The notes beneath the pieces are model-generated. The model searched no databases and was not told the origin of the DNA. It was given only the letters and a program-made list of their open reading frames with translations. A program made the translations under genes and the position numbers. A stretch of DNA of 64,000 nucleotides, from positions 620,001 to 684,000 of the forward strand of contig NZ_CP061379.1 of the NCBI RefSeq assembly GCF_015624505.1, written 5' to 3'. The DNA is from Bradyrhizobium commune (GTDB taxonomy: Bacteria; Pseudomonadota; Alphaproteobacteria; Rhizobiales; Xanthobacteraceae). This document shows, one piece after another, positions 1 to 64,000 of this stretch. Position 1 is the stretch's first letter; each line of letters begins with the position of its first letter.

Positions 1-50
1 CCGCTCGCCTTCCGTAGTTCGATCACCACGCGGTAGGACCGCGCTATCCG

Positions 51-824
51 ATGAGCATGCAGCAAAATACTTCCGCAACCGCCACCGCCCAGCCCGGCTC
101 GACCGTCGATGCCGCGGAGATCGCAAAGTTCTCGAAATTGTCGGCGGAGTGGTGGGACCCCAAGGGCAAGATGGCGCCGCTGCACCGGATCAACCCGTTG
201 CGCCTCGGTTACATCCGCGACGCCGCCTGCCGCAAGTTCGAGCGCAATGTGCGCAGCCTCAATTGCCTCGGCGACTTGCGCGTGCTCGACATCGGCTGCG
301 GCGCCGGCCTCTTGTGCGAGCCGCTGTCGCGGCTCGGGGCGCAGGTGATCGGCGTCGATCCGTCGCAGAGCAACATTGCGGCTGCAAAACTGCACGCCGA
401 CAAGGGGCATCTGTCGATCGACTATCGCTGCACCACGGTCGAGGAGATCGACCCGCGCGAGCGCTTCGACATCGTGCTGGCGATGGAGGTGGTCGAGCAC
501 GTCACCGATGTCGGCATGTTCTTGAAGCGCTGCGCATCGATGCTGAAGCCGAACGGCCTGATGGTGGTCTCGACGCTGAACCGGAACTGGAAGAGCTTTG
601 CGCTCGCCATCGTCGGCGCCGAATATGTCCTGCGCTGGCTGCCGCGCGGCACCCACGAATGGAACAAGTTCGTCACCCCCGACGAGCTGACCAAATATCT
701 CCTCGACAACCGCCTCGTCATCACCGAGCAGACCGGCGTGGTCTACTCACCCTTCGCCGACAAATGGATGCTGTCCTCCGACATGGACGTAAACTACATG
801 GTGGTGGCGGAAGGGATGGTGTGA
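51..824 (+). CDS. ubiG: UbiG, ubiquinone biosynthesis O-methyltransferase
   Basis: This SAM-dependent methyltransferase catalyses both O-methylations of ubiquinone biosynthesis. The 257-residue protein has the UbiG-type start (KFSKLSAEWWDPKGKMAPLH, residues 27-46), with the conserved W-W-D-P and the N-P-x-R-x-x-Y-I segment that follows. The SAM-binding motif I is LDIGCGAG at residues 79-86, and the acidic motif MEVVEHV is near residue 145. Length and motif order fit the family throughout. The first 50 bases of the window carry no gene I can name. The gene appears monocistronic and is followed by a palindromic repeat. Confidence 0.95.
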   Translation: MSMQQNTSATATAQPGSTVDAAEIAKFSKLSAEWWDPKGKMAPLHRINPLRLGYIRDAACRKFERNVRSLNCLGDLRVLDIGCGAGLLCEPLSRLGAQVIGVDPSQSNIAAAKLHADKGHLSIDYRCTTVEEIDPRERFDIVLAMEVVEHVTDVGMFLKRCASMLKPNGLMVVSTLNRNWKSFALAIVGAEYVLRWLPRGTHEWNKFVTPDELTKYLLDNRLVITEQTGVVYSPFADKWMLSSDMDVNYMVVAEGMV

Positions 825-862
825 GGGGGCGCTGCGATAGGGCCGGCTGTATCCACTCCTGT

Positions 863-983
863 GTCGTCCCGGCGAAGGCCGGGACCCACACCCCCAGGCA
901 GAAGTTGCGACGCGAGACTGGTCACCACGAGTCTTCGCCCAACCAAATTTTGTGGCTATGGGTCCCGCCTTCGCCGGGACGAC
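863..983. repeat. REP-like paired palindrome, copy 1 of family A
   Basis: The ends are inverted copies of GTCGTCCCGGCGAAGGCCGG, and each end can fold on itself (CCCGGC-GAAG-GCCGGG). About 75 bp of less conserved DNA lies between them. Five more copies occur in this window at 11956, 23409, 29033, 33743 and 36837, all intergenic. It occupies most of the gap between ubiG and the EamA gene. Confidence 0.85.
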
Positions 984-1088
984 ACGGAGTTTGTAGCGAG
1001 GGCATCGCTCCTATGATGTGGGCGTGATTGACCTGCATTGCCGCCGGCGGCAATTTGGCCGCAAACTCACCTCCCGCCATCGTCACCC

Positions 1089-1988
1089 ATGTTCACCGTC
1101 ACCAGCCTCTGGATTCCCTTCACCGTCATTGCCGCGCTCGGCCAGGTCGCGCGCAATGCGATGCAGCGGTCGCTCACGAAGCCGCTGGGGACCTGGGGCG
1201 CGACCAATATCCGCTTCCTGTTCGGTTTCCCGTTCTCGCTGCTGTTCTTAGGGCTGGTGCTGGCCGCGACCGGCGACCATCTCGGCATGCCGCCGGCCGT
1301 GTTCTGGCCGTGGCTGTTGTTGGGTGCGCTCAGCCAGATCGTCGCCACCGGCCTGATGCTGCTCGCGATGAACGACCGCTCCTTCGTGGTGACGACGGCG
1401 TACCTGAAGACCGAGGCGATCCAGACCGCGATCTTCGGCTTCGTCTTTCTCGGCGATCACCTGACCTGGCTAAAAGTGCTGGCGATCGTGATCGCGACGA
1501 TCGGCGTCGTCATCACCGCGCTGCGGCCCGGCGGCGAGAAGAGTTTTGCGGAATTGAGGCCGACCATCACGGGTCTCGTCGCGGCGGCGGCCTTCGCACT
1601 CTCTGCGGTCGGTTTTCGCGGCGCGATCATCAACGTGCAGGGCGTGTCGTTCGTGACAGCGGCCTCATTCACGCTGGTGCTCGGCCTGTTCGTGCAGACG
1701 CTGATCCTGACGATCTACCTGCTCTGGCGCGCGCCAAATGTGTTGCGGGGAATCCTCGGAATGTGGCGGCCCTCGATGCTCGCGGGCTTCACGGGCGCCT
1801 TCGCCTCACAGTTCTGGTTCCTGGCCTTCGCGCTGACGGCGGCCGCCAATGTCCGTACACTCGCTTTGATCGAGGTGCTGTTCGCGCAAGCCGTGGCGTA
1901 TTACTCGTTCAAGCAGCCAATCGCGCCGCGCGAGCTTGCAGGCATCGCGCTGATCATCATCGGCGTCGCGGTGCTGGTGGGAGTCTAG
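1089..1988 (+). CDS. EamA/DMT-family transporter
   Basis: Predicted inner-membrane drug/metabolite transporter of the EamA superfamily, 299 residues. The protein is almost wholly hydrophobic, with about ten membrane segments arranged as two repeated halves. The second half begins near the GLVAAAAFALSAVGFRG stretch. The reading frame extends upstream to a TTG at 1038, but the ATG at 1089 (MFTVTSLWIPF) puts the first membrane helix at the N-terminus and is preferred. The substrate cannot be told from sequence. The stop overlaps by four bases the end of the convergent DUF1178 gene. Confidence 0.85.
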   Translation: MFTVTSLWIPFTVIAALGQVARNAMQRSLTKPLGTWGATNIRFLFGFPFSLLFLGLVLAATGDHLGMPPAVFWPWLLLGALSQIVATGLMLLAMNDRSFVVTTAYLKTEAIQTAIFGFVFLGDHLTWLKVLAIVIATIGVVITALRPGGEKSFAELRPTITGLVAAAAFALSAVGFRGAIINVQGVSFVTAASFTLVLGLFVQTLILTIYLLWRAPNVLRGILGMWRPSMLAGFTGAFASQFWFLAFALTAAANVRTLALIEVLFAQAVAYYSFKQPIAPRELAGIALIIIGVAVLVGV

Positions 1989-2470
1989 TTCCGATCTTCC
2001 GGCAACGTCGGCAGCGGCGAGACCTCGATACCCTCGTCGATCAGCGATTTCGCCTCATCAGGCGAGGCCTCGCCGTAGATCGGGCGATGTTCCTTGTCGC
2101 CGTAATGCATCGCGCGCGCTTCGTTGGCAAAGTGCTCGCCGACATTGTCGGCGTTCTTGACGATGTGGTCGCGCAATTCCTTCAGCTTGGTGCGCAGCTC
2201 TTTCTCCTGCGCCATCATCAACGAGGTCGGTCCGGACGGCGCGGCCTCAGGCGTGGTGGTTGCAGTGGCCGGCTCCGGCGGCGGAGCCGCAGGGCCGCGG
2301 CCCTTCTTGCCGACGATGCGCGGGGCCATGATCGCCTTGTCGACCTTGGCCGAGCCGCAGATCGGGCAGGTCACGAGCTTGCGCTTCACCTGCGAATCAT
2401 AGGCCGACGAGCTCTGGAACCAGCTCTCGAATGCGTGGTCGCGGTCGCAGTGGAGCGCGTAGCGGATCAT
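1985..2470 (-). CDS. DUF1178 family protein
   Basis: Small 161-residue protein of unknown function. It opens with [20 protein letters not shown] and has a zinc-ribbon-like CPICGSAKVDKAIMAPRI segment near residue 36, both typical of DUF1178. A low-complexity A/P/T linker follows, then a charged C-terminal helix. The longer open frame to 2767 runs antisense-like through the nitrilase gene and is rejected; the ATG at 2470 overlaps the stop of the nitrilase gene by four bases (ATGA). That implies translational coupling in a minus-strand group grxC-nitrilase-DUF1178. Confidence 0.88.
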   Translation of the reverse strand: MIRYALHCDRDHAFESWFQSSSAYDSQVKRKLVTCPICGSAKVDKAIMAPRIVGKKGRGPAAPPPEPATATTTPEAAPSGPTSLMMAQEKELRTKLKELRDHIVKNADNVGEHFANEARAMHYGDKEHRPIYGEASPDEAKSLIDEGIEVSPLPTLPEDRN

Positions 2471-3345
2471 GCCGATCCCCGCACCAGGTGCAGATGATCC
2501 GGCCCGGCCTTGGGATCGGAGACGCCGAAGCGGCGGCCGTGCTGGAGCGACGGGATCGCGCGGCGCGCGGTCTCGACCTTGGCCGGATCGATCTTGGCCA
2601 TGATGATGCCGGGCTCGACATCGCCCTCGGCGAGGATCTCGCCCCAGGGATCGATGATCAGCGAGTGACCATAGGTCTCGCGCTTGTTCTCGTGGGTGCC
2701 GGCCTGGGCCGCGGCGAAGATGAAGCAGCCGGTCTCGATCGCGCGTGCGCGCAACAGCACGTGCCAATGCGCTTCGCCGGTCTTGCGGGTGAAGGCGGAG
2801 GGAACGGTGATGAAGTAGGCGCCGCTCTCGGCGAGCGCACGGTACAGCGCGGGAAAGCGCACGTCGTAGCAGATCGTCAGCCCGACCCGGCCCCAGGGCA
2901 GGTCGGAGATCACGGCGGTCTCGCCCGGCTGGTAATTGGCGGATTCGCGATAGCTCTCGCCATCGGGCAGCTCGATGTCGAACATGTGGATCTTGTCGTA
3001 GCTCGCGAGCACGTTGCCCTCGGGCCCGATCAGGAAGGAGCGGTTCACGGCCTTCTCAGGCGAAAAGCGCAGCGCCAGCGAGCCGACATGGATGTGGATC
3101 TTCAACTCGGCGGCGAGCGCGCGATACGCCTTCAGCGAGGTGTCGTCCTCCTCGCTCTGGAGATGCTCGAACAGCGCCTTGCGGTTTACCTGCATCATGT
3201 TGCTGACTTCGGGCGTCTGCACGTAGTCGGCGCCGTTCGCGGCCGCCTGCCGGATCAGCTTGGTGGCCTGCGCGAGGCTCGGCCCGGGCATCAGGCCGGT
3301 GCGCATCTGCACCATGGCCGCGGTAAAGGTGCGATCTTCACTCAT
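2467..3345 (-). CDS. Carbon-nitrogen hydrolase (nitrilase superfamily)
   Basis: Predicted amidohydrolase of the nitrilase superfamily, 292 residues from the ATG at 3345. The Glu-Lys-Cys triad is visible: E46 in [11 protein letters not shown]118 in SYDKIHMFD and C159 in [10 protein letters not shown]. The sequence resembles the Nit1/Nit2-like (omega-amidase or deaminated-glutathione amidase) branch, and a deaminated-glutathione repair role would fit its coupling to a glutaredoxin; that is inference. Its start overlaps the grxC stop by four bases and its stop overlaps the DUF1178 start by four bases. The open frame continues upstream to 3573 but only antisense to grxC. Confidence 0.92.
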
Positions 3346-3617
3346 GACACCGCCTTCACGCTTTCGAGCAGGCCGTCGAGCTTGCCTTCGCGATCGAGCG
3401 CGTAGAGGTCGTCGCAGCCGCCGATATGGGTCCCGCCGATCCAGATCTGCGGGAAGGTCGAGTCTTCGCCGGCGCGGTGGTACATCTCGTCGCGCCAGGA
3501 TGGGTTCTTGGCGACGTCGAATTCCGTGAAGGTCGCCTTCTTGCGGGTCAAAAGCGACCTCGCGGCGGAACAATAGCCGCAGCCCGGCCTGGTGTAGATC
3601 TCGACAGCAGCGGTCAT
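3342..3617 (-). CDS. grxC: Glutaredoxin 3 (GrxC)
   Basis: Dithiol glutaredoxin that reduces disulfides with glutathione. The 91-residue protein begins MTAAVEIYTRPGCGYC, placing the redox CxxC at C13-G-Y-C16. The cis-proline TFPQIW and the GG-C-DDLYALDREGKLDGLL tail complete the fold. An upstream in-frame start at 3635 is possible but adds six residues with no family support. It heads the coupled group with the nitrilase and the DUF1178 protein. Confidence 0.93.
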   Translation of the reverse strand: MTAAVEIYTRPGCGYCSAARSLLTRKKATFTEFDVAKNPSWRDEMYHRAGEDSTFPQIWIGGTHIGGCDDLYALDREGKLDGLLESVKAVS

Positions 3618-3664
3618 GGTATCAAGCGCTCTCATGTCATGAATTTGTTGAATTATATGGGGCT

Positions 3665-4456
3665 TTACCGGCTCTCGACAACCCGGGCGAAGACCAGCAC
3701 GTCAACCTGGGCCGCCTTGGCGCGCAGCAGGGCGCGTGCGCAGGCATCCAGCGTCGCGCCGGAGGTGAGAACGTCGTCGATCAGGATGATACGGCGGCCC
3801 TGGACCTCGGTTTGACGGTCAGGGGATACCTGGAATGCGCCCTGCACATTGGTGGCGCGCTGGGCCCGTGACAGGCCGATCTGCTGCTCGGTGGCACGCG
3901 CCCGCCGCAGCGCTTCACTCCGTACCTTGACCCCGCTCTGCCGTTCGATGATTCGCGCCAGCACGCCGGATTGGTTGTAGCGGCGGCGCCAGGCCCGCCG
4001 CCAATGCAGGGGAACGGGCACCAGCATGTCGGCGCCGGCCAGCAGCTCGCCGCCCGCGCGCGCCATCCAGCGGCCCATCGCGGGCGCGAGATCAGTGCGG
4101 TCCTGGTATTTCAGCGCGTGCACCAGCGTACGCGCGACGTCGTCATAACGCACCGCAGCGCGTGCCCGCTGGTAGGCCGGCGGGCTTGCGATCGCCTCCA
4201 TCGACAGCATGTCGGGGCCGGGGTCATAGACGAAGGGAATGCCAAGCCGCGGGCAATAGGGCCGTTCAATGAACGACAGCTTTGCCCAGCACACAGCGCA
4301 AACGCCCTCGCCATCGACCGGCTCGCGGCAGGACACGCACAGCGTCGGCAGCGCGATGTCGAGCGCAAGCCGCGGAAGATGCGCAAGCACGTCGCGGCAG
4401 GCGCCGAGCGCGCCGCGCAGATGGCTTGCAATGGAACGTGATGCCTCGGCGTCCAT
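3665..4456 (-). CDS. ComF family phosphoribosyltransferase-like protein
   Basis: A 263-residue ComF/GntX-type protein. Near residue 40 it has a small zinc-finger-like set of cysteines (CVSCREPVDGEGVCAVCW). The C-terminal half is a type I phosphoribosyltransferase fold with the PRPP loop IILIDDVLTSGATLDA. ComF homologues take part in DNA uptake in naturally transformable bacteria; in rhizobia the role is not established. The start region of this gene is partly duplicated at about 4901-4920, on the far side of the NIPSNAP gene. Confidence 0.9.
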   Translation of the reverse strand: MDAEASRSIASHLRGALGACRDVLAHLPRLALDIALPTLCVSCREPVDGEGVCAVCWAKLSFIERPYCPRLGIPFVYDPGPDMLSMEAIASPPAYQRARAAVRYDDVARTLVHALKYQDRTDLAPAMGRWMARAGGELLAGADMLVPVPLHWRRAWRRRYNQSGVLARIIERQSGVKVRSEALRRARATEQQIGLSRAQRATNVQGAFQVSPDRQTEVQGRRIILIDDVLTSGATLDACARALLRAKAAQVDVLVFARVVESR

Positions 4457-4920
4457 TGGGTGAGGCTAGCGCCGTCCTGCGCCGCGCTCAAGTCGATGGG
4501 CTGGTGTTGTCTCGGCTTACGGTTCGTTCGGGAGCACGGGTCGGAAGAACGATCGCTCGTAACGGCGGAAGCAGCGTGTTTCCCGTGCAAAGGCGATCGC
4601 CCTCTGGACGTCCGGATCCTCGGCACTGTCTTTCCGATATTGCTCGTAGGCCGCGAAGCTCGGGAAACTGAACATCGCCAGCGCGACGTCGCTCTCCCCC
4701 TCCGACGGCAGGAAGTACCCGTGGTGGATGCCGCCGAATCTCGGCACCAATTCCAGCCACATCCTGCCGTAGGCCTCGAATTCGGCGAGTTTGTCATGAT
4801 TGACTTGGTATCGCAGGTAGCACGTGATCATCGTCTGATGCTCCGGCGCGCCACGAACCTGGCGCTCATTGTTCGCTTGGATCGCAAGTCGGCGTCAGCT
4901 TCCATTGGGGAAGGCTAGCG
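4452..4920. repeat. 20-bp direct repeats flanking the NIPSNAP gene
   Basis: The 20-mer TCCATTGGGTGAGGCTAGCG at 4452-4471 covers the comF start codon. It recurs at 4901-4920 with two mismatches, both at adjacent positions. The NIPSNAP gene lies between the two copies. This looks like a target-site or recombination duplication that came with insertion of the gene between comF and the divergent methyltransferase. Confidence 0.6.
4517..4831 (-). CDS. NIPSNAP family protein
   Basis: A 104-residue dimeric alpha/beta-barrel (ferredoxin-like) protein. The start MITCYLRYQVNHDKLAEFE, the G-I-H-H-G-Y motif near residue 35 and the aromatic-rich core are typical of bacterial NIPSNAP proteins. Their biochemical role is unknown. 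It is on the same strand as comF but is framed by a 20-bp direct repeat that includes the comF start, so it is probably a later insertion. Confidence 0.85.
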   Translation of the reverse strand: MITCYLRYQVNHDKLAEFEAYGRMWLELVPRFGGIHHGYFLPSEGESDVALAMFSFPSFAAYEQYRKDSAEDPDVQRAIAFARETRCFRRYERSFFRPVLPNEP

Positions 4921-5011
4921 CTCTATCACGGCATCCTCAAGCCGCGCGCGTTCGTCTCGTGCTTCGAACGAGGTGATTGCAATAACCGTGATGATCGGCG
5001 TAACCAGCGGC

Positions 5012-5860
5012 ATGGCTCAGAACCCGCAAACCCCGCCCGCTCTGTTCGATCGCACCTTGCTATATGCACGGCAGCGTCGCGCGCGGGCGCGGGGCGAGGT
5101 CACGTTCCTGCTCGACCGGGTCGCCGAGGACATGTCCGACCGGCTGGCCGCGGTGATGCGGGAGTTTCACGCCCCAGCCGATCTCTGGACGCCAGGTGAG
5201 GGGTTTGCCGGACTACGTACGCGGCTCCCTTCCATCGAGCGGATCGAGCTCGATGCGGCCGGTGCCGAGAAACTGCCCTTCGCACCCGAAAGCCTCGATC
5301 TCGTCGTTTCGGCGCTGGCGCTGCAATTCGTCAACGATCTTCCCGGCGTGCTTGCGCAGGTTCGCCGCGCGCTGAAGCCGGACGGGCTGCTGCTCGCGGC
5401 GATGGTCGGCGGCGACAGCCTGACCGAGCTGCGCCAGGCGTTTGCCGCGGCGGAAGCCGAATGCGAGGGCGGCGTGTCGCCGCGCGTGGCTCCATTCGCG
5501 GATCTGCGCGATATCGGCGCGCTGTTGCAGCGGGCGGGATTTGCGCTGCCGGTCACCGATGTCGACCGCGTCGTGGTGCGCTATCCCAATGCGTTTGCGC
5601 TGATGCAGGATCTTCGCCGCATGGGCGCGGCCAACGTGCTGGTCGAGCGGCGCCGCACACCGACGCGTCGCGCGACGCTGCTGCGCATGGCCGAAATCTA
5701 CGCCCAGCGTTTTGCCGATGCAGACGGCCGCATCCGCGCGACCTTCGACATCATCTGGCTCTCCGGCTGGGCACCGCATGCGAGCCAGCAGCAACCGCTC
5801 AAGCCGGGCTCGGCCAAGGCGAGCCTCGCGGAGGCGGTGAAGAAGGCGGGGAAGGAGTAA
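5012..5860 (+). CDS. Class I SAM-dependent methyltransferase (BioC/NDUFAF5-like)
   Basis: A 282-residue protein of the BioC-like methyltransferase group that includes mitochondrial NDUFAF5. It begins MAQNPQTPPALFDRTLLYAR, and the LFDRxLLxxRxxRA signature is characteristic. The methyltransferase core follows: a degenerate motif I region, the acidic ERIELDAAGAEKLPF, then LDLVVSALALQFVNDLPG. The frame is open to 4973, but the ATG at 5012 matches the family start. The substrate is not evident; NDUFAF5 itself acts as an arginine hydroxylase in complex I assembly, so the name methyltransferase is provisional. Confidence 0.85.
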   Translation: MAQNPQTPPALFDRTLLYARQRRARARGEVTFLLDRVAEDMSDRLAAVMREFHAPADLWTPGEGFAGLRTRLPSIERIELDAAGAEKLPFAPESLDLVVSALALQFVNDLPGVLAQVRRALKPDGLLLAAMVGGDSLTELRQAFAAAEAECEGGVSPRVAPFADLRDIGALLQRAGFALPVTDVDRVVVRYPNAFALMQDLRRMGAANVLVERRRTPTRRATLLRMAEIYAQRFADADGRIRATFDIIWLSGWAPHASQQQPLKPGSAKASLAEAVKKAGKE

Positions 5861-5862
5861 TC

Positions 5863-5965
5863 CTCATGGTGAGGTGGCGCGTCAGCGCCGCCTCGAACCA
5901 TGCAGGCCCGGCCCCAGTAGCCATCCTTCGAGACGACCGCTTTGCGGTCTCCTCAGGATGAGGTC
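5863..5965. repeat. Intergenic palindromic repeat with ATCCTTCGAGACG core
   Basis: The sequence contains paired segments TCATGGTGAGG...CCTCGAACCATG and ATCCTTCGAGACGaCCGC...GCGGTCTCCTCAGGAT, both able to form hairpins. It fills the space between the convergent methyltransferase and mutT genes. It could act as a bidirectional transcription barrier, though no long T-tract is present. No second copy was seen in this window. Confidence 0.55.
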
Positions 5966-5970
5966 TGGGC

Positions 5971-6381
5971 TCACATGAGCAAATCGATCAAATGCGGGAT
6001 CAGCGGAATGTCCGCGGGCGGCATCGGGTAGTCGCGCAGCTTGTTGGCGCGGACCCAGGCGAGCGTCTGGCCTTCGCGCGGCGTGACCACGCCTTCCCAC
6101 CGCCGGCAGATGTAGAGCGGCATCAGGAGATGAAAGGTGTCGTAACCGTAGCTCGCGAAGGTCAGTGGCGCCAGGCACGGCTCGGCGACGGTGATGCCGA
6201 GCTCCTCGTGGAGCTCGCGGATCAGGCTCTGCTCGGGGCGTTCGCCGGGCTCGAGTTTCCCGCCGGGAAATTCCCAGAGACCGGCCAGCGTCTTGCCCTC
6301 GGGGCGCTGCGCGATCAGGACGCGCTTGTCGGCGTCGACCAGCGCGCAGGCCACGACAAGGGTCAGCTTGAGGTCGGTCAT
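5971..6381 (-). CDS. mutT: 8-oxo-dGTP diphosphatase (MutT)
   Basis: A 136-residue Nudix hydrolase that cleaves oxidised dGTP to prevent mutagenesis. A complete Nudix box G-x5-E-x7-REL-x-EE-x-G-I runs from G41 to I63. The N-terminus (LTLVVACALVDADKRVLIAQRPEGK) and the W-E-F-P-G-G entry match MutT closely. It lies two bases downstream of argJ on the same strand, so the two are almost certainly co-transcribed. Confidence 0.93.
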   Translation of the reverse strand: MTDLKLTLVVACALVDADKRVLIAQRPEGKTLAGLWEFPGGKLEPGERPEQSLIRELHEELGITVAEPCLAPLTFASYGYDTFHLLMPLYICRRWEGVVTPREGQTLAWVRANKLRDYPMPPADIPLIPHLIDLLM

Positions 6382-6383
6382 GT

Positions 6384-7625
6384 CTAGGACCGGTAATCCC
6401 CGTTGATCGCGACATATTCCTTGGTGAGGTCGCAGGTCAGCACGCGGTCGCGGCCCTTGCCGAGGCCGAGCTGCACCTTGATCGCGATCTCCGGCGCCTT
6501 CATCGCTTCCGACACCTGCCCCTCGTCATAGTCGGGATCGCGCGCGCCGCTCTTGGCGACGCGGATGCCGTTGAAGGAGATCGACAGCTTGTCGCGATCG
6601 GCGGGCTCGCCGGCCTTGCCGACCGCCATCACCACGCGGCCCCAATTGGCGTCTTCACCCGCGATTGCGGTCTTCACCAGCGGCGAGTTGGCGATCGACA
6701 TCGCGATCTTGCGGGCGGAGGCCTTGGTCTTGGCGCCCTCGACGGTGATCTCGACCAGCTTGCGGGCGCCTTCGCCGTCGCGGGCGACTTGTTCGGAGAG
6801 ATTAGCGAGGATCTGGTTGAAGGCTTTGACGAAGGCCTTCAGGCGCGGATCGCTGGCGCGGCTGATCTTCGGCGCGCCATGCTCGGCGGCAGCACCTGTC
6901 GCGAATGCCAGCAGCGTGTCCGAGGTCGAGGTGTCACCGTCGATCGTCACGGCGTTAAAGGTGCCGTCGACGCCGGCCTTGAGCAGGGCCTGCAGCGCCG
7001 CAGGCGCGATCGGCGCATCGGTGAAGATGAAGGACAGCATCGTCGCCATGTCGGGCGCAATCATGCCGGCGCCCTTGGCCATGCCGTTGATGGTGACCTT
7101 GGCCTTGCCGAGCTTGACGGTCGCGGTCGCGACCTTCGGGAAGGTGTCCGTGGTCATGATCGCCTTGGCGGCGGCGAGATAGTCGCCGGCTTCCGCAGTC
7201 TCGGCGAGACGGCCGAGCACGCCGTCGAACTTGGTCGCATCGAGCGGCTCGCCGATCACGCCGGTCGAGGCCAGAAAAATCTCGCTCTCGCTGCAACCGA
7301 CGGCCTTGGCTGCGATCTTCGCGGTCAGCGCGGTCGAGCTGCGGCCGGTCTTGCCGGTGAAGGCATTGGCGTTGCCGGAATTGACGACGAGGGCGCGGGC
7401 CTTGCCGCCCTTCAGCTTTGCACGGCACCATTCGACCGGTGCGGACGGGCATTTCGACTTGGTGAAGACGCCGGCGACTGCGGTGCCCTTGTCCATCACC
7501 GCGAGCAGCACGTCGGTGCGGTTCTTGTAGCGGATGCCGGCCTCGGCCGTCGCAAGACGGACGCCCGCGATCACGGGCATGTCGGGAGCGTTTTTCGGGG
7601 CGAGCGGGGAGACGGAGGAGGACAT
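6384..7625 (-). CDS. argJ: Bifunctional ornithine acetyltransferase / N-acetylglutamate synthase (ArgJ)
   Basis: Arginine biosynthesis enzyme that recycles acetyl groups from N-acetylornithine to glutamate. The 413-residue precursor shows the autocleavage motif [16 protein letters not shown], placing the nucleophilic threonine at T195 of the A-T-M-L sequence. Cleavage there makes the alpha and beta chains. The [12 protein letters not shown] motif near residue 81 and the C-terminal [18 protein letters not shown] are standard. It is upstream of mutT and downstream of the prolyl isomerase gene on the same strand. Confidence 0.96.
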
Positions 7626-7656
7626 CGGGGGGCGCCTTGGTGGATCTGGATAAGCA

Positions 7657-7708
7657 GATGCCCGGCCCCTCTTTGCGAAGACACGCTTCGCGCTTGGGGC
7701 CGGGCATC
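7657..7708. repeat. Inverted repeat between the prolyl isomerase gene and argJ
   Basis: A perfect 13-bp inverted repeat, GATGCCCGGCCCC at 7657-7669 and its complement at 7696-7708, encloses 26 bases. Minus-strand transcripts from the prolyl isomerase gene cross it before argJ. There is no T-tract, so it is more likely an attenuating or RNA-stabilising hairpin than a classical terminator. Confidence 0.6.
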
Positions 7709-7754
7709 ACAAAGGCTTAGATACCCTTCGCGTCACCGAAGTGACAGCGAATTC

Positions 7755-8669
7755 TTACTTCTTGGCGGGCGGCGCCATCTTGCTGTCGGCGGGCTTCGCT
7801 GCGTCGGCCGGCTTGGCGTCCGCCGCCGCCTGGTCCATCCGCTCGACCTTGGCTTCGGTGCGGAGCTTCGCGACATAGTCGGCTTGGGCCTTGCGGGTGA
7901 CGTACTGCTCGATCTGGGCCTTGACCTGGTCGAAGTCCGGCGCCTTGCGGTTGCGCTTTTCCTCGACCTTGATGATGTGCCAGCCGAACTGCGACTTCAC
8001 GGGGTCGGAGATCTTGCCCGGCTCGAGCGCGAAGGCGACCGCCGAGAATTCCGGAACCATCTGCTCCTTGGTGAAGAAGCCGAGGTCGCCGCCGTCTGCG
8101 GAGCCCGGATCCTTGGACTTCTTCTTGGCGAGCTCGGCGAAATCGGCGCCCTTGTCGAGCTCGGCCTTCACCGCCTTGGCCTCGTCCTCGGTCTCGACCA
8201 GGATGTGGCGCGCGCGCACCTCCTGCTCGCCGGTGATCTGCTTGGAGGCCTCCTCATAGACCTTCTTCATGGCGTCGTCGGAGGTAGCCGCCTTGCCCTC
8301 CTGGGCGAGCAGGCTGTCCATCAGCAGGCGGTTGCGGGCGAACGCCAGGCGCTTCTTGAACTCGTCGCCGTCAGCGACTTTCTTGTCCTCGGCGGCCTTG
8401 GCCACGATCTTCATGTCGATCAGGAACGACAGCACGTTCTCGTCCTTGGTCGCCGGGTCCATCTGGGCGAGGCTCGGCCCGAGTTCCTCCTCGGCCATGG
8501 TGACGTCGCTCTTCTTGATCTCCGCACCATTGACCTTCGCCAGCACCGGATCGTCGGCGGCCCGGAGCGGGCCCGCGAACGCCAGGGACAGCGCCAAAGC
8601 GAGGCAGCCAGCCAGGGCGGACGCATGGCGGAAACGCTGGCCGGTGATTACCGGGAACGAGGTGGTCAT
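7755..8669 (-). CDS. Periplasmic parvulin-type peptidyl-prolyl isomerase
   Basis: A 304-residue SurA/PrsA-like foldase. From the ATG at 8669 the N-terminus is a Sec signal peptide with a long A/L-rich core ending near residue 40 (GPLRAADD). A SurA-N-like helical region follows. The PpiC rotamase domain runs from about residue 155 (VRARHILVETEDEA) to the GWHIIKVEEKR segment. The C-terminus is a low-complexity A/K/P/D tail. An in-frame codon at 8717 would put a stretch before the signal and is not preferred. Likely function is folding of exported proteins, which fits secA next door. Confidence 0.92.
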   Translation of the reverse strand: MTTSFPVITGQRFRHASALAGCLALALSLAFAGPLRAADDPVLAKVNGAEIKKSDVTMAEEELGPSLAQMDPATKDENVLSFLIDMKIVAKAAEDKKVADGDEFKKRLAFARNRLLMDSLLAQEGKAATSDDAMKKVYEEASKQITGEQEVRARHILVETEDEAKAVKAELDKGADFAELAKKKSKDPGSADGGDLGFFTKEQMVPEFSAVAFALEPGKISDPVKSQFGWHIIKVEEKRNRKAPDFDQVKAQIEQYVTRKAQADYVAKLRTEAKVERMDQAAADAKPADAAKPADSKMAPPAKK

Positions 8670-8791
8670 GGAAAATCCTTTTGTTGAAGCAGGGGGCTGC
8701 TCGAGCGGGGCGGACACTCGCCCAATTCAGGGGGGCTTGGCAACGCGAAAAGTCTGTCAAAATGATGAATTGGCGGCAAGATTGGCCGCCG

Positions 8792-8820
8792 TTGACAAGG
8801 GTCGGACCCGGCCATATCTC
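8792..8820 (+). promoter_or_regulatory. Predicted sigma-70 promoter upstream of secA
   Basis: A consensus -35 box TTGACA at 8792-8797 is followed after 17 bases by TATCTC at 8815-8820. The secA start is about 200 bases downstream, giving a long leader. The rest of the 354-bp gap from 8670 to 9023 contains no convincing gene. Confidence 0.55.
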
Positions 8821-9023
8821 TGCCCGGTCGCGTCCATGGCGATGGCGTTTATTTTGCTGCGTTTTTGGCCGTTGAACCCTGACTTGCTCAATTCCCACCC
8901 ATATGGCGGATGACCCCCGCAGTCCGGGCTCTGACGCCAACGGGCGTCACGGTGAGTTGATAGGCAGGCGGGTGACAACCTTTCGGCTGCAACGCGGTTA
9001 AATCGCGAACACAGGAACTAGTC

Positions 9024-11864
<2,841 letters not shown>

Positions 11865-11955
11865 AAGCTAGCTCTCTGTCATGCCCCGGAAAGGCGGGGC
11901 ATCCAGTACGCCGCGGGCGCAAGTTGAGTACGACGGCGCTGCGGCACATTCCGCT

Positions 11956-12096
11956 GTCGTCCCGGCGAAAGCCGGGACCCATACCGCGGAATCTATCGAT
12001 AGTTCGCGGGTCAGCGTACCGCGCAAGAAAGTGAAACCAGCAGCTTTCGCAAAATTCAATTCGGTGGCCATGGGTCCCGGCCTTCGCCGGGACGAC
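11956..12096. repeat. REP-like paired palindrome, copy 2 of family A
   Basis: The same inverted termini (GTCGTCCCGGCGAA and its complement) enclose a variable centre. It is preceded at about 11879 by a separate short hairpin, ATGCCCCGGAAAGGCGGGGCAT, which resembles one at 53552. Together they fill the space between the convergent secA and marR genes. Confidence 0.85.
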
Positions 12097-12123
12097 TCTG
12101 AGAGAGTTCGGCGAAACCGCCCC

Positions 12124-12567
12124 TCAATTCGAGCTGTCGATCAAGCTCTCCAGCAGCCGCTTCAATTCGCTCGTCGACTTGTCGCCGTAGCTCTCCAGGA
12201 TGTGCTCTTCCTGATCGACCGCGAGCGAGTTGAGCTTCCTGCACAGCACCTTGCCGCGGTCCGAGATGAACATCAGAACCTTGCGGCGGTCGTTGGGATC
12301 CTGCACGCGATAGACCAGCGTGTCGGAGACCATGCGGTCGATCATCTTGGTCAGCGTCGGATGGTTGAGCAGGACCGCGTCGGCAAGCTCGCCCATCGAA
12401 TGGCCGTTGCCATCGGAGAGAACTTTCAGGATGCGCCACTGCTCGACCGGTACGCCTTCCTTGCTCAAGCGCAGTTCCAGCTGCCGGTTGATCTCCCGGT
12501 TGGCTTGCGCGAGCAGATAAGCGAGATGTTCGGTGATCGGGGTGTTTTCTTTCGACGGTTTTGCCAC
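12124..12567 (-). CDS. MarR family transcriptional regulator
   Basis: A 147-residue winged-helix regulator read divergently from the amide-utilisation operon. The core QWRILKVLSDGNGHSMGELADAVLLNHPTLTKMIDRMV is the MarR helix-turn-helix. The DPNDRRKVLMFISDRGK segment is the wing with the conserved D-x-R-x-x. The frame is open to a TTG at 12591, but the GTG at 12567 gives the expected family length. It most likely controls the neighbouring sensor-amidase-transporter genes through palindromes in the intergenic DNA, in response to the amide or its product; that is inference from position. Confidence 0.88.
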   Translation of the reverse strand: MAKPSKENTPITEHLAYLLAQANREINRQLELRLSKEGVPVEQWRILKVLSDGNGHSMGELADAVLLNHPTLTKMIDRMVSDTLVYRVQDPNDRRKVLMFISDRGKVLCRKLNSLAVDQEEHILESYGDKSTSELKRLLESLIDSSN

Positions 12568-12640
12568 GGCTAAGACTTCGTCTTGACCCAAATGAGTGAA
12601 TGTCTTGCAATCAATGCTGCATCTATATGCACTTCAATTC

Positions 12641-12652
12641 TTGAATATTCAA
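12641..12652. promoter_or_regulatory. Candidate MarR operator
   Basis: TTGAATATTCAA is a perfect 12-bp palindrome inside an A+T-rich stretch between the divergent marR and sensor genes. MarR proteins usually bind such A+T-rich dyads close to their own promoter. A related A+T-rich dyad lies before the amidase gene at 13982. Confidence 0.4.
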
Positions 12653-12746
12653 TATTTTCAAAATAAGATGTTTGCCCAACAAAAGGGCGGAAGCCGCGGC
12701 CGCCTGCTCAAGAGGCTTTCAGGTCTGGCACCAGACAGGAGTTGGC

Positions 12747-13931
12747 GTGCGCGCGACGGTAAACTTCCCGGCTCCCGGCGGTCCCGCGCTTCCGCCGTCC
12801 ATGCTGCTGCGGAATCTGTCGTCAACGGCGGCTGACGGCGCCTTGTCGCCGAGCGATCACGCCTTCTTCAAGCGGCGCGGTGCGAACAAGCTGCGGATCG
12901 GCGGCTTCATCTGCTGCACCGGCTCGCCCGGCGTATGGGGGCCGTGCGGAACAAACAGTGCGCAACTCGCAGTCGCCGAGATCAACAAGCGCGGCGGCAT
13001 TCTCGGGCGCGAGATCGAGCTTTCGATCTACGATGCGGGTGGCCCGCTCGATGAGGTGCTGGATCGTGCCGAGCAGGCGATCGCTTTCGATGACGTTGAT
13101 CTGATCGTCGGCATGCACACCAGCGCAGTCCGCGTGGGTCTTCGGAAGGTCACCACACGCCACCGCATCCCTTACATTTACACGCCGGTCTATGAAGGCG
13201 GCGAGCGCACGCCGGGCGTGATGGCGATCGGCGAGACGCCGCGCTGGCAGAGCCGGCCGTCGATCCACTGGCTTGCCGACGTCAAGAAGGCGCAGCGCTG
13301 GTACCTGATCGGCAGCGACTATGTCTGGCCCTGGCAGTCGCATCGTGCGGTGAAGAACTACATCAAGGAAACCGGCGGCCATGTCGTCGGCGAAGAGTTC
13401 GTTCCGCTCGGTGAGGACAATCACGAGCCGCATCTGGCGCGCATCCGCGCCGCGCGGCCCGACGTCGTGCTGATCTCGCTGATCGGCACCGACAGCATTA
13501 CGTTCAATCGTGCCTTCGGCGAATGCGGCCTTGGCGCCACGACGCTGCGGCTCGCCGGCGCGATGGACGAAACCGTGCTGCTCGGGATCGGCGCCGACAA
13601 CAGCGAGAACCTGTTCTGCGCCTCCGGCTATTTCTCCGGGATCGGCTCGCGGGCCAATGACGACTTCCAGATCAGCTATCGCGCGATGTTCGGACCGAAC
13701 GCGCCGCCGATCGGCTCGCTCGGTCAGTCGAGCTATGAAGGTCTGCGGTTCCTCGAGGCCGTGGCGAACAAGGCCGGTTCGCTGGCGATGACGCCGATGC
13801 TCGCGGCCGGCCGCAACATCGTCTATGGCGGCGCGCGCGGCCCGGTCACCGTGCGCAATGGTCACACCCGGATGCAGATGTATCTCGCCGAGGCCGACGG
13901 TCTCGACTTCAAGCTGATCAAGCCGGTCTGA
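12747..13931 (+). CDS. AmiC-like type 1 periplasmic-binding-fold protein, apparently not secreted
   Basis: A ligand-binding protein of the AmiC/UrtA/FmdD group (type 1 periplasmic-binding fold), 394 residues. The fold is clear from GVWGPCGTNSAQLAVAEINK, the DLIVGMHTSAVR segment and YVWPWQSHRAVKNYI. The GTG at 12747 is chosen because an AGGAG lies five bases upstream; an ATG at 12801 (MLLRNLSS) is also possible, and the frame stays open to 12672. None of these starts gives a signal peptide. That matches Pseudomonas AmiC, a cytosolic amide sensor, rather than an ABC binding protein. No AmiR-like antiterminator is seen, so a signalling role is inference. Confidence 0.8.
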   Translation: MRATVNFPAPGGPALPPSMLLRNLSSTAADGALSPSDHAFFKRRGANKLRIGGFICCTGSPGVWGPCGTNSAQLAVAEINKRGGILGREIELSIYDAGGPLDEVLDRAEQAIAFDDVDLIVGMHTSAVRVGLRKVTTRHRIPYIYTPVYEGGERTPGVMAIGETPRWQSRPSIHWLADVKKAQRWYLIGSDYVWPWQSHRAVKNYIKETGGHVVGEEFVPLGEDNHEPHLARIRAARPDVVLISLIGTDSITFNRAFGECGLGATTLRLAGAMDETVLLGIGADNSENLFCASGYFSGIGSRANDDFQISYRAMFGPNAPPIGSLGQSSYEGLRFLEAVANKAGSLAMTPMLAAGRNIVYGGARGPVTVRNGHTRMQMYLAEADGLDFKLIKPV

Positions 13932-13981
13932 TGCCCGCGCGGCGTTCTGCTCCCGCACAATCGCAAAATAATACTTGAAAA

Positions 13982-13994
13982 GGAAAATATTTCC
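13982..13994. promoter_or_regulatory. A+T-rich dyad upstream of the amidase gene
   Basis: GGAAAATATTTCC has arms GGAAA/TTTCC around a 3-base centre, flanked by TTGAA motifs on each side. It lies in the 191-bp gap between the sensor and amidase genes. It may be a second site for the MarR regulator or part of an internal promoter. Confidence 0.3.
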
Positions 13995-14051
13995 GTTTTG
14001 AATGTTTCAGCCGGCCCGGTGCGCGCATCGCGCAAATCGCGGTCGCGCGCC

Positions 14052-14103
14052 AGGGATCGTTCCAAGGGATCGTTCCGAGGGATCGTTCCAAGAGATCGTT
14101 CAA
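14052..14103. repeat. Four tandem 13-bp repeats ahead of the amidase gene
   Basis: Four head-to-tail copies follow the consensus AGGGATCGTTCCA: units 1 and 3 are exact, unit 2 ends in G, and unit 4 is AGAGATCGTTCAA. The array ends eight bases before the amidase ribosome-binding site. Each unit carries a small GGA-N4-TCC dyad. It could be a clustered protein-binding site or a slippage-prone leader. Confidence 0.85.
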
Positions 14104-14122
14104 GAAACTACAGGAGAGCGCC

Positions 14123-15637
14123 GTGACAGTTGTCCTTCCCACGCCCGCCCAACTTCGCAGCGTCGCCGAGCAGTGCGGCCTCGCCCTCACCGACGACGAC
14201 GTCGCCTCGTTCCGCGGCCTGATGCAGGGCTCGATCGAAGCCTACAATCTGGTCGGCGCGATGCCGGACGAAGTTCCTGAGGTGAAATATCCGCGCACGC
14301 CGGGCTATCGGCCCTCGCCGGAGGAGAATCCGCGCAACGCCTGGTATCGCAAGTCGGTCGTGAAGGGCGCGGCTGGCGGCAAGCTCAAGGGCAAGACCGT
14401 TGCGCTGAAAGACAACATCATGCTCGCCGGCGTTCCCATGATGAACGGCTCGACGACGCTGGAGGGCTACGTCCCGGATTTCGACGCCACCATCGTCACG
14501 CGCATGCTCGATGCCGGCGCCGAGATCATGGGCAAGGTGCATTGCGAATCCTTCTGCATGTCCGGCGGCAGCCACACCGGCGCGGTCGGCGCGGTGCATA
14601 ATCCCTACAAGATGGGCTATTCGGCCGGCGGCTCGTCCTCCGGCTCAGGCGTCGTCGTCGCGCTCGGCGAGGTCGACATGGCGATCGGCGGCGACCAGGG
14701 CGGCTCGATCCGCATGCCGTCCTCGTTCTGCGGCACCTACGGCATGAAGCCGACCTGGGGCCTCGTGCCTTACACCGGCATCATGCCGATCGAGATTTTT
14801 GTCGATCACACCGGCCCGATGACGGCGACGGTGGCCGACAACGCGCTGTTGCTCGAAGTGCTCGCCGGCGATGACGGCTATGATCCCCGCATCAAGGCGC
14901 CGAAGGTCGAGGAATACACCAAGGCGCTCGGGCAGGGCGTCAAGGGCATGAAGATCGGCATCTTGAAGGAAGGCTTTGAGCAGCCGACCGCGGAAGCCGC
15001 GGTCAACGAAAGCGTGCGCGAGGCCGCAAAACGGTTCAAGGATCTCGGCGCCACGGTCGAGACTGTCTCGATCCCGATGCATCTCGTCGGCCCCGCGATC
15101 TGGACCCCCATCGGTACCGAGGGCATGACCCAGACCATGATGTATGGCGACGGTTATGGGCTCAGCCGTTCCGACCTCTATTCGACGTCGCTGATGGATT
15201 TCCATCGCGGCTGGCGGCGGCAGGCAGACTCGCTGTCCGAGACCACAAAACTGTTCCTGCTGCTCGGCACCTACATCAACAACACCTTCGGCCCCCGCTA
15301 CTACGGCAAGGCGCTGAATATCTCCCGCCGCCTTACCGCCGCCTACGACAAGGCCTTCGGAGATTACGACCTGCTGCTGCTGCCGACGACGCCGATGAAG
15401 GCGACCAAGCTGCCGGAGCCGAACGCCAGCCGCGAAGACTACGTCGCCCGCGCGCTGGAGATGATTGCCAACACGGCGCCGTTCGACATCACCCATCATC
15501 CCGCGATGTCGCTGCCCTGCGGCATGGTCGACGGCCTGCCCGTCGGCCTGATGCTGGTCGGCCGCATGTTCGAGGAATCCACCATCTATCGCGCCGCCCA
15601 TGCCTTCGAGCAGGCCGGCGACTGGAAGAAGATGTGA
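14123..15637 (+). CDS. Amidase (amidase signature family)
   Basis: Cytosolic amide hydrolase of 504 residues with the Ser-cisSer-Lys triad of the amidase signature family. The catalytic lysine is K96 in VALKDN, the cis-serine lies in YSAGGSSSGSG (about residue 171), and the nucleophile is S195 in GGDQGGSIRMPSS. The GTG start at 14123 has AGGAG seven bases upstream. The substrate is unknown; with the adjacent importer and AmiC-like sensor, a small imported amide is likely. It probably releases ammonia as a nitrogen source. Confidence 0.93.
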   Translation: MTVVLPTPAQLRSVAEQCGLALTDDDVASFRGLMQGSIEAYNLVGAMPDEVPEVKYPRTPGYRPSPEENPRNAWYRKSVVKGAAGGKLKGKTVALKDNIMLAGVPMMNGSTTLEGYVPDFDATIVTRMLDAGAEIMGKVHCESFCMSGGSHTGAVGAVHNPYKMGYSAGGSSSGSGVVVALGEVDMAIGGDQGGSIRMPSSFCGTYGMKPTWGLVPYTGIMPIEIFVDHTGPMTATVADNALLLEVLAGDDGYDPRIKAPKVEEYTKALGQGVKGMKIGILKEGFEQPTAEAAVNESVREAAKRFKDLGATVETVSIPMHLVGPAIWTPIGTEGMTQTMMYGDGYGLSRSDLYSTSLMDFHRGWRRQADSLSETTKLFLLLGTYINNTFGPRYYGKALNISRRLTAAYDKAFGDYDLLLLPTTPMKATKLPEPNASREDYVARALEMIANTAPFDITHHPAMSLPCGMVDGLPVGLMLVGRMFEESTIYRAAHAFEQAGDWKKM

Positions 15638-15673
15638 AGGGCGCGTTGGTACAGGTGGGGTGGATCGCAACGT

Positions 15674-16531
15674 ATGGCTAACGCATTCGTCGCGGCGTTC
15701 GAGATCCTGAGCTTCGGCGCGATCATCGTCCTGATCGTGCTGGGGCTCGGCATCATCGCCAGCATGATGGGCATCTTCAATTTCGCGCAGGGCGAGTTCG
15801 TCCTGCTCGGGGCCTACGTCACCTATCTCGCCTACGCCAAGGGCCTGCCGATCTGGACCGGCATGGTCGCCGCGCCCTTCCTGGTCGGCGCGCTCGGCTT
15901 CGTGCTGGAGGCGCTGATCATCCGGCGCTTCTATGCCGCGCCGATCGTCGCCATGCTCGGCACCTACGCCTTGGGGCTGATCATCCGCGAAACCGTGCGC
16001 GGCTTGATCGGCGGTTTCTATCTCACCGTGCCCGAGCCGATGGGCGGCTCGATCGATATCGGCGCGATGCACATTTCGGCCTGGCGCTTCACCATCATCA
16101 TCATCACGCTCCTGGTGATGGCGGGCTGCTATCTGCTCTTGTCGCGCACCAGCTTTGGCTTGCGCGTGCGTGCCACGCTGGAGAACCCGTCGCTGGCGCG
16201 CGCCTCCGGCATTTCAACGCCGCTGATCTATGGCGCCACGTTTGCCTTTGGCGCTGCGCTCGCCGGGCTTGCCGGCGCGCTGATCGTGCCTGTCTTCAGC
16301 CTGTTCGCCGATCTCGGCCTGCGCTTCCTGATCCAGGGCTTTGTCGCGGTCATGGTCGGCGGCGTCGGCTCCTTCATCGGGCCGGTCGCGGGCGCCGGCG
16401 TGATCGGCACGCTCAGCGCTGCGCTGCCATGGGTGATGGCGCCTGTCGTCGCCGACGTCCTCGTCTTCGTTCTCGCCATTGTCTTCATCAAATTCCGGCC
16501 ACAGGGCCTCATCGCTGGAAAAGGGGTTTAG
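15674..16531 (+). CDS. Branched-chain/urea-type ABC transporter permease (LivH-like)
   Basis: Inner-membrane permease of the hydrophobic amino acid transporter family, 285 residues with about eight membrane helices. The segment MGIFNFAQGEFVLLGAY near the N-terminus is diagnostic of LivH/UrtB proteins. The family signature AxxxAGLAGALIVP and the GGVGSFIGPVAGA loop are present. It is the first transporter gene after the amidase and ends four bases before the substrate-binding protein. Confidence 0.92.
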   Translation: MANAFVAAFEILSFGAIIVLIVLGLGIIASMMGIFNFAQGEFVLLGAYVTYLAYAKGLPIWTGMVAAPFLVGALGFVLEALIIRRFYAAPIVAMLGTYALGLIIRETVRGLIGGFYLTVPEPMGGSIDIGAMHISAWRFTIIIITLLVMAGCYLLLSRTSFGLRVRATLENPSLARASGISTPLIYGATFAFGAALAGLAGALIVPVFSLFADLGLRFLIQGFVAVMVGGVGSFIGPVAGAGVIGTLSAALPWVMAPVVADVLVFVLAIVFIKFRPQGLIAGKGV

Positions 16532-16535
16532 TCAC

Positions 16536-17753
16536 ATGTTTGATCGTCCTCAGCTTTCACGTCGCCGCTTCCTCTCCAATTTCGCCTTTGCCTCGGGCGC
16601 GGTCGCAACCGGCGTCGGCAGCTGGGTGATCCCGGCGCCCTGGGCCAATGCCGCGGAAGCCCCGATCAAGGTCGGCATCGCCACCGACCTCACCGGCCCG
16701 ATCGCCTACGCCGGCAATGCCGATGCCAACGTCGCCAAGATGGTGATCAAGGAGATCAACGCGGCCGGCGGCCTGCTCGGCCGTCCCCTCGAGCTTTATA
16801 TCGAGGACACCGCGTCGAACGAATCGGTCGCCGTCGGCAACGTCCGCAAGCTGATCCAGCGCGACAAGGTCGACATGGTGCTGGGCGGCATCACCTCGTC
16901 GATGCGCAACGCGATCAAGGACCCGATCGTGGCGCGCGGCAAGACACTCTACATCTATCCGCAGCTCTACGAGGGCAAGGAGTGCACGCCCTACCTGTTC
17001 TGCACTGGACCGACGCCGGCGCAGCAATGCGACGAGTTCATCCCCTGGCTGATCAAGAACGGCGGCAAGAAGTTCGCGCTGCCGAGCGCCAACTATGTCT
17101 GGCCGCACACGCTCAACGTCTATGCCCGCAAGGTGATCGAATCCAACGGCGGCGAGGTCGTGTTCGAGGAATATTACCCGCTCGACCAGGTCGATTTCTC
17201 CTCGACCGTCAACCGCATCGTCTCCAACAAGGTCGACGTCGTCTTCAACACCGTCATCCCACCCGGTGTCGGCCCGTTCTTCAAGCAGCTCTATGAAGCA
17301 GGCTTTCTCAAGAACGGCGGGCGTCTGGCCTGCGTCTACTATGACGAGAACACCCTCAACATCAACCAGGCCAACGAGATCGAGGGCCTCGCCAGCTGCC
17401 TCGACTATTTCAAGGTGTTGACCAAGGAGAATCCGTTCGACGCGAAAATCCAGGCGGCCTATGAGAAGGATTTTCCGGGCAACTTCCTGTTCGCTGCCGG
17501 CAGTGCGGCCACCGGCACCTATCGCGGCCTGAAGCTGTGGGAGGCCGCAGTGAAGGAAGCCGGCAAGATCGACCGCGAGTCGGTCGCAGCCACCCTCGAC
17601 CATGCCAAGATCGCCGAAGGTCCGGGCGGACCGGCCGAGATGGTGCCCGGCAAGCGCCACTGCAAGATGAAGATGTACACCGCGGTCGCCAAGGGCGGGA
17701 ATTACGAGATCGTCGGACGCAGCGACGGGCTGGTCGATCCCAAGGAATGCTAA
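16536..17753 (+). CDS. ABC transporter substrate-binding protein, Tat-exported
   Basis: Periplasmic type 1 binding protein, 405 residues from the ATG at 16536. The N-terminus FDRPQLSRRRFLSNFAFAS is a twin-arginine signal, followed by a hydrophobic stretch ending at about WANAAEA. The mature part starts with IKVGIATDLTGPIAYAG and resembles UrtA/AmiC-type binders. The open frame to 16479 overlaps the permease and is not used. It should deliver the amide-like ligand to the permease pair. Tat export would fit a protein that folds early. Confidence 0.92.
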   Translation: MFDRPQLSRRRFLSNFAFASGAVATGVGSWVIPAPWANAAEAPIKVGIATDLTGPIAYAGNADANVAKMVIKEINAAGGLLGRPLELYIEDTASNESVAVGNVRKLIQRDKVDMVLGGITSSMRNAIKDPIVARGKTLYIYPQLYEGKECTPYLFCTGPTPAQQCDEFIPWLIKNGGKKFALPSANYVWPHTLNVYARKVIESNGGEVVFEEYYPLDQVDFSSTVNRIVSNKVDVVFNTVIPPGVGPFFKQLYEAGFLKNGGRLACVYYDENTLNINQANEIEGLASCLDYFKVLTKENPFDAKIQAAYEKDFPGNFLFAAGSAATGTYRGLKLWEAAVKEAGKIDRESVAATLDHAKIAEGPGGPAEMVPGKRHCKMKMYTAVAKGGNYEIVGRSDGLVDPKEC

Positions 17754-17782
17754 GGCGGAATGCTAAGGTGGAATGCTGAAGC
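17744..17782. repeat. Three tandem 13-bp repeats spanning the stop/start junction
   Basis: GGAATGCTAAGGY occurs at 17744 and 17757, with a diverged third unit GGAATGCTGAAGC at 17770. The TAA stop of the binding-protein gene is in the first unit and the ATG of the second permease gene is in the third. Each unit repeats the ribosome-binding/start context. Confidence 0.8.
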
Positions 17783-18879
17783 CGATGAGTGTGGTAAGAG
17801 AGGCCATCGTCGTCGACGCTGACGATGAAGCGGACGGTGGGATGGCTGAAGGTGCAGTGGCCGGACAGGCGACGGCAGGACGAAAGGTCCTGCCGATCGT
17901 CGAAGGCGTGGTGCTCGCAGCCGCGCTCATCGCGCCGCTGGTGCTGCAGGATTATCTCACGGTGTTCGCGACGCGCGTGATCATCCTCGCGCTGTTCGCG
18001 CTGTCGTTCGACCTGGTCTGGGGCTATGCCGGCATCATGAGCTTCGGCCAGGCCCTGTTCTTCGGCTCGGCCGGCTATGGCGTCGCGCTGCTCGCGCGCG
18101 ACCTCGACATCACCAACATCTTCCTGGTGCTGCCGGCGGGCACGCTGATCGGCCTCACCTTCGCGCTGCTGCTCGGCGGCTTCCTGCTGCTCGGCCGGCA
18201 TCCCTCCAGCGTCATTTTCGTCTCGCTCGGCACGCTCACCGGCTCCTACGCCGCCGATCGGCTGGCGCGCGGCTGGTATTATCTCGGCGGTCAGAACGGC
18301 ATTCCCTCGATCGCGCCGATGACGCTCGGCGGCTACGAATTCTCGGAAGGCCCGGCGTTCTATTATCTCGTGCTCGGCATCCTCGTCGTGGTCTATCTGC
18401 TCTGCCGCTTCCTGGTGCGCTCGCAATTCGGGCTCGCGCTCGCAGGCCTGCGCGAGAACGAGCAGCGCATCGCCTTCTTCGGCTACAAGGCGCAGCATCT
18501 CAAAGCCATCATCTTCACCATCGGCGGCGCCGTCGCCGGCCTCGCCGGCAGCCTCTATGCCTTCCACGAGGGTTTCGTCTGGCCCAACATGGTCGGCGTC
18601 GTCGTCTCGACCCAGGTCGTGCTGTACGTTCTGTTCGGCGGCTCCGGCACGCTGATCGGCGCCGTGATCGGCGCTGTCATCGTCGAAGGCGTCAGCTTCT
18701 GGCTCTCGGACAATTACCGCGACATCTGGCCGATCATTCTGGGGTTGCTGCTGCTGCTCGTGATCCTGTTCCGGCCGCTCGGCCTGATCAGCTTTGTGCT
18801 CGGCGAGCGCGAGCGAGTTGGCAGTTTTGGGGCCAAGCCCAAGGAAAACTCAAGGGAGAAGCGCAATGCCGCTCCTTGA
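17773..18879 (+). CDS. Branched-chain/urea-type ABC transporter permease (LivM-like)
   Basis: Second permease of the importer, 368 residues. It starts with an acidic cytosolic stretch (about 45 residues) and then has membrane helices including FALSFDLVWGYAGIMSFGQALFFG, the LivM/UrtC hallmark. The conserved EAA-like loop FFGYKAQHLKAIIFTIGGAVAGLAG is present. The start may be 17773 or the ATG at 17785; tandem repeats at the junction make the choice uncertain. The C-terminus overlaps the first ATPase gene by 14 bases. Confidence 0.9.
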   Translation: MLKPMSVVREAIVVDADDEADGGMAEGAVAGQATAGRKVLPIVEGVVLAAALIAPLVLQDYLTVFATRVIILALFALSFDLVWGYAGIMSFGQALFFGSAGYGVALLARDLDITNIFLVLPAGTLIGLTFALLLGGFLLLGRHPSSVIFVSLGTLTGSYAADRLARGWYYLGGQNGIPSIAPMTLGGYEFSEGPAFYYLVLGILVVVYLLCRFLVRSQFGLALAGLRENEQRIAFFGYKAQHLKAIIFTIGGAVAGLAGSLYAFHEGFVWPNMVGVVVSTQVVLYVLFGGSGTLIGAVIGAVIVEGVSFWLSDNYRDIWPIILGLLLLLVILFRPLGLISFVLGERERVGSFGAKPKENSREKRNAAP

Positions 18880-19600
18880 GGCCGCCGGCATCAAGAAAAT
18901 CTTCGGCAAGCTCACCGCGCTCGATGGCGCGGCGCTGACCGTCGGCGAGAACGAGTTTCACGGCCTGATCGGCCCGAATGGTTCGGGCAAGAGCACGCTC
19001 ATGAAGTGCATCGCCGGCGCCGAGGTGCCGACGCAGGGCAAGGTGAGCTTTATCAACACCGACATCACCGCGTTCACGCCGACCGAGCGTGCGCGGGCCG
19101 GGATGAGCCTGAAATTCCAGATCACGAGCGTGCTGCCGTCGCTGACGCTCTACGACAACATCCTGCTCGCGCTCCAGGCGCAGTCCTCGCTGCTCGATCT
19201 CGTGTTCTCGCGCACGCGCGTTGCGCTGCACGATCAGGTCATGACCATGCTGACCCAGTTCCGCCTTGCCGATCGCGCATTTGATGCGGCAGCTGCGCTG
19301 TCGCACGGCCAGCAGCAATGGCTCGAGATCGCGATGGCGCTCGCCGGCAAACCAAAGCTCCTGCTGCTCGACGAGCCGACCGGCGGCATGAGCCTGGAGG
19401 AGCGCCGCGTCACCGGTGAGTTGCTCCAGCCGATCAAGAAACATTGCTCGCTCGTCATCGTCGAGCACGATCTCGATTTCATCCGCGACATCTGCGATCG
19501 CCTCACCGTGCTTGACCAGGGCAAGGTGCTGGCCTCGGGCACGGTGTCCGAGATCCAGGCCAATCCGTCCGTCCAGGAGATCTATCTGCGCCGTGCCTGA
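18866..19600 (+). CDS. ABC transporter ATP-binding protein (LivG/UrtD-like)
   Basis: First ATPase of the importer, 244 residues. The Walker A motif is GPNGSGKST at residues 36-44. The signature is degenerate (LSHGQQQWLEIAMAL), as in UrtD proteins, and the Walker B LLLLDEPTGGMS is intact. The ATG at 18866 with an upstream GGGAG is chosen over the longer frame. It is translationally coupled to the permease before it and the second ATPase after it. Confidence 0.93.
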   Translation: MPLLEAAGIKKIFGKLTALDGAALTVGENEFHGLIGPNGSGKSTLMKCIAGAEVPTQGKVSFINTDITAFTPTERARAGMSLKFQITSVLPSLTLYDNILLALQAQSSLLDLVFSRTRVALHDQVMTMLTQFRLADRAFDAAAALSHGQQQWLEIAMALAGKPKLLLLDEPTGGMSLEERRVTGELLQPIKKHCSLVIVEHDLDFIRDICDRLTVLDQGKVLASGTVSEIQANPSVQEIYLRRA

Positions 19601-20288
19601 ATTTTTGGACATCAAGCATCTCGACGCCGGCTATGGCCGCAGCCAGGTTCTGTTCGACGTCAATCTCGGCATTCCCTGGCGTGGCGGCGTCGCCGTGCTG
19701 GGCAGGAACGGCGCCGGCAAGACCACGCTGATGAAGACCATCGTCGGCGAGCTGCCCGCGTGGAAGGGCGAGGTCGGCTTCGACGGCCGCGACATCAGTC
19801 GCAGCGCGACCCAGGAGCGCGTGCGCGCCGGCATCGGCTATGTGCCGCAGGAGCATTCGGTGTTCGCACGGCTGTCGGTGCGCGACAATCTCGCCGTCGG
19901 CTCGCTCGCGAGCAGGAAGGCCGATGCGGTCGATCGCGTGCTGACCATCTTCCCAAAGCTCGGCCAGCGCCTCGACCAGCCCGCCGGCACGCTCTCCGGC
20001 GGCGAGCGCAAGATGCTCGCCATCGGCCGCGCCATGCTGGGCGATCCAAAACTATTGCTGCTCGATGAGCCCACCGAGGGCGTCTGGATCGGCGTCATCG
20101 AGGAGATCACCGAGCGCCTGATCGAGCTTGCGAAAGAGATCGCCGTGATCATCGTCGAGCAGCACCTCGACCTGGCGCTGCGCGTCGCCGGTTACGCCTA
20201 CGTGCTGGATCGCGGAAGGGTCGCGCTGCAAGGCGCAGCCGGCGAGGTGAGGGGCAATCCGGAGCTGATGCGGTATCTGGCGCCGTAG
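19593..20288 (+). CDS. ABC transporter ATP-binding protein (LivF/UrtE-like)
   Basis: Second ATPase, 231 residues. It starts at a GTG eight bases inside the previous gene (PEFLDIKHLDAGYG). Walker A is GRNGAGKTT, the signature is LSGGERKMLAIGRAM and Walker B is LLLLDEPTEGVWIG. The DEPTEG and W-I-G stretch is typical of LivF/UrtE. It ends the operon, and the convergent L,D-transpeptidase gene finishes 24 bases further on. Confidence 0.93.
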   Translation: MPEFLDIKHLDAGYGRSQVLFDVNLGIPWRGGVAVLGRNGAGKTTLMKTIVGELPAWKGEVGFDGRDISRSATQERVRAGIGYVPQEHSVFARLSVRDNLAVGSLASRKADAVDRVLTIFPKLGQRLDQPAGTLSGGERKMLAIGRAMLGDPKLLLLDEPTEGVWIGVIEEITERLIELAKEIAVIIVEQHLDLALRVAGYAYVLDRGRVALQGAAGEVRGNPELMRYLAP

Positions 20289-20312
20289 GTCTTCGCGAGT
20301 AGAACGCCCGCC

Positions 20313-21863
20313 CTACTTCACCGCGCCAAACCGGCTGTCGAACGAGTTCGACTGCACTACAGGTGCTGCGCCCGCGAGCTGGGTGTCGCCACTGCCCGCA
20401 CCATCCGACACCGACGGTTTCAGCGCCGGGCGCGTTGCGGCGAGGCGCGTATCCGGCTGCGGCTTCGCCGGTTCGGCCGGCTTGGCGGCTGCGGTCGCCT
20501 TCGGTGCATCCTTGGCCGTCTCGCGGCCCGGCACGAACCGGGTGACCGCGGCCTTCAGCCTCGACGCTGCGGTCGGCGGCGTTGCGGCCGGAGCGACAGA
20601 CGCAGTCGCCTGCGGCGGCGTTGTGGTCGCAGTCGTATCCGCCGTACCCAGGCCCATCTTGCGGCCGAGATTGGAGAAGAAGCCACCGCCTTCGGATTTT
20701 TCAGCCGGCGCGGCCGAGGCGACGCGGGTGTTGGCGGCGGGCGCGGCGACGGCGACGACCGGCTCCTCCTGCGGATAGGCCGAGGTCGGCGCAAAGTTCG
20801 GCTTCGGCGGATTGACGGTGCCGGGGATGGTGCCCGGCGCCTTCGACATCGCCAGCAATTGCAGCGTCGAGCCTTCGGCTTCCTCCGACAGGCCGGTCGA
20901 GCCCTCCGGAATCTTCGCGGCAAAGATCTTGTTCATGCCGCCGTCGATGCCGGTGTTCATGCGCGCGACCGGCGTGCCCTTGGCGACGAGCTTGTTGTAC
21001 TCGGCGTCGTCGCGCTGCTCTTTCTCGCGCACGGCGCTGGCGATGTCCTCGGGGATCACATAGGCCGGGCACTTGGCGGAGGCGTCGAACACGGGATCGC
21101 GCTTGGCGTCGGGCGCCTTGGCGGCGTCGAACACGTATTTCTTCTCGCAGAAGTCGACCTTCGGCTCCTGCCGCGTCACCTCGAAATGATCATAGCCCTC
21201 CTTGATCATCTTCCAGAAGGCCATGTTCGGATTGTTGCGGTGCTTGGCCATGTTCACCGGCGTCATCCTGAAAGGATACGCCTGGAACTGGAACGCCTTC
21301 TGGCCGCCGAAGAAGGATTCGCGCCCGAGCGAATAGATCTCCGCGATCTGCTCGTCCGTCATCGCGTAACAGCCGCGCGAAGAGCAATCGCCGTGCACCA
21401 TTAGCTGCGAGCCGGTGCGGCCGAGCGCCTTGTCGAACGCGTTGGGGAAGCCGGTGTTGAACGAGAGGTAATAGGCCGATTGCGGATTCATCTGGCTCGG
21501 GTTGATCGAGTAGAATCCCTCCGGCGCCTGGCGGTCGCCCTCGCGCACCTTCGGGCCGAGATCGCCCGACCAGCGGCAGATCGGATAGGTCTTGAGCAGC
21601 GCGAACTGGCCGTTGCGGGCCTGCTTCCAGATCTCGAGCTCGGCCTCCTGCTTGAACAGGCGGACCAGGATCGGCGATTGCAGGTCCATGTCCTTCTCGA
21701 CCATTGCGGCGAGAAGCTTTGGTGGCACCGGCTGATTGGCCTTGGCGTTGGTCGCCAGCGACACCTGATCGGTGTCGCAGCCGGCGAGCAGAACGCTGGC
21801 GGCAAGCGCAACCGAAGCCAAGAGCGCGCGAGCAAGCGAGCTAGAGATCAAGACGAACCCCAC
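20313..21863 (-). CDS. L,D-transpeptidase family lipoprotein (YkuD domain)
   Basis: Predicted cell-wall cross-linking or related enzyme at the inner face of the envelope. The N-terminus is a lipoprotein signal with lipobox LLAGC (Cys 29 counting from the GTG at 21863). The catalytic motif HGDCSSRGC at about residues 157-165 is the YkuD H-x3-S-x-G-C type, most like the YafK group. The region after about residue 340 is low-complexity, rich in Ala, Pro, Lys and Thr. The frame is open to 21959, with several GTG/TTG starts (21884, 21863, 21851), so the exact start is uncertain. The 412 bases upstream to 22275 contain only a palindromic repeat. Confidence 0.85.
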   Translation of the reverse strand: MGFVLISSSLARALLASVALAASVLLAGCDTDQVSLATNAKANQPVPPKLLAAMVEKDMDLQSPILVRLFKQEAELEIWKQARNGQFALLKTYPICRWSGDLGPKVREGDRQAPEGFYSINPSQMNPQSAYYLSFNTGFPNAFDKALGRTGSQLMVHGDCSSRGCYAMTDEQIAEIYSLGRESFFGGQKAFQFQAYPFRMTPVNMAKHRNNPNMAFWKMIKEGYDHFEVTRQEPKVDFCEKKYVFDAAKAPDAKRDPVFDASAKCPAYVIPEDIASAVREKEQRDDAEYNKLVAKGTPVARMNTGIDGGMNKIFAAKIPEGSTGLSEEAEGSTLQLLAMSKAPGTIPGTVNPPKPNFAPTSAYPQEEPVVAVAAPAANTRVASAAPAEKSEGGGFFSNLGRKMGLGTADTTATTTPPQATASVAPAATPPTAASRLKAAVTRFVPGRETAKDAPKATAAAKPAEPAKPQPDTRLAATRPALKPSVSDGAGSGDTQLAGAAPVVQSNSFDSRFGAVK

Positions 21864-22163
21864 AACGTGCCGGGCAAGGCTCACAAACCCCACGTCGAAG
21901 CTTGGCCAAATCGTCGATCCGACATGCGTCTCGACGGTCGTTCGGTGACCAAGCTCCAAGCCTTATGCCCTGAAGCCATTGATTAAAATTCTAACCTCTG
22001 GGTGTTGGCGTCGCAACCCGACCGGGGATCACGAGGCCGTTGGCCCAAAGGCGTGGTCAACAGAGACTTAAACTTGGACTTAACTGGGCCTTTCGGCCGA
22101 ATTGGGACAGAGATCGCTGATTTGGGCAAAAAAAGGGTTAACGCGGGGTTACCGGGGCGGCTT

Positions 22164-22255
22164 TGTAGGGTGGGTTAGCGGAGCGTAACCCACCTCTTTG
22201 GCTTCCGCGGGGACAGACAGCGGTGGGTTACGCCTTTCGGCTAACCCACCCTACA
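22164..22255. repeat. Intergenic inverted repeat, TGTAGGGTGGGTTAGC type
   Basis: Long near-perfect inverted ends run from TGTAGGGTGGGTTAGC to GCTAACCCACCCTACA, with inner arms CGTAACCCACC and GGTGGGTTACG. This could form an extended hairpin of about 35 bp per arm. It lies just past the end of accA. Such elements are widespread in Proteobacteria and are non-autonomous. Confidence 0.8.
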
Positions 22256-22275
22256 GCACCGCAAATCCGGGCAAA

Positions 22276-23238
22276 TCAGCCCAGTTTCCGGCCAATATCG
22301 AGGAATTTCTGCCGCCGCTGCTTGCGAATGGCGTCGGCGTCGAGGCCCTTGAGCTCGTCAAAAGCCTTGGCGATGGCCTCGCCCGTGGTGGCGATCATGG
22401 CGGCGGGGTCGCGATGGGCGCCGCCGACCGGCTCTTTCAGGATGGTGTCGATCACGCCGAAGCGGAGCATGTCCTGGGCGGTGATCTTCATGTTGTTGGC
22501 GGCTTCCTGCGCCTTGGTGCCGTCGCGCCAGAGGATCGAGGACGCCGCCTCCGGCGAGATCACGCTGTAGATCGCGTGCTCCAGCATCAACACCTTGTTG
22601 GCGGTGGTGATCGCAATGGCGCCGCCCGACATGCCTTCGCCGGTGATGATCGCGACGTTCGGCACGCCCAGCGACAGGCACGCATCGGTCGAGCGCGCGA
22701 TGGCCTCGGCCTGGCCGCGTTCTTCCGCGCCGATGCCGGGGTAGGCGCCGGCGGAATCGGCGAGCGACAGTACCGGCAAGCCGAACCGCTCGGCCATCTC
22801 CATCAGCCGCACGCATTTGCGATAGCCCTCGGGCCGCGCCATGCCAAAATTGTGCTTGATGCGGCTCTCGGTGGAATCGCCCTTTTCCTGGCCCATCACG
22901 CAGATCGGCTCGCCGCGGAAGCGGCCGAAGCCTGCGACCAGCGCCTCGTCCTCGCCGAACTTGCGGTCGCCGGCGAGCGGGGTGAATTCGGTGATCAGGC
23001 CCTTGATGAAGTCGTTGAAATGCGGCCGCTGCGGATGCCGCGCGACCAGCGTCTTCTGCCACGGCGTCAGGTTCAGATAGAGGTCGGCCAGCGCCTGCGC
23101 CGCCTTGTCCTCGATCCGCCCGATCTCATCGGAGATGTCGGTGCCGGAGGCCGCAAGCGTGCGCAGCTCGTCGACCTTGGAGTCGAGCTCGGCGACGGGC
23201 TTTTCGAAGTCGAGATAGCTGCGCATCTGATCTTGCAT
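22276..23238 (-). CDS. accA: Acetyl-CoA carboxylase carboxyltransferase subunit alpha
   Basis: Fatty acid synthesis enzyme subunit that, with AccD, moves carboxyl from biotin to acetyl-CoA. The 320-residue protein starts MQDQMRSYLDFEKPVAELDSK. It has the family segments TPWQKTLVARHPQRPHF, the RGQAEAIARS motif and EGMSGGAIAI. An upstream extension to 23346 is open but has no family support. The start at 23238 matches the usual AccA length. Confidence 0.96.
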   Translation of the reverse strand: MQDQMRSYLDFEKPVAELDSKVDELRTLAASGTDISDEIGRIEDKAAQALADLYLNLTPWQKTLVARHPQRPHFNDFIKGLITEFTPLAGDRKFGEDEALVAGFGRFRGEPICVMGQEKGDSTESRIKHNFGMARPEGYRKCVRLMEMAERFGLPVLSLADSAGAYPGIGAEERGQAEAIARSTDACLSLGVPNVAIITGEGMSGGAIAITTANKVLMLEHAIYSVISPEAASSILWRDGTKAQEAANNMKITAQDMLRFGVIDTILKEPVGGAHRDPAAMIATTGEAIAKAFDELKGLDADAIRKQRRQKFLDIGRKLG

Positions 23239-23408
23239 CAACTCAATATAAGGGGACGGGACTACGAGGCGAAGCGGGCTTGGCTTCTGGATAAGAAGTG
23301 TAGCGTCTTCAAGGGCTTGACCTGTGCGCTCGCGTGAGCGCGGCAAATCATGCGAAAGGCCACGGCTCTTTCTGCGGAGATGTGGCCGAAGTCAAGGCGG
23401 TTCTAGGT

Positions 23409-23534
23409 GTCGTCCCGGCGAAGGCCGGGACCCATACCGCGAGGTCTGTCGATAGCGGCAAGTATCATTACCGAACGACTATCTTCGCCAAACTGCTCCC
23501 TGTGGTTATGGGTCCCGGCCTTCGCCGGGACGAC
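23409..23534. repeat. REP-like paired palindrome, copy 3 of family A
   Basis: Inverted termini identical in type to the other five copies, with an internal CCGCGAGGTCTGTCGAT that recurs in copy 6. It occupies most of the 316-bp space between the xerD end and the accA start. Nothing else was recognised in that space. Confidence 0.85.
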
Positions 23535-23554
23535 GTCGGGGGAGAAAGCCGGTC

Positions 23555-24514
23555 CTACTTCTCCGCCAGCGGATGCAGGTCGCGCACCAGGCTCTTCAGC
23601 CGCTCCTCGACCACATGGGTGTAGATCTGGGTCGTCGAGATGTCGGTGTGGCCGAGCAGCGTCTGCACGATGCGCAGATCCGCGCCGTTGTGCAGCAGGT
23701 GGCTGGCAAAGGCATGGCGCAGCACGTGCGGGGAGACCAGCCGGGCCTGCAGGCCCGAGGCGACCGCGAGCTCCTTGAGGTCGCGGGCAAAATGCTGCCG
23801 CGTCAGGTGCCCGCTCTCGCCGAAGGAGGGAAACAGCCATTTCGATGCGGCGAGGCTGTCCTTTTTCTTCTCCGTCTTCGCCGCCTCCGTGGCCGCAAGA
23901 TAGTCCGCCATCGCCTGCCGCGAGGCCTCGTTCAGCGGCACCAGCCGCTCCTTGTTGCCCTTGCCGCGCACCACGATCATGCGGGCGTCGCGTTTGGCGG
24001 CGGTGCGCGGCAGCGCCACCAGCTCGGAGACGCGCAGGCCCGTGGCGTAGAGCACCTCCAGCAGGCAATAGAGCCGCAAGTTTCGCAGCCGCTGCGCCGG
24101 CGAAGCGTCCATCGCCTCACTCATCTCCTTGGCGCGGCGGAGCATGCGGTCGACATCCGCAATCGACAGCACCTTTGGCAGGCCGCGGCCGCGCTTCGGC
24201 CCGGACAGGATCGCGGCGGGATCCTCGGTGCGAATGCGCTCGTTCAGGAGAAAGCGGAACAGATGCCGCATCGCCGACAGCCGGCGCGCGACGCTGGAGG
24301 ATTTGAAGCCGCGGGTGTCGAGATCGGCGAGGTAATCGCGCAGCGACTGCGTCTCTGCATCGACAAATGTATGGCCGGCACGGCCCAGAAATTCCGAGAA
24401 ATCGGTGAGGTCGCGCCGGTAGGCGTCGAGCGTGTTGGGGCCGGCGCCTTGTTCCGCCGCGAGCATGTCGAGGAACAGGCCGGTGAGTTTTGTGTCTGAG
24501 GGCTTTGCACGCAT
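23555..24514 (-). CDS. xerD: Site-specific tyrosine recombinase XerD
   Basis: Chromosome-dimer resolution recombinase, 319 residues. All catalytic residues are visible: R161 in ATGLRVSEL, K185 in RGKGNKER, H263 and R266 in HVLRHAF, H289 in LLGHTDI and Y298 in TQIYTHV. The N-terminal SAM-like DNA-binding domain starts near residue 10. The position next to accA and aroK is common in Bradyrhizobium-type genomes, so this is the housekeeping Xer protein, not a phage integrase. Confidence 0.94.
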   Translation of the reverse strand: MRAKPSDTKLTGLFLDMLAAEQGAGPNTLDAYRRDLTDFSEFLGRAGHTFVDAETQSLRDYLADLDTRGFKSSSVARRLSAMRHLFRFLLNERIRTEDPAAILSGPKRGRGLPKVLSIADVDRMLRRAKEMSEAMDASPAQRLRNLRLYCLLEVLYATGLRVSELVALPRTAAKRDARMIVVRGKGNKERLVPLNEASRQAMADYLAATEAAKTEKKKDSLAASKWLFPSFGESGHLTRQHFARDLKELAVASGLQARLVSPHVLRHAFASHLLHNGADLRIVQTLLGHTDISTTQIYTHVVEERLKSLVRDLHPLAEK

Positions 24515-24531
24515 GCCCCGGAGGCTAGCTC

Positions 24532-24678
24532 CTATTTCTTGAGAAACTTATCCGGCGGGATCGTCACCGTCATTTCCCGCGGCTTCGGGTTGACGAAGTT
24601 GGCCAGCGCGAACACCACACCATAGACGATGCCGGCAATCACGGCGACGGCCGTCAGGAAGCGGAACAGGCTGGGCAT
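24532..24678 (-). CDS. Small single-span membrane protein, 48 aa
   Basis: A complete small frame runs from the ATG at 24678 to the TAG at 24532. It encodes a short polar start (MPSLFRFL), one membrane helix (about residues 8-26, ending VVFALANF) and a basic, proline-containing tail ending PPDKFLKK. It sits between xerD and the divergent aroK. The hydrophobic-then-basic layout and a frame filling the gap make it plausible. Similar short proteins occur beside xerD/aroK in related genomes; no function is known. Confidence 0.7.
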   Translation of the reverse strand: MPSLFRFLTAVAVIAGIVYGVVFALANFVNPKPREMTVTIPPDKFLKK

Positions 24679-24835
24679 CGGGCAAGGTCTCGGCGAGGGT
24701 CTTGAACAGGCAAATTAACCAATGAAATCATCCAACATGTTCGCCGTTTCGTGGCAAGAGTCCTCTGGCGAGGGCCCCAAGGGGGTCGTATAGGTGGCCG
24801 AGATGCCGCATTTGACGGCAGATCGAGCGAGGGAC

Positions 24836-25462
24836 ATGTCCGACGCCGCGTTGCCAGCACCAGCGACCCCCGAGGCCGACATTCTGTCGGCGCTCGGAAC
24901 GCGTTCGATCGTGCTGGTCGGCATGATGGGGGTCGGCAAGTCGACCATCGGCCGCCGTATGGCGGCGCGGCTCAAGCTGCCCTTTATCGATGCTGACACC
25001 GAGATCGAGGCCGCGGCCGGCATGACCATACCGGAGATTTTCGAGCGCCATGGCGAGCCGCATTTCCGCGACGGCGAGGCGCGGGTGATCGCGCGCCTGC
25101 TCGATGGCGGGCCGGTCGTTCTGGCGACCGGCGGCGGCGCCTTCATGCGCGAGGAGACGCGGGCCCGCATCGCCGCCAAGGCAATCTCGATCTGGCTCAA
25201 GGCCGATCACGACGTCATCATGCGCCGCGTGCGCCGCCGCGCCGATCGTCCGCTGCTCCAGACCGCCGATCCCGAAGGCACCGTGACGCGGCTGCTCACC
25301 GAGCGCGAGCCGGTCTACGGCAATGCCGACCTCACCATCGCCTCGCGCGACGTGCCGCACGACAGGATCGTCGACGAGACCATCGAGACGCTGCACGGCC
25401 ATCTCTGCGGCCAGCCGGCCGCATCCGAACCACCAGCCGACGTCGCGAGTGCGTTAAGATGA
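24836..25462 (+). CDS. aroK: Shikimate kinase
   Basis: Aromatic amino acid pathway kinase that phosphorylates shikimate. From the ATG at 24836 (GAGGGA just upstream) the protein is 208 residues, with Walker A GMMGVGKST at residues 29-37. The substrate-binding FIDADTEIE, the DGEARVIARLL and GGGAF motifs and the LID region RADRPLLQT follow. A GTG at 24794 is also possible. The last bases overlap the aroB start (ATGA). Confidence 0.95.
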   Translation: MSDAALPAPATPEADILSALGTRSIVLVGMMGVGKSTIGRRMAARLKLPFIDADTEIEAAAGMTIPEIFERHGEPHFRDGEARVIARLLDGGPVVLATGGGAFMREETRARIAAKAISIWLKADHDVIMRRVRRRADRPLLQTADPEGTVTRLLTEREPVYGNADLTIASRDVPHDRIVDETIETLHGHLCGQPAASEPPADVASALR

Positions 25463-26607
25463 CTGCGCCGTTGAAGCATTCCGACCCCGTGAACGTCGAT
25501 GTCGCGCTCGGCGATCGCGCCTATGACATCATCATCGGCCGGAACGTGCTGGCTTCGCTCGGCGAACGCGTCGCGCGTTTGCGCCCCGGCGTGCGCACCG
25601 CCATCGTCACCGACCGCACTGTCGCGAAATACTGGCTCGAGCCGACCGAAGCCTCGCTCGCGGCCGCCGGCATCCCGACCTCGCGGATCGTCGTCGAGGA
25701 AGGCGAGATTTCCAAAACCTATGCGGGCCTCGAGAAGGTCAGCGAAGCCCTGATTGCCGCAAAAATCGAGCGCAACGATCTCGTCATCGCGCTCGGCGGC
25801 GGCGTGGTCGGCGATCTCGCCGGCTTTGCCGCTGCGATCCTGCGCCGCGGCGTCGATTTCGTGCAGGTGCCGACCTCGCTCCTGGCGCAGGTTGATTCCT
25901 CCGTCGGCGGCAAGACCGGCATCAACTCGCCGCAGGGCAAGAATCTGCTCGGCGCCTTCCACCAGCCGGTGCTTGTCATCGCCGACACCGCCGTGCTCGA
26001 CACGCTCTCGCCGCGGCAATTCCGCGCCGGCTATGCCGAGGTCGCCAAATACGGCGTGCTCGGCGACGAGGCCTTCTTCACCTGGCTGGAGAAGAACCAC
26101 GCCGACATCTTCAAGGGCGGCTCGGCCCGCGAGCACGCCATCGCGACCTCCTGCCGCGCCAAGGCCGGCGTGGTCTCGCGCGACGAGCGCGAGACCGGCG
26201 AGCGCGCGCTGCTCAATCTCGGCCACACCTTTGGTCACGCGCTGGAAGCCGCGACCGGCTTCTCCGACCGGCTGTTCCACGGCGAGGGCGTCGCGATCGG
26301 CATGACGCTGGCGGCGCAGTTCTCCGCAAAGCTCGGCATGATCGGCGAGGCCGATGCCGCGCGCGTCGAGCGGCATCTCGTCGAGGCCGGCCTGCCGACC
26401 CGGTTGCAGGATATCGCCGGCTTCGCGCAGGAAGGGCTTGCCGATGCCGACGCGCTGATGGCGCTGATGGCGCAGGACAAGAAGGTCAAGCGCGGCAAGC
26501 TCACCTTCATCCTGCTGGAGGCGGTCGGGCGCGCCGTCATCGCCAAGGATGTCGAGCCGGCCCCGGTGCGCGATTTCCTGAAAGACAAGCTCGCGCAAAA
26601 GATCTGA
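25459..26607 (+). CDS. aroB: 3-dehydroquinate synthase
   Basis: Second enzyme of the shikimate pathway, NAD-dependent and zinc-containing, 382 residues. It shows the NAD-binding GGGVVGDLAGFAAA, the VPTSLLAQVDSSVGGKTGIN active-site strand and the metal ligands in LGHTFGHALE and FHGEGVAIGM. It is translationally coupled to aroK by a four-base overlap. Everything is normal for the family. Confidence 0.97.
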   Translation: MTAPLKHSDPVNVDVALGDRAYDIIIGRNVLASLGERVARLRPGVRTAIVTDRTVAKYWLEPTEASLAAAGIPTSRIVVEEGEISKTYAGLEKVSEALIAAKIERNDLVIALGGGVVGDLAGFAAAILRRGVDFVQVPTSLLAQVDSSVGGKTGINSPQGKNLLGAFHQPVLVIADTAVLDTLSPRQFRAGYAEVAKYGVLGDEAFFTWLEKNHADIFKGGSAREHAIATSCRAKAGVVSRDERETGERALLNLGHTFGHALEAATGFSDRLFHGEGVAIGMTLAAQFSAKLGMIGEADAARVERHLVEAGLPTRLQDIAGFAQEGLADADALMALMAQDKKVKRGKLTFILLEAVGRAVIAKDVEPAPVRDFLKDKLAQKI

Positions 26608-26636
26608 TGCGCTGCTAAAATTCTGTCGAGTGCTGC

Positions 26637-27941
26637 ATGGACTGGCTTGGATTCTCCATCGTCGTGTTCTGCCTCTTGGTCTCGGGGTTCTTCGCCGCGA
26701 GCGAGACGGCGCTGACCGGCGCTTCGCGCGCCAGCATGTTGCGGCTGTCCAAGCAGGGCAATCGCGATGCCGACGTCGTCTCCGGCCTGCTCGACATGCG
26801 CGAGCGCCTGATCGGCGCGCTGCTGCTCGGCAACAACATTGCCAATATCGGCGCCTCCGCGCTCGCCACCAGCATCTTCACGTCGTGGTTCGGCGATGTC
26901 GGCGTGCTCTACGCAACCGGCGTGATGACCGTGCTGGTCGTGATCTTCGCGGAAGTTCTGCCGAAGACCATCGCCATCAACGCGCCCGACCGCATGGCGC
27001 TCGCGGTGGCGCGCCCGATGCGGCTCACGATGTATGTGCTCGGACCGCTGCTCCAGGTCGTCGAGGTCATCGTGCGCGTGCTGATGCGGCTGTTTGGCCT
27101 CGCCGGCGAGCATCAGGCGATCCTGTCGCCGACCGAGCGCCTGCGCGGCGCGGTCGATCTGCTGCACCACGAGGGCAAGGTCGAAAAGCAGGACCGCGAC
27201 ATGCTCGGCGGCCTCCTGGATCTGCGCGAGCTCCAGGTCTCCGACGTCATGATCCATCGCACCGAGATGATGATGATCAACGCCGACCTGCCGCCGGAGG
27301 AATTGGTGCGCGAGGTGCTGGCGACCGAATATACCCGCATTCCGCTCTGGCGCGAGAAGCCGGAAAACATCATCGGCGTGCTCCACGCCAAGGATCTGTT
27401 GCGCGCGATCCGGGCGTCGGAGGGCGACACCTCGCGCATCGACGCCTCCACCATCGCGCTGCCGCCCTGGTTCGTGCCGGAGATGCGGCCGCTCGCCGAG
27501 CAGCTCAAGGCGTTCCGGCGCCGCAAGACTCACTTCGCGCTGGTCGTCGACGAGTATGGCGAAGTTGAAGGTCTTGTGACGCTGGAAGACATTCTGGAAG
27601 AGATTGTCGGTGATATCTCCGACGAGCACGACGTCGTGGTCGCCGGCGTGCGCGCCCAGCCGGACGGCTCGGTCGTGGTCGACGGCTCGGTGCCGATCCG
27701 CGATCTCAACCGCGCCATGGAGTGGCGCCTGCCCGATGAGGAGGCAACCACGGTCGCGGGCCTCGTCATTCACGAGGCGCGCTCGATCCCCGACCGCGGC
27801 CAGAGCTTTACCTTCCACGGTTTCCGCTTCCGCGTCCTCCGCCGCGAACGCAACCGCATCACCGCGCTCCGTATTTCACCGGTGCCGCGCGAAGCCGAAG
27901 CCGAGGAAGCCAAGCCGCGGCGGGCCGGGACGTCGTTTTGA
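26637..27941 (+). CDS. CNNM/CorC-type transporter-associated protein (DUF21, CBS, CorC domains)
   Basis: A 434-residue inner-membrane protein often annotated as hemolysin-like. The N-terminal DUF21 domain has about four membrane spans and the ASETALTGASRASM signature. Two CBS domains lie at roughly residues 195-320 (VSDVMIHRTEM and FALVVDEYGEVEGLVTLEDILEEIVGDI). A CorC/HlyC domain ends the protein. The family is linked to magnesium or cobalt handling. It lies 29 bases after aroB on the same strand and may share its transcript. Confidence 0.9.
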   Translation: MDWLGFSIVVFCLLVSGFFAASETALTGASRASMLRLSKQGNRDADVVSGLLDMRERLIGALLLGNNIANIGASALATSIFTSWFGDVGVLYATGVMTVLVVIFAEVLPKTIAINAPDRMALAVARPMRLTMYVLGPLLQVVEVIVRVLMRLFGLAGEHQAILSPTERLRGAVDLLHHEGKVEKQDRDMLGGLLDLRELQVSDVMIHRTEMMMINADLPPEELVREVLATEYTRIPLWREKPENIIGVLHAKDLLRAIRASEGDTSRIDASTIALPPWFVPEMRPLAEQLKAFRRRKTHFALVVDEYGEVEGLVTLEDILEEIVGDISDEHDVVVAGVRAQPDGSVVVDGSVPIRDLNRAMEWRLPDEEATTVAGLVIHEARSIPDRGQSFTFHGFRFRVLRRERNRITALRISPVPREAEAEEAKPRRAGTSF

Positions 27942-27973
27942 TTTTCTTACCCTCCAGGGGAGGGTGAAGAGCA

Positions 27974-28243
27974 TCACTCTTCCCCCGGCGCCTGCGCGTG
28001 GATGGCCAGCGCGTGCACGCCGCCGGAAAGTTCCGCGGCCAGCGCCGCATTTATCATGCGGTGGCGATCGACCCGGCTCTTCCCTTTGAAGGCTCCAGAC
28101 ACGATATAGACACGGAAGTGCGTCTCGCCGCTCGGCCGATGGCCGGCGTGGCCCTCATGCAAATGTGACTCGTCGACAACCCGCAGGCTTTCCGGCGTGA
28201 AAGCTTCCTGCAACTTGTTGCTGATAGTGTCTTTCATAACCAT
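27974..28243 (-). CDS. BolA family protein
   Basis: Small class II KH-fold protein, about 89 residues. BolA proteins work with monothiol glutaredoxins in iron-sulfur and redox regulation. The core HAGHRPSGETHFRVYIVSGAFKGKS and the RHRMINAALAAEL helix are diagnostic. ATGs at 28252, 28243 and 28237 are all in frame; 28243 is an arbitrary middle choice, and MKDTI at 28237 is the shortest. A short hairpin (ACCCTCC-AGG-GGAGGGT) lies between it and the convergent CorC gene. Confidence 0.9.
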   Translation of the reverse strand: MVMKDTISNKLQEAFTPESLRVVDESHLHEGHAGHRPSGETHFRVYIVSGAFKGKSRVDRHRMINAALAAELSGGVHALAIHAQAPGEE

Positions 28244-28347
28244 GAGTGCCATTAAAGTCCGCGATCGCACTCCGTCAACACCCGGGGTTTGTTCTAATTG
28301 CAATGTCAAGACTTGAAGGTTTTGCCATTGCGTAGTCAAAGTCAGCC

Positions 28348-28983
28348 ATGCCGATCGATTCATCAAAGTTCTTCGACTCCATCCGCGTGAAGCCGCGGGG
28401 CAAGCAGCCCGAGGTGAAGCCGCGCGACACCGTGATGGCCTGCGAATGGGTGGGGTGTCAGAACAAGGGCGCGCACCGTGCGCCGAAGGGGCGCGAGAAC
28501 CAGCGCGAGTACTGGCACTTCTGCCTCGACCATGTGCGCGAGTACAACCAGAACTACAATTTCTTTTCCGGCATGAATGCCGACGCGGTTGCGCGCTACC
28601 AGAAGGATGCGCTGACCGGCCACCGCCCGACCTGGAAGATGGGCGCCAATGGCGGCGTCAAGAAGGGCGCGGAAGCCGAGATCGACGGTGCCTTCGATCC
28701 CTTCAGCATGTTCTCCGAGATCAACGGCCGCGCCAGCTGGCGGAAGGGCCCGGAGGCCCAGCCCAAGGCCGAGACGCGCAAGATCATGAATGCCGAGCGC
28801 AAGGCGCTCCAGGTCATGGGCCTCGGCCCCGACGCCACGCTCGCTGACGTCAAGGCCAAGTACAAGGCCCTGGCCAAGCAGCACCATCCCGACACCAACG
28901 GCGGCGACCGCTCCACCGAGGACCGCCTGATCGAGATCATCAAGGCGTATAATTATCTGAAGACGGTGGTGCGCGAGGCGTAG
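28348..28983 (+). CDS. J-domain protein with N-terminal Cys/His region
   Basis: A 211-residue DnaJ-domain protein conserved in Rhizobiales. The C-terminal third is a J domain (ALQVMGLGPDATLADVKAKY) with the HPD triad at residues 180-182. The N-terminal half has a CEWVGCQNKGAHRAP...HFCLDH set of cysteines and histidines (C32, C37, H43, C59, H62) that could bind zinc. No G/F region or classical DnaJ zinc domain exists. It is divergent from bolA and is likely a specialised HSP70 co-chaperone. Confidence 0.88.
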   Translation: MPIDSSKFFDSIRVKPRGKQPEVKPRDTVMACEWVGCQNKGAHRAPKGRENQREYWHFCLDHVREYNQNYNFFSGMNADAVARYQKDALTGHRPTWKMGANGGVKKGAEAEIDGAFDPFSMFSEINGRASWRKGPEAQPKAETRKIMNAERKALQVMGLGPDATLADVKAKYKALAKQHHPDTNGGDRSTEDRLIEIIKAYNYLKTVVREA

Positions 28984-29032
28984 GGCCTCGCTGCTTGTCT
29001 ACGTTGCGATAATCGCCGCCAAAATCTCCTAT

Positions 29033-29173
29033 GTCGTCCCGGCGAAGGCCGGGACCCATAACCCCAGGGAGAAGTTTGGCGAAGACTGGTCGTGAAGAAG
29101 TCTTCCCGCGGTACTCCCACCTCCCACTATCGATAAATCACGCGGTATGGGTCCCGGCCTTCGCCGGGACGAC
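29033..29173. repeat. REP-like paired palindrome, copy 4 of family A
   Basis: Inverted GTCGTCCCGGCGAAGGCCGG termini with a variable A+T-richer centre. It lies between the convergent J-domain and citrate synthase genes. Confidence 0.85.
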
Positions 29174-29219
29174 AGCGGAGGTTTTGGCTCCGCTGTCGTG
29201 CGCCACCCACGCTACACCA

Positions 29220-30323
29220 TCACGCAACGAACGGTTTCGGCATCGCCCCCACATAAGACGAGCTCGGCCGGATCAACCGCCCCGTCCGCTGCTGCTCGCG
29301 CGCATGCGCGGTCCACCCCGCCGCGCGTGCCACCGCGAAGATCGGCGTGAACGCCTGCCTCGGGATCGCCAGCGCATCGAGCAGGATCGCGGTGAAGAAC
29401 TCCACATTCGTCTCCAGCGGCCGATCCGGATTCTTCTTGCGTAGCGCGGCGCGGATATAGGCCTCGACCTCGCCGGCAAAGGGCAGGTCTGCGCCATTGG
29501 AGGCGAGCGCCTCGATCGCGGTCTTGAGCACATCGGCGCGCGGGTCGCGCACGCGATAGACGCGGTGACCGAAGCCCATCATCCGCTCGCCGCGGGCGAG
29601 CGCCGCATCGACCCAGGGCTGGATCCGCTCGCGCGAGCCGATCGCATCGAGCATTTCCAGCACCGGCTCCGGCGCGCCGCCATGCAAGGGACCGGTGAGC
29701 GCGCAATAGCCCGCGGTGACGGCCGCGAACAGATCGGCCTGCGTCGAGGCCACCACGCGCGTGGTGAAGGTCGAGGCGTTCATGCCGTGATCGCAGACCG
29801 TGACGAGATAGGCATCGAGAGCGGTGATCTCGCGCGCGGCCGGCGCGCGCCCATGCAGCATGCGCAGCGTATCGGCGGCGTGACTGACGCTCGGATCGGG
29901 CGCGATCGGGTCGAGCCCCTTCGCCCGTCGCACCAGCGCGCCCGCGATCACCGGAAAGGCGCCGACGATCGTCGCCTCGTGTTCGAGCCCGTGCTCGGCG
30001 CGAAGGCCTGCGACCGCTGCGCGAAATCCGTCGACGATGCCCATCCCCTGCGTCGCCGGCAGCAACTCGGCGAGCCGCGCGAAGGCGCGCTCGCGTGCGG
30101 CTCCCAGGCTCGCCCGGATATTGGCTTCGCTGAGCGTGCTTTGGCTGGCGCCGTTCCAGAGCCGGGCGGTGACGCCCTCGAAGCTCGATTGGCGGACGAG
30201 GGTGCTGACATGCTCGCCGGCGATGATCAGCTCGCCGCGCTCGCCATCGACATGGCTCAGCACGGTTTCCGCCGCGGGAACGCCGTCCAGCCCGATCTGG
30301 CTTTTGGTGAGGTGGATGTTCAT
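29220..30323 (-). CDS. Citrate synthase-family protein
   Basis: A 367-residue citrate/methylcitrate synthase-like enzyme. Catalytic histidines are in DHGMNASTFT (H179), GPLHGGAPEP (H214) and GFGHRVYRVRDPRAD (H253). The ATG at 30323 (MNIHLTKSQIGLDG) is used; the frame to 30398 runs into the promoter of the divergent gene. It lacks the N-terminal extension of the main Gram-negative citrate synthase, so it is more likely a secondary or 2-methylcitrate-type enzyme. It faces the HTH-fused citrate synthase across only 76 bases. Confidence 0.88.
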   Translation of the reverse strand: MNIHLTKSQIGLDGVPAAETVLSHVDGERGELIIAGEHVSTLVRQSSFEGVTARLWNGASQSTLSEANIRASLGAARERAFARLAELLPATQGMGIVDGFRAAVAGLRAEHGLEHEATIVGAFPVIAGALVRRAKGLDPIAPDPSVSHAADTLRMLHGRAPAAREITALDAYLVTVCDHGMNASTFTTRVVASTQADLFAAVTAGYCALTGPLHGGAPEPVLEMLDAIGSRERIQPWVDAALARGERMMGFGHRVYRVRDPRADVLKTAIEALASNGADLPFAGEVEAYIRAALRKKNPDRPLETNVEFFTAILLDALAIPRQAFTPIFAVARAAGWTAHAREQQRTGRLIRPSSSYVGAMPKPFVA

Positions 30324-30399
30324 GGCCCAAATCTCCTTGTTCACGCAGAGAAAGTCGGGCCTCTCGACAGATTGATCAATCTTGATTACATAAATCAAT

Positions 30400-31620
30400 A
30401 TGAATAATTCGGATGGCCTCTACCTCTCCGCCGGCGAAGCCGCCGCCGAGCTCGCGATCTCGCCGGCGACCCTTTACGCCTATGTCAGCCGCGGCCTGAT
30501 CCGCTCCGAGCCGACGCCGGATTCGCGCAAAAACCGCTACCGCGCCGAGGACGTCCGCGCCCTGAAGGAGCGCCGGGTGCCATCGCCGGAGCCGCGCGGC
30601 TTGCGCAGCTTCGATGCCGATTTGCCGGTGATGGATACGGAGATCTCGACCATCACCGAGGACGGTCCGATCTATCGCGGCGTCAATTGCGTCGATCTCG
30701 CCGAGCGCGACACGCTGGAGCACACCGCGACACTGCTCTGGGATGTCTCCGGCGTCGATCCGTTCGCGCCGGACAACTGCCCTGCGGTCTCCGACGAGAT
30801 GCGCGCGATCGCAGACGCAGCGCGGCGGGCCGCGCCGATCGACCGCGCCATTGCGGTGCTGGCGCTCGCGACCAGCGCGGATTCGCGTGCCTTCACCCGC
30901 GCGCCCGATGGACGCGCGCTGGTCGGCGCGCGCATCGTCCGGCTCATGGTCGCGACCATGCTCAATGCCGAACCTTCACCCGAGCCGCTGCATCAGCAGA
31001 TCGCGCGTGCCTGGGCGTCGGACAACAAGCACGCGCCCGATCTCATCCGCCGCGCGCTGGTGCTGCTCGCCGATCACGAGCTGAACGCTTCGACCTTCAC
31101 CGCGCGCTGCGCGGCCTCGACCGGCCTCAACCTCTATGATTCCGTCATCGCCGGCCTCGCCGCGTTGAAGGGCCCAAAACATGGCGGCGCCGGCGTGCTG
31201 GCCTCGCAGCTGGTCAAGATGCTCGTCGACCGCGACGTCGAACCGATGGTGCGCGAGCGCGTTGCGCTCGGCGAGCGTTTTCCGGGCTTCGGCCACGGCG
31301 TTTACAAGCGCGGCGATCCCCGTGCGCAGTCGCTGCTGAATGCGCTGGCCCGTGCCGGCGCGCCGCGCAAATTCACCCGCGAAGTCCCGGACCGGATCGC
31401 GGAAGCGACCGGCGAATTCGTCAACATCGACTATGTGCTCGCCGTGCTCGTCCACGTGCTGCGCCTGCCGCCCGGCAGCGAGCTCGCCTTGTTCGCGATG
31501 GCCCGCAGCGTCGGCTGGATCGCGCATGCGAGCGAGCAATTGCAGTTCGGCAAGCTGATCAGGCCGCGGGCACGGTATGTGGGGCCGGCGCCTGGGCGGC
31601 GGGCGGGGGCTGCTTCTTAA
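30400..31620 (+). CDS. Citrate synthase-like protein fused to an N-terminal helix-turn-helix
   Basis: A 406-residue fusion. Residues about 6-58 form an excisionase/MerR-like helix-turn-helix (LYLSAGEAAAELAISPATLY, then YRAEDVRAL). The rest is a citrate synthase fold with histidines in ADHELNASTFT (H225), GPKHGGAG (H260) and GFGHGVYKRGDPRA (H298). It is divergent from another citrate synthase gene 76 bases away. The likely role is a metabolite-responsive regulator or a DNA-tethered enzyme for its neighbour; this is inference. The family is known in Proteobacteria but its biochemistry is poorly defined. Confidence 0.88.
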   Translation: MNNSDGLYLSAGEAAAELAISPATLYAYVSRGLIRSEPTPDSRKNRYRAEDVRALKERRVPSPEPRGLRSFDADLPVMDTEISTITEDGPIYRGVNCVDLAERDTLEHTATLLWDVSGVDPFAPDNCPAVSDEMRAIADAARRAAPIDRAIAVLALATSADSRAFTRAPDGRALVGARIVRLMVATMLNAEPSPEPLHQQIARAWASDNKHAPDLIRRALVLLADHELNASTFTARCAASTGLNLYDSVIAGLAALKGPKHGGAGVLASQLVKMLVDRDVEPMVRERVALGERFPGFGHGVYKRGDPRAQSLLNALARAGAPRKFTREVPDRIAEATGEFVNIDYVLAVLVHVLRLPPGSELALFAMARSVGWIAHASEQLQFGKLIRPRARYVGPAPGRRAGAAS

Positions 31621-31740
31621 CTTCTCCCGCTTGCAGGAGAGGTCGCGCCGAAGGCGCGGGTGAGGGCTCTCTCCACACTGGGGTCCTCGCCTGCGGAGAT
31701 ACCCTCACCCCAACCCTCTCCCGCAAGCGGGAGAGGGAGC
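31621..31740. repeat. CTCTCCCGCAAGCGGGAGAG-type repeat, copy 1 of family B
   Basis: Inverted ends TCTCCCGCTTGCAGGAGAGG and CTCTCCCGCAAGCGGGAGAGG enclose GAAGGCGCGGGTGAGGGCTCTC. Related elements lie at 39498, 41600, 42966 and 51815, with partial copies near 38970 and 40070. Confidence 0.75.
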
Positions 31741-31772
31741 GCACCCCCGTCGCGGTACGCAGTCAGGGCCAA

Positions 31773-32432
31773 TCAACCCCGCGGCTTCGCCGCCGCGACG
31801 CCGCCGCCGCTCCGCCGGCGATAGATCCACACCGTCACGGCCACCACGATCGCGACGCCAACCACGGTCAAGATCCACATGTGCTTGTAGGGATGCCCGT
31901 GGTGCGGTAGCCCGGCATATTCGTGCAGGGCCGACACCGCCAGCACGCCCGGCAGCACATGCGCTGGCGCCCACAGCAAGATCGCCGGGATGTTCACCGC
32001 ATAGAACCGCGCAGGTGCCATTCCCAGCGCACCGGCCGTCACGGGCACGAAGGCGCGGATCGGCGGCACGAAGCGAGCGAAGAACACCGCCCAGGTGCCA
32101 AAGCGATGGAAGAAGCTTTCGCTCTCCTCGACCACGCGCGGGTAGTTGGCCAGCGGCCAGCTGTTGAGGATTTCGCGCTTCTGCCGGTGCCCGATCCAAT
32201 AGGCCGAGCCGTCGCCCAGCACCGCGCCGAGCACGGCCGCCAGCAGCACCCAGGGCAGCTTCAGGTCTCCGCCCGGAACCAGGGCGCTCAGCGCCAGGAT
32301 GATGGTCGAGCCCGGGATCACCGATCCCACCACCGGCACGGCTTCCAGCAGCGCCGCCAGGAACAGGGTCAGATAGGCCAGCCACGCATGGACTGAGACG
32401 AAGGATATGAGGGGATCAAGGAAGGACGTCAC
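31773..32432 (-). CDS. DedA family membrane protein
   Basis: A 219-residue inner-membrane protein of the DedA/SNARE-associated family, implicated in lipid flipping. It has about five hydrophobic segments. Diagnostic features are the acidic re-entrant region LFLAALLEAVPVVGSVIPGS near residue 20 and the FFARFVPPIRAFVPVTAG motif with its arginines. The C-terminus is basic and glycine-rich. Upstream bases 32433-32730 contain no convincing gene. Confidence 0.92.
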   Translation of the reverse strand: MTSFLDPLISFVSVHAWLAYLTLFLAALLEAVPVVGSVIPGSTIILALSALVPGGDLKLPWVLLAAVLGAVLGDGSAYWIGHRQKREILNSWPLANYPRVVEESESFFHRFGTWAVFFARFVPPIRAFVPVTAGALGMAPARFYAVNIPAILLWAPAHVLPGVLAVSALHEYAGLPHHGHPYKHMWILTVVGVAIVVAVTVWIYRRRSGGGVAAAKPRG

Positions 32433-32730
32433 GTCGTCTCTGTGTCGGCGGCGGGAATTGGGGTTCAGACCCTACATAAGTAAGCAGTGGCCGTAAAAGT
32501 GCCATCCGCGGGCGCAGCCCGCCTGTCCCTGGTTCGAAATTCGGGCGCGATTCGCAGGGCAGCCTTCCCAAAATCGCGTTCCTTGCCTATCTGAATGAAA
32601 AGACAACGGAACTTTGATTGGCGCATGGGCTTCTGCCGGCCACTTGTCTCTGATACGTTCGCAGACGCACCCAGCCGCAGCCAACGTGCAAATAACTGGT
32701 CTCGGGATCGCCCGGGGCCTCGGAGGATTG

Positions 32731-33729
32731 ATGACGACCGCCGCGATGTCCAAAGTTGAGGAAGTTTCCGGTTTGCCCGACATGAAGGTGTCGGTGCGCC
32801 AGGTGTTCGGGATCGACAGCGATCTCGAAGTGCCGGCCTATTCCGAAGTCGATCCTCACGTGCCCGAAGTCGACAGCGACTACCGCTTCGACCGCGCCAC
32901 CACGCTTGCCATTCTCGCCGGCTTCGCCCGCAACCGCCGCGTGATGGTGACCGGCTATCACGGCACCGGCAAATCCACCCATATCGAGCAGGTCGCCGCC
33001 CGCCTGAACTGGCCCTGCGTGCGTGTCAACCTCGACAGCCACATCAGCCGTATCGACCTCGTCGGCAAGGACTCGATCGTGGTCCGCGACGGCAAGCAGG
33101 TCACCGAATTCCGCGACGGCATCCTGCCCTGGGCGCTCCAGCACAACATCGCGCTGGTGTTCGACGAATACGACGCCGGCCGGCCCGACGTGATGTTCGT
33201 GATCCAGCGCGTGCTGGAGGTCTCCGGCCGTCTGACGCTGCTGGACCAGAACAAGGTGATCAAGCCGCATCCGGCGTTCCGGCTGTTCTCGACCGCCAAC
33301 ACGGTCGGCCTCGGCGACACCTCGGGCCTCTATCACGGCACCCAGCAGATCAACCAGGGCCAGATGGACCGCTGGTCGATCGTCACCACGCTGAACTATC
33401 TCAGCCATGACGAGGAAGTGGAGATCGTGCTGGCGAAGGCCAAGCACTATCGCACCCAGGAAGGCCGCGACATCGTCAACAAGATGGTGCGCCTTGCCGA
33501 TCTGACCCGCAACGCCTTCGCCAACGGCGATCTGTCGACGGTGATGAGCCCGCGCACGGTGATCACCTGGGCGGAAAACGCCGATATCTTCGGCGATATC
33601 GGCTTTGCCTTCCGCGTCACCTTCCTCAACAAGTGCGACGAGCTCGAGCGTCCCCTGGTCGCCGAGTTCTACCAGCGCTGCTTCAACGCGGAGCTGCCGG
33701 AATCGGCGGTCAACGTGGCGCTGAGCTGA
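32731..33729 (+). CDS. cobS: Cobaltochelatase subunit CobS
   Basis: AAA+ ATPase subunit of the aerobic cobaltochelatase that inserts cobalt into hydrogenobyrinic acid diamide. The ATG at 32731 has a strong GGAGG site six bases upstream and gives 332 residues. Walker A is GYHGTGKST at residues 75-83, followed by [11 protein letters not shown] as Walker B. The frame to 32614 is open but lacks family support. CobN is not in the window. No cobalamin riboswitch was recognised upstream. Confidence 0.95.
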
Positions 33730-33742
33730 TATCTCCCGGTGT

Positions 33743-33860
33743 GTCGTCCCGGCGAAGGCCGGGACCGATACCGCGTGATATCTCGATCAAGCGACGCGGG
33801 TAATTTCTCCTGACGTAATGATCGCCGGTGGTTATGGGTCCCGGCCTTCGCCGGGACGAC
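33743..33860. repeat. REP-like paired palindrome, copy 5 of family A
   Basis: This copy lies between cobS and cobT. Inverted GTCGTCCCGGCGAAGGCCGG termini enclose a variable centre. Its position inside a functional gene pair suggests it is tolerated as a transcribed hairpin and could dampen cobT expression. Confidence 0.85.
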
Positions 33861-33873
33861 GGGTAAGGGCGAG

Positions 33874-35775
33874 ATGACGACGTCGAACTCCAAATTCCGT
33901 AACAGCAAGGAAGCGCCGACCGAGCCGTTCAAGCGCTCGGTGGCATCCTGTCTGAAGGCGATCGCGAAATCGCCCGAGCTCGAAGTGAGCTTCGCCGCCG
34001 AGCGGCCGGGCCTTGCGCCGGGCAAGGCACGGCTGCCCGAGCCGGCGCGCAAGATGACGAAGCGCGATGCCGCGATCGTGCGCGGCCACGCCGATTCCAT
34101 CGCGCTGAAGATCGCCTGTCACGATGCCAAGCTGCATCGCAAGCTGATGCCGGGCAATCCGCAGGCGCGCGGCGTGTTCGAGGCGGTCGAGCAGGCCCGC
34201 GTCGAGGCGATCGGCGCGCGCCGCATGGCCGGCGTCGCCAAGAATCTCACCGCGATGCTCGACGATCACTTCCATCGCGGCAAGTTCGACGAGATCACTG
34301 ACCGCGCCGATGCGCCGCTGGCGGATGCGCTCGCGATGCTGGTGCGCGAACGCCTCACCGGCATGGCGCCGCCGACGGCCGCAAAGAAGATGGTCGATCT
34401 CTGGCGGCCGATTCTCGAAGACAAGATCGGCAAGCGGCTCGACCGGCTCGACGGGCTGGTCGAGGACCAGACCCGGTTCGGCGATGCCGTGCACGATCTG
34501 CTCTCGGCGCTCGAGCTCGGTGACGAGCGCAACGCCGACAGCGAAGACAATGACGACAACGACGAGAACCGCGACGGCGACAACGACCAGTCCGGCGCCG
34601 AAGGCTCGCCGGACTCCGACGCCGCCCAGGAGATGAGCGCCGACCAGGCGCAGGCGACGTCAGAGGACATGAGCGAGAGCGCGATGGAAAGCGCGCAGGC
34701 CTCGACGTCTGATACGTTCGACGACGGCGAGCTCGGCGACGACGAGACGCCGGGCGAGGCGACGCGTCCGAATTCGCACGGCAAGAACGAGCCGCGCGGG
34801 CCGGAATACCACGCCTTCGCGCCGAAATTCGACGAGGTCATCGCCGCCGAAGACCTCTGCGACCATGACGAGCTGGAGCGGTTGCGCGCCTATCTCGACA
34901 AGCAGCTCGCGCATCTGCAGGGCATCGTCGCCCGTCTCGCCAACCGGCTGCAACGCCGCCTGATGGCACAGCAGAATCGCGCCTGGGAGTTCGACCTCGA
35001 AGAGGGCATCCTCGACCCCGCGCGCCTGTCGCGCGTCGTCACCGATCCCTATCATCCGCTGTCCTTCATGCACGAGAAGGAGGCGACGTTCCGCGACACC
35101 GTGGTGACGCTGCTGCTCGACAATTCCGGCTCGATGCGGGGACGCCCGATCACGGTGGCCGCAACCTGCGCCGACATTCTCGCCCGCACGCTGGAGCGTT
35201 GCGGCGTCAAGGTCGAGATCCTCGGCTTCACCACCCGCGCCTGGAAGGGCGGGCAATCGCGCGAAGCGTGGCTGGCCGCCGGCAAGCCGGCCAATCCCGG
35301 CCGTCTCAACGATCTCCGCCACATCATCTACAAATCCGCGGACGCCCCCTGGCGCCGCGCGCGGAAGAACCTCGGCCTGATGATGCGCGAGGGTCTCCTC
35401 AAGGAGAACATCGACGGCGAGGCGCTGGACTGGGCGCACAAGCGCCTGCTCGCGAGGGCCGAGCAGCGCAAGATCCTGATGATGATCTCGGACGGCGCGC
35501 CGGTCGACGATTCCACGCTGTCGGTCAATCCCGGCAATTATCTCGAGCGGCATCTGCGCCACATCATCGAGGAGATCGAGACCCGCTCGCCGGTCGAGCT
35601 GATCGCGATCGGCATCGGCCATGACGTGACGCGCTATTATCGCCGCGCGGTGACGATCGTGGACGCCGAAGAGCTCGGCGGCGCCATCACCGAAAAGCTC
35701 GCCGAGCTGTTCAGCGAAACCAACACCGCGCCCACGCAACCGGCCAGTCGCCCGCGTCGCAAACTGCATTCGTGA
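33874..35775 (+). CDS. cobT: Cobaltochelatase subunit CobT
   Basis: Partner of CobS in the cobalt chelatase, 633 residues. The central region (about 220-300) is strongly acidic and disordered (Asp/Glu/Asn/Ser-rich). The C-terminal von Willebrand A-like domain has the MIDAS motif DNSGSMRG. It overlaps the next gene by four bases. All features are normal for CobT. Confidence 0.95.
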
Positions 35776-36833
35776 GCACGCAATCGTCCCGCCGCAGCTT
35801 TCTCGGCCACGCGGCGGCGGGATTGTCCACTCTCGCTCTCTCGCGTCACGCGCAGGCGCAGACGTCGCAGATCGAGCACGCCGTCACCGAGCCCGCGGCC
35901 ATCGAGGTCAACGCCCGGCCGATTCCCCATTTCGAGCCGCGCGACCGCTCGCGCACGCGCTTCGGCGCGCTGGAGTATCGCAGCGGGCTCGTTCTGACCT
36001 CGCCCTATCGCGGTTTTGGCGGCCTGTCCGGCCTGCGCTTCCTCGACACCAGCGGCGAGCGCTTCCTCGCGCTCTCCGACCAGGGCGCCTGGTTCACGGG
36101 CCGCATCCGCTATGCCGGCAACAAGATGGTCGGGCTCGACGACGTCGAGGCCGCCCCAATCCTCAATGCGGAAGGCCGGCCGATCACCGAGAAGCGCTTC
36201 TGGTACGACACCGAGTCGCTCGCGCGCGACGGCTCTTACGTCTATGTCGGGCTCGAACGCGTCAACCAGATCATGCGGTTCGATTTCGCCAAGGGCGGCA
36301 CAAGGGCCCGCGGCGAGGTGATCCCGACGCCGGCGGCGGTGCGCAAGCTGCCGATCAACAAGGGACTGGAGGCGCTGGTGTTCGTGCCGAAAGGCAAAGA
36401 CGTGAGCATGCCGCTCGCGGGCACGCTGATCGCATTCTCCGAACGCGGGCTGGATGCGAGCGGCAATCTCGTCGCCTTCCTGATCGGCGGCCCGTCGCCC
36501 GGCCAGTTCAGCGTGCGCCGCACCGAAAAGTTCGACATCAGCGATGCCGTGCTCTTGCCCTCGGGCGAGCTTTTGATCCTGGAGCGCAAATTCTCCTGGT
36601 TCACCGGCGTCAACATCCGCATCCGCGCGATCCCCTTGAAGTCGATCGCGCCGGGTGCGCTGGTCGACGGCGCCGAGCTGTTCTCAGCCGATCTCGGCCA
36701 CGAGATCGACAACATGGAAGGCATCGACGCCCACGTCTCGGCGGAGGGCGAGACCGTGCTGACCATGATCTCGGACGACAATTTCTCGCTGCTCCAGCGC
36801 ACGCTGCTGTTGCAGTTCACGCTGGTGGAGTAG
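35772..36833 (+). CDS. Tat-exported phytase-like esterase-domain protein
   Basis: A 353-residue protein of the esterase-like-activity-of-phytase domain family. The GTG at 35772 overlaps the cobT stop. The N-terminus [18 protein letters not shown] is a twin-arginine signal, processed near QAQTS. The rest is a beta-propeller-like arrangement ([40 protein letters not shown]). The coupling to cobT is probably positional; a function in cobalt metabolism is not indicated. Substrate unknown. Confidence 0.85.
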
Positions 36834-36836
36834 GCT

Positions 36837-36962
36837 GTCGTCCCGGCGAAGGCCGGGACCCATACCGCGAGGTCTATCGATTGTAGGCGGTAGCAGTACC
36901 AACATAGAGTCTTCGTCAAACTCCTCCCTGGGGTTATGGGTCCGGGCCTTCGCCGGGACGAC
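36837..36962. repeat. REP-like paired palindrome, copy 6 of family A
   Basis: Begins four bases after the stop of the phytase-like gene, with inverted GTCGTCCCGGCGAAGGCCGG termini. The left arm and inner CCGCGAGGTCTATCGAT closely match copy 3. Confidence 0.85.
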
Positions 36963-37004
36963 ACCGGAGTTGAACATTCCCGCCTGCCGCCACGACACAT
37001 TCTC

Positions 37005-37703
37005 ATGCCCCATCTCCGCGCCATCCTCGCCCTGATCCTTACGCTCGCTGCCTCGTCACCGGCCTTCGCCACCGCCGAGCACAAATACGGCAAGGGCGAA
37101 TACGCCATCATCACCGGCGGCCGCGCGCCGAACGGGAAATATTCCGTCGCGGCGCATGGCGAGGGCGACGCGGGAAGCGAGAATTTCCGCCTCTCGCTGA
37201 TGGCGGAGCCCGGCCATCGCAAGCTCGCGACGCTCGACAATGTCAACGACGACAACATCCTGGACTCGGCGCCGGATGCCTTCCACGCGACCTGGTCGAG
37301 CGACTCGCGCTATGTCGCGGTGTCGTTCCGCAGCGAGCGCCACATCGTCACCTTGAACCTCTATGCCATCGACGGCAAAAGCGCGAAGCTGGTCGACGGG
37401 CCGGACCTGTTCCGCGACGCGACCAGCCGCATTGTCGATCGCGCCAATGACGGCGATATGCGCACCTCCGTGCCGGCGCTGACATGGCTGGCGCCGCGCC
37501 GCTTCCACCTCACCGATGACCGCGTCTTCGTCGAGGACGATGCCACGCTCGCCGACAAGCTCGGGGCGCTCGGCAAGGCTGCCAAGATGGACGACGGCCG
37601 TGTCTCCATCCAGTTCTCCGCCGAGGCCGATTGCGACATCGGCAACGCCAACGCCATCAGCATCGGCAAATTGCAGCCGGGCAAGTTTCCGTTTCAGGAG
37701 TGA
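37005..37703 (+). CDS. Secreted protein of unknown function
   Basis: A 232-residue protein with a clear Sec signal (MPHLRAILALILTLAASSPAFATAE). The mature part has an ITGGRAPNGKYSVAAHGEG motif and WSSDSRYVAVSFRSERH, resembling propeller-like periplasmic proteins. The upstream in-frame codons from 36936 belong to the preceding repeat and are excluded. I do not recognise a family with confidence. Confidence 0.75.
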   Translation: MPHLRAILALILTLAASSPAFATAEHKYGKGEYAIITGGRAPNGKYSVAAHGEGDAGSENFRLSLMAEPGHRKLATLDNVNDDNILDSAPDAFHATWSSDSRYVAVSFRSERHIVTLNLYAIDGKSAKLVDGPDLFRDATSRIVDRANDGDMRTSVPALTWLAPRRFHLTDDRVFVEDDATLADKLGALGKAAKMDDGRVSIQFSAEADCDIGNANAISIGKLQPGKFPFQE

Positions 37704-37848
37704 GACGGCTCCCCATCTTGTGATCACATGACGCCCGCAATGCATGGCCCCGCGGGCCGCCATGCCGCCCGCGCAACTGGCATTTCGCGATTCCCCCACT
37801 AATCTTCATGCAATCGCTTCCATTCCTCCCATCCCCGGATCCCCCCGC

Positions 37849-38961
<1,113 letters not shown>

Positions 38962-39087
38962 TTTCTTCACCTCCCCGCTTGCCGGGGAGGGCGAGCTCCC
39001 ACCTCACGCATCCGTAACCCTCCTTAGCTTCCACCCGCCGCAAAACAGGCCTAACCTCCGCGACACTCAACGCCCCCGAGGCCCGCC

Positions 39088-39495
39088 ATGCGTTTCCGTG
39101 TCCGCAAAGCAGCCCATGTGCTGGAGCGTGTTGGCCTTGCGATGGCGGGCGCGGCCTGCGGCCTGTTTGTGGGCGCCTATGTCGGCTCGGCGATCCCGCC
39201 ACTCACCACGCAGGGCTTTCTGGTGCTGATGATGCTGCTCGGCGTGGTCGGCTTCTATCTCGGCATCGACACGCCGCAGCTCCCCTTCGACGAAGCCCAT
39301 AGCCAGATCGACGCCGCGGAATTCCTGAGCTCCGCCGGCACGCTATGCGCCACCTTCGCAGCACTTGCATCGGTTGCCGTCATCGTGCTGCGGCTGGAGG
39401 CCGACGGCGCGCTGAGCTGGCTGGTGCTGGTGGCCTGGATCGCGGGCGTGGCGATGCAGATCGTCGCGGGGACAAAGGCGCGGATGCGAAAGTAG
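39088..39495 (+). CDS. Conserved membrane protein of unknown function
   Basis: A 135-residue protein with about four membrane helices. A basic N-terminus (MRFRVRKAAHVLERVG) leads into a glycine/alanine-rich helix (AGAACGLFVGAYVG). No known motif was seen. The predicted topology and normal codon use support a real gene. A repeat of family B follows at once. Confidence 0.75.
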   Translation: MRFRVRKAAHVLERVGLAMAGAACGLFVGAYVGSAIPPLTTQGFLVLMMLLGVVGFYLGIDTPQLPFDEAHSQIDAAEFLSSAGTLCATFAALASVAVIVLRLEADGALSWLVLVAWIAGVAMQIVAGTKARMRK

Positions 39496-39497
39496 CT

Positions 39498-39657
39498 TTC
39501 TTCCTTCTCCCCTTGTGGGAGAAGGTGGCGCGAAGCGCCGGATGAGGGGTTGCATCTGCGAGCGATGCTGCGCGAGGTTCACGTGGGGAGAGAAACCCCT
39601 CACCCGTCTCGCCGCTGCGCGGCGAGCCACCCTCTCCCACAAGGGGAGAGGGGAAGT
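39498..39657. repeat. Family B repeat, copy 2
   Basis: Ends CTTCTCCCCTTGTGGGAGAAG and CCTCTCCCACAAGGGGAGAGG are inverted and could form a long hairpin, with GAAGCGCCGGATGAGG and CCCCTCACCCGTC inside. It lies between the membrane protein gene and the convergent PilZ gene. Confidence 0.75.
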
Positions 39658-39674
39658 AAGCCGATGCGGTCCGC

Positions 39675-39926
39675 CTAAAACACCACGCCCACCTTGGTCC
39701 CGCGCTTCCACGCCACGCGGCAGCGTTTCTTGGTGTTGACATGCAGCAGCTCGAATCGATCGGGGATCTTCACCTGCCCGCCGAGATCGACGCAGGCGCC
39801 GCCGGGCGAATAGTCGACCAGCGTGCACACGATGACCGGCGCGCGCGGGTCGGTGATGATCTTGGCCTGGCGGGAGACCAGGCCGGCGGGCTTCACGCGG
39901 GCAAACTTCCGGGGATGCTGTGACAC
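39675..39926 (-). CDS. PilZ domain protein
   Basis: An 83-residue single PilZ domain, predicted to bind cyclic-di-GMP. The GTG at 39926 has GGAGG five bases upstream and gives the start VSQHPRKFARVKPAG. The YSPGGACVDL segment corresponds to the D/N-x-S-x-x-G motif in altered form. The N-terminal RxxxR is only partly met (RKFARV), so ligand binding is uncertain. The frame to 39995 is open but not needed. Confidence 0.8.
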   Translation of the reverse strand: MSQHPRKFARVKPAGLVSRQAKIITDPRAPVIVCTLVDYSPGGACVDLGGQVKIPDRFELLHVNTKKRCRVAWKRGTKVGVVF

Positions 39927-40119
39927 GTGTCCTCCATCTCCGCTGTTCTTGCGGAGGTCTTGGACGCCATGATGCAGGTGAGGTGATGCGATCACGCTAA
40001 GGTCGGGGCGAGAATTTTAATGAAAAGTAGCGGCAGGTGCGGAAAGTGGCGGTAGCGGGGTGGGGTCTTCCCCTCTCCCACAAGGGGAGAAGGAACGATG
40101 CGGCGCGACGCGGCCACCA

Positions 40120-41442
40120 TCACCCCGCCACGCTCTCCTCCGCCGCCACCGGCCCCACCGGCATCGGCACCGTCACGTAGCTCTTCGGCAAATTCACCGG
40201 CCGGTAGTCCGGCTCCGCCGCCATCCGCTTCAGCACGCTCTCATGCACATGCGCGCCCTCGCCGATCACGCGCGGCTCGCAATCGGGGATGTAGAAGCCG
40301 AGCACCACTGTCCGCTCCGGCCATTCCTTGTAGGTCGCGCTCTTCGGAAAATACTCCAGCACGCGCCAGAGCGCCGTCATCGAATTGTGCAGCGTGCCGG
40401 TCTTGCCGGTATAGGCGGGCGCGACGTATTGGAACGGCGAGCTCTTGCGCTGGATGCCCCAGGCGAGCTGATTCACGGTGCTTTGGCTGAAGTTCAGCCC
40501 CGCCTTCGCCGCCTCGTCGATCATCCAGATCAGCGGATATTTCGATTCCGCGCTCTCGGCCTCCGGATAGCCACCGCCGACGTCGCAATGCACGCCGGCG
40601 AACCACACCTGAAGAATGTCCTGCGGCTCCTTCGTCTCGTCCCGCACATAGCGGTTGCGCCAGAACTCCTGCGGCTCTTCGTACGCCTTCAGGCGGAACA
40701 TGCAGCGCCGCTCGTCGATCGCGATCGCCTGGCGGAAGATGTGGACGCTCGGATTGCGCAGCGTGAAGGCGAGCTCCTCCAGGCTCGGCCAGTACAGCCG
40801 GTCGGCGCGCGGCACGATCACGCTCGCCACCGTGTCCCACACCCCGATGAAATGCACGGTCGGCCAGCGCGTCGAGGTGATGCGCGCGAATTGCGCGGCG
40901 AGGTCGAATCGGTCCTTCGGCAGCGGCCCCTGGTCGTCGACCGCGATGTCCTTGAGGTCCTCGATGTCGTTGCCGCGCCCGGTACCGGAATATTGCTTGT
41001 AGGCGATCAGGCCCGAACCTGCGAGGTTGGCCTGCTCCGGCGAGATCAGCCCGACCTTGTGGATCAGCCCCGCCAGCACGCGAACCGTGTAAGCACCGCG
41101 CGAAAAACCGAACATGTAGATGCGGTCGCCCGGCGCGTAGTGCGCGACCAGGAAGCAATAGGCCGCGAGCACATTGTCGTCGAGCCCGTAGCCGGTGGCG
41201 AGGCCCAGCACCAGCTTGATGTTGGACTTCCAGCGACCCCACGTCGACGGCTCCGTCATGGTGCCGACGCCGGGATCGTAAAACACCATCTGCCGCGGCA
41301 CGGTCTTGTCCGTCTTGCACAGGCAGCGATAGAGCTTCAGGACGTTGGAGATGTTTTCCGAGATCTCGTTGCCGGTGCCGTCACAGCAGATGACGAGGTT
41401 TTTCGGTTTGGTCTCGTGCTCGCGCTGGCCGTCGTGCTCCAC
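40120..41442 (-). CDS. DUF2235 domain protein (alpha/beta hydrolase, phospholipase-like)
   Basis: A 440-residue protein of the DUF2235/T6SS phospholipase effector-like fold. The GTG at 41442 has a GGAGAGG site upstream. The N-terminal KNLVICCDGTGNEISENISN is characteristic, and the nucleophile elbow is GFSRGAYTVRVLAGL near residue 115. No secretion signal or Rhs/VgrG partner was seen. The first 30 or so codons of this gene, with the region upstream of its start, are duplicated in degenerate form at 44970-45110. Confidence 0.88.
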   Translation of the reverse strand: MEHDGQREHETKPKNLVICCDGTGNEISENISNVLKLYRCLCKTDKTVPRQMVFYDPGVGTMTEPSTWGRWKSNIKLVLGLATGYGLDDNVLAAYCFLVAHYAPGDRIYMFGFSRGAYTVRVLAGLIHKVGLISPEQANLAGSGLIAYKQYSGTGRGNDIEDLKDIAVDDQGPLPKDRFDLAAQFARITSTRWPTVHFIGVWDTVASVIVPRADRLYWPSLEELAFTLRNPSVHIFRQAIAIDERRCMFRLKAYEEPQEFWRNRYVRDETKEPQDILQVWFAGVHCDVGGGYPEAESAESKYPLIWMIDEAAKAGLNFSQSTVNQLAWGIQRKSSPFQYVAPAYTGKTGTLHNSMTALWRVLEYFPKSATYKEWPERTVVLGFYIPDCEPRVIGEGAHVHESVLKRMAAEPDYRPVNLPKSYVTVPMPVGPVAAEESVAG

Positions 41443-41599
41443 GGTCCGCCTCTCCCGGTGATGCGATCGGGGCGAGCATAGCGGAAAAGCGCGACGGCGA
41501 GGAGACGAGGGTGGAGGCGGGCCATTTTGGCTGTCGTGCTCGCGGTGTCCGGCCGCGAGTGCGATGGCTCTTGATGGGATCGATTTGGCCGCGGGCTCC

Positions 41600-41738
41600 T
41601 CAACCTCTCCCGCAAGCGGGGGAGGTCGGCGCGTAGCGCCGGGTAGGGGCTCGCTCCTCATAAGGAGTGTCCATTGCGGAAGCACCCCACACCCCAGCCC
41701 TCCCCCGCAAGCGGAAGAGGGAGCGCAGCTTCTACACG
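41600..41738. repeat. Family B repeat, copy 3
   Basis: Begins with CCTCTCCCGCAAGCGGGGGAGG and ends with CTCCCCCGCAAGCGGAAGAGG, with a GGAGTGTCCATTGCGGA centre shared with copy 4. It fills most of the 312 bases between the DUF2235 start and the next gene; no gene was seen there. Confidence 0.75.
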
Positions 41739-41754
41739 CCGCTCGCCTTCCCCC

Positions 41755-42126
41755 TTACTTCTTCTTCGCCGGCCCGAAATCCGGCTGCCACGCCGCTTCC
41801 TTGCGGCTCGGGGCCGCGGCGATCGCCTTGGCCTTGTCCTTCTTCGGCTTCTTGGCTTCGCGATTGCTGCGTTGCTGTCCCTTGGCCATGGCGTCGGTCT
41901 CCTCTTGAGAGTTGTCTTGAGATCTGTCTTGGGGTCTGAGCTCGTCCAGCTCGTCCGATTGCAGCACGCGTCCGCGCGGTGTGCAGACGCGCACGTCCAT
42001 GTAGCCGTCGCGCAGCAGCTTTCGCGCCAGCCGGAGCGCGACCGTCGCGTTGCTGCGGCCGTGATTGGCGCTGCCGTATTCGCCGGTCGCCCAGATGAGA
42101 TATGGCACGCGGATCGGTCTTGCCAT
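41755..42126 (-). CDS. Hypothetical protein, apparent in-frame join of two small proteins
   Basis: The 123-residue frame starts at the ATG at 42126 with a strong AGGAG site. Its first 70 residues (MARPIRVPYLIWATGEYG...) form one domain, followed by a polar Q/D/S linker with repeated SQD units. The last 44 residues start with their own ATG at 41889 behind GAGGAGA and form a separate basic segment (MAKGQQRSNREAKKPKK...) that looks like an independent small protein. Both halves have real ribosome-binding sites, so the C-terminal protein may also be made separately. Function unknown. Confidence 0.65.
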   Translation of the reverse strand: MARPIRVPYLIWATGEYGSANHGRSNATVALRLARKLLRDGYMDVRVCTPRGRVLQSDELDELRPQDRSQDNSQEETDAMAKGQQRSNREAKKPKKDKAKAIAAAPSRKEAAWQPDFGPAKKK

Positions 42127-42403
42127 CGCGTGCTCCTGCGCGAGCACGACGACGTCATGCTCCAGCGACTGGTTTCTCGGCGGGAGCGCTCGTGACCCTC
42201 AGTCACCGGTCGATGCCGTCACGAAAGATGCGGTGATGCAGGCGAGCCTACGCCCGCAGCGCTGCAATAGCGAGGACTAAAACGGCGTGTGCGCTGCGGC
42301 CTCGGCGCGACGACGATAGTACTGGCTATTGCCGTGCGGGAAGCGCATGCTCGCGATCGCCGGTGTCGGTTGGGGCCGCTCTCGCGAGGTAAGGCAGGCA
42401 CGC

Positions 42404-42670
42404 ATGACCATCCGTTCGCGGCGCGAAACCGTCACCTTCCGTCATCCGTTCCACGTCCACGGCATCGATCGATTGCTGCCTGCGGGCGCCTATCAGGTGA
42501 TCGCCGACGAGGAGACGGTGGAGGGCTATACGTTCTCGGCCTGGCGGCGGGTCGGCACGTCGCTCGTCGTCCCCGTGGAAGGCCTGCCCGGTTCGGTCGA
42601 GATGCTGTCGATCCTCGCGCGCGACCTGGCGGACGCCCAGCGGATCGACGCGAGTGCCGCCAATGACTGA
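42404..42670 (+). CDS. Small conserved protein of unknown function
   Basis: An 88-residue protein from the ATG at 42404 (MTIRSRRETVTFRHPFHVHG). It shows a compact pattern (DRLLPAGAYQVIADEE, then GYTFSAWRRVGTSLVVP) with no catalytic motif. It is coupled by a start/stop overlap to the next gene. Real by length, coupling and codon use. Confidence 0.7.
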   Translation: MTIRSRRETVTFRHPFHVHGIDRLLPAGAYQVIADEETVEGYTFSAWRRVGTSLVVPVEGLPGSVEMLSILARDLADAQRIDASAAND

Positions 42671-42959
42671 CCATACCGTCGATCTGGACAAGCACCGCGG
42701 CATGGCCGCGCAGAAGGCGACCGATTTGCGCCGCGCGCTGGCCGAGGTCGAGACCAATCTCAAGGAGCTGCGCGAGCGCGAGACCGCGCTGGAGAACCAG
42801 CTGCTCACGGTGCCCGCGTCGTCCTGGCCGGACGCGGCGGCGAAGGCGCGCTATCTGCTCAACCTCTACGCCGCGAGCCTGCCCGCCGAGGACACGAGGC
42901 ACCGCGCGCTGGTGGCCGCCCTGTTCGACGATTTCGCCAGGCTCAGCGGCGACAGCTGA
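42663..42959 (+). CDS. Small coiled-coil protein of unknown function
   Basis: A 98-residue protein from the ATG at 42663, overlapping the previous stop. The segment TDLRRALAEVETNLKELRERE is a heptad-like helix. A second helical part (AKARYLLNLYAASLPAEDTRHR) follows. It probably acts with the upstream small protein; no function is evident. Confidence 0.65.
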   Translation: MTDHTVDLDKHRGMAAQKATDLRRALAEVETNLKELRERETALENQLLTVPASSWPDAAAKARYLLNLYAASLPAEDTRHRALVAALFDDFARLSGDS

Positions 42960-42965
42960 GGGGGC

Positions 42966-43100
42966 ACCTCTCCCGCTCGCGGGAGAGGTCGCCGCGCTTG
43001 AAGAGCGTGGCGGGTGAGGGCTCTCTCCTTTTGGGGAGTGTCGATTGCGGAGACACCCCCCACCCCGACCCTCCCCCGCAAGCGGGAGAGGGAGCGCACC
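42966..43100. repeat. Family B repeat, copy 4
   Basis: Ends are CTCTCCCGCTCGCGGGAGAGG and the inverted CTCCCCCGCAAGCGGGAGAGG. The central TGTCGATTGCGGAGACACC resembles copy 3. It separates the coiled-coil protein gene from the DUF1488-like gene. Confidence 0.75.
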
Positions 43101-43124
43101 GATCGTATGGAAGGAAGTACACCC

Positions 43125-43403
43125 ATGACCCTCACCAGCGGCCGCTTTGTCGGCCACGAACAGGACCGGGGGATCGTCCAGTTCTCGATGCAGGACGGCA
43201 GCAGGGAGATCGCCTGTGCGATCTCGACCTCCGCCATGGACGATCTCGAACGCGGCCCGCGCGCGCGGCCGAACGAGCGCGAAGAGCAGTTCATGCGCCT
43301 GCGCGACCGCATCGAAGCGCGCGCGGCAAGCAAGTATCACGCGACGGAGTTCGAGGGCACCCCGCCGGGGATCGTGCTGCGGAGCATTGATTTTCGGGGG
43401 TAG
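43125..43403 (+). CDS. DUF1488-like small protein
   Basis: A 92-residue protein from the ATG at 43125 with GGAAGG upstream (MTLTSGRFVGHEQDRGIVQF). The pattern of a short beta-rich N-half and FMRLRDRIEARAASKYH fits the DUF1488 group. An in-frame ATG at 43107 is less likely. It ends just before the convergent small gene. Function unknown. Confidence 0.72.
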   Translation: MTLTSGRFVGHEQDRGIVQFSMQDGSREIACAISTSAMDDLERGPRARPNEREEQFMRLRDRIEARAASKYHATEFEGTPPGIVLRSIDFRG

Positions 43404-43483
43404 GGGGATGAAGCTTCCGGCGCGTGATCCCACGCCTCACGCGGCCCGGTCGAGCTCCTTCTCGTAGGCCTTCAGGCTTCCCT

Positions 43484-43723
43484 TCATGGCAGCGGATCGG
43501 GCTCGACGTGGTCGATGTGGGCGCCGGCGGCCCGCACGTCCCGCGCCGCGGTCGCGATAGCCTCGCTGACGGATTCCGCCTCGCGGCTGAAGTCGACGAT
43601 GATGTGTCCCTTCTGGAAAGCGATCGCCGCGTCGTCGCATCCGGCATCATAGAAGCGCTGCTCGAAATCCTCCGCCTGCGGATCGAGGCCGGAGGCGATG
43701 ATGCTGAATTCGAACGTCTTCAT
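43484..43723 (-). CDS. Small protein resembling the N-terminal part of a DNA-binding protein, possibly truncated
   Basis: A 79-residue frame starting MKTFEFSIIASGLDPQAEDF. The pattern ADDFEQRFYDAGCDDA-type and IIVDFSREAESVSEAI looks like the N-terminal half of a longer rhizobial protein that I remember as continuing into a helix-turn-helix after a VEPDPL segment. Here the frame ends two residues after that point. It may therefore be a 3'-truncated remnant lying just left of the island; that is inference from memory of the family. Confidence 0.5.
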   Translation of the reverse strand: MKTFEFSIIASGLDPQAEDFEQRFYDAGCDDAAIAFQKGHIIVDFSREAESVSEAIATAARDVRAAGAHIDHVEPDPLP

Positions 43724-43770
43724 TTGAAGTCCTCCGATCCGGGCGGGCAGCGCGTGGCCTTGGCGAAATG

Positions 43771-43800
43771 CTGTCAACATCCATAGATTGAATGTACTAT
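43771..43800 (+). promoter_or_regulatory. Predicted promoter for the phosphoribosyltransferase/SLOG pair
   Basis: CTGTCA at 43771-43776 and TACTAT at 43795-43800 are spaced 18 bases apart, 30 bases before the gene start. An imperfect dyad GAATGT/ACACTC covers the -10 region. Low confidence. Confidence 0.35.
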
Positions 43801-43831
43801 ATACACTCTATCATGGATCGCAGAGGGGCAT

Positions 43832-44410
43832 ATGGTCATCAACCTGGACGGCAACTGGAAATCGGGCAAGGCCTACGATCTTCATACCGTATCAAGCACC
43901 CACCTCGGGACCGATGAGTTCGGTCACGATCGTTTCGACAATGCGCGCAGCGAGATGGGCGAGCTCGTGTATCAGCTCAAATACAAGGGCGATACATCCA
44001 AGGTTCAGCCGATCGTTGCCCTGCTCGACGACATCAAGGGAATCGAAGGGTTTGATTTCATCATTCCCATTCCACCAACAAAGAAGAACCGTCCGGTCCA
44101 GCCGGTTGAGCTGATCGCGGAGGCGCTCGGCGCGAGGCGCAAGGTCGCGGTCGCGACAGGCGCGCTCACCAATAGCGGCGACGAGGAACTAAAGGGTGTC
44201 ACCGACCCGATCGCGCGCAAGGAACTCCTCGATGAAGCCCTCAAATTGGACCCCTCTCAAGGCAAGTTCAAAGGCAAGAAAGTATTGTTGGTCGACGATC
44301 TCTACCGTTCAGGTTCGACGCTACGCGTCGCGACCGATTTGCTATATAAGGAAGGTGAAGCAGCGCAGGTCTCCGTCTTGACAATGACCAGAACGAGAAG
44401 CAATCGATGA
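43832..44410 (+). CDS. ComF-like phosphoribosyltransferase of the island
   Basis: A 192-residue phosphoribosyltransferase-fold protein distinct from the housekeeping ComF at 3665. It has no zinc cysteines. The PRPP loop is VLLVDDLYRSGST at residues 151-163, preceded by FDFIIPIPPTKKNRPVQPVE. GAGGGG lies upstream of the ATG. The G+C content is lower than in flanking genes. It overlaps the SLOG gene by four bases, so the two are co-translated. Such PRTase/SLOG pairs have been proposed as nucleotide-centred conflict or stress modules; the exact reaction is unknown. Confidence 0.82.
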   Translation: MVINLDGNWKSGKAYDLHTVSSTHLGTDEFGHDRFDNARSEMGELVYQLKYKGDTSKVQPIVALLDDIKGIEGFDFIIPIPPTKKNRPVQPVELIAEALGARRKVAVATGALTNSGDEELKGVTDPIARKELLDEALKLDPSQGKFKGKKVLLVDDLYRSGSTLRVATDLLYKEGEAAQVSVLTMTRTRSNR

Positions 44411-44964
44411 CCACCGTTTTCCTGTCAGGCTCTCGAAAGATCAGCCGTATTGGAAATGAGGTTCGCAGCCGGCTGGAAAACATGGTCCAGAAAGGGCTGA
44501 CGATCGTCACTGGCGATGCCAATGGTGCAGACAGGGCCATGCAGTCCTATCTGCACGAGTTGGGTTATTCCGATGTCACAGTGTATTTCGTTGGAGATGC
44601 GCCGCGGAACAACGTCGGAAACTGGCCGATCCGAAACGTCATTGTCGATGCGAAGCTGCAAGGGCGGGACTTCTACGCCCAAAAAGACCGGGAGATGGCG
44701 AGGGTTGCCGATCTCGGGTTTGTCTTGTGGGACGGCAAGAGCTCCGGCTCGGTCCAGAACATGCTGTGGCTCGTCGCGCAGAAGAAGACGGTCGTCGTCT
44801 ACTACGCTCCCGAGAAGCAGTTTTACAACTTCAGGAACGAGAACGAGCTGATCGGTCTTCTCAGCAATTGCGATGACGAAATCCTGGACGATCTCGGTCG
44901 AAAAGTCGCGCTGCCCGATCGTTTGAAGAAAGCGAATCGAACCCAGCAGGCATTCAATCTCTAG
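44407..44964 (+). CDS. SLOG-domain (YspA/DprA-like) nucleotide-binding protein
   Basis: A 185-residue Rossmann-like SLOG protein. The diagnostic elements are FLSGSRKISR near the start and TGDANGADRAM at about residues 35-45, which bind a nucleotide or its derivative. LGFVLWDGKSSGSVQNM and TVVVYYAPEKQF follow in the order expected of the fold. The start overlaps the PRTase stop by four bases. Its stop is six bases from the truncated DUF2235 copy, marking an insertion or recombination boundary. Confidence 0.82.
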   Translation: MTTVFLSGSRKISRIGNEVRSRLENMVQKGLTIVTGDANGADRAMQSYLHELGYSDVTVYFVGDAPRNNVGNWPIRNVIVDAKLQGRDFYAQKDREMARVADLGFVLWDGKSSGSVQNMLWLVAQKKTVVVYYAPEKQFYNFRNENELIGLLSNCDDEILDDLGRKVALPDRLKKANRTQQAFNL

Positions 44965-44969
44965 ATGGT

Positions 44970-45061
44970 GATGTTTTCCGAGATCTCGTTGCCGGTGCCG
45001 TCGCGGCAGATGACGAGGTTTTTGGTGTGCTGTTGTGCTCGTGCTGGCCGTCGTGCTCCAC
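44970..45061 (-). pseudogene. Truncated, frameshifted copy of the DUF2235 gene 5' end
   Basis: Closely matches 41350-41442: the same GTG start, ribosome-binding region and first 30 or so codons (NLVIC-DGTGNEISENI). One base is missing between the start and the AACCTCGTC codons, so the start is out of frame with the conserved part. The similarity continues upstream of the start to about 45110. The rest of the gene is absent, replaced by the SLOG gene. Confidence 0.82.
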
Positions 45062-45178
45062 GGTCCGCCCCTCCGGGTGATGCTACCGGGGCGAGTGTAG
45101 CGGAAAATGACGACGAACGTAGAAGCCGGGTGAGGTCTGTCGGCCGATTTGAGCAGTCCAAAGCATCGGGACACGAAG

Positions 45179-46447
45179 TTATGTAATCCGGCCCATCTTC
45201 TTTTTTGTCGAGCGTGCGGTTTTCATTTTACGTAAGACCACAATGATTTCGCTGTCCATTGTCACTGTGCGTGCTCTACGTTCGAGCCGTCTTCGCTCGC
45301 TACGGCCGTATCGATTAATAGATCTTGGGACCCGCTTATTTTGAAGCCTCCTCTGTTCGACGGCTACCAGCCTAAAGCCCCGGGCCTTGAAGCAGTCGAT
45401 CGTAAATTGATCGAGCAGCAGGCGAAAGCCGCCTGTTGACCGTCTACCCACGACAAATACGGCCTCCCCGCCAACCTTCAAGCTGTTGGCTAGATGTCGG
45501 CAAACTATTGCGTAGTCTGAAAGAAACCGGGTAACCATTCTGCCGAGCTTGCTATCAGCGTTTCCCGCCCAATAATTCCTTAGCGGCAGCTCAGTCTTGC
45601 TCGCGTCGACGCCTCCCAGGCATCTGCCGTCGATGTCCCCTCCTCGAACAGCCAGTCTAGAAAGCCCCTTGAGACGGCTGACGATGGCCAAACACAGCGA
45701 GGATGCCGCCCCGTACTGTACCGTTGTGCGAGAATCTCCGTATGGTGGTGACGTGAGGACGACATCAAACCTTGCGTGCTCTGACGATAGCAAAGCTTTT
45801 GCATTACCGCACGTAATCGTGGCCTTTGGTAGACTAATCTCGTCTGCTAGTTGCTTCGCGCAGTATTTCAGGCGCTTGTCGAAGATGCTCCAAGCACAAG
45901 GTCGAAATTCTGCTCGCTCTTCCGCGCTCATCCGATGCAGCTTCCAGCCGCTAGTTCTTGCGTATGAGACTTGCCGCGCAGTAGCACTGAGGGCTGCGGC
46001 GACCACGAGAAGTTCGGGTCTTGCGAGCCGCTTTCGGTTGATCCAGCTAATTATTCTCCCCAGTTCCCTCAAAGTCTGGTTGGAGAACCATTGGACCTTG
46101 CGCTCAAGCGAAAATTGTACCTGCCCATAGCTCTCGGTAGAACGCGCTTTGTTTAGTCCCTCTCGAATGCGCTGAATCTTCTCACTACTGGCGAGAGAGA
46201 ACTTCGCTTCTGACAGAAGGCAAGCAAGAGGATTTGCGTCTAAGCCAACGCACAGATCTGCGTTTTTTGCGGCAGCTAGGAGCCGTCCTGTGCCACAGAA
46301 CGGATCCAGTACTCTTGAGTTCGGAGGTACGAACCGCCTGGCTAGGGACGTTGCCAATTCGTCCGCCACCATCGCAGGATAAGGGTGCAGCTTGCTCAGG
46401 AAGGTCGCAGCTGCTCCTGTATGAGGTTTGTGAGACGTTCTACGCAA
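45179..46447 (-). CDS. Island DNA methyltransferase 1 (N6-adenine/N4-cytosine type)
   Basis: Last gene of the six-gene operon, 422 residues. It has an HPYPA motif at residues 21-25, the SAM-binding motif I LDPFCGTGRLL (from about 47) and the catalytic motif IV TSPPYGDS at about 232-239. Motif I precedes motif IV with about 180 residues between, room for a target-recognition domain. The C-terminus is very basic. The TTG at 46447 overlaps the kinase gene by 52 bases and is needed to keep HPYPA. A second methyltransferase of the same layout is two genes upstream. No nuclease partner was found. Confidence 0.85.
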   Translation of the reverse strand: MRRTSHKPHTGAAATFLSKLHPYPAMVADELATSLARRFVPPNSRVLDPFCGTGRLLAAAKNADLCVGLDANPLACLLSEAKFSLASSEKIQRIREGLNKARSTESYGQVQFSLERKVQWFSNQTLRELGRIISWINRKRLARPELLVVAAALSATARQVSYARTSGWKLHRMSAEERAEFRPCAWSIFDKRLKYCAKQLADEISLPKATITCGNAKALLSSEHARFDVVLTSPPYGDSRTTVQYGAASSLCLAIVSRLKGLSRLAVRGGDIDGRCLGGVDASKTELPLRNYWAGNADSKLGRMVTRFLSDYAIVCRHLANSLKVGGEAVFVVGRRSTGGFRLLLDQFTIDCFKARGFRLVAVEQRRLQNKRVPRSINRYGRSERRRLERRARTVTMDSEIIVVLRKMKTARSTKKKMGRIT

Positions 46448-46902
46448 CTCTGCACCGTCAGATATGACGTGTCGACCGTGACCGCTGGGGCTAGCGGTAA
46501 ATGGCCACCGTAAAAAGCATTGCAGAAGGATTCATCTCCTTGGTCAAGACCAAGAAGGTCGTCAATCCCGATATTCACATCTCGTAGACGCGCCAGCCGA
46601 ACTTCAGGGGACGCGGTTAATCTGACTAGATAGATGGGCTGGGTGAGGCCAGAGAGCACATAATTTAGAAAACGACCCTCTACCAAGCGAACCTCCCCTG
46701 GTGAGGACGTCGCCCAGTGAATCGTCTGTTGGTCGATGTCTCTGTGAATCTCTTCTGGCACCTCGCCACTTATTCCTCTCTTGGCAAGAGTGCTTTTGAG
46801 TTCATCACCGCACGATCTGATTGGAAAGCCAGAAGCAATAGACAGAGCGGCTGCTGAGGACGTTTTTCCAACTTTCGATTTACCGAAAATAGCGATGATC
46901 AT
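46396..46902 (-). CDS. P-loop nucleoside/nucleotide kinase-like protein
   Basis: A 168-residue P-loop protein starting MIIAIFGKSKVGKTSSAAAL, with Walker A GKSKVGKTS at residues 7-15. The arrangement, an arginine-rich LTASPEVRLARLRD segment like a LID, and the small size resemble deoxynucleoside-monophosphate or cytidylate kinases. The ATG overlaps the preceding methyltransferase stop by one ATGA. It lies between the two DNA methyltransferase genes. Possible roles are nucleotide supply or effector phosphorylation; neither can be told from sequence. Confidence 0.78.
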   Translation of the reverse strand: MIIAIFGKSKVGKTSSAAALSIASGFPIRSCGDELKSTLAKRGISGEVPEEIHRDIDQQTIHWATSSPGEVRLVEGRFLNYVLSGLTQPIYLVRLTASPEVRLARLRDVNIGIDDLLGLDQGDESFCNAFYGGHLPLAPAVTVDTSYLTVQSCVERLTNLIQEQLRPS

Positions 46903-48056
46903 AACTTCTGAAAGACCGCTATATGCTCGATTGGTTCCGCCGCCAGCCGATCTGATACCCGGCGACGGGTGGGCGTGCGTGGCAGAGGCCCCCAAACGAG
47001 CGGCATGAGTTCTGAGAAAAGTTCAAATATCTGAGTCGCTGTCCCTGGATATTTTTGGGATTCTCCAAGCACAATCGCGCAAAGACCTTGTTTTCGGAGA
47101 ACGCGGTACATTTCGTCGCGGCACGTTTCCATATCCTTCGTGTATTCCGCTAAAAGGTTTCGACGACTGCGCCGATACCTGGCTCCGATTTCATCCTTTC
47201 GCTCATCGACAAGAGGCCAGTTCATCCACAAGTAAAGTAGCCGATTGGCGTGGGTGTAGTCGATCATTCCGATGTAGGGCGGAGACGTCACGATCAAATC
47301 GACTGCATTATTTGTGATTGCAAGGGATCGAGCGTCCTGTTGCACGACCAGTGCGTGATGTAGATTGAATTGCTCAAACGAACTTTGCCGAGGGAGAGCT
47401 TCGACACGTTCCCGAAAGAGCTCAATGACATTGTGATTCACGAGGGTTCTAGGGTGTACGTTGTCGGCGACCCAACCCCAGTGGTGACGTCGTTTCTTGC
47501 CTGTGCGAGTCTTTGATCCTGGTGTCGAAGCGCATTGAAATAGAATGTCCGAGAAGATCGCTCGCAAAACTAAACCCTCCTTGGGAGGGGCATTCTCAAC
47601 TTCCTTCCAAAGGAATTTGAGCTGACTGAGCGTGTCGTCGGAGTACCAGTTGGACAGGTCGGGATTGCCTCCTTCCCCGCGACAGCCAATCGTTGACGTG
47701 CGACACTGCTGTTCGAAGACGAGCTTGTTTCGGAGGCGAGTCAAAAAGTCGTTGTTCAGACCATTCGTAAGGAGCGCAAGTTTTGCATTTGCAATGAGCC
47801 GAAACGCTGACAGCCGATCAGACGCAATAACTTTGCGTTTCAATTTCAGCGCTTCGATTGCGGTTGTCGCGCTCCCTGCAAATGGGTCGAGGACTAAGTC
47901 ACCAGGATTGGAAAGAACTTGGATTAATGCGGATGGGATTTGGCCGATGAAATTGCCGGGAAACCAATGGATTGACTGAACAGATCCTCGGAGGGTGGTC
48001 GCCCTTGGGAAATTCCAGTCGATCCGTTCAAGTCGAGTTAGATCTAAAGGAGCCAC
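46899..48056 (-). CDS. Island DNA methyltransferase 2 (N6-adenine/N4-cytosine type)
   Basis: A 385-residue DNA methyltransferase. Motif I is LVLDPFAGSATTAIEA (DPFAGS at residues 57-62) and the catalytic motif IV is VDLIVTSPPYIGM (TSPPY at 257-261). The N-terminal WFPGNFIGQIPSALI corresponds to the HPYPA region of the paired enzyme. About 195 residues separate motifs I and IV. The start lies 13 bases inside the HD gene and the stop overlaps the kinase start. Two such enzymes in one operon could modify the two halves of a non-palindromic site. Confidence 0.86.
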   Translation of the reverse strand: MAPLDLTRLERIDWNFPRATTLRGSVQSIHWFPGNFIGQIPSALIQVLSNPGDLVLDPFAGSATTAIEALKLKRKVIASDRLSAFRLIANAKLALLTNGLNNDFLTRLRNKLVFEQQCRTSTIGCRGEGGNPDLSNWYSDDTLSQLKFLWKEVENAPPKEGLVLRAIFSDILFQCASTPGSKTRTGKKRRHHWGWVADNVHPRTLVNHNVIELFRERVEALPRQSSFEQFNLHHALVVQQDARSLAITNNAVDLIVTSPPYIGMIDYTHANRLLYLWMNWPLVDERKDEIGARYRRSRRNLLAEYTKDMETCRDEMYRVLRKQGLCAIVLGESQKYPGTATQIFELFSELMPLVWGPLPRTPTRRRVSDRLAAEPIEHIAVFQKL

Positions 48057-49315
48057 GCTTGGCCGTTTGAGCTGGTTGCAGTCTGGTCGTGGATTACTTC
48101 GGTTCCGAGACGTGATGTAACGTTTTCGATCAAAAGCTTCAGTTCACGGTGGGTAAATGGGCGTTTAAGAGGTGATCCGACTCCAAGCAGCCATTGGTTC
48201 GACCCTTTTCCGAAGGTTTCTGCTTCACCGCTGTCAAAGTGCGCTGCGACTGCTCGCTCCCGCTTGTCTTGTATTCCGTAAGCGAAACAAGTTCTGTCGA
48301 GTGTCGATGACAAATGTAGAGAAAGTTCAAGTAGCTTTGGATAGGCCGGTCTCTTGCCTTTGAACCAGATCAAAGGTGTCGAGGTCCAAAGTTCGCCAAC
48401 CATCCAACGCTCGGCCGCTTCTCTTACCTCCTTTGTCGAACTGTCCAGCAATCTAGCAATGAACTGCTGATCGAACATCCGCCAGTCGTCGACCCGAATT
48501 TCACCTGCTTCAAAGGCTCTGACGGTCGCATAGAGCAACATCAGCTTCCCAACGAAGTCTCTCTCGGCCAGCATTAGATTTTCATAGACGCTTCTTCGCG
48601 CCTCCTGCCAAGAGATGATGAATTGGCGTGCTTCTTTACGGAATATTGGCTGCCGGCTTGAGTCCGTGACGCCGACCAAGGATCGCGCGAGTCGTTCCGG
48701 AACAGCGAAATCGACGCGAAGACCCATGTGATAAGCCATGCGATAGACGTTATCGATATTGTCAATATCGATGTCGCCAGAGATGATGCGCCCGAGAGGG
48801 CCACCTCCTTGAATCGTGTCCATTATAGCCCGCAACGTACTTTCGACGTTGCGGCCGGAATAGACACTCGCCCACTCTCGGAGGCCGGGCCCGCGACCCA
48901 AAATGATCTGAAGATCCGCTCCTAGGAGCTCCTCGTCGGAATTTAGCAGTATTTCCCGCAGGCGCTCCTCGTGGGAGAACTTCGTTCCCACATATTGAAG
49001 CGCTTCTTCGGTGAGGTGACCGAACGAGGTTATTGCCCAATCGTGCAGAAGCGCAGACGCATCGAGCAGCAGCCGTTCGTCGTGATTCAGTGCTGGTCTG
49101 AGCGCTAGCAAAGTCGATAAATGAGCGACGCCAAGCACATGTTCAAAGCGAGACAGGTTTGCGATCGACGGCATATCTATCGAATCAACGTTCGACAGCC
49201 GGACATGGCGCAGCCGCTGAACGATCGGTCTTTGCGCCAGATTGTTTAGGTGTTCGTTGAGGTCGATCGATCCGTATAATGGGTCAATATACTGCCGATG
49301 TGGATGAGAGCTCAT
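48044..49315 (-). CDS. HD-domain phosphohydrolase (dGTPase/SAMHD1-like)
   Basis: A 423-residue HD-superfamily protein. The start DPLYGSIDLNEHLNNLAQRPIVQRLRHV has the Q-R-L-R of the dNTPase/SAMHD1 group. Metal ligands are FEHVLGVAHL (H59, H65), ALLHDW (H91-D92) and a downstream aspartate in SGDIDID (D181). It therefore probably hydrolyses a nucleotide or dNTP. dNTP depletion is a known antiphage strategy for related enzymes. The stop overlaps the second methyltransferase gene, and its ATG overlaps the stop of the membrane protein gene. Confidence 0.82.
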   Translation of the reverse strand: MSSHPHRQYIDPLYGSIDLNEHLNNLAQRPIVQRLRHVRLSNVDSIDMPSIANLSRFEHVLGVAHLSTLLALRPALNHDERLLLDASALLHDWAITSFGHLTEEALQYVGTKFSHEERLREILLNSDEELLGADLQIILGRGPGLREWASVYSGRNVESTLRAIMDTIQGGGPLGRIISGDIDIDNIDNVYRMAYHMGLRVDFAVPERLARSLVGVTDSSRQPIFRKEARQFIISWQEARRSVYENLMLAERDFVGKLMLLYATVRAFEAGEIRVDDWRMFDQQFIARLLDSSTKEVREAAERWMVGELWTSTPLIWFKGKRPAYPKLLELSLHLSSTLDRTCFAYGIQDKRERAVAAHFDSGEAETFGKGSNQWLLGVGSPLKRPFTHRELKLLIENVTSRLGTEVIHDQTATSSNGQAWLL

Positions 49316-50415
49316 CTCCCTGCCTCCATTGTCGTTTCTGGATTGGAGAGAAAGTTTACGTCTCCAGCGATGTCAACGTACGTTTTGAGCAGCCGCCATT
49401 CATTATCTCCCAGTCCGGATTCGACGAAAACGGTGAGCATGCCGCCCCACAATTTCTCGGAGGGGATTACATGACGTAGGAAGATGCGAAACTGCTCAAC
49501 TGATTCCAAGTCTGTGAGAGCTCCAGTGAATTCGTAGATGACCAGGGCCGGTTTTCTGCTTTCGCTGTTCGCATTCGTTTTGAATAGCTTAAAGGCGGCC
49601 GACGAAGCGCTGTGGATGCCCGCGTAAGTCCGCTTTGATTGGATCAATCGCGCGCCGGTCCCTGCAAAATCACGATCCTTCTTCGCATAGATCGAATCGA
49701 TGAAGGCGAAATGGCTCGAATAGGCATCGATGGCAATTACATTTCCAGCGCGAGCTTGCCAGTCTTGACCCATCTCTTTTTGAAGATTGGCGATGAAGTC
49801 TATGGGATGGTTCGCGGCGGTCACGTATTGAACAAAATTTTCATGACGCAAGAATGCGGCGCTTAGGGCGACGAGAAGCTTTCTTGAGGCGTCAAGCCTC
49901 TCGACTTGAACTCCAATGGAAGACAACGATTGGTTGGCAGGCGAGTTCTTAGATAGATCGAGGCCGAAGTCAGATAGGACAGATAGAATCTTTCTCAGAA
50001 GGTCGGCATCTATCGGCAGCGCGTTGTTTGAATAGTTAGGCTTTGGATTTACGAGCGACCAAAACCGCTTCAACGGCCGAACGAGAGGTAAGTGGAAGAG
50101 ATTGATCTTGTCGACGAAATAAATGAACCTGATGGTGGTTCTGTAGACGACAACGAGCGAAACGACCAACGCTGTTAGGAAGATTGCGGCCGCAACTTGC
50201 AAAGCATAACTTGTCCAAGCCGCCGGCATGAAGAAGGCGGCAGTGGTTGTGATCGCGACTAGTAGGCAAAGCAAGAATACTGGGAAGATATCGTTTATAA
50301 CAAAAGGGGCTTTCCGCTCCCTTCCCACTAGAGTGTATAGCCCAATATGAAATGCTACCAAGCCTGCGGTGGCTGTAAGTATCGGCCACGGATTTTCGAT
50401 CGTAAGAGTTGTCAT
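49312..50415 (-). CDS. Island membrane protein of unknown function
   Basis: A 367-residue protein. Three membrane segments lie in the first 92 residues (about 12-30, 42-63 and 69-92). The C-terminal 270 residues are soluble and include ANHPIDFIANLQKEMGQ, NVIAIDAYSSHFAFIDSIY and PALVIYEFTGALTDLESV. I cannot assign the soluble domain; it has no Walker A or other obvious catalytic motif. In this operon it may be a membrane-acting effector, which is inference. Its start is two bases from the QueC-like gene. Confidence 0.75.
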   Translation of the reverse strand: MTTLTIENPWPILTATAGLVAFHIGLYTLVGRERKAPFVINDIFPVFLLCLLVAITTTAAFFMPAAWTSYALQVAAAIFLTALVVSLVVVYRTTIRFIYFVDKINLFHLPLVRPLKRFWSLVNPKPNYSNNALPIDADLLRKILSVLSDFGLDLSKNSPANQSLSSIGVQVERLDASRKLLVALSAAFLRHENFVQYVTAANHPIDFIANLQKEMGQDWQARAGNVIAIDAYSSHFAFIDSIYAKKDRDFAGTGARLIQSKRTYAGIHSASSAAFKLFKTNANSESRKPALVIYEFTGALTDLESVEQFRIFLRHVIPSEKLWGGMLTVFVESGLGDNEWRLLKTYVDIAGDVNFLSNPETTMEAGR

Positions 50416-50417
50416 CG

Positions 50418-51104
50418 CTAGACATTCTCGATCATAGTGTCTTCGAGAACTTCCACTTCGATCTCGCTTAGCTTGGAAATTGACGCATCGATGGCGCTTC
50501 CCCAGAGGTCGACCTGCTGACGAAGTATATCGTCAGAGAGGGAGACGTTCGATACCTGCTGAAGACACTTTTGTTCCAATGATTCGCTGCTCAATCCCAG
50601 CTTCTGTAATGTTTTCTCGGCTTCTTCCCGCGAAATGAGATCGTAAGCGGGCAATACTAATTTGATGCCATGGCGAGCAAGGATGCTGCTAAGTCGGGTG
50701 ATCGCAATAGGTGATTGCTCCGGCCAGGAGCTTTGATAGCTCGCATAGCCGAAGGCAAGATTTGGAATCTTCAATCGAGCAGCTAGGACAGAAGACGCCA
50801 CAACATAAGAATGATGGCAGGGCAGGCAGGTTTTCTCGTAAAACGAAGTATCGGTTTTGAGCGCCATCGGCTGCTTGACATGTAGCCAGCGGGTTGACGG
50901 CGGAAGTATTGCATTCATCTCCCGAATCCGTTGGCGAACTCTCTGGATCCCGACAAGGTGACCGGAGGAAATCGTTATTAGAAATGTGGTGGTGCCAGCT
51001 TGGCTAAGCCGAGCGGCGGCAATAGTCGAATCGCGCCCGCCGGAAAACATCACGGCGCAGCCGGCCTCTAGCCTCATTGCTGGTAGGACAGACCAGTCCA
51101 TCAT
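50418..51104 (-). CDS. QueC/ExsB-like PP-loop ATPase
   Basis: First gene of the operon, 228 residues from the ATG at 51104 (ATG at 51101 also fits the same GGAG site). The PP-loop SGGRDST is at residues 21-27. C93-x2-C96 (KTCLPCHHSY) and C180 (EQKC) could form a zinc or sulfur site, and the KLVLPAYDLISREEAEKTL segment recalls the QueC/ExsB end region. QueC-like proteins occur in some antiphage systems (for example Qat) and in 7-deazaguanine synthesis. The long open frame to 51284 crosses the rpmB terminator and is not used. Confidence 0.78.
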   Translation of the reverse strand: MMDWSVLPAMRLEAGCAVMFSGGRDSTIAAARLSQAGTTTFLITISSGHLVGIQRVRQRIREMNAILPPSTRWLHVKQPMALKTDTSFYEKTCLPCHHSYVVASSVLAARLKIPNLAFGYASYQSSWPEQSPIAITRLSSILARHGIKLVLPAYDLISREEAEKTLQKLGLSSESLEQKCLQQVSNVSLSDDILRQQVDLWGSAIDASISKLSEIEVEVLEDTMIENV

Positions 51105-51248
51105 CCCGGCTCCAAATGCTGCCGCAGCAAGAATAACGCAATTCTGGATCGTATCAGCGTTGCTAGTGATTCTAAACCTGTGGTTCCGCCATGGGATCTG
51201 CTCCCCACAGCTTGAAATGCTTCGATGCGGAGCGGCTCTTCCGAAATT

Positions 51249-51281
51249 AAACAAAAACGGCCGGATCTTTCGATCCGGCCG
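51249..51281 (-). terminator. Rho-independent terminator of rpmB
   Basis: On the minus strand a perfect 10-bp stem CGGCCGGATC/GATCCGGCCG closes a GAAA tetraloop and is followed by TTTTTGTTT. It lies about 70 bases beyond the rpmB stop. It also insulates the island operon, whose first gene starts about 145 bases further on. Confidence 0.9.
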
Positions 51282-51351
51282 CAACGCAAAACGCTACTGG
51301 CTAAGCCTACGCCACGCGACGCAACCTAGCCCCCGCCCAACTCTAGAATTC

Positions 51352-51660
51352 TTAGCTGGCCTTCTTGACCGGTGCGGTCTCGCCGACCTTCTTCTGGATG
51401 GCGCGCTTCAGCTCGAGGGCGCGCGGCGACAGGTCGTCGGCCTTGGCCTTGAGCAGGAAGGTGTCGAGGCCGCCATTGTGGTCGACGCTCTTGACCGCGT
51501 TGGTCGAGACGCGCAGGCGCACGTTGCGCTCCAGGGCTTCCGAGATGAACGTCACGTTGACGAGGTTCGGCAGGAAGCGGCGCTTGGTCTTGATGTTCGA
51601 GTGGCTGACCTTGTGGCCGACGAGGGGGCCCTTGGCCGTCAGTTCGCAGCGGCGAGACAT
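51352..51660 (-). CDS. rpmB: 50S ribosomal protein L28
   Basis: Structural protein of the large ribosomal subunit, 102 residues. The start [20 protein letters not shown] with the [13 protein letters not shown] segment is the L28 signature. The C-terminal extension ([11 protein letters not shown]) is usual in alphaproteobacteria. The frame to 51687 has no family support. It is followed by a clean terminator. Confidence 0.97.
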
Positions 51661-51814
51661 GTCATAAATCCTTATCCTGACCCCCAACGAGTTGCGGCCG
51701 CCATTCGGGGCGCCACGGGGGCAAATTCTCTGTCCTTGCAGGGAGCGGCGGACGTATAGGGGGGATGACGGCTGGCGTCAAGTTTTTGGCCGGGGAATCA
51801 TGCCACCCGGAAGG

Positions 51815-52000
51815 TGCGCTCCCTCCCCCGCCCGCGGGGGAGGGTTGGGGAGAGGGTGCCTCCGCGGAGGGGCAGCCGCGCGAAGTGTCCCCCAGAGGAG
51901 AGAGCCCTCACCCGCGCTACGCATAGCCGAGGCTCCGCCTCGGCGTTCTCTGGAGGACGGCCGCCGAAGGCGGCCTATGCTCTCCCGCAAGCGGGAGAGG
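51815..52000. repeat. Family B repeat, copy 5, with nested hairpins
   Basis: Begins with GCGCTCCCTCCCCCGCCCGCG, ends with CTCTCCCGCAAGCGGGAGAGG, and holds CGAGGCTCCGCCTCGG and GGCCGCCGAAGGCGGCC hairpins inside. The rest of the 533 bases from 51661 to 52193 shows no further gene; it includes the likely rpmB and DUF3108 promoters. Confidence 0.7.
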
Positions 52001-52193
52001 TATCGGCGCCCGTGGCCTACCCGATCACCAAAACGGCAATGTTTAAAACCCCTTACCATCACATAAAGGGCGCATTCGCACCCGAAGAGTCCGGCCAGGT
52101 TCCGTCGTTTTGGCATCTCGGACATCCTTGCACATTGTGTCCCGCCATTTTTGGCTTAACTAACAAGGCCTGACGTCCCCATTGGATGGTTTT

Positions 52194-53057
52194 GTGGACA
52201 TTCTGACCCCTCATCTGCCCCGGCTGCACAGCATCGGCCGGCTGGCTCTGGCGGCCCTTTGCGGGCTCGCGATGGCGTGGGAAGCCCGGCCGGCGGCGGC
52301 GCAAGGCAAGCTCGAGGCGCAGTATGAGGCGACGCTGTCCGGCATTCCGGTCGGCCGCGGCGCCTGGAATATCGACATCCAGGACGACGTGTTTTCGGCG
52401 GCGGCCTCTGGCGGCACCACGGGGATTTTGAAGTCGTTCGCGGGCGGCTCCGGCACCGGCGCCTCGCAGGGACGCGTGGTCAATGGCGCGCTGGTCGCAA
52501 GCGCCTACCAGGCTTCCACCACCACCTCGAAGAAGACCGAAGAGATCCACATCACCCTCGACAAGGGCAATGTGAAGGAGTTCGGCATCATTCCGGAGCC
52601 GCCGGTCGATCCCGATCGCATCGTCGTCACCGACGCGCATCGCCGCGGCGTGTTCGATCCGATGACGGCCTCGCTGGTGCGCGTGCCTGGAAACGGCGAT
52701 CCGCTGTCGCCGGAGGCCTGTCACGGCAGCGCGCCCGTGTTCGACGGCCGCATGCGCTACGAGCTCAAGCTCGATTTCAAGCGCATGGAGACCGTGAAGG
52801 CCGAGAAGGGCTATCACGGCCCGGTCGTGGTCTGCTCGCTCTATTTCGTGCCTGTGGCCGGCTACATCCCCGACCGCCCCGTGATCAAATACCTCGCCGC
52901 CCAGCGCAACATCGAGATCGCGTTCGCGCCGGTGGCCGGCACGCGGATCCTGGTCCCGTTCTGGCTGAAGGTCCCGACGCCGCTGGGCCCGGCGATGCTG
53001 GAAGCGACCAGCTTCATCACCACCGCCCAGCCGCCGCGGGTTGCGAAGACGCAGTAG
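52194..53057 (+). CDS. DUF3108 domain-containing secreted protein
   Basis: A 287-residue exported protein. The N-terminus has a hydrophobic core (LALAALCGLAMAW) ending near RPAAAQGK, a Sec signal. The following YEATLSGIPVGRGAWNIDI and VRVPGNGDPLSPEACHGSAPVFDGRMRYEL segments are typical of DUF3108. GTG at 52194 or TTG at 52182 could start it; 52194 is preferred for its GGATGG site. Function unknown, probably envelope-related. Confidence 0.85.
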   Translation: MDILTPHLPRLHSIGRLALAALCGLAMAWEARPAAAQGKLEAQYEATLSGIPVGRGAWNIDIQDDVFSAAASGGTTGILKSFAGGSGTGASQGRVVNGALVASAYQASTTTSKKTEEIHITLDKGNVKEFGIIPEPPVDPDRIVVTDAHRRGVFDPMTASLVRVPGNGDPLSPEACHGSAPVFDGRMRYELKLDFKRMETVKAEKGYHGPVVVCSLYFVPVAGYIPDRPVIKYLAAQRNIEIAFAPVAGTRILVPFWLKVPTPLGPAMLEATSFITTAQPPRVAKTQ

Positions 53058-53068
53058 GCCCACACGCC

Positions 53069-53148
53069 GTAGCCCGGATGGAGCGCAGCGCAATCCGGGA
53101 TTCTTCGCCTTTGGCTCCCCGCATTCCGCTCCGCGCCATGCGGGCTAC
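53069..53148. repeat. Intergenic GTAGCCCGGATGGAGCG-type repeat
   Basis: Starts GTAGCCCGGATGGAGCGCAG and ends with the inverted CATGCGGGCTAC, forming an approximately 80-bp hairpin. It begins 12 bases after the DUF3108 stop. This element type is common across Proteobacteria. Confidence 0.7.
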
Positions 53149-53664
53149 GATATCTCCATCCCCTCAACACCTTAGCCGCCGACACCCCGCCATTCCCGCG
53201 CCGCCCGTTTCTACTGTGCATGGGGTTGTTTTCGACAAATCAAGTTGGGTGCCTTCGCGGCCAGCGAATCCATTTGACTCTGCCCCGATTCTGATTCGAC
53301 TCCGCGCCGTCCCCAACATTAAGGAACGCGTCATCAAATCGTCGCTTGTACGCCGGGCCAAAACTCCATCTAGTGCAGGAAACAATGAGTCCCGCGACAT
53401 GTTGCGTGAACGTAACAGGACTCCGAGGGGAGTCAGCGATTCGGCCGCGATTCGTTCTAGAGTCGTTCCGAAGCTTAAAGCCAACGGGAAAAGCGTCGCA
53501 AAGTGAGACAGTTGCGCGGGATTCGGGGAGATGCTCCCAAACACTCCGCTGTCATGCCCCGGCTTGACCGGGGCATCCAGCACGCCGCGGCCTTTCGGTC
53601 CAACCACCGCCGCCCCAAACAGCACTGACATTCGCCCCAATCGCCACTACCTAATCATCCAGAC
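53149..53664. other. 516-bp intergenic region without a convincing gene
   Basis: Short overlapping open frames exist on both strands, but none has a signature, start context or codon use that persuades me. One short palindrome (ATGCCCCGGCTTGACCGGGGCAT, near 53553) resembles the hairpin at 11880. The helicase promoter must lie here. Confidence 0.55.
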
Positions 53665-56600
53665 ATGGCCTTCTCTTCCTCCCCCTTCGCTTCCGAGCGC
53701 GCGCTTGCCGATCGAGTTCCAGGCAGTGGCGTCACTGCGGTGCTCGGGCCGACCAACACCGGCAAGACCCATCTCGCCATCGAGCGGATGCTGGCGCATT
53801 CGTCCGGCCTGATCGGGCTGCCGCTGCGGCTGCTCGCGCGCGAGGTCTACAACAAGATCGTCGCCCGCGTCGGCCCTGAGGCCGTCGCGCTTGTGACCGG
53901 CGAGGAGAAGATCAAGCCGAAGAACCCGCGTTTTTGGGTCTCCACCGTCGAGGCGATGCCGCGCGACCTCGACGTCTCCTTCCTCGCCGTCGACGAGATC
54001 CAGATCGCCTCTGATCTGGAGCGCGGCCACGTCTTCACCGACCGCATCCTCAACCGCCGCGGCCGCGACGAGACGCTGCTGTTAGGGGCTGCCACCATGC
54101 GCCCGATCATCGAGCGTCTGTTGCCCGGCGTCTCCATGATCACCCGGCCCAGGCTGTCGCAGCTCGAATTCGCCGGCGACCGCAAGATTACGCGCCAGCC
54201 GCGCCGCACCGCCATCGTCGCGTTCTCGGCCGACGAGGTCTACGCCATCGCCGAGCTGATCCGCCGCCAGCACGGCGGCGCCGCCGTGGTGCTGGGATCG
54301 CTGTCGCCGCGGACCCGCAACGCACAAGTCGAGATGTTCCAGAACGGCGACGTCGATTACCTCGTCGCCACCGACGCCGTCGGCATGGGCCTCAATCTCG
54401 ACGTCGATCACGTCGCCTTTGCCTCCGACCGCAAGTTCGACGGCTACCAGTTCCGTAGGCTGACGCCGTCCGAATTCGCGCAGATCGCCGGCCGTGCGGG
54501 GCGCGCCACACGCAACGGCACCTTCGGCACCACCGGCCGTTGCGGCCCGTTCGAGCCCGAGCTCGTCAACGCGCTCCAGAACCACACCTTCGACAGCGTG
54601 AAGATGCTGCAATGGCGCAACTCGAAGCTCGATTTCTCCTCCCTCGGCGCGCTCCAGGTGTCCCTGAACCAGTCGCCCGGCCATGAGGTCTTGACGCGCG
54701 CGCCGATCGCCGAGGACATGCGCGTGCTCGACCACGCCGCCCGCGACGTCGAGGTGCGCGATATCGCGCATGGCAGGCTTGCTGTGGAACGTCTCTGGGA
54801 GGCCTGCCAGGTCCCGGACTACCGAAAACTGTCGCCGGCAGCCCATGCCGAGCTGGTGACGACGCTGTACGGCTTCCTGATGCAAAAGGGCCGCATTCCC
54901 GACGCCTGGTTCGCGGCCCAGATCGACCAGGCCAACCGCGTCGACGGCGACATCGACACGCTGTCGGGCCGGATCGCGCAGGTCCGCACCTGGACCTTCG
55001 TCGCTAACCGGCCGGATTGGCTCGCCGACCCCGAGCACTGGCAGGGGACCGCGCGGGAGATCGAAAATAAATTATCTGATGCGCTCCATGAACGCTTGAC
55101 TGAGCGTTTCGTTGATCGCCGGACCAGTGTATTGATGCGCCGCCTGCGGGAGAACACGAGCTTGAATACGGAAATCGGCAAGACCGGCGAAGTCATCGTC
55201 GAAGGCCATGTCATCGGCCGCCTCGATGGCTTCACCTTTGCACCGGATGCGGCGGAAGCCGGCTCCGATGCGAAAGCCTTGCAGGCTGCCGCGCAAGCGG
55301 TGCTCGCCGGCGAGATCAACGCGCGCGCCGAAAAACTGGGCAGCGCGCCGGACGAGCAGTTCGTGCTGACCTCCGACGGCACCATCCGCTGGACCGGCGA
55401 TGCGGTGGCGCGACTCACTGCCGCAGAGGAGGCGCTGCATCCGCGCATCCGCATCATCTCCGACGAGCGCCTCACGGGCGCTCCCCGCGAGAAGGTGCAG
55501 GCGCGGCTCGATCTCTGGCTCAAGACGCATATCGAAAAGCTGCTCGGGCCGATGTTCGAGCTGTCGAAGGCCGAGGACGTCACCGGCATTGCCCGCGGTA
55601 TCGCCTATCAGCTGGTCGAGGCGCTCGGCGTCTTGGAGCGGCCGAAGATCGCCAACGAGCTGAAGGATCTCGACCAGCCCTCGCGCGCGGTGCTGCGCAA
55701 ATACGGCGTCCGCTTCGGCGCCTATCACATCTATTTCCCCGGCATCCTGAAGCCCGCCGCGCGTGCGCTCGCAGCACTGCTGTGGGCGTTGAAGCAGGAC
55801 AATGTCGATCTGTCCTCGCTCTCGGGCGCGCAGCATCTGGCATCGTCGGGCCGCACCTCGTTCCCGGTCGACAAGGCGTTGCCGCGCGATGCCTATCGCG
55901 TGCTCGGCTACAAGCAGGCCGGCGAGCGCGCCGTCCGCGTCGACATCCTGGAGCGCCTCGCCGACCTGATCCGCCCGGCGCTGGCCTGGCGCGAGAATTC
56001 GCCGGGCGAAAAGCCCGCCGGCGCGTTCGACGGCCGCAGCTTTGTGGTGACGCAGGCGATGACCTCGCTCACCGGTTCCGCCGGCGAGGACTTCGCCTCC
56101 GTGCTGCGTGCGCTCGGCTATCGCATGGAGAAGCGCCCGCCGCTGCCGCCGAAGCCTGTGGCAGCTGAAGCGCCTGCTGTGGAGACGCCGGTGGCCGAGG
56201 CGGTTGCCACCGAGGAAGCTGCCGCGCCCGCGGAGACCCCGATCGAAGCCACCGCCGAGCCGGTCACCGTCGAAGACGCGCCCGGCATGGAGCAGCACGA
56301 CGAGCCGGCGCAGGAAGAGCCCGCGCTCGAAGCCTCATCTGAAACGCCCGTCACGCCCGAAGACGCCCCCGGCATCGCGCCGCCGGCCGAAGAGCCCGCT
56401 GCACCTGTTGAGGCAACCGCTGAAGTCGCGCCCGCCGAGACCGCCGCAACGGAAGCGGCCGCATCGCCCGATGCTGCCGCGCCTGAATCCGCTGCCGCGC
56501 CCGCCGAGCCCGAGCTCGTCGAGGTCTGGCGTCCCGGCGGCCGTCACGAGGATCGCAAGCCGCGCCACGAGCGCCATCGGCATCAGCGTCATCACAACCA

Positions 56601-57042
56601 GCCGCGTTCGCAGCAGACGAGCGCAGAGGCAGGTGCTGCTGCGCCGGCCGAAGGTGAAGCGGCGCAAACTGCCGATGGCGAGAAGCGTAACGAGCGTCAT
56701 CGTCACGGTGGTCATCGCAGGGATGGGGCTAAGGATTTCCGCAAGCCGCGTGAAGGTGGTGCCGAGGGTGGCGAGCGCCGCGAGCAGCGCAACGACAACA
56801 ACCGCCGCTTCGAGGGCAAGGACCGCGATCGCAACAAGGGCAAGCCCGGCGATCGCGACGGCGGCCGCGAGCATCGCGGCGGCCGCGACCGCGACAAGGG
56901 CCGCGATCGCCAGGGCGGGCCGTCGCTGCGTCCCTACGCATCGACTGCGAATCCGCGCGAGCGCGATCGGCCCGTCGATCCCAACTCACCCTTTGCAAAG
57001 CTCGCCGCGCTGAAAGAGCAGCTCGCCGGTCGCAAGGAGTGA
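53665..57042 (+). CDS. Large Suv3-like DEx(H) RNA helicase with disordered C-terminus
   Basis: An 1125-residue superfamily 2 helicase related to Suv3/MgpS. Walker A is LGPTNTGKTHLA at about 27-38 and the DEIQ-type motif II is AVDEIQIASD. The GTDAVGMGLNLDVDHVAF and QIAGRAGRA motifs V/VI follow. A middle domain extends to about residue 830. From there the protein is low-complexity: an acidic Ala/Pro/Glu-rich stretch, then an Arg/Asp/Gly/His-rich tail that may bind RNA. It is followed by the S4-domain gene, whose likely role is also RNA-related. Confidence 0.92.
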   Translation: MAFSSSPFASERALADRVPGSGVTAVLGPTNTGKTHLAIERMLAHSSGLIGLPLRLLAREVYNKIVARVGPEAVALVTGEEKIKPKNPRFWVSTVEAMPRDLDVSFLAVDEIQIASDLERGHVFTDRILNRRGRDETLLLGAATMRPIIERLLPGVSMITRPRLSQLEFAGDRKITRQPRRTAIVAFSADEVYAIAELIRRQHGGAAVVLGSLSPRTRNAQVEMFQNGDVDYLVATDAVGMGLNLDVDHVAFASDRKFDGYQFRRLTPSEFAQIAGRAGRATRNGTFGTTGRCGPFEPELVNALQNHTFDSVKMLQWRNSKLDFSSLGALQVSLNQSPGHEVLTRAPIAEDMRVLDHAARDVEVRDIAHGRLAVERLWEACQVPDYRKLSPAAHAELVTTLYGFLMQKGRIPDAWFAAQIDQANRVDGDIDTLSGRIAQVRTWTFVANRPDWLADPEHWQGTAREIENKLSDALHERLTERFVDRRTSVLMRRLRENTSLNTEIGKTGEVIVEGHVIGRLDGFTFAPDAAEAGSDAKALQAAAQAVLAGEINARAEKLGSAPDEQFVLTSDGTIRWTGDAVARLTAAEEALHPRIRIISDERLTGAPREKVQARLDLWLKTHIEKLLGPMFELSKAEDVTGIARGIAYQLVEALGVLERPKIANELKDLDQPSRAVLRKYGVRFGAYHIYFPGILKPAARALAALLWALKQDNVDLSSLSGAQHLASSGRTSFPVDKALPRDAYRVLGYKQAGERAVRVDILERLADLIRPALAWRENSPGEKPAGAFDGRSFVVTQAMTSLTGSAGEDFASVLRALGYRMEKRPPLPPKPVAAEAPAVETPVAEAVATEEAAAPAETPIEATAEPVTVEDAPGMEQHDEPAQEEPALEASSETPVTPEDAPGIAPPAEEPAAPVEATAEVAPAETAATEAAASPDAAAPESAAAPAEPELVEVWRPGGRHEDRKPRHERHRHQRHHNQPRSQQTSAEAGAAAPAEGEAAQTADGEKRNERHRHGGHRRDGAKDFRKPREGGAEGGERREQRNDNNRRFEGKDRDRNKGKPGDRDGGREHRGGRDRDKGRDRQGGPSLRPYASTANPRERDRPVDPNSPFAKLAALKEQLAGRKE

Positions 57043-57046
57043 TCCC

Positions 57047-57322
57047 ACGACCGAGCGGCAGCGTCTCGACAAATGGCTGTGGCACGCGCGGGTGGTGAAG
57101 GCGCGCACCTCCGCGGCTGAGCTCGTCGAGTCCGGCCACGTCCGCGTCAACGGTGCCCGCGAAAAATCGCCGGGCCATGCGATCAAGCTCGGCGACGTGC
57201 TCACCATCGCGCTCGATCGCACCGTGCGCGTGCTGAAGGTGATGGCGTTCAACGACAAGCGCGGCGACGCTTCCTCCGCGCGCGTGCTCTACGAGGAGCT
57301 CAGTGATGCAAAGCGCAATTAA
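57047..57322 (+). CDS. S4-domain RNA-binding protein (Hsp15-like), apparent ACG start
   Basis: A small S4-fold RNA-binding protein of about 91 residues. The family-typical N-terminus (TERQRLDKWLWHARVVKARTSA) is in frame from 57050. However, between the in-frame stop at 57011 and a GTG at 57092 there is no ATG, GTG, TTG or CTG. An AAGGAG lies eight bases before the ACG at 57047, exactly where an ATG is expected. Starting at the GTG at 57092 would delete half of the S4 motif. I therefore call the start ACG, or a sequence error or mutation of ATG. It lies four bases after the helicase stop. Confidence 0.75.
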   Translation, partial: TTERQRLDKWLWHARVVKARTSAAELVESGHVRVNGAREKSPGHAIKLGDVLTIALDRTVRVLKVMAFNDKRGDASSARVLYEELSDAKRN

Positions 57323-57454
57323 TTGCGCTTTCAGTTCATTTCTTGGCCGATCACACGCATAAAGCCGTCATGATCGGGGCTTCCCGACCTTGCGGCGCCG
57401 GGCCATCCGCGCTACGCAAGCCGCGACTTTTAAAAGAGCTTTTCGGAGCGTTGG

Positions 57455-57793
57455 ATGACTTACGTCGTCACTGAAGCCTGCATCAAGTGCAAGTACACCG
57501 ACTGCGTCGAGGTCTGCCCGGTCGACTGTTTCTACGAGGGCGAGAACATGCTCGTCATCCATCCTGACGAGTGCATCGATTGCGGCGTGTGCGAGCCGGA
57601 ATGCCCCGCCGACGCCATCAAGCCGGACACGGAACCGGGCCTTGAAAAGTGGCTCCAGGTCAACGCCGACTACGCCAAGAGCTGGCCGAACATCACCCAG
57701 AAGAAAGAATCACCCGACGACGCCAAGGAGTTCGACGGGATGGAAGGGAAGTTCGAGAAATATTTTTCTCCGAATCCGGGCTCCGGAGACTAA
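57455..57793 (+). CDS. fdxA: Ferredoxin FdxA (7Fe-type)
   Basis: A 112-residue ferredoxin. Cysteines at 9, 12, 17, 21 and 25 and the second set C40[10 protein letters not shown]50 can hold one 3Fe-4S and one 4Fe-4S cluster. The C-terminal tail ([13 protein letters not shown]... through to the acidic end) is typical of the alphaproteobacterial FdxA. It lies between the S4 gene and carD, as in many Rhizobiales. Confidence 0.95.
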
Positions 57794-57862
57794 ATTCCGG
57801 CGCAAACTTAACCCTAATACCTTCGTCGGCGTTGAAAACCAGTCACAATAGCCCCTAAATCA

Positions 57863-57899
57863 TTGATTTTTGCGGGAAATGTGCTATATTGGGCACATT
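57863..57899 (+). promoter_or_regulatory. Predicted carD promoter with overlapping operator dyad
   Basis: A -35-like TTGATT at 57863 and -10-like TATATT at 57885 are spaced 16 bases apart. The -10 is enclosed by AATGTGC (57878) and its perfect inverted copy GCACATT (57893), spaced by eight bases. Such placement would let a dimeric repressor block the promoter. Confidence 0.5.
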
Positions 57900-57950
57900 A
57901 AGCCGAACCCCGTCAGCCCCGTTGGCCCCTCTGGGTTCCCGTGAAACCAA

Positions 57951-58952
57951 ATGTCGAAACAGGGGCGTGGCAGTTTCCGCGCGCAGGCTGTGTCACAGAA
58001 AACGCGTAAAAAGAGTACTTCAGCGAGGGCTTCCCATAAGGAGGCCAAAAAAGTCGCCGCGGCCAGCCGTAGCGCATCCAAGGGTCGGGCCGCTGCCAAG
58101 GCGCCGCCGGCTGCAAAGTCCTCGAAGAACAAAAGAAGCGCAATGCCTCACAAGACTGCCAAACCGGCCGCGAAAGCGACCGTTGCCAAGCCTGCTGCCA
58201 AGGCTCCCGCTGCTAAGGCTCCCGCTGCCAAGCCCGTTGCTCCGAAGGCCCCTGTTGCTGCCGCCCCTGCCAAAGCCCCCGTTGCTGCTGTCAAGCCGGC
58301 CGTGAAGGCCGCTGCACCCGCGCCGAAGGTCGAGGAAAAGAAGGTTGTGACCCAGCGCCAGGGCTTCAAGGCCAACGAATTCGTCGTCTATCCCGCTCAC
58401 GGCGTCGGCCAGATCCTGGCCATCGAGGAGCAGGAAATCGCGGGTGCGAAGCTCGAGCTGTTCGTCATCAACTTCATCAAGGACAAGATGACGCTGCGCG
58501 TTCCGACCGCCAAGGTCGCCAACGTCGGCATGCGCAAGCTGTCCGAGCCCGCGCTGGTCAAGAAGGCGCTGGAGACATTGAAGGGCCGCGCCCGTGTCAA
58601 GCGCACGATGTGGTCGCGTCGCGCCCAGGAATACGAAGCGAAGATCAATTCGGGCGACATCGTCGCGATCGCGGAAGTCGTGCGCGATCTCTATCGCTCC
58701 GAGTCGCAGCCCGAGCAGTCCTACAGCGAACGCCAGCTCTATGAAGCGGCGCTCGATCGCCTCTCCCGCGAGATCGCGGTGGTACAGCACTCGACCGAGA
58801 CCGAAGCGGTCAAGGAGATCGAGGCCCAGCTCGCCAAGAGCCCGCGCCGCACCGGTGCCAAGGCGGAAGCCGCCGAAGGCGAGACGGATGCCGAGGGCGA
58901 TACCGACGATACCGATGGCGACGACACCACGGTCGCCGACGAGGCTGCGTAA
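57951..58952 (+). CDS. carD: CarD family transcriptional regulator
   Basis: A 333-residue RNA-polymerase-binding regulator. The first 135 residues are a low-complexity Lys/Ala/Pro-rich, histone-like tail. The CarD/TRCF domain follows (QGFKANEFVVYPAHGVGQIL, then LFVINFIKDKMTLRVP), with the helical C-terminal domain and an acidic tail. CarD stabilises open complexes at promoters including rRNA promoters in other bacteria. The start may be 57951 or 58143. It has a predicted promoter upstream and a terminator downstream. Confidence 0.92.
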   Translation: MSKQGRGSFRAQAVSQKTRKKSTSARASHKEAKKVAAASRSASKGRAAAKAPPAAKSSKNKRSAMPHKTAKPAAKATVAKPAAKAPAAKAPAAKPVAPKAPVAAAPAKAPVAAVKPAVKAAAPAPKVEEKKVVTQRQGFKANEFVVYPAHGVGQILAIEEQEIAGAKLELFVINFIKDKMTLRVPTAKVANVGMRKLSEPALVKKALETLKGRARVKRTMWSRRAQEYEAKINSGDIVAIAEVVRDLYRSESQPEQSYSERQLYEAALDRLSREIAVVQHSTETEAVKEIEAQLAKSPRRTGAKAEAAEGETDAEGDTDDTDGDDTTVADEAA

Positions 58953-58982
58953 GCGCTTCGCGATCGTCGATCGCAACAGATC

Positions 58983-59015
58983 AAAAGCCCGGCCGAGAGG
59001 TCGGGCTTTTTGTTT
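58983..59015 (+). terminator. Rho-independent terminator of carD
   Basis: A 12-bp stem with one G-T wobble, AAAAGCCCGGCC and GGTCGGGCTTTT, closes a GAGA loop and runs into TTTTTGTTT. It lies 30 bases past the carD stop. Confidence 0.9.
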
Positions 59016-59067
59016 GATGCATGCGACGATGATCCTCTCACTTGCCGCGAGATCTCTCCATGCCGCG

Positions 59068-60279
59068 CTACTTGACGCGAGCAAGCCTCGCCGCTCTTTG
59101 ATCGAGGATCTCCAGAAAACTCTGCTGCGCAGGCGTAAACGGCTGATTCTTGCGATAGGTCAAACCGATCGCACGTGAATTGGCGGGGAGCTCGATCGAG
59201 AGAGCCTTCAGTCCTCTCGCAATGGTTTTCAGCTTTGTGGGCGAGTAGGTCAGCAGTGCGATGACGTCACTGTTCATGACCATCTGCTCGGCAAGCGCAA
59301 AGGTGACGATCTCGCAGGTCTGTGATGGCGGCACCAAACCCTGTCCGATCAGCAGTTCCTCGAAATAGCGCCGCGTCGGCGTGCCGTGCGGTGCAACGAC
59401 CCAGTTTTCGCCGACGAGATCTTTCAGCTTGCGGCGGCCCTTGGCCAGACGATGATCCGCGCGCGCGATTATGGCGAAGAACTCATCGTAGAGATGCCGC
59501 TCCTCGAGGACGTCATAAGGCGGCGGCTGGCGCAGCGGGCCGATGACGAAGTCCAGCTCGCCCTGACGCAATCCGTCGATCAAGGCGGCATAGCTGCCGG
59601 TGACGGCCTGAAGGCGGACATGCCGATGCCGGCTCAGCATCTTGCCGAACACCTTGACCACCATGTCCTGCTCGGAGAACGGCAACAGGCCGACGGCAAC
59701 GCGTCCTGTCACCTTGCCGGACAACGCCTCGAGCTGTTCCGGCAGCGTCATCACATCCATCAGCAGCTTCGTGTGCAGGTCGGCCAGGATGACGGCGTCG
59801 CCCGTTGTCTTCATGCCGGACCGCGTGCGCTCGAATGGCGGCCTGCCTGTTGCTGCCGCGATCCGGCCGAGCGCGCGGCTGATGTCCGGTTGTGATCGTT
59901 CCAGATATTCGGCCGCGGCCGACACGTTGCCGGTCTTCCTGACCGCGCTGACTGCGTTGAGCAGCTCCCAGGCAAGGTGATGGCCGAGATCGGCAATACG
60001 CGCGCCTGTGGCCCTCAGCGCCTCCTGCGCGCTCTCAATGTTCGACATCATGTGGCGGCAGCGCGCGATGACAATCTCGCCCTGCGACGTCGGCTCCATC
60101 CCGGTCCAGCCACGCGCGAACAGTTGCTGGCGCAGGCCGCCTTCGACCTCGGCGATGGCGCGGGACAGGCTGCTTTGGCTGGCGTTCAGCTGCTCGCTTG
60201 CGCGCGCAAGGCTGGCGCAACTCGCCACCGCGCTGATGACCCGCACCTGCTTGATGGTGAGGATGGGTGTTCGTTTCAC
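59068..60279 (-). CDS. LysR-type regulator with two N-terminal helix-turn-helix domains
   Basis: A 403-residue regulator, about 100 residues longer than usual LysR proteins. A first helix-turn-helix lies at residues 8-65 (SLARASEQLNASQSSLSRAI). A second copy lies at about 103-160 (NVSAAAEYLERSQPDISRAL). The C-terminal two-thirds is a LysR effector domain (VGLLPFSEQDMVV, GELDFVIGPLRQ). This tandem arrangement resembles GbpR-like proteins. It is divergent from the reductase-oxygenase operon and probably controls it. Confidence 0.85.
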   Translation of the reverse strand: MKRTPILTIKQVRVISAVASCASLARASEQLNASQSSLSRAIAEVEGGLRQQLFARGWTGMEPTSQGEIVIARCRHMMSNIESAQEALRATGARIADLGHHLAWELLNAVSAVRKTGNVSAAAEYLERSQPDISRALGRIAAATGRPPFERTRSGMKTTGDAVILADLHTKLLMDVMTLPEQLEALSGKVTGRVAVGLLPFSEQDMVVKVFGKMLSRHRHVRLQAVTGSYAALIDGLRQGELDFVIGPLRQPPPYDVLEERHLYDEFFAIIARADHRLAKGRRKLKDLVGENWVVAPHGTPTRRYFEELLIGQGLVPPSQTCEIVTFALAEQMVMNSDVIALLTYSPTKLKTIARGLKALSIELPANSRAIGLTYRKNQPFTPAQQSFLEILDQRAARLARVK

Positions 60280-60448
60280 GTGGGTGTTCTGGGCCTGCTG
60301 CCGGACCGATGCCTTCGGACGATCGGAGCAATATTCACTTTTTGCAAGGTCTATTTCAAAGCCTGCATAATTGCCCGCTGCCCTATTCTGCTAGCTAGAG
60401 ACGATAATCATCGCGCCGCCGACGCGCCGGCGTCGCCCGGGAGGTCTC

Positions 60449-61420
60449 ATGTCCGGCAAGGGTATCGATGCCGTCGTGCTCGCGCGCCGCGGCTTGACCG
60501 ATCGCATCGCCGAATTCTGGATCGGACGCGCGGATGGCCACCCTCTGTCGATGGCGGAATCCGGCAGTCATATCGAGCTGCATTTCGGTGGCGGCAAACA
60601 TCATTTCGCGCGGCACTATTCGATCGTCGGTCCGCTCACGCTTCACGATGCTCCCGAGCCCTTCTGGCGGATTGCCGTTCAGCGCGAGGATCGATCCCGC
60701 GGCTCCGCCTTCATTCACGACAATTTCGGTCCCGGTACGGCATTGACCGTTTCGCGGCCGATCAACGCCTTCAGACTGGCTCGCCATCAGGCGAACAGAT
60801 TGCTGGTCGCCGGCGGCATCGGCGTCACACCCATGCTTGCGATGGCGCGTTCGCTGCGGATGCGGAATCTCGACTTCTCGATGTTCTATGCGGGCCAGGA
60901 GCGCTCCGCGATGGCCTATGTCGGAGAGCTGGGAGGCCTGTGCGGCAATCGCCTGACCCTCCACGAGAGTCGGCGTGACGGCATTCCCGGTTTCACCGGC
61001 CTGCTGTCCGGCCAACCCGCCGGGACCGAAGTCTATGTCTGCGGACCTGGCGCGATGATCGAGGCTTTGCGTGAGGCCGCATCCGCACTCGGCTGGCGCA
61101 AGGAGCGCGTCCGCTTCGAAGTCTTCAATGCGGCCCACAGGCCTGATGACAGAGATTTTGAGGTGCGGCTGTCGAGTGGCCACCGTGTGAAGGTTGGCGC
61201 CGGCATGACCATCCTCGAGACGCTCGAGCTCGCCGGCGTCGACACATTGTCGAGCTGCCGCCGCGGCGAGTGCGGTCTCTGCGTCACCGACGTCGCGGAA
61301 TACGACGGCGAGCTTGACCACCGCGACCGCTATTTCAGCGACGAACAACATCGCGGAGGCCAGCAGATCGCGATCTGCTGCTCGCGGATCACCGGCCGCG
61401 CGCTTGCCCTCAACATTTAG
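60449..61420 (+). CDS. Ferredoxin reductase component of a Rieske oxygenase (PDR/VanB type)
   Basis: Electron-transfer reductase of 323 residues. It has an FMN/FAD-binding front part (HYSIVGPL), an NAD-binding part (LLVAGGIGVTPMLAMARSL and YVCGPGAMIEAL) and a C-terminal plant-type 2Fe-2S domain (SSCRRGECGLCVTDV, then AICCSRITG). It passes electrons from NADH to the Rieske oxygenase encoded 20 bases downstream. It belongs to class IA reductases such as VanB. Confidence 0.93.
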   Translation: MSGKGIDAVVLARRGLTDRIAEFWIGRADGHPLSMAESGSHIELHFGGGKHHFARHYSIVGPLTLHDAPEPFWRIAVQREDRSRGSAFIHDNFGPGTALTVSRPINAFRLARHQANRLLVAGGIGVTPMLAMARSLRMRNLDFSMFYAGQERSAMAYVGELGGLCGNRLTLHESRRDGIPGFTGLLSGQPAGTEVYVCGPGAMIEALREAASALGWRKERVRFEVFNAAHRPDDRDFEVRLSSGHRVKVGAGMTILETLELAGVDTLSSCRRGECGLCVTDVAEYDGELDHRDRYFSDEQHRGGQQIAICCSRITGRALALNI

Positions 61421-61440
61421 CCCAACAAGGAAGGGTGCCG

Positions 61441-62547
61441 ATGGATACGATCGACCTGTCCGGACCAACCGACGAGGCCATCTTTGCCGCGATGGAGCCG
61501 CAGGAGCCCGGCGATTTCGCTAACCACGCCACGCCGCTGATCCGCCATTGCTGGTATGCCTGCGCGCGCGCGAGCGAGATCGGCCGCACGCCGCTGGCGC
61601 GCAAATTGCTCGGGATCGATGTCGCGTTGTTCCGCACCGAAGCTGGCGCGCCGGTCGCGATGCGCAACCGCTGCCCGCATCGGTCCTTTCCGCTCGCCCG
61701 CGGCAAGCTCGTCGGTGACCGGCTGGTCTGCGGCTATCACGGCATGGAGTTCGGACCCGACGGGATCTGCGCCCATATGCCGGCACTCACCCAGGCGCCC
61801 GCGACCGCAACTGTCCAGACCTTTCCGATCGCGGACCGTGGGCCGCTCACCTGGATCTGGATGGGTGCGCCTGATCTCGCCGACGAAGCGCTGATCCCGG
61901 ACACCTCGTGGCTCAGCGATCCCGCCTGGGGAACGGTGACCGGCAGCTTCCACATCAAATCCGACTACGTGGCGATGCACGAAAACCTGATCGACCAGAC
62001 TCACTTTCCGTTCCTGCATCCGGGTACGGTGGGCACGCCGGAATACGCACGCTCGAAGCTCAGCGTCTCCACCGAGAACAACCAGGTGGTCATTCGCCGC
62101 GAGCTGAAGGACGCCCCGCCCCCGGGCGTCTACGGCAAACCGGCCAACATCATGCACAAGCGGGTCGATCGTGCGTCCGAGGCGCGCTTCGTCTCGCCTG
62201 CGCTTCACACCGCCTTTGCCAGCGTCCGCGATCCCGCGCCCGATCCGGGGCAGCCCTCGCTCTACCGTTACAACATCACCCACGTCTTCACGCCGGAGAC
62301 CAACAATTCCATCCATTATTGGTGGTTCAACTCGCGCGACTATCGACCGGTTGATTCCGAGATCGACAAGTTCATGTTCGAGGCGCATTCGCAGGCCTAT
62401 CACGAGGATGTCGAGGCCCTCGAATGGATCAGCGAGGTCGTACGGACCGACGGCGAGGCGCAATTCGATCTGAGCTTTGCGCCCGACAAGCCCGGCCTTA
62501 TGGCCCGCCGCATCATGTATCGACTGTCTGCAAAGGAAGCGCGCTGA
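61441..62547 (+). CDS. Rieske aromatic oxygenase / O-demethylase alpha subunit
   Basis: A 368-residue terminal oxygenase. Rieske ligands are C78, H80 (CPHRSFPLARG), C97 and H100 (CGYHGMEF). The mononuclear iron site is HENLIDQTHFPFLH. The ATG at 61441 has AAGGAAGG upstream. The length and reductase partner resemble vanillate O-demethylase (VanA) and related monooxygenases that remove O-methyl groups from aromatics. The exact substrate is not indicated. Confidence 0.92.
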   Translation: MDTIDLSGPTDEAIFAAMEPQEPGDFANHATPLIRHCWYACARASEIGRTPLARKLLGIDVALFRTEAGAPVAMRNRCPHRSFPLARGKLVGDRLVCGYHGMEFGPDGICAHMPALTQAPATATVQTFPIADRGPLTWIWMGAPDLADEALIPDTSWLSDPAWGTVTGSFHIKSDYVAMHENLIDQTHFPFLHPGTVGTPEYARSKLSVSTENNQVVIRRELKDAPPPGVYGKPANIMHKRVDRASEARFVSPALHTAFASVRDPAPDPGQPSLYRYNITHVFTPETNNSIHYWWFNSRDYRPVDSEIDKFMFEAHSQAYHEDVEALEWISEVVRTDGEAQFDLSFAPDKPGLMARRIMYRLSAKEAR

Positions 62548-62599
62548 GCGCAGCGCAATCACTACGGATGACCAAAACAAAATTGAAGGGGAGAGACGC

Positions 62600-63781
62600 G
62601 TGAGCAAGCAATTGAACGTCTGGTGGATGGCTGCAGCGACGGCGCTGGGGCTGGCGACCGCGGCACAGGCTGCGGATCCCATCAAGATCGGTGTGATCAT
62701 TCCAATGACCGGGCCGTTCCAATCGAACGGCAAGCAGATCGAAGCCGCCATCAAGACCTATACCAAGGAGAAGGGCGACACGGTCGCCGGCCGCAAGATC
62801 GAGTTCATCCTTCGCGACGATCGCGGCGCGCCGGATATCGCCAACCGGTTCGCCCAGGAGCTTCTCGCGCAGGACCGCGTCTCGATCCTGACAGGATTTG
62901 GCAACACGCCTGCGGCGCTCTCGGCGGCGGCATTCGCCGCCAAGGCCAAGGTACCGCAAGTGATCATGGTCGCAGCGACATCGTCGATCGTGGAAAAATC
63001 GCCCTACATCGTGCGGACCTCGCAATCGATCCCTCAGATCGCAAGCGTCATCGGCGAGTGGGCGCCGAAATCGGGTTCGAAGACTTTTGTGAGTATCGTG
63101 TCTGAGTACGGGCCGGGACTAGATGCCGAGGAATGGTTTGCCAAGACCGTCGAAGCGCATGGCGGCCGCGTGATCGAGAAACTGAAGGTACCGCTCGCCA
63201 ACCCGGATTTCGCGCCGTTTCTCCAGCGCGCCGCCGATGCCAAGCCGGACGCACTCTTCGTGTTCGTTCCCACAGGTGCAGGCGGCAACTTCATGAAGCA
63301 GTTCGTCGAACGCGGCCTGGACAAGGCCGGCATGAAGCTGGTCGCGATGTCGGACCTGACCGACGATGATCTCCTCAACAACATGGGGGATGCAGCTGTT
63401 GGGGCCGTCACGGGCGGCCCCTATTCGGCGAGCCACGACTCGCCCGAGAACAAGGCCTTCGTCGCCCAGTTCAAGGCGGCCAATCCCGGCATGCGCCCCA
63501 ACGTCGTCGCCGTGAGTGCTTGGGACGCTCTCGAACTGATCTATCGCGCCGTGGAGGCGACCAAGGGTGACACCAATGGCGATGCCCTCATCGCTGCCAT
63601 GAAAGGGCAGAGCTGGAACAGTCCGCGCGGACCGATCTCGATCGATCCGGCGACCCGCGACATCGTCCAGAACATCTATATGCGCAAGGTCGAGCGCCAC
63701 GACGGCGAGCTCTACAACATGGAGTTCGAAACTTTTCCGAACGTGAAGGATCCGGCGCATGGCGCGTCGGAAGGCAAATGA
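62600..63781 (+). CDS. ABC transporter substrate-binding protein (type 1 fold)
   Basis: A 393-residue exported solute-binding protein. It starts at the GTG at 62600 behind GGGGAGAG. A short Sec signal (SKQLNVWWMAAATALGLATAAQA) precedes IKIGVIIPMTGPFQSNG. It is of the branched-chain amino acid/aromatic-acid type. In this cluster it may take up the aromatic substrate of the oxygenase; permeases are not in view. Its stop overlaps the start of the next gene by four bases. Confidence 0.92.
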   Translation: MSKQLNVWWMAAATALGLATAAQAADPIKIGVIIPMTGPFQSNGKQIEAAIKTYTKEKGDTVAGRKIEFILRDDRGAPDIANRFAQELLAQDRVSILTGFGNTPAALSAAAFAAKAKVPQVIMVAATSSIVEKSPYIVRTSQSIPQIASVIGEWAPKSGSKTFVSIVSEYGPGLDAEEWFAKTVEAHGGRVIEKLKVPLANPDFAPFLQRAADAKPDALFVFVPTGAGGNFMKQFVERGLDKAGMKLVAMSDLTDDDLLNNMGDAAVGAVTGGPYSASHDSPENKAFVAQFKAANPGMRPNVVAVSAWDALELIYRAVEATKGDTNGDALIAAMKGQSWNSPRGPISIDPATRDIVQNIYMRKVERHDGELYNMEFETFPNVKDPAHGASEGK

Positions 63782-64000
63782 CGGACCGCGGTCATATGAA
63801 CGTCTCCTTGAACGCTGCGATCCGGGCCGACACGGTGGGCAGCCTGCTGCGACCGGATTATCTCCACGCGGCGCGGCGACGCTTTGAGCTGGGCGAGATC
63901 GATGCAGCGGCGCTGCATCGGACAGAAGACCGCGCGATCGCCGAAATCATCGCCTACCAGGAGGGGCTCGGGCTCCCCGTCGTCACCGACGGGGAGTTCC
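63778..64000 (+). CDS. MetE-like methyltransferase, truncated by the window edge
   Basis: The first 74 codons of a gene that runs off the right edge. It starts MTDRGHMNVSLNAAIRADTVGSLLRP and continues to GLPVVTDGEF. The RADTVGSLLRP and D-G-E motifs match the C-terminal domain family of cobalamin-independent methionine synthase, used in many methyl-transfer enzymes. An ATG at 63796 is a second start candidate. Beside a Rieske O-demethylase, a role in methyl-group transfer from the substrate is plausible but unproven. Confidence 0.8.
   Translation, partial: MTDRGHMNVSLNAAIRADTVGSLLRPDYLHAARRRFELGEIDAAALHRTEDRAIAEIIAYQEGLGLPVVTDGEF

What the first reader, a model, noticed from the sequence alone, without database searches (positions are those of the whole stretch)
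45179..51104. Six-gene operon with PP-loop, membrane, HD, two DNA methyltransferase and kinase-like genes: candidate undescribed system
All six genes are on the minus strand, most overlapping by 1-52 bases, with lower G+C than their surroundings (one hand-counted line near 47050 gives 28 of 60, against 40 of 60 for a line in the ABC transporter region). Composition: QueC-like PP-loop ATPase, three-TM protein, dGTPase/SAMHD1-like HD hydrolase, DNA methyltransferase, P-loop kinase-like protein, DNA methyltransferase. Each piece is known separately in antiphage or DNA-modification contexts, but I know of no named system with all of them. The overlaps argue they are made together. Inference: two methyltransferases mark host DNA while the nucleotide-processing proteins and membrane protein form a sensing and killing or nucleotide-depletion module, or together make a modified base.
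Basis: partly seen in the sequence, partly recalled or inferred. Interest (0 to 1): 0.92.

Follow-up and report, generated by a model that had tools for sequence, protein, structure and literature searches.

The report
Six-gene thio-nucleotide methyltransferase defence cassette
A six-gene unit found here and in other bacteria, and once in a virus-derived DNA record, sits where related bacteria keep anti-virus systems, and one of its enzymes resembles the enzyme that makes the antimetabolite thioguanine; it looks like an undescribed defence system, but nobody has yet tested what it does.

The parts
50418..51104 (-). PP: PP-loop ATPase of the YcfA (6-thioguanine synthesis) group, SGGRDS motif, Cys93-x-x-Cys96 and Cys180
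49312..50415 (-). TM: three N-terminal helices (taken as transmembrane by eye; no predictor run) plus a KaiC/RecA-fold domain (about residues 130-362) without a recognisable Walker A
48044..49315 (-). HD: SAMHD1-like HD phosphohydrolase; R56, H59, H91, D92, D185 in 120 of 120 listed proteins, own included
46899..48056 (-). M2: DNA methyltransferase, TSPPY motif; solved relatives include N4-cytosine and N6-adenine methyltransferases
46396..46902 (-). KIN: P-loop nucleoside-monophosphate-kinase-like protein, best PDB relatives are cytidylate kinases
45179..46447 (-). M1: second DNA methyltransferase, HPYPAM and TSPPY motifs
45116..51248 (.). exchangeable cassette: right border 51249/51250 in 13 of 13 relatives analysed; left border defined in the 7 of 13 that carry the left fragment beside their cargo (fragment ends at 45103-45115 in 6 of 7, at 45025 in L071)

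Best explanation
This is a mobile six-gene anti-phage (or anti-mobile-element) cassette joining nucleotide chemistry to DNA marking. Shown by sequence: conserved unit, hotspot position, protein families, catalytic motifs present in PP, HD, KIN, M1 and M2. Inferred: PP activates a nucleobase carbonyl with ATP and inserts sulfur, probably into a guanine nucleotide as YcfA does, using its three-cysteine site; KIN raises the monophosphate; HD removes the triphosphate of the product or of dNTPs and so sets the level of active nucleotide; M1 and M2 methylate the cell's DNA so that unmodified or replicating foreign DNA can be told apart; TM binds the nucleotide through its KaiC-fold domain and acts at the membrane, or the thio-nucleotide itself poisons phage replication. 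The defence role is the firm part (about 0.75 on its own); the thio-nucleotide step is about 0.5; the division of labour is about 0.3.
For: Same order complete in L001, L002, L003 and on viral contig locus L082. PP, TM and HD share contigs: 29 contig lengths of at least 5 kb occur in all three lists (a proxy). Hotspot: at the same site, 10 of 13 relatives' loci carry a protein matching a PADLOC model at E<=1e-20 (9 of 13 without a generic MTase), namely Gabija, LmuB of Lamassu (3 loci, one a partial protein), RT-Toprim, Dsr1, ThsA-like SIR2, HamB and PDC-M55A/NsnB. In the 7 of 13 loci whose cargo starts directly at the same left fragment, 6 of 7 do (5 of 7 without the MTase). Control of ten window ORFs of at least 400 aa: 0 of 10 at E<=1e-20, 2 of 10 at E<=1e-5. 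The Bosea copy lies beside IetAS; the Hyphomicrobium and Bosea copies lie near recombinase or integrase genes. PP is closest to YcfA. PP cysteines 120 of 120 and HD active site 120 of 120 listed proteins. A TM-like and PP-like pair in viral contig L081 sits beside a PADLOC dCTPase protein, E 4.9e-124.
Against: No activity of any of the six proteins has been tested. YcfA lacks the CxxC in the printed alignment, and two PP relatives lack all three cysteines (L004; L081), so the sulfur chemistry may differ. No cysteine desulfurase or NUDIX domain is in the six, unlike tgs. No restriction-endonuclease domain was found, so what methylation protects against is unknown. HD-MTase pairs occur in four loci where no PP, TM or KIN relative was found, so thiolation is not essential to the wider family. 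Three of 13 hotspot loci had no strong defence match, and only 12 of the 20 proteins tested reached E<=1e-20. The unit is rare: order 1 of 397 and class 1 of 385, both the own genome only; family 3 of 391, being the own genome, the Rhodoplanes contig again and one distant HD-MTase locus.
Confidence: 0.5

Rival explanations
1. DNA hypermodification operon: the enzymes build a modified (for example thiolated) base or nucleotide that ends up in the DNA of the host or of a prophage, and the two methyltransferase-fold proteins act in that modification rather than as ordinary methylases.
For: Two DNA MTases, an NMP-kinase-like and a dNTPase-like protein; the same HD-MTase pair sits with a carbamoyltransferase fused to an ASCH domain in L041; a complete copy lies on a viral contig, beside genes that look replication-related by eye.
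Against: No base-exchange enzyme (TGT/DpdA type), thymidylate-synthase-like enzyme or polymerase domain among the six; the site holds defence systems in relatives; M1 and M2 keep the TSPPY motif in the aligned loci.
Confidence: 0.2
2. Nucleotide-depletion defence: HD is the effector that destroys dNTPs on infection, as dGTPase and Clover do; the other five genes regulate it or protect the host.
For: HD resembles SAMHD1; catalytic residues kept in 120 of 120 listed proteins; weak hit to the PADLOC dGTPase model, E 0.0018; a TM-like and PP-like pair beside a dCTPase in L081.
Against: HD falls, with those of L006, L009, L035 and L041, on one side of a branch (100/96) from 21 generic HD proteins; a methyltransferase follows it in 9 of 9 loci where the next gene could be read, so it is not a stand-alone dNTPase; no CloB-type NTase; it does not explain the conserved YcfA-like enzyme.
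Confidence: 0.15
3. Biosynthesis of a released antimetabolite of the 6-thioguanine type, used against competing bacteria.
For: PP is closest to YcfA; the published tgs operon also combines a sulfur transferase, hydrolases and a membrane protein (PMC7994395, section 7 read).
Against: No NUDIX or cysteine desulfurase among the six; TM has a KaiC-fold domain rather than looking like an EmrE-type exporter; two conserved DNA MTases and the defence hotspot have no role in this reading.
Confidence: 0.08

Closest known systems
YcfA / ycf and tgs 6-thioguanine clusters
   Same: PP is the same PP-loop group: best sequence, Foldseek and VIA match; shared YQ..[WF]PEQ stretch
   Different: PP adds CxxC and a third Cys; no NUDIX or desulfurase; extra HD, kinase-like protein and two DNA MTases
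Qat (QatC) and Cap9 (QueC-like defence proteins; that Cap9 belongs to type IV CBASS is recalled)
   Different: QatC model scores 11.6 bits against a cut-off of 280; no other Qat or CD-NTase gene recognised among the six
Clover and dGTPase defence
   Same: HD domain of the SAMHD1/dNTPase superfamily
   Different: distant sequence; no CloB-type NTase; followed by a methyltransferase in 9 of 9 readable loci
Type II restriction-modification and MADS
   Same: M1 and M2 match MTase_II models and, weakly, mad2
   Different: no restriction-enzyme domain; NCBIfam MADS2 scores M1 11.1 bits against a cut-off of 720
PsyrTA / ShosTA (the neighbouring PRT-SLOG pair, not the operon)
   Same: PRT hits PsyrT 2.8e-12 and ShosT 9.8e-9; SLOG hits ShosA 1.3e-4
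   Different: outside the exchangeable cassette; no PRT or SLOG match in the four complete relatives as far as held

Membership tests
6-thioguanine biosynthesis cluster (ycf/tgs) | YcfA-type PP-loop enzyme | tested here: met
   closest in sequence and fold; activity not tested
6-thioguanine biosynthesis cluster (ycf/tgs) | NUDIX hydrolase (YcfB/TgsC) in the operon | tested here: not met
   no NUDIX domain in any of the six, Pfam E<=1; feature taken from PMC7994395
6-thioguanine biosynthesis cluster (tgs) | PLP-dependent cysteine desulfurase (TgsA) | tested here: not met
   none among the six
Qat defence system | QatC equivalog | tested here: not met
   NF041925 11.6 bits, cut-off 280
Type IV CBASS | CD-NTase in the operon | tested here: not met
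   no CD-NTase in the Pfam rows or the PADLOC rows shown (best 25 rows only for M1 and M2)
Clover | HD dNTPase with CloB NTase partner | tested here: not met
   HD similarity only distant; no NTase domain among the six
dGTPase defence | dGTPase model match | tested here: inconclusive
   PDLC02374 E 0.0018 for the window's HD, 7e-4 for L082
Type II restriction-modification | cognate restriction endonuclease | tested here: not met
   no REase domain among the six; MTase part met
Dnd/Ssp phosphorothioation | DndC/SspD with Dnd partners | tested here: not met
   no PADLOC hit for PP, TM or KIN and no dnd model among the rows shown for the others, E<=0.1 (best 25 rows only for M1 and M2)
Sulfur transfer through three cysteines (TtuA/NcsA/LarE-like; that they hold a [4Fe-4S] cluster is from PDB titles) | three cysteine ligands | tested here: inconclusive
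   C93, C96, C180 in 120 of 120 listed proteins; all three absent in L004 and L081; metal content not testable here

The most novel reading that the evidence does not exclude
A new class of bacterial immunity. A constant HD-phosphohydrolase plus DNA-methyltransferase core works with interchangeable base-modifying enzymes (YcfA-like thiolase; AIR-synthase-like plus HIT-like; FAD-like enzyme; carbamoyltransferase-ASCH) that make a modified nucleotide, and with interchangeable effectors (KaiC-fold membrane protein, patatin phospholipase, nucleosidase-type protein, 2-TM protein). In the window's type the modified nucleotide is a thio-guanine nucleotide, used as an alarm signal or as a built-in antiviral base analogue.
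Probability: 0.22. Interest if true: 0.92.

Novelty: categorically new. Interest (0 to 1): 0.8.

Why it matters
If right, bacteria carry an immune module that makes a thiolated nucleotide of the kind used as thiopurine drugs and couples it to DNA methylation, a combination I did not find in the defence models or papers searched. The wider HD-methyltransferase family would link several unassigned operons under one testable scheme. The rpmB-side hotspot also gives a simple way to find further systems in this genus.

Tried and rejected

Searches that found nothing or little: HD in the phage collection (no match); HD profile in viral contigs (no match), which missed the HD of L082, so its patterns were too narrow; L041 HD in viral contigs (no match); plasmids gave one distant hit for the window HD and, for three related HD queries, mainly that same record and low-coverage HD matches. 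TM against PDB sequences: nothing below E 0.095. Papers: ten searches; no listing described the six-gene set. Only open-licence PMC papers are searchable. What I saw of papers: PMC7994395 section 7 and find passages; PMC12265719 and PMC10853773 find passages; all others as search listings only.

Weak points. Contig-length matching is a proxy; it uses the listed hits only (120 of 153 for TM, 120 of 320 for HD, and 119 typed of the 120 listed of 364 for PP). The hotspot table uses 14 relatives fetched of 30 in the call, chosen because both flanks matched; 13 were analysed (L077, 601 bases, left out); the 20 proteins tested were picked by eye, 12 of 20 reached E<=1e-20, and loci L070, L071 and L079 had none at that level. 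Control ORFs were picked by length and not checked to be real genes. A second copy of the left fragment, next to the cargo, is present in 7 of 13 (L067, L069, L071-L075); the left hits in L068, L078 and L079 lie at the edge of the fetched stretch and are probably the main gene copy, so I do not count them. Overlaps in relatives use the most upstream start, so long ones are probably overestimates. The G+C contrast is strong in the window and L001 (53% against 74%) but small in L002, L003 and L082. In the HD tree (35 rows) the L006 and L041 rows have long branches. The 22 generic HD loci (21 of them in the tree, L026 left out) have about 1.5 kb flanks at most, so an MTase further away would be missed. 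In L004 the contig ends inside HD. The first 417 bases of L035 were not tested for a patatin. Foldseek E-values for TM are modest (best 3.4e-5); the KaiC-fold call rests mainly on VIA Z. Genome searches scored only a few candidates per genome.
Full report
What is there. Six minus-strand genes at 45179-51104 form one tightly packed operon. In transcription order: PP (228 aa), TM (367), HD (423), M2 (385), KIN (168), M1 (422). Neighbours overlap by 4, 13, 4 and 52 nt, with one gap of 2 nt. G+C is 52.1%, against 65.0% for the window outside 43408-51248. The genome is a single 7.62 Mb contig. No call names its genus; Bradyrhizobium is my guess from names on protein relatives at about 50% identity.

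It is a conserved unit. The HD profile found Rhodoplanes tepidamans, Bosea caraganae, a Hyphomicrobium MAG and a deltaproteobacterial MAG. The first three hold all six genes in the same order. The fourth contig ends inside HD after PP-TM-HD. A viral contig (L082, from a 46.7 kb IMG/VR record) also carries all six in order at 28-49% identity. In these four complete relatives, 18 of 20 junctions overlap, counted from the most upstream start. Among the listed relatives of TM, HD and PP, 29 contig lengths of at least 5 kb occur in all three lists, which is a proxy. Citrifermentans bemidjiense has PP and TM as Gbem_0325 and Gbem_0326. The unit is rare and patchy. Order: 1 of 397 genomes, the own one. 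Class: 1 of 385, the own one. Phylum of the deltaproteobacterial MAG: 2 of 345, being the MAG itself and one distant locus. Pseudomonadota-wide at the looser E<=1e-12: 23 of 398, of which only the own genome and G850 go below 1e-25. The phage collection gave none; plasmids gave one distant HD.

It sits in a defence hotspot. The DNA from 51290 rightwards (rpmB side) matches 31 of 31 genus genomes searched, the own one included. I fetched the region from 14 of the 30 relatives and analysed 13. Homology to the window resumes at 51249 or 51250 in 13 of 13. In 7 of 13 a fragment like window 44966-45115, a remnant of the Tle1-like/DUF2235 gene at 40120-41685, lies directly beside the cargo; it ends at window position 45103-45115 in 6 of these 7. 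The window interval between these borders is the six-gene operon. With 20 proteins of relatives tested, 10 of 13 loci had a PADLOC match at E<=1e-20: Gabija (GajB 2e-253, GajA 7e-285, L072), LmuB of Lamassu (L068 3e-163, L078 2e-37, and a partial protein in L069 1e-83), RT-Toprim (L067 3e-217), Dsr1 (L074 7e-85), ThsA-like SIR2 (L075 1e-26), HamB (L076 7e-31), PDC-M55A/NsnB (L066 2e-40) and a generic methyltransferase (L073). Loci L070, L071 and L079 had none at that level, and 8 of the 20 proteins did not reach it. Ten long ORFs elsewhere in the window gave 0 of 10 at E<=1e-20 and 2 of 10 at E<=1e-5. In G1835 the left gene and rpmB are only about 0.4 kb apart, close to an empty site. Outside the genus, the Bosea copy lies beside IetAS (1.3e-67 and 2.1e-35), and the Bosea and Hyphomicrobium copies lie near recombinase or integrase genes.

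A wider family. The HD-M2 pair occurs with other partners in four loci: with a nucleosidase-type protein (PADLOC 'Effector, PN-superfamily' 8.4e-14) and an FAD-like protein on Rhizobium etli pA (L006); with HIT-like, helical-toroid and AIR-synthase-like genes, plus a patatin matching a PADLOC 'Effector' phospholipase model at 1.5e-67, in a genome of the window's own genus (L009), and with the same set but no patatin seen before the contig end in a second genome (L035); and with a 367-aa protein and a carbamoyltransferase-ASCH fusion (L041). That these PADLOC effector models stem from CBASS is recalled. The names HIT-like, toroid and FAD-like, and the type I restriction and phage-portal genes near L041's operon, come from reading the sequences; Pfam gave no significant hit for the first three. 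In a tree of 35 HD proteins these four and the window type (10 rows) separate from 21 generic HD proteins with support 100/96; long branches leave the order inside uncertain. None of 22 generic loci had an M1- or M2-like neighbour in the short flanks held. In viral contig L081 a TM-like protein with a PRTase-like end lies beside a YcfA-like PP and a dCTPase protein (E 4.9e-124).

How it most likely works. Shown: a conserved, mobile six-gene unit in a defence hotspot with catalytic motifs present. Inferred: PP makes a thiolated nucleotide, probably guanine-based; KIN and HD set its phosphorylation state; M1 and M2 mark DNA; TM responds at the membrane, or the nucleotide itself harms phage replication. 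Rivals are DNA hypermodification, dNTP depletion by HD, and a released antimetabolite. The data speak well for defence, but they do not separate these mechanisms.

Novelty. The six proteins did not match a named system as a set in Pfam, PADLOC-DB 2.0.0 (2023) or NCBIfam 20.0, and ten paper searches listed no description (see Tried and rejected). Newer defence catalogues and subscription papers were not searchable, so a description there is possible.

Noticed in passing
window 43832-44964, + strand: PRTase (ComF/ShosT/PsyrT-like) plus SLOG/DprA-like pair overlapping by 4 nt, resembling the ShosTA/PsyrTA defence pairs; outside the six-gene cassette.
   Followed up: partly
window about 43408-51248: Region beside rpmB is an exchange hotspot in the genus, with Gabija, Lamassu-type, RT-Toprim, Dsr1, SIR2 and HamB-like genes in relatives; one relative (G1835) looks nearly empty.
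   Followed up: yes
window 44966-45115 and 41346-41496: Direct repeat (85-95% identical pieces): a remnant of the Tle1-like/DUF2235 gene marks the left border of the cassette.
   Followed up: partly
L009 4327-10382 and L035 418-5682: Operon of HIT-like, toroid, HD, methyltransferase and AIR-synthase-like genes, in L009 followed by an effector-type patatin; no curated name found for the set.
   Followed up: partly
L041 3707-9488: HD-methyltransferase pair with a 367-aa protein and a carbamoyltransferase fused to an ASCH domain; by eye, beside a type I restriction system and phage portal-type genes.
   Followed up: partly
L006 7239-12522 (Rhizobium etli plasmid pA): HD-methyltransferase pair next to an FAD-like protein and a nucleosidase-type protein matching a PADLOC effector model (8e-14).
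   Followed up: partly
L081 229-6479: Viral contig with a dCTPase protein, a TM-PRTase-like fusion, a YcfA-like PP-loop protein without the three cysteines, and a kinase-like protein: a possible second system built on the TM-PP pair.
   Followed up: partly
L004 2496-3155: PP relative in a deltaproteobacterial MAG has lost all three conserved cysteines while keeping the PP-loop motif.
   Followed up: no
window 41603-41633, 42966-42996, 51978-52008 and others: Recurrent short palindromic repeats (CTCTCCCGC..GCGGGAGAG type) in this stretch.
   Followed up: no
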